From contig CAKQZO010000047.1 of NCBI GenBank assembly GCA_934293835.1, positions 1 to 11,021 on the forward strand: a stretch of DNA of 11,021 nucleotides. The letters run 5' to 3'. Position 1 is the stretch's first letter; each line of letters opens with the position of its first letter. The translations under genes and the position numbers were made by a program. Shown here one piece after another: positions 1 to 11,021 of the stretch. This stretch comes from an uncultured Lacticaseibacillus sp. GTDB taxonomy: Bacteria > Bacillota > Bacilli > Lactobacillales > Lactobacillaceae. The notes under the pieces were generated by a model. That model was given only the letters and a program-made list of their open reading frames with translations. It had not been told where the DNA came from and searched no databases.

Positions 1-921
1 ATCGCGGAGCGCTTCATCGCCTTGTTCAAGCCGGCCTATCAAGCCACGGTGGCGACTTACACGCTGAAGCTGGGCGACACGAGCGTGACGGTCAAAGCGA
101 CGAGCGTTCAAGAGCCGGGATTCAAAGCCGTCGAGCCGACGACTGCGCCTGAGCTAGCGCCTCAAGCAACTGTGAACGGTAAGTTGAGCATCACCAAGAA
201 GCTGACGACCCCGCCTGCCCGGTTGAACGAAGCGACATTGCTCGGCAAGATGGACAAGTACGGCCTGGGAACGCCGGCGACGCGGGCCGACATCATCGAC
301 AAGCTACAAAGTGCCGGTTCGATGACCAAGCGCGGGCGCGACCTGATGACGACGATCAAAGGCCAGGCGCTGTTGAAGCTGGTGAATCCGGACCTGGTCA
401 CTCCGGAGCTGACGGCGCGCTGGGAGGCGCAGCTGCAGGCGATCGAAAAGGGCAAGACGACCAAAGCCGCATTCATCACCGACATCAAGGCAGAGACCAA
501 GCGGCTGGTGCTTGAAGTCAAGACCAGCACTACCACGTATCAAGACCCGAATTTGACTCAGAAGAAGTGTCCGGAGTGTGGGTCGCGGTTGCGAGAGAAA
601 GAAACGAAGATGGGCGTTCGCCTGATCTGTTCCAATCCCGACTGTCATTACAGCCGTTATCGCGACCCGAAGCTGACCAACCATCGGTGCAGCCGGTGCC
701 ATAAGAAGATGGTCGTGCTGACAGGCAGCAAAGGCGATTACTTCAAATGCCAAAACTGCGGTAACACCGAGCAGATGAGCGCGGCCAAAGGCGGTAAGAA
801 AGGTCGCGTGAACAAGCGTGAGCAGGCCCGGCTGTTACAGCAATACAGCAAGTCTGCCGAGCCTGAAGAAGAAAGCCCCTTGGCGGCCGCATTGAAGGCT
901 GCTATGAAAAACCAACAGTGA
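1..921 (+). CDS. topB: DNA topoisomerase III, C-terminal part (5' end outside window)
   Basis: The reading frame is open from base 1 and stops with TGA at 919-921, giving 306 residues of a larger protein. The fragment carries the type IA topoisomerase signature PPARLNEATLLGKMDKYGLG followed by TPATRADIID (roughly residues 71-98). Next come a TopB-like 'KGQALLKLV..DLVTPELTARWE' stretch (about 120-143) and two four-cysteine zinc ribbons (C190, C193, C210, C215 and C230, C233, C250, C253). Family members relax or decatenate DNA by cutting one strand with an active-site tyrosine; that residue lies upstream of the window and cannot be checked. The tail is lysine-rich and then acidic, ending in AALKAAMKNQQ. 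TopB is preferred over TopA because of the ELTARWE region and the short two-ribbon tail, but this is family-level recognition. The gene ends at a strong terminator, so it is transcriptionally separate from ftsK. Confidence 0.85.
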   Translation: MAERFIALFKPAYQATVATYTLKLGDTSVTVKATSVQEPGFKAVEPTTAPELAPQATVNGKLSITKKLTTPPARLNEATLLGKMDKYGLGTPATRADIIDKLQSAGSMTKRGRDLMTTIKGQALLKLVNPDLVTPELTARWEAQLQAIEKGKTTKAAFITDIKAETKRLVLEVKTSTTTYQDPNLTQKKCPECGSRLREKETKMGVRLICSNPDCHYSRYRDPKLTNHRCSRCHKKMVVLTGSKGDYFKCQNCGNTEQMSAAKGGKKGRVNKREQARLLQQYSKSAEPEEESPLAAALKAAMKNQQ

Positions 922-928
922 GCTTAGA

Positions 929-978
929 ACACCACCGGCTCACGGTTCGAAACCGAATCGTGAGCCGGTGGTGTTTTT
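929..978 (+). terminator. Strong intrinsic terminator of topB
   Basis: A perfect 16-bp inverted repeat pairs 929-944 with 959-974 (left arm ACACCACCGGCTCACG). It is extended inward by TTCG/CGAA (946-949 with 954-957) plus a G-T wobble, leaving the small loop AAAC. The right arm runs directly into five Ts (974-978). There is no T run on the other strand after the left arm, so it should act only for + strand transcription. It starts 7 nt after the topB stop. Confidence 0.93.
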
Positions 979-1036
979 GCGTTGCGGCAGCCGCTTTAGC
1001 AGGCGGATGAAAATCGGCGGAATCGGTCTGTGTCGT

Positions 1037-1066
1037 TTTTCATTTTGCGGATGGCTCGTGTATAAT
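1037..1066 (+). promoter_or_regulatory. Probable promoter of ftsK
   Basis: A consensus -10 TATAAT lies at 1061-1066, with a partial -35 TTTTCA (1037-1042, 4 of 6 matches) 18 bp upstream. It lies between the topB terminator and ftsK, about 30 bp before the start codon, as expected for the first gene of a new transcription unit. The start site would be near 1073, giving a short leader with the AAGGAGG ribosome binding site at 1087-1093. Confidence 0.7.
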
Positions 1067-1097
1067 AGACGGGTTAGAGACAGTGCAAGGAGGAAGT

Positions 1098-3371
1098 ATG
1101 GCAACCAGACGCAAAACCACGGCACGCAAGCGCAAACCGGCCCGGCGTGGCAAGAAATCGCAAGATCACACCTTGAATTGGGTGGGGGTCGTTTTTGTTG
1201 TGCTCGGCGGCTTGGCGCTATTTCGGCTTGGATTAGTCGGAACGCTGCTGGCCAACTGCTTCCGCTTGCTGGGTGGCAACACGTTCTTATTCCCTGCCTT
1301 GTTGTTGACGATGTTTGGCGCGTGGCTGGCAGCTGCAGGGAGCCTGCCCAGCATCCGGCCTCGGTTCTTGTGGGGCGGGGCGTTGGCTTATGGCAGCATC
1401 TTGGTTGTCGTCACCGGCATCACCATGCGCTTGTTGGCCGTGCACAGTCATTATTTGTTGGCGATCTGGCGGACGCTGCAGAATGATTTCGCCTTGGCGA
1501 CAACGACTAGCGATGTTGGTGGAGGGCTGTTCGGTGGGCTGGTTTATGGTCTATTTGCCCCGCTGATTTCCGGAGTGGGGACGCAACTTTTATTCGGCTT
1601 ATTAACGGTGATCGGCATCTTAATCATCTGCGGCGTGTCTGCCGGCCAGGTTTTCGCGGTCATGCACGCGCTCGGCCACGGGCTACTGACCGCGGGCCAG
1701 CGGCTTAAGGCCAGCGTGGCGGAGTTGCAGGAACGGGAACCGAAGGCACCTAGGCCTGCCCGACCGGCCAAGAATTCCAAGACAGAGCGCGAAGCGGATA
1801 AAGATTTGCCGACACCGAAGGCCGCCAAAGATGACGACTTCACGATCAATGCGCCGACCACGGCGACCGCCAAGCCTCAGCCTAAACCGAAACCTGAACC
1901 CGAACCTGAGCCGGTCGAGACGGCGCTGGACACGGCGGATAGCACCACGGCCGACTATGTGATGCCTCCGGTCACGCTGTTGTCGCCTGTGACAGACGTC
2001 GATCAGTCTCATGAGTATAACTTGATCAAACAAAATCGCGTGAAACTCAAAGAAACGATGGATAGTTTTGGGGTCGACGTCGCGGTGAAGTCTGCGACGT
2101 TAGGCCCGTCGATCACCCAATATGAGATTCAGCCGGCGACTGGGGTGAAGGTTGCCAAGATCGTGAACCTCGCCGATGACTTGGCGCTGGCGCTGGCGGC
2201 CAAGGATATCCGAATCGAGGCGCCGATCCCTGGCAAGTCCTTGATCGGGATCGAAGTGCCGAATTCGCAAGTTGCCACGGTCGGTTACCGGGATGTGTTG
2301 GAACAAACGCCCAAGCATCCGGGTAAGCCGCTGGTGATTCCGCTGGGTAAAGACGTTAACGGTCACGTGCAGACGATGGATCTGACGAAGATGCCGCACC
2401 TCCTGATCGCCGGGGCGACCGGTTCGGGGAAGTCGGTGATGATCAACGTTATCATCACCAGCATCCTGATGACGGCCAAGCCGAGTCAGGTGCGCCTGAT
2501 GCTGATCGATCCGAAGAAGGTCGAACTGTCGGTGTACAATGGCGTGCCGCATCTGTTGACGCCTGTGGTGACCGAGGCCAAGCAGGCGCCTTCTGCCTTG
2601 AACAAGGTACTCAAGGAGATGGAGCGGCGCTATGAGCGCTTCGCCGCGGCTGGGGTCCGGAACATGGGTGAGTACAACAAGAAGGTCGATGCCGCACATG
2701 ACGAGACGCTCACCAGGATGCCTTTTATCGTGGTGATCGTCGACGAATTGTCTGACTTGATGATGGTGGCCGGTAACGAGGTCGAAACGGCGATCGTGCG
2801 GCTGGCGCAGATGGCGCGGGCGGCGGGGATCCATATCATCATCGCCACCCAGCGGCCATCGGTCGATGTCATCACCGGGCTGATCAAGGCCAACATTCCG
2901 TCTCGCATCGCGTTTGCGGTGTCGAGCGGGGTGGATTCGCGCACGATCCTTGATGCCAACGGCGCCGAAAAGCTGCTCGGTCGTGGCGATATGCTGTACA
3001 AGCCGATCGATGCGTCTAGTCCGATGCGGATTCAAGGCGCGTTCATTCCGAGTGACGACGTTGAGGCGGTGGTCACGGCAATCACCGATCAAGTCGCGCC
3101 GGAATATGTCGATGACATGGCCCCAAGCGACACGGAAGAAGCTGCCGGGTCAGGCGATTCCGATGATGAGTTGTACGATGAGGTCAAGGCCTTCGTCATT
3201 CAACAACAAGGCGCGTCGACGAGCTTGTTGCAGCGGCGTTTTCGCATCGGCTATAATCGGGCCGCGCGTCTGATCGACGACTTGGAACAAAACGGGATCG
3301 TCGGGCCCAGCGAAGGCTCTAAACCGCGCAAGGTGTTTGTTCAGCCGCCTCATGATGGCGACGAAGACTGA
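1098..3371 (+). CDS. ftsK: DNA translocase FtsK/SpoIIIE
   Basis: This 757-residue protein is an ATP-driven DNA pump at the division septum that moves chromosome termini into the daughter cells. The N-terminus is very basic ([20 protein letters not shown]), followed by about four hydrophobic segments between residues 27 and 180. A linker at about 205-290 is charged and proline-rich and includes [13 protein letters not shown]. The motor domain follows, with Walker A GATGSGKS at 439-446 and Walker B IVVIVDE ending at D549-E550. The C-terminal winged-helix gamma domain (about 692-750, '[21 protein letters not shown]') reads polar DNA motifs in this family. The start is ATG 1098: AAGGAGG at 1087-1093 is correctly spaced for it, whereas the earlier in-frame GTG at 1083 lies upstream of that site. 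It is 17 bp from ymfF and probably cotranscribed with it. Length and domain order are normal. Confidence 0.96.
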
Positions 3372-3388
3372 GGTTAATGGAGGAATAT

Positions 3389-4642
3389 ATGCGAGTGCAA
3401 TTAACGCAAGGCGTCCACTTGTCGGTGGTGCCGACGACGAAGTTCAAGACGACACGGGTCGCAGTACATTTTCTGACCCCGTTGGCGCACACTGATGTCG
3501 CGGCGCGCACGTTGTTGACGAGCGTACTGGAAACCGCAAGCGCCGAGTATCCGACGCAGGCTGAGCTTTCTGCCCAACTGGAAAAGATGTTCGGCGCCAG
3601 CTTCGGCATCGGCGTCGGCAAGGAAGGGCGGCTACATCGGGTATCGGCGACGCTGAATTTGCTGGATGACCAATTCGCCCAAGAAGATTTGCTGGCGCAG
3701 GGCTTCGCCTTGTTGCGCGCGGTTTTGCAGGCGCCGTTGACGGCGTCCGGGCGGTTCGATCACGATATTTATCAACGTGAGCAGCATAATCTCAACGATT
3801 ACCTGCAAAGCCTCAACGAAGACCGGCAGACGCAAGCCAGCCTCGGCCTACAGAAATTGTATTTTGGTGCTGATGCGACGCAGGCTATGCCGTCGTTTGG
3901 CACGTCGGAGACGTTGATGCAGGTCACGCCTAAGCATCTGTGGGCAACGTATCAGCACATGCTGGCCAGCGATCAAATCGAAATCGTGGTGGCCGGCAAT
4001 GTGGATGTGGCTGCAGTCCGCGCACTGGCCGCACAGTTTGCGTTTGCGCCGCGGCACGAGCTGGAAGGGTCGCTGGTGGTTGACCAAGCGCCGACGACGG
4101 TACGGGAACAAACCGAGGTGGCGCCGGTGTTGCAGGCGAAGCTGAATCTCGGCTACCATGTCGATAGCGATTATTACGGGCCGAAGCACTATGCCGCGCT
4201 TGTCGCCAACGAATTGTTCGGCGGCGCGCCGCAATCCAAGTTGTTCATGAATGTCCGTGAAAAGGCGAGCCTGGCGTATTACGCCTCTAGCTCGCTGGAT
4301 GCGCTTCGCCATCTGGTCACGGTTCAAACCGGGATCGATGCGGATAATCAATCTCAGGTGAGTGCCTTGATCGCAACGCAGCTGCAACAGGTGCAGGCAG
4401 GGGACTTCAGTGATGCGCTGTTGCAGGTGGTCAAAGATGGCTTGATGTCCAATCGCGCCACAGCCTTCGACGATCCACGCTTCATCGCGCGCCAGGCGTT
4501 GTTGCAGGCGCTGTTGCCGAGCCAGCCGGCGGACTTGGCCACTTATGTTCAAGGCATCCAAGCAGTGACCAAGGCCCAGGTGATGGCCGCGGCCCAGACG
4601 TTCAAGCTGCAGGCGCGCTATTGCCTGCGCGAGGGGGAATAG
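3389..4642 (+). CDS. ymfF: M16-family protein without the zinc motif (YmfF-like), presumed non-catalytic partner
   Basis: This 417-residue protein matches the YmfF type of M16 peptidase-like proteins. The position where active M16 enzymes have HxxEH reads LLTSVLETASAEYPT (about 42-56) with no histidine, so zinc binding is not expected. The C-terminal half keeps the family segment 'LFMNVREKASLAYYASS' (about 285-301), which in active members helps bind substrate. By analogy with heterodimeric M16 enzymes such as mitochondrial processing peptidase, one partner carries the metal and the other shapes the chamber, so pairing with the next gene is a reasonable inference. The substrate is unknown. 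The start is ATG 3389 with GGAGGA at 3379-3384; the in-frame ATG at 3377 lies before that site and is rejected. There is a 1-nt gap to ymfH, whose binding site lies inside this gene, so translation is probably coupled. Confidence 0.85.
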   Translation: MRVQLTQGVHLSVVPTTKFKTTRVAVHFLTPLAHTDVAARTLLTSVLETASAEYPTQAELSAQLEKMFGASFGIGVGKEGRLHRVSATLNLLDDQFAQEDLLAQGFALLRAVLQAPLTASGRFDHDIYQREQHNLNDYLQSLNEDRQTQASLGLQKLYFGADATQAMPSFGTSETLMQVTPKHLWATYQHMLASDQIEIVVAGNVDVAAVRALAAQFAFAPRHELEGSLVVDQAPTTVREQTEVAPVLQAKLNLGYHVDSDYYGPKHYAALVANELFGGAPQSKLFMNVREKASLAYYASSSLDALRHLVTVQTGIDADNQSQVSALIATQLQQVQAGDFSDALLQVVKDGLMSNRATAFDDPRFIARQALLQALLPSQPADLATYVQGIQAVTKAQVMAAAQTFKLQARYCLREGE

Positions 4643-4643
4643 C

Positions 4644-5951
4644 ATGCAAGCACACGAATATGAAGAAATCGGCGAGACGCTTTATACCGAGACACTGGCC
4701 AACGGGTTGCGCGTCTTGGTCGTGCCCAAGCCGGCTTATCATGAGACTTACGCGCTGTTTGCGACCAATTACGGCAGTATCGACACGCGTTACGTGCCTC
4801 AAGGCGGCACCGAGTTCGTCCAAGATCCGGCCGGGATCGCCCATTTTTTGGAGCACAAGATGTTTGAGAAGGCCGACCATGATGCGTTCGACCTGTTCGG
4901 GGCCAATGGCGCCAACGCGAATGCTTACACCAGCACGACGCGCACGGCGTATCTCTTCTCCGCCAGCACCAAAGTTGCCGAAAACCTCGACACGCTGTTA
5001 GACTTTGTTCAAGATCCTTATTTCACGCCGCAGACGGTGAACAAGGAAAAAGGCATCATTGGCCAAGAAATTCAGATGTACCAAGACGATCCTAGCTGGC
5101 GCCTGTACTTGGGGCTGTTAGGGGCGTTGTATCCACACCATCCGGCCTCTGTCGATGTGACAGGAAGCATCGCGTCGATTGATACGATCACGGCCGAGAT
5201 GTTGTACCGGGCACACGCGCGTTTTTATCATCCCAGCAACATGACGCTGACGGTGGTTGGGGACTGCGATCCGCAAGCGGTGATCGCCCAAGTCGTGGCG
5301 AATCAAGCGGCTAAGACGTTCCCCTCAGCCACGCCGATCAAGCGCGGCGTGGTCGGCGACTATGATGTCAAAGCCAAATTAAGCCACCGCGAGTTGTCCT
5401 TGCCGGTCATGCGGCCTAAGGCGATGGTCGGGATTAAGGGGCTGACGGCAGTGGATGAATCCGTTGCAGGCGTGCGCTTCCAGATTGCCGCCAGAGTGCT
5501 GCTTGAGGCGCTGTTCGGGGACTCGTCACCACTGTATCAGCAGTGGTACGATGATGGCTTGGTCGATGATTCGTTTGACTATAGCTATGAGGCCCAGCGC
5601 ACCTTCAATTTCGTCTCGTTAGGCGGGGATGTCGAAGAGCCTGAGGCGTTCATTGCGGCGGTGCAAGCGGTGATTGCCCGCGGTGCAGACCAACCGCTGC
5701 TCACGCAGGAACGCTTCGCCCGCCTGCAACACGCGGCCTTGGGTAAGTATTACATGTCGCTCAATTCGCTGTCTGGTATCGCCAACGCCTTGAGCGCCCA
5801 AAGCTTCGGTGCGGTCAACTTGTTCGATTATGGTCACTTGTTGCAGTCGCTGACGCTGGCAGACGTGCGCCAAGCCGCCGAAGTCTTATTTGTCCCAGAA
5901 GCGGTCGCCAGCGTGATCATTAGAAACCAGAGCGAAGCAAAGCGTATTTAG
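4644..5951 (+). CDS. ymfH: M16-family zinc metallopeptidase (YmfH-like), presumed catalytic partner
   Basis: This 435-residue protein has the inverted zinc motif HFLEH at 67-71. E135 and E142 are spaced 7 apart in 'EKGIIGQEIQMYQDDPSW'; E142 is the likely third zinc ligand. The C-terminal half has the usual M16 features (SSPLYQQWYDDGLVDDSF at about 294-311). It probably degrades or trims peptides as a pair with the protein encoded just upstream; no signal peptide is visible, so it should be cytoplasmic. The ribosome binding site GAGGGGG (4631-4637) lies in the end of ymfF. The last residues, RNQSEAKRI, are encoded by the first copy of the repeat array (from 5922), so this end of the protein was probably replaced or extended when the array arose. 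The TAG stop (5949-5951) lies within the first hairpin. The catalytic core is intact. Confidence 0.9.
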   Translation: MQAHEYEEIGETLYTETLANGLRVLVVPKPAYHETYALFATNYGSIDTRYVPQGGTEFVQDPAGIAHFLEHKMFEKADHDAFDLFGANGANANAYTSTTRTAYLFSASTKVAENLDTLLDFVQDPYFTPQTVNKEKGIIGQEIQMYQDDPSWRLYLGLLGALYPHHPASVDVTGSIASIDTITAEMLYRAHARFYHPSNMTLTVVGDCDPQAVIAQVVANQAAKTFPSATPIKRGVVGDYDVKAKLSHRELSLPVMRPKAMVGIKGLTAVDESVAGVRFQIAARVLLEALFGDSSPLYQQWYDDGLVDDSFDYSYEAQRTFNFVSLGGDVEEPEAFIAAVQAVIARGADQPLLTQERFARLQHAALGKYYMSLNSLSGIANALSAQSFGAVNLFDYGHLLQSLTLADVRQAAEVLFVPEAVASVIIRNQSEAKRI

Positions 5952-6044
5952 CTGGGAGTCTAAGCCAGGACACCGCAGAGGTGCGAAGCATCGCAAAGGC
6001 GTCCTGACATAGACAGCCCAGCGTTGCTTTGCGTAGCTCGACGA
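5922..6044 (+). repeat. Repeat unit 1 (hairpin overlapping the ymfH 3' end)
   Basis: The following arms pair in nested order. GCAAAGC (5937-5943) pairs with GCTTTGC (6026-6032). GCTGGG (5951-5956) pairs with CCCAGC (6017-6022). GTCTA (5958-5962) pairs with TAGAC (6010-6014). CAGGAC (5966-5971) pairs with GTCCTG (6001-6006). TGCGA (5982-5986) pairs with TCGCA (5991-5995) around the loop AGCA. The ymfH stop codon lies between the first two stems. The unit is 123 bp, slightly shorter than the others, and lacks the GCTCGACGA part on its left side, where ymfH coding sequence begins. Confidence 0.85.
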
Positions 6045-6169
6045 AGAAACTAGAGCGAAGCGGGACGGGCTTAGCGGTGTGTCTAAGGCAGCTTGGGCGG
6101 GAGCCGGCAAAGCCGGTGGACGTCCGAGATGACTTAGACGCAACCGCGTTGTCCCGCGCAGCTCGACGA
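6045..6169 (+). repeat. Repeat unit 2 (hairpin)
   Basis: The following arms pair in nested order. GCGGGAC (6060-6066) pairs exactly with GTCCCGC (6151-6157). GCGGTGTGTCTAAG (6074-6087) pairs with 6133-6147 with one bulged A (6142) and one G-T pair. CTTGGGC (6092-6098) pairs with GTCCGAG (6122-6128) using two G-T pairs. GCCGGC (6103-6108) pairs with GCCGGT (6112-6117) around an AAA loop. This is the most complete fold of the three units. Confidence 0.85.
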
Positions 6170-6295
6170 AGAAACCAGAGCGAAGCGAGACCGCACTTAG
6201 GGCGTAGCGTAACGGATGCGAACAACGGAGCGAATACGTTTGCGGAGTTGATCGAACCGTTAGGCCTAGCCCGTTGGTCCCGCTTGGCTCGACGA
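6170..6295 (+). repeat. Repeat unit 3 (hairpin)
   Basis: The following arms pair in nested order. AAGCGAGACC (6183-6192) pairs with GGTCCCGCTT (6276-6285) with one A-C mismatch. GGGC (6200-6203) pairs with GCCC (6269-6272) and TAG (6205-6207) with CTA (6266-6268). TAACGG (6210-6215) pairs with CCGTTA (6257-6262). GCGAAC (6218-6223) pairs with GTTTGC (6238-6243), with one G-T pair. After the unit, the core stops at CCAG (6304) and unrelated sequence with the ymfI ribosome binding site follows. Confidence 0.82.
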
Positions 6296-6341
6296 AGAAA
6301 CCAGCACTCAGCATACAGCTCTACAGTCAGGAGGTAACCGC

Positions 6342-7067
6342 ATGCAGGCAGCTTTAATTATCGGGGCATCAGGGGACATCGGCGGCGCGATTGCGCGGCG
6401 GTTGGCAGCGACAGGCTGGTCGTTGTATCTGCACTATAATGCCCATTTCGAACCAGTGGCCGAGTTGATGGCCGAGCTGCATCAGGCTTATCCCCAGCAG
6501 GATTTCATCCCGGTGCAATATGACTTGTTGGACGCGACGCATCTTGAGGAACTTTGTGCGCAATTGTTTAGTCTCGATGCGGTGGTTTTTGCGGCGGGGC
6601 AGACGTATTATCACTTGTTCAAAGAGACCACGGTACCTGAATTGACTGCCTTGATGCGGGTGCACCTGCTGACCCCGATGGCCTTGTTGACGCGCTTGCA
6701 AGATAAGCTCGCCGTCAGTCATCACGGCCGCGTCGTGTTTATCGGTTCGGTGTATGGGGGGGCCGGTTCGGCGATGGAAGTCGCGTATTCGACGGTCAAA
6801 GGGGGCCAATCGGCATTCGTGCACGCGTATGCCAAAGAGGTCGCCAGCCTTGGAATCACGGTGAATGTGGTCGCTCCCGGCGCTGTGGCGACGAAGATGA
6901 ATCAGATGTTTGATCAAGAGACCCTTCAGGCCGTGCAAGCAGAGATTCCCGCGGCGCGTTTTGCTCAGCCGCAAGATATCAGCTACTATGTGGCGACATT
7001 GTTACAACCAGAAGCGGCCTACCTGACGGGGCAGACGTTGTACGTCACAGGCGGATGGCTACAATGA
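6342..7067 (+). CDS. ymfI: Short-chain dehydrogenase/reductase (YmfI/FabG-like)
   Basis: This 241-residue protein has the classical short-chain dehydrogenase layout. The nucleotide-binding glycine motif GASGDIG is at 8-14, FAAG at 83-86 stands where NNAG is usual, and the catalytic S136, Y149 and K153 are present (in 'VFIGSVYGG' and 'AYSTVKGG'). The post-catalytic segment is 'NVVAPGAVATKM', and the family ending 'LTGQTLYVTGGWLQ' is present. The enzyme should reduce or oxidise a carbonyl/alcohol with NAD(P)(H); the substrate cannot be told, and fatty-acid synthesis genes are not next to it. Position in the ymf cluster supports the YmfI name. ATG 6342 is preceded by AGGAGG (6329-6334) 7 nt away. 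The 390-bp gap from ymfH is filled by the repeat array; no clear promoter is visible there, so expression probably depends on readthrough from ftsK-ymfH. Confidence 0.88.
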   Translation: MQAALIIGASGDIGGAIARRLAATGWSLYLHYNAHFEPVAELMAELHQAYPQQDFIPVQYDLLDATHLEELCAQLFSLDAVVFAAGQTYYHLFKETTVPELTALMRVHLLTPMALLTRLQDKLAVSHHGRVVFIGSVYGGAGSAMEVAYSTVKGGQSAFVHAYAKEVASLGITVNVVAPGAVATKMNQMFDQETLQAVQAEIPAARFAQPQDISYYVATLLQPEAAYLTGQTLYVTGGWLQ

Positions 7068-7090
7068 GGCGACTCTCAACAATTTCTTAA

Positions 7091-7126
7091 TTCATGACGG
7101 GTTGTTTTCATGCTATACTGAAAACA
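7091..7126 (+). promoter_or_regulatory. ymfM-pgsA promoter with a perfect palindrome around the -10
   Basis: An extended -10, TGC-TATACT (7111-7119), has a weak -35 TTCATG (7091-7096) 17 bp upstream. A perfect inverted repeat TGTTTTCA (7103-7110) and TGAAAACA (7119-7126) with an 8-bp spacer encloses the -10. Start of transcription should fall near 7126, so the left arm and most of the palindrome would not be in the RNA. A protein-binding operator is therefore more likely than an RNA hairpin. The site is 33 bp upstream of the ymfM start. The regulator is unknown. Confidence 0.68.
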
Positions 7127-7158
7127 GACATTAAATATTTAGCGGGTGAAGAAAACAA

Positions 7159-8058
7159 ATGGATGAAATTGGGCAAAAACTGCGCACAGCCCGGATTGAA
7201 AAGGGCTACACACTTGATGACTTGCAGCAGATCACCAAGATTCAAAAACGTTATCTGATCGCGATCGAAGAAGGCAATTTCGATGCGCTACCAGGCGATT
7301 TTTATGTGCGTGCGTTCATCAAACAATTCGCTGATACGGTCGGACTCGACAGTGCGGCGTTGTTGACACAGTTCCAACAGGATATCCCGGATACTCAGCC
7401 GCAGGAATATGTGGAACAATCAGTTGAAAACCAGTCGCGCAAGACGCGCGCGGAAGCGGCGACGCCAGCCAAGAAGGTGCGTCGGTATATGCCGCAGATC
7501 ATCTTGATTGTGATCGTGCTGATCATTTTCGCCATCGTCTATGGGGTGACGATTCATAACAGCCAAAACGCCAAACCGGCGATTCCCAACGACTCCAGCT
7601 CGGTGACGGTATCCAGTCAAGCAGATAACAAGAAGGCGTCCAGCAAGAAGTCCTCAAGCAGCAAGAAGGCTTCTAGCAAGCCGACCGCTTCAAGCGCGAA
7701 GAAGACCACCAAGAAGACTTCCGACAAGCTGAGCGTCGATGTTGCCGCAGAAAATGGGTCGACGCAAGCGGTCGCGGTGAAGAATTGGCCGACAACGGCG
7801 AACACCGTGACTCTGGCGGCGACGACATCAACGGCATGGGTCAGCGTGCTCGTGAACAACGTGACGACCTGGCAAGGAACGTTGAGCGCCGGCGCTGAGC
7901 ACAGTGTGACTTTACCGGCCGGCACGACCAGCTTCGCCGTGAAGTCGGGGAACGCCACCGTCACGACGATTAAGTTGAATAAGACGAAGGTCGATATCAG
8001 CAAAGGCACCAGCATTGTCCGGACGGTCAACTTCACGACAGAAAGCGCGGGTAATTAG
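7159..8058 (+). CDS. ymfM: RodZ-like membrane protein with N-terminal helix-turn-helix (YmfM)
   Basis: This 299-residue protein has the RodZ domain order. A Xre-type helix-turn-helix occupies about residues 3-75 (IGQKLRTARIEKGYTLDDLQ, then 'TKIQKRYLIAIEEGNFDALPG'), followed by a basic stretch and one transmembrane helix at about 112-132 (MPQIILIVIVLIIFAIVYGV). A Ser/Lys-rich low-complexity linker follows at about 150-190, then a beta-rich extracellular domain (about 191-299) of the kind found at RodZ C-termini. RodZ ties the cell-shape machinery to the membrane in rods; in this family it is often upstream of pgsA, as here. ATG 7159 is the first codon of the conserved HTH start (MDEIGQKL). Its ribosome binding site is weak (GGTGA at 7145-7149). 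It begins a two-gene unit with pgsA, starting at its own promoter. Confidence 0.88.
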   Translation: MDEIGQKLRTARIEKGYTLDDLQQITKIQKRYLIAIEEGNFDALPGDFYVRAFIKQFADTVGLDSAALLTQFQQDIPDTQPQEYVEQSVENQSRKTRAEAATPAKKVRRYMPQIILIVIVLIIFAIVYGVTIHNSQNAKPAIPNDSSSVTVSSQADNKKASSKKSSSSKKASSKPTASSAKKTTKKTSDKLSVDVAAENGSTQAVAVKNWPTTANTVTLAATTSTAWVSVLVNNVTTWQGTLSAGAEHSVTLPAGTTSFAVKSGNATVTTIKLNKTKVDISKGTSIVRTVNFTTESAGN

Positions 8059-8060
8059 GG

Positions 8061-8630
8061 GTGAACTTACCAAATAAACTGACGTTGATGCGAATCATTC
8101 TGATTCCCATCTTCACGTTGTTGTTAGTCCTCAACTGGCCGAGCGGAAGCGTGAGTGTTTTCGGGGAGCCGGTGGCGACGAGTTGGTTCGTCGGCGTCAT
8201 CATCTTCATCGTGGCGTGTTTGACCGATTTTGCCGATGGGCAGATCGCGCGGCGCAATCACCTCGTGACGAACTTCGGCAAGTTTGCCGACCCACTGGCC
8301 GACAAGCTACTGGTGATGACCGCGTTCATTTTCTTGGCCGTGCGCGGTAGCGTGCCGGCCTGGGGCGTGGCAATCATCTTGTGGCGAGAACTAGCGGTGA
8401 CTGGGTTGCGACTGTTACTCGCCGGTTCTGGCGAGGTGATGGCGGCAGCTTGGCCGGGCAAAATTAAGACCAACGCGCAGATGTTTGCGATCATCTTCTT
8501 GATGTTCAACAACTTTGGCATCGGTTTGCGCATCGATTTGATCTTGTTTTACGTCGCGGTGTTCTTCACGATTTATTCGGGTTGCGAGTATTTCTACAAA
8601 AATCGTGGCGTGTTCTCGGACAGTTTCTAA
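8061..8630 (+). CDS. pgsA: CDP-diacylglycerol-glycerol-3-phosphate 3-phosphatidyltransferase
   Basis: This 189-residue integral membrane enzyme makes phosphatidylglycerol phosphate, the first committed step to phosphatidylglycerol and cardiolipin. The complete CDP-alcohol phosphatidyltransferase motif is present: D56, D59, G60, A63, R64, G73, D77 and D81 (in 'DFADGQIARRN' and 'NFGKFADPLADK'), with hydrophobic helices before and after. The start is GTG 8061, 2 nt after the ymfM stop, because it restores the conserved N-terminus NLPNKLTLMRI; the internal ATG at 8088 would remove it. No good Shine-Dalgarno sequence precedes the GTG, so translation probably depends on ribosomes finishing ymfM. 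The gene ends 16 nt before a terminator, so it closes the unit. Confidence 0.95.
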   Translation: MNLPNKLTLMRIILIPIFTLLLVLNWPSGSVSVFGEPVATSWFVGVIIFIVACLTDFADGQIARRNHLVTNFGKFADPLADKLLVMTAFIFLAVRGSVPAWGVAIILWRELAVTGLRLLLAGSGEVMAAAWPGKIKTNAQMFAIIFLMFNNFGIGLRIDLILFYVAVFFTIYSGCEYFYKNRGVFSDSF

Positions 8631-8646
8631 TAACCAATATATCTGG

Positions 8647-8678
8647 CGAGGTTGCGACGAGAGTCGTAGCCTCGTTTT
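8647..8678 (+). terminator. Intrinsic terminator after pgsA
   Basis: A 12-bp stem pairs 8647-8658 with 8663-8674 (left CGAGGTTGCGAC, right GTCGTAGCCTCG, two G-T pairs). It closes a GAGA tetraloop of the stable GNRA type and is followed by TTTT at 8675-8678. It ends the ymfM-pgsA unit 16 nt after the pgsA stop. Confidence 0.9.
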
Positions 8679-8714
8679 GTATTGTCAGGACGCGACAGCG
8701 CATTTGCGCGGTCG

Positions 8715-8723
8715 TGGTAGAAT
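8715..8723 (+). promoter_or_regulatory. Probable extended -10 promoter of cinA
   Basis: The extended -10 TGG-TAGAAT lies between the pgsA terminator and cinA, with no recognisable -35 at 16-18 bp. Transcription would begin near 8730, leaving a leader of about 27 nt that holds the AAGGA ribosome binding site (8744-8748). I see no ComX (CIN) box or LexA box in this gap. Confidence 0.55.
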
Positions 8724-8756
8724 AGGCTTGAAAAATCAAATATAAGGATGGTAGTC

Positions 8757-9995
8757 ATGCGAGCAGAAATTATTGCGGTGGGGACGGAAATTTTGTTAGG
8801 GCAGATCGTCAACTCGAACGCGACGTTTTTGGCCAAGCAGTTCGCCGATTTGGGAATCGATAGTCTGAATCAGCAGGTCGTCGGAGACAATCCTGATCGC
8901 CTGGAAGCGGCGATCACGTTGGCGGAGTCGCGTGCAGAGCTGATCGTCTTGATTGGCGGCCTTGGCCCGACAGCAGACGATATTTCTAAGCAGATTCTGG
9001 CCAAGCATCTAGGCGTGCCGTTGGTCACCGATGCGCCTGCCCACGCGAAGTTGGCCGCGTATGCTGCGCAGCAACATCACGAGATGACGGCCAATAACTG
9101 GGTCCAGGCCCAGTTGCCGCAGGCTGCCAAGCCATTGACCAATGCGGTGGGGTTGGCCGTTGGCGCCTTGGCGACGACCCCGGCGCACCGGTACGTCTTG
9201 TTGCCGGGCCCGCCGAAGGAATTCAAGCCGATGGTGCTCGACCAGCTGGTGCCTGAGCTGATGCAGATCGTTGCCGGAGGCGCGGTGCTGGCGAGTCGGG
9301 TGTTGCGCTTTTTCGGCATCGGTGAATCGGCGCTGGTTACTAAGTTACAGACGCTGATTGAAACCCAGACGAATCCGACGATTGCCACTTACATCAAGGA
9401 TTGGGAAGTCACGTTGCGCATTACCGCCAAGGCTGAAACCAAAGCCGCCGCCGAAGCGCTGATTACGCCACTAGAGGCTAAGGTGCAGGCCAGCGTCGGG
9501 GAATATTTCTATGGGTATGGCGATGATAATTCGCTGGCGCAGGTGGCAGTTGCGGCTTTGGCCGCCCGCCACTGCACGCTGACCGCGGCGGAGAGCCTAA
9601 CGGCCGGCGCGTTCCAGTCTGCTTTAGGGACGGTGCCTGGGGTGTCTGAGTGGTTCAAAGGCGGCTTCGTCACGTATAGCAATCATACGAAGGCGGCGTT
9701 CTTGAAGCTCGATGAGGCCAAGATCGATGCTGATGGGGCGGTTTCTGAAGCGACCGCCAAGGCGATGGCTGCTGGGGCCTTAACGCAAGCCGATGCGGAT
9801 ATCGCCGTCAGCTTCACCGGGGTCGCCGGCCCAGGCCCAGATGCGGGAATCGAAGCGGGGACGGTGTGGATCGGCTTGGCGAAAAAAGGCCAGGAGCCAG
9901 AAGCACGGCGCTATCATTTTCCAGGTGCCCGCGCCGATGTCCGTGGCCGCGCGGTGAAGGCTGGGCTGTTCACGGTGTATCAGGCGCTGAAATAG
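8757..9995 (+). CDS. cinA: CinA: MoCF-like domain fused to nicotinamide-nucleotide amidase domain
   Basis: This 412-residue protein has both CinA domains. The N-terminal molybdopterin-binding-like (COG1058) domain shows MRAEIIAVGTEILLGQIVN, IGGLGPTADDIS (about 66-77) and LLPGPPKEFKPM (about 148-159). The C-terminal PncC domain (about 255-410) shows LTAAESLTAGAF (275-286) and GVAGPGP (355-361). The amidase recycles nicotinamide mononucleotide to nicotinate mononucleotide in NAD salvage; family members can also have ADP-ribose pyrophosphatase activity. The start is ATG 8757, with AAGGA 8 nt upstream; the in-frame ATG at 8748 overlaps that site and is rejected. It has its own promoter and terminator. 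Its usual neighbour recA is not next to it. Confidence 0.95.
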   Translation: MRAEIIAVGTEILLGQIVNSNATFLAKQFADLGIDSLNQQVVGDNPDRLEAAITLAESRAELIVLIGGLGPTADDISKQILAKHLGVPLVTDAPAHAKLAAYAAQQHHEMTANNWVQAQLPQAAKPLTNAVGLAVGALATTPAHRYVLLPGPPKEFKPMVLDQLVPELMQIVAGGAVLASRVLRFFGIGESALVTKLQTLIETQTNPTIATYIKDWEVTLRITAKAETKAAAEALITPLEAKVQASVGEYFYGYGDDNSLAQVAVAALAARHCTLTAAESLTAGAFQSALGTVPGVSEWFKGGFVTYSNHTKAAFLKLDEAKIDADGAVSEATAKAMAAGALTQADADIAVSFTGVAGPGPDAGIEAGTVWIGLAKKGQEPEARRYHFPGARADVRGRAVKAGLFTVYQALK

Positions 9996-10009
9996 CTGTG
10001 TGTAACTTT

Positions 10010-10043
10010 AGGGGGATGTGGCTGCGGTCACAGCCCCCTTTTT
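10010..10043 (+). terminator. Intrinsic terminator after cinA
   Basis: GGGGG (10011-10015) pairs with CCCCC (10034-10038) and TGTG (10017-10020) with CACA (10029-10032), with an A-G mismatch between them and an 8-nt loop. Five Ts follow at 10039-10043. An alternative inner pairing GGCTG/CAGCC is also possible. It begins 15 nt after the cinA stop, so cinA is not expected to be cotranscribed with rny. Confidence 0.9.
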
Positions 10044-10065
10044 CGTCTGTGAAGAATCTGTCAAG

Positions 10066-10094
10066 TTGACTTAAACTATGGGATTCGCTACAAT
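10066..10094 (+). promoter_or_regulatory. Promoter of rny
   Basis: This is the best promoter in the window: -35 TTGACT (10066-10071), a 17-bp spacer and -10 TACAAT (10089-10094). The start should be near 10101, giving a leader of about 84 nt before the rny start codon. It stands 22 bp after the T run of the cinA terminator. Confidence 0.85.
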
Positions 10095-10120
10095 CGAATA
10101 GTGTCAAATAACTAATAATA

Positions 10121-10172
10121 ATAGCATCAGTAACCGTTCAACGAACGAATTGAACAAACGCTATGATGATGC
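10121..10172 (+). promoter_or_regulatory. Structured rny leader with two competing pairings
   Basis: In the predicted rny leader, GTTCAA (10136-10141) pairs with TTGAAC (10150-10155) around an 8-nt loop. Outside it, GCATCA (10124-10129) can pair with TGATGC (10167-10172). Alternatively ATAGC (10121-10125) can pair with GCTAT (10160-10164), and these two outer pairings exclude each other. The first ends directly against the Shine-Dalgarno GGAGG (10173-10177). No known riboswitch is recognised; the stems are short and could be chance. Confidence 0.4.
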
Positions 10173-10184
10173 GGAGGTGAACAG

Positions 10185-11021
10185 ATGAGCTCAGGAACAC
10201 TGGTCTCAATAATCCTCGTCGCGATCATCGCTATAGCAGTCGGATTATTGATTGGTATGATTGTCCAGAAGAACAAGCATCAGCACAGCTTGGATCAGGC
10301 ACATGATAGTGCCACGGGAATTATTGAGGCCGCTAATAAAGAAGCTGCAACACTGAAAAAAGAGACCTTGATCGAAGCGAAGGACGAAGCCCATCGCTAC
10401 CGGACCCAAGTCGAACAAGAACTGCAAGAACGTCGCAGTGAAGTGCAAAAAGCCGAGAGTCGCAACGTCTCTCGCGAAGCTACTCTGGATCATCGCGACG
10501 ATACGCTTGATCGCAAAGAACAAAGCCTAGCCGATCGTGATGCCAATCTTGATCTTAAACAGCAACAGCTGGATGCCAAAGAAGCCAGTGTTGCGACAGT
10601 CATTGCTGAACAACAAGCCACATTAGAGAAGATCGCGGAACTGACGAAGAGTCAGGCCCGCGAGCGTATTTTAACTGAAACCAAGGCGGAACTCGCACAC
10701 GAGCGGGCGAAGCTGATCAAAGAGAGTGAAGTCGAAGCCAAAGAAACCGCGGACAAGCAGGCGAAGGTCCTGATCGCCGACGCGATTCAGCGCTCGGCTT
10801 CTGATGTCGTGGCAGAATCGACGGTGACCGTTGTCAATCTGCCGAACGACGACATGAAAGGCCGTATTATTGGCCGCGAAGGGCGAAACATTCGCACTTT
10901 GGAAACGCTAACAGGCATCGACTTGATCATCGACGATACGCCAGAAGCCGTCGTGCTGTCCGGGTTTGACCCGATCAGACGCGAGATTGCGCGGATGGCG
11001 TTAGAGAAGCTGATTCAAGAC
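10185..11021 (+). CDS. rny: Ribonuclease Y, N-terminal part (3' end outside window)
   Basis: The first 279 codons are present and the frame is still open at the right edge. RNase Y is a membrane-anchored endoribonuclease that starts mRNA decay in Gram-positive bacteria. Visible parts are an N-terminal transmembrane helix (about residues 6-27, '[19 protein letters not shown]'), a long charged coiled coil (about 30-205) rich in E, K, Q and A, and a KH RNA-binding domain from about 212 with the GREG loop at 230-233. The catalytic HD domain lies beyond the window. ATG 10185 follows GGAGG (10173-10177) at 7 nt. It is transcribed from its own promoter with a leader of about 84 nt that may fold near the start. 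Confidence 0.95.

Follow-up and report, generated by a model that had tools for sequence, protein, structure and literature searches.

The array between ymfH and ymfI in an 11,021-nucleotide (nt) stretch of DNA from an uncultured Lacticaseibacillus sp. (hereafter the window) is almost certainly made up of three copies of a high-copy interspersed hairpin repeat family, present in Lacticaseibacillus and some other Lactobacillaceae. The units of this family, ~115 nt long, are conserved in their pairing and vary widely in sequence. Most arrays of units start immediately downstream of a stop codon or of the T-run of an intrinsic terminator, and at one and the same site related species have arrays of different content. 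The favoured reading, held with somewhat better than even confidence, is that of a non-autonomous mobile hairpin of which one folded strand is recognised, with secondary effects on mRNA.

The array lies on the + strand downstream of ymfH (4644..5951, +), which encodes an M16 peptidase (Pfam PF05193, PF00675), and upstream of ymfI (6342..7067, +), which encodes a short-chain dehydrogenase (Pfam PF13561, PF00106). Beyond the array, AGGAGG at 6329..6334 (+) is read from the sequence as the likely ribosome-binding site of ymfI. The + strand reading frames checked against Pfam also include ymfF, rodZ and rny; the remaining ones are presumably topA, an ftsK-like gene, pgsA and cinA, as named from their translations. 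The closest YmfH relatives found belong to Lactobacillus sp. UW_DM_LACCAS3_1 (77%), L. manihotivorans (74%) and L. porcinae (73%), which marks the window as part of a Lacticaseibacillus-like genome.

A 17-nt core, AGAAACYAGAGCGAAGC, occurs at 5922, 6045 and 6170 with 0 mismatches to the Y pattern. The chance level is a mean of 0.06 matches per shuffle, and none of 200 dinucleotide shuffles held three. Directly 5′ of the copies at 6045 and 6170, and of a partial copy at 6296 in which only ~9 nt agree, stands GCTCGACGA; the core-to-core distances are 123, 125 and 126 nt. The tandem array drawn by the preliminary description, with its core at these four places, is thus confirmed. What it called the linker (GCTCGACGA plus the core) runs from the 3′ foot of one hairpin across a short spacer into the 5′ foot of its successor, and the linkers are conserved because the hairpin feet lie in them. 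They are indeed more alike than the unit interiors, which are 57-59% identical between the window units. The description of these interiors as unlike each other holds for their sequence and fails for their structure, as they are conserved as pairing.

The three units are arranged head to tail at 5929-6293, all on the + strand. Unit 1 (5929..6042, 114 nt, foot GAGC/GCTC) scores 92.7 bits with the covariance model R1 and folds at −56.4 kcal/mol. Unit 2 (6052..6167, 116 nt) scores 116.6 bits on the + strand and 26.6 on the − strand, folding at −71.9 kcal/mol, and unit 3 (6177..6293, 117 nt) has the weakest score of the three at 53.7 bits and −56.6 kcal/mol. Spacers separate units 1 and 2 (6043..6051, +) and units 2 and 3 (6168..6176, +). 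A trailing spacer with the array end follows at 6294..6304 (+), where AGAAACCAG at 6296-6304 is a repeat of 5922-5930. The flanks of the array have 9 nt in common, and the same 9 nt form the spacer. Tandem Repeats Finder reports no ~125-nt array in the 5929-6293 region because the unit interiors differ. The stop codon of ymfH, a TAG at 5949..5951 (+), lies within the conserved TTAG loop of unit 1, and element sequence makes up the last codons of the gene. The offset of this stop in unit 1 is +23; other arrays show +21 to +24 in some cases.

Each window unit forms one long hairpin of ~115 nt, with + strand z-scores of −7.2 (computed on the stretch 5928-6049), −7.8 and −5.6, and no shuffle was as good. 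A GAGC 5′ foot pairs with a GCTC 3′ foot; then come an internal loop, a stem of 8-9 bp, the conserved TTAG internal loop and more stems. Full units in the family are ~112-120 nt long. For comparison across units, two of 35 were left out before alignment A1 (one false match, one hybrid) and then two of 33 as near-duplicates. In the MAFFT alignment of 31 units, 93.7% of pair cells hold standard pairs, compared with 72.7% when shuffled and 30-45% when slid. Changes on both sides are seen in 29 of 38 pairs, and the covariation score is 0.574 vs 0.184. The foot itself varies by compensation across subfamilies, as GAGC/GCTC, GGGC/GCCC, GCGC/GCGC or GCGT/ACGC.

The pairing extends one step beyond the foot. 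Of the first units, 120 of 125 have complementary bases at the second position before the unit and the fourth position after the foot, where shuffling gives a mean of 52.2 and at most 71; for inner units the count is 155 of 163, with a mean of 79.4 in shuffles. These are the 288 units with an intact 4-bp foot from 329 listed for four genomes, the first unit of the window being added. No other unit precedes a first unit, so the element either carries its own ends or picks fitting sites. A foot code is found in 103 of the 125 first units: GACG occurs with CC, GACT with AC, GTTT with AG and GTTA with TG. This base-pair rule is referred to as a hairpin foot because empty sites are ambiguous on whether the last two flank bases are native target. 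Among the 161 of 170 units that could be parsed, outer, middle and apical stem types are combined in several ways, and on this basis the stem modules seem to recombine.

The junction pattern, with up to three mismatches allowed, has 10 matches in G001 (the LACCAS3 genome) and three in G010, compared with 0 for a control pattern, and is absent from the other 28 of 30 Lacticaseibacillus genomes. The covariance model R1, built from 31 units and giving rough E-values, finds the element in 28 of the 30, with at least 124 copies in the richest; G019 and G025 have no R1 match, and three of the 28 positive genomes (G011, G018, G024) have a single match each. R1 is positive in 66 of 397 Lactobacillaceae genomes and, at a stricter limit, in 11 of 395 genomes of the order, nine of these 11 having already been positive in the Lactobacillaceae search. 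Similar arrays thus recur in many intergenic gaps of the relatives, and the core is not confined to the window. Unselected 400-kb stretches hold 54 copies in G016 and 21 in G023, the pieces of G001 and G010 having mostly been chosen for holding hits. By extrapolation, 54 copies per 400 kb would amount to some 380 units in a 2.8-Mb genome, and such hairpin repeats could represent a large unrecognised share of the intergenic space of lactobacilli.

Neighbouring units are spaced 119-127 nt apart in 89 of 97 cases. Arrays contain up to seven units; 26 of the 77 consist of one. These counts follow an overlap filter that dropped 21 of 195 rows because a better match, in most cases on the opposite strand, overlapped them. 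Six of the 77 arrays, at piece edges, were dropped for the analysis of position; of the 71 that remained, five fall within a frame from a simple ORF caller. The family was not recognised in the preliminary description, and the searches agree. At E≤1 the window has no Rfam match, and in four array-bearing loci gathering scores give only one T-box, away from the arrays. A described Rfam family is therefore ruled out, as no covariance model matches the arrays. No title or abstract describing the hairpin family was found in the literature searched, a search outside which most subscription journals fall.

The window array has no match in the phage and plasmid collections. A block of G023 units has matches in 17 plasmid records and in no phage record. 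Sequence like that of G023 units, identified by sequence match and not by R1, occurs on the plasmids NZ_CP125316.1 (L. rhamnosus), NZ_CP035153.1 (Pediococcus acidilactici) and NZ_CP044239.1 (L. paracasei). In the 15 plasmid matches shown of the 17, no listed gene lies under the match. Judging by this plasmid-borne sequence, the family may travel on mobile replicons.

In 55 of 71 cases the array is on the strand of its upstream gene. A terminator T-run adjoins the 5′ end in 14 of 31 arrays in G016, 2 of 45 in G001 and 5 of 14 in G023, compared with 2.4-2.9% of random non-coding points. A stop codon is found there in 9, 32 and 2 of the same arrays (random 7-17%) and an antisense ribosome-binding site in 3, 3 and 5 (random 10-12%), leaving 5, 8 and 2 with none of the three signals. 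When the other strand is read from the 3′ end, none of these signals is found in 27 of 31, 32 of 45 and 12 of 14 arrays. An extra unit start occurs 3′ of 20 of 30 arrays in G016, 6 of 44 in G001 and 6 of 14 in G023, as matched with one mismatch allowed and no random control, some of the G001 and G023 matches being chance-like. Unit ends occur 5′ of 1 of 30, 2 of 44 and 0 of 14. Among stops within 12 nt before arrays, TAA accounts for 32 of 36 in G001, 15 of 18 in G010 and 5 of 7 in G016, against 206 of 391, 96 of 170 and 76 of 236 in background ORFs; this preference could reflect the class of gene and not a target. The best-scoring unit shows no trend with position in G016 arrays, and is the 5′-most in 17 of 29 G001 arrays of two to four units (~11 expected).

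The his operon provides examples of such placement. In G001 (L171), arrays of three and four units at 11526-11891 and 14919-15401 split hisD-hisB and hisI-hisC, and G010 has no unit at either place. The hisI gene of G001 ends within the element, like ymfH in the window. The strongly conserved TTAG of the 5′ internal loop reads as TAG in one frame, which terminates a host gene if the element inserts ahead of the gene's own stop codon. The hisD-hisB gap of G023 (L198 10631-10994) contains three units in the orientation opposite to the operon, which begin near the hisB ribosome-binding site read from the other strand.

The short ymfH-ymfI gap anticipated for close relatives was found. The array is absent in seven of seven assessable relatives, in which ymfH and ymfI share a few bases or lie at most 21 nt apart, compared with 390 nt in the window. 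L069 was left out of this count as its ymfH frame breaks early, and R1 finds no unit at its ymfH-ymfI locus. Eight of 21 G001 arrays with both flanks in one G010 piece have no unit there, and in the reverse comparison 2 of 17 G010 arrays, one of them doubtful, have none in G001; the pieces compared were partly chosen for hits, L232:13397 is mispaired, and L231:2842, scored as empty, adjoins a G001 unit. At sites occupied in both genomes, unit numbers differ in 13 of 13 comparisons, and a unit with interior identity of at least 0.85 is common to both in only three, with aligned flanks 79-92% identical; among the 13, the L237:11593 row comes from a 29.7-bit match and one G001 array was compared with two G010 units. 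One stop-codon site common to G016 and G022 holds three vs five different units; the pieces of G009 and G014 have no unit by R1.

The sense strand of the element folds better than the antisense in 168 of 168 full-length units (G016 52/52, G001 116/116). G.T pairs outnumber A.C mismatches by 140 to 11 in A1, 162 to 54 in G016 and 591 to 46 in G001. The sense fold is also better in every unit behind terminators (24 in G016, 5 in G001, 9 in G023) and in every unit of arrays opposite the start of the next gene (6, 7 and 7), and the differences in energy at these places are about as large as in stop-adjacent arrays. As the bias holds also where the sense strand is not likely to be mRNA, it speaks for a role of the folded strand in the element as such, and not in the local mRNA only. 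Its independence of the place of the array relative to genes suggests that effects on neighbouring mRNA are secondary. Against a mobile hairpin, the bias could have been inherited from ancestors under selection at the RNA level, and unit 1 of the window is an exception in which the reverse strand is slightly better (−58.3 vs −56.4). The reverse strands of the stretches 6045-6174 and 6170-6300 both fold at −51.6.

According to the proposed mechanism, the array would be a non-autonomous mobile hairpin similar to REP or MITE elements. The element would be recognised as one specific folded strand, either ssDNA or RNA, and inserted in a fixed orientation beside gene-end signals and its own copies, after which ectopic recombination would shuffle the stem modules. 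Support for this mechanism comes from the covarying pairing, the dispersed copies, the 5′ boundaries of the arrays, the extra unit starts on one side, the strand bias, the outer pair at the unit ends, the sites that are empty in relatives and the many units matched as well or better outside their own array. In the window genome, the insertion would have hit the 3′ end of ymfH, which took its stop codon from the element. The array would probably be co-transcribed with ymfH and ymfI, its hairpins protecting, cutting or insulating the mRNA as a side effect. We infer mobility as such, recognition of the folded strand and insertion at the anchored end; for mobility combined with folded-strand recognition the chances are rated about even. 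A more specific version is tentative. It states that a one-strand mobile hairpin of a new kind is recognised by shape and not by sequence, that units enter in fixed orientation directly behind a termination signal or another unit, that arrays are anchored 5′ and decay 3′ with their content replaced at a lasting site, and that the foot code guides the cut. If recognition by shape is true, there is a single-strand mobility enzyme to be found.

No mobiliser was found in the copy-rich genomes, which counts against the mobile hairpin. Y1_Tnp (PF01797) matches 13 of the 30 Lacticaseibacillus genomes and has no match in the copy-rich G016, G014, G022, G003, G012 and G023; a Y1 transposase is thus ruled out as the general mobiliser. 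RVT_1 (PF00078) matches 11 of the 30 and none of the copy-rich G016, G014 and G022, which likewise rules out a reverse-transcriptase mobiliser or an element derived from a group II intron. Target-site duplication is not convincing (2 of 31 in G016, p 0.18; 8 of 45 in G001, p 0.027). In G001 the 3′ boundary is not wholly free, as 7 of 45 arrays abut a terminator from the other strand.

Simple local tandem duplication with decay is highly improbable as an account of the arrays. Its support comes from spacers, which are specific to their array (in G001, 12 of 68 within-array pairs are identical vs 22 of 2633 between-array pairs; in G016, 2 of 6 vs 10 of 247), from the likeness of interiors within G016 arrays (0.78 vs an average of 0.68; 0.69 vs 0.67 in G001) and from a G022 array that reads A-B-A-B. 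This local duplication also weighs to some extent against the mobile hairpin. However, 98 of 146 units have a match as good or better outside their own array, which refutes tandem duplication as the sole origin, and the copies are dispersed and show compensatory changes. The window units, so little alike among themselves, have their best matches elsewhere (67%, 79% and 66% interior identity) and keep their paired structure. The preliminary description was therefore right to set simple duplication aside, and the interiors are not decayed copies of one another. Since the spacers are array-specific while the interiors match other arrays, local duplication may set the spacers and unit numbers, the interiors coming from elsewhere. 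A somewhat unlikely alternative to the mobile hairpin is a cis-acting 3′-UTR or intercistronic RNA element under selection, in which hairpins after the stop codon block 3′-5′ exonucleases or receive RNase III cuts and so set the ratio of upstream to downstream expression. The stop-adjacent starts of G001 arrays, the G.U-rich sense fold and the many sites occupied in both G001 and G010 are consistent with this. So is the scan of 5700-6700, which shows no promoter- or terminator-like pattern, though shuffles expect only 0.4 and 1.0; because of this the window hairpins are probably transcribed, and an effect on readthrough, mRNA stability or processing is plausible. The array fails as an intrinsic terminator of the hairpin and T-run type, with no terminator-like site in the same interval. 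According to part of one source, MITE repeats often adjoin genes, are transcribed and affect their neighbours by folding (PMC3733652). Yet many G016 and G023 arrays lie behind terminators or opposite a gene start with the same strand bias, and the ymfH-ymfI gap of seven relatives lacks the array. Sites are also often empty in second genomes not picked for hits (occupied in 0 of 4 in G010, 0 of 3 in G014, 0 of 3 in G009 and 2 of 3 in G022). If the mRNA reading is true, an expression control has been overlooked in many operons.

It is doubtful that the family is a giant REP, CGTC-tagged and mobilised by a RAYT/IS200 transposase. The portion of PMC3733652 on these elements describes REPs as 20-40 bp long and GTAG- or CGTC-tagged, with head-tail dimers rare; the CGTC-tagged ones have no dedicated transposase, and their tag is often TGTC or CCTC. 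The hairpin family resembles REPs and BIMEs, as characterised there, in its many extragenic hairpin copies, mostly downstream of genes, and perhaps in the CGTC by the foot of many units (PMC3733652). This reverse-strand tetranucleotide is CGTC in 65 of 178 units in G001, 54 of 76 in G010 and 33 of 54 in G016; other units have AGTC, CCTC, AAAC or TAAC, and none of 21 in G023 has CGTC. The family differs in its length of ~115 nt, in being arranged head to tail and not as head-head dimers, and in a sequence that is mostly free, with several carriers, six of them copy-rich genomes, lacking a Y1_Tnp match. The phyla named for REPs and BIMEs in that portion of PMC3733652 do not include Firmicutes. 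The family is thus not filed as a REP, failing on length and transposase, though it resembles one in kind.

Group IIC introns and integron attC sites are systems in which folded single strands are recognised or insertion occurs beside terminator hairpins. The recognition of a folded strand proposed here and the arrays beside terminators are similar to these; the hairpin family differs in having no cassettes between units, and RVT_1 has no match in three copy-rich genomes. In CRISPR arrays the repeats are identical and the spacers unstructured. A CRISPR, already rejected in the preliminary description, is ruled out, as each window unit is a ~115-nt hairpin in which pairing is conserved and CRISPR repeats are given as 24-48 nt in a passage of PMC3733652. 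Among the MITE-like repeats treated in the same source, RUP, NEMIS, Bcr1, ERIC, YPAL and EFAR are 70-300 bp long, non-coding, folding and often beside coding sequences (PMC3733652), and size, non-coding nature, folding and adjacency to genes are common to the hairpin family. Unlike MITEs, the family appears to lack sequence-conserved terminal inverted repeats of 15-30 bp, its target duplication is not convincing, and it forms tandem arrays in which structure is conserved and sequence is not. The unit as a whole is a hairpin whose recurrent ends are limited to the 4-bp foot and a single outer pair. Efa-1 of Enterococcus faecalis, as summarised in PMC2267715, is likewise a stem-loop repeat family of Lactobacillales with a predicted common structure; it differs in being 163 nt long and a pair of adjacent stem-loops, with 65 members listed. 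The low-GC Firmicutes rows seen in surveys of stem-loop families include one Lactobacillus, L. johnsonii (PMC1590033, PMC2267715).

A 142-aa antisense frame (window 5886-6314, − strand) spans the entire array and is probably a by-product of the hairpins. In other genomes, units or arrays of opposite orientation lie close together (L232 4784-5044; L161 14506-15020; L231 2842-3119), and such neighbours could form very large cruciforms.
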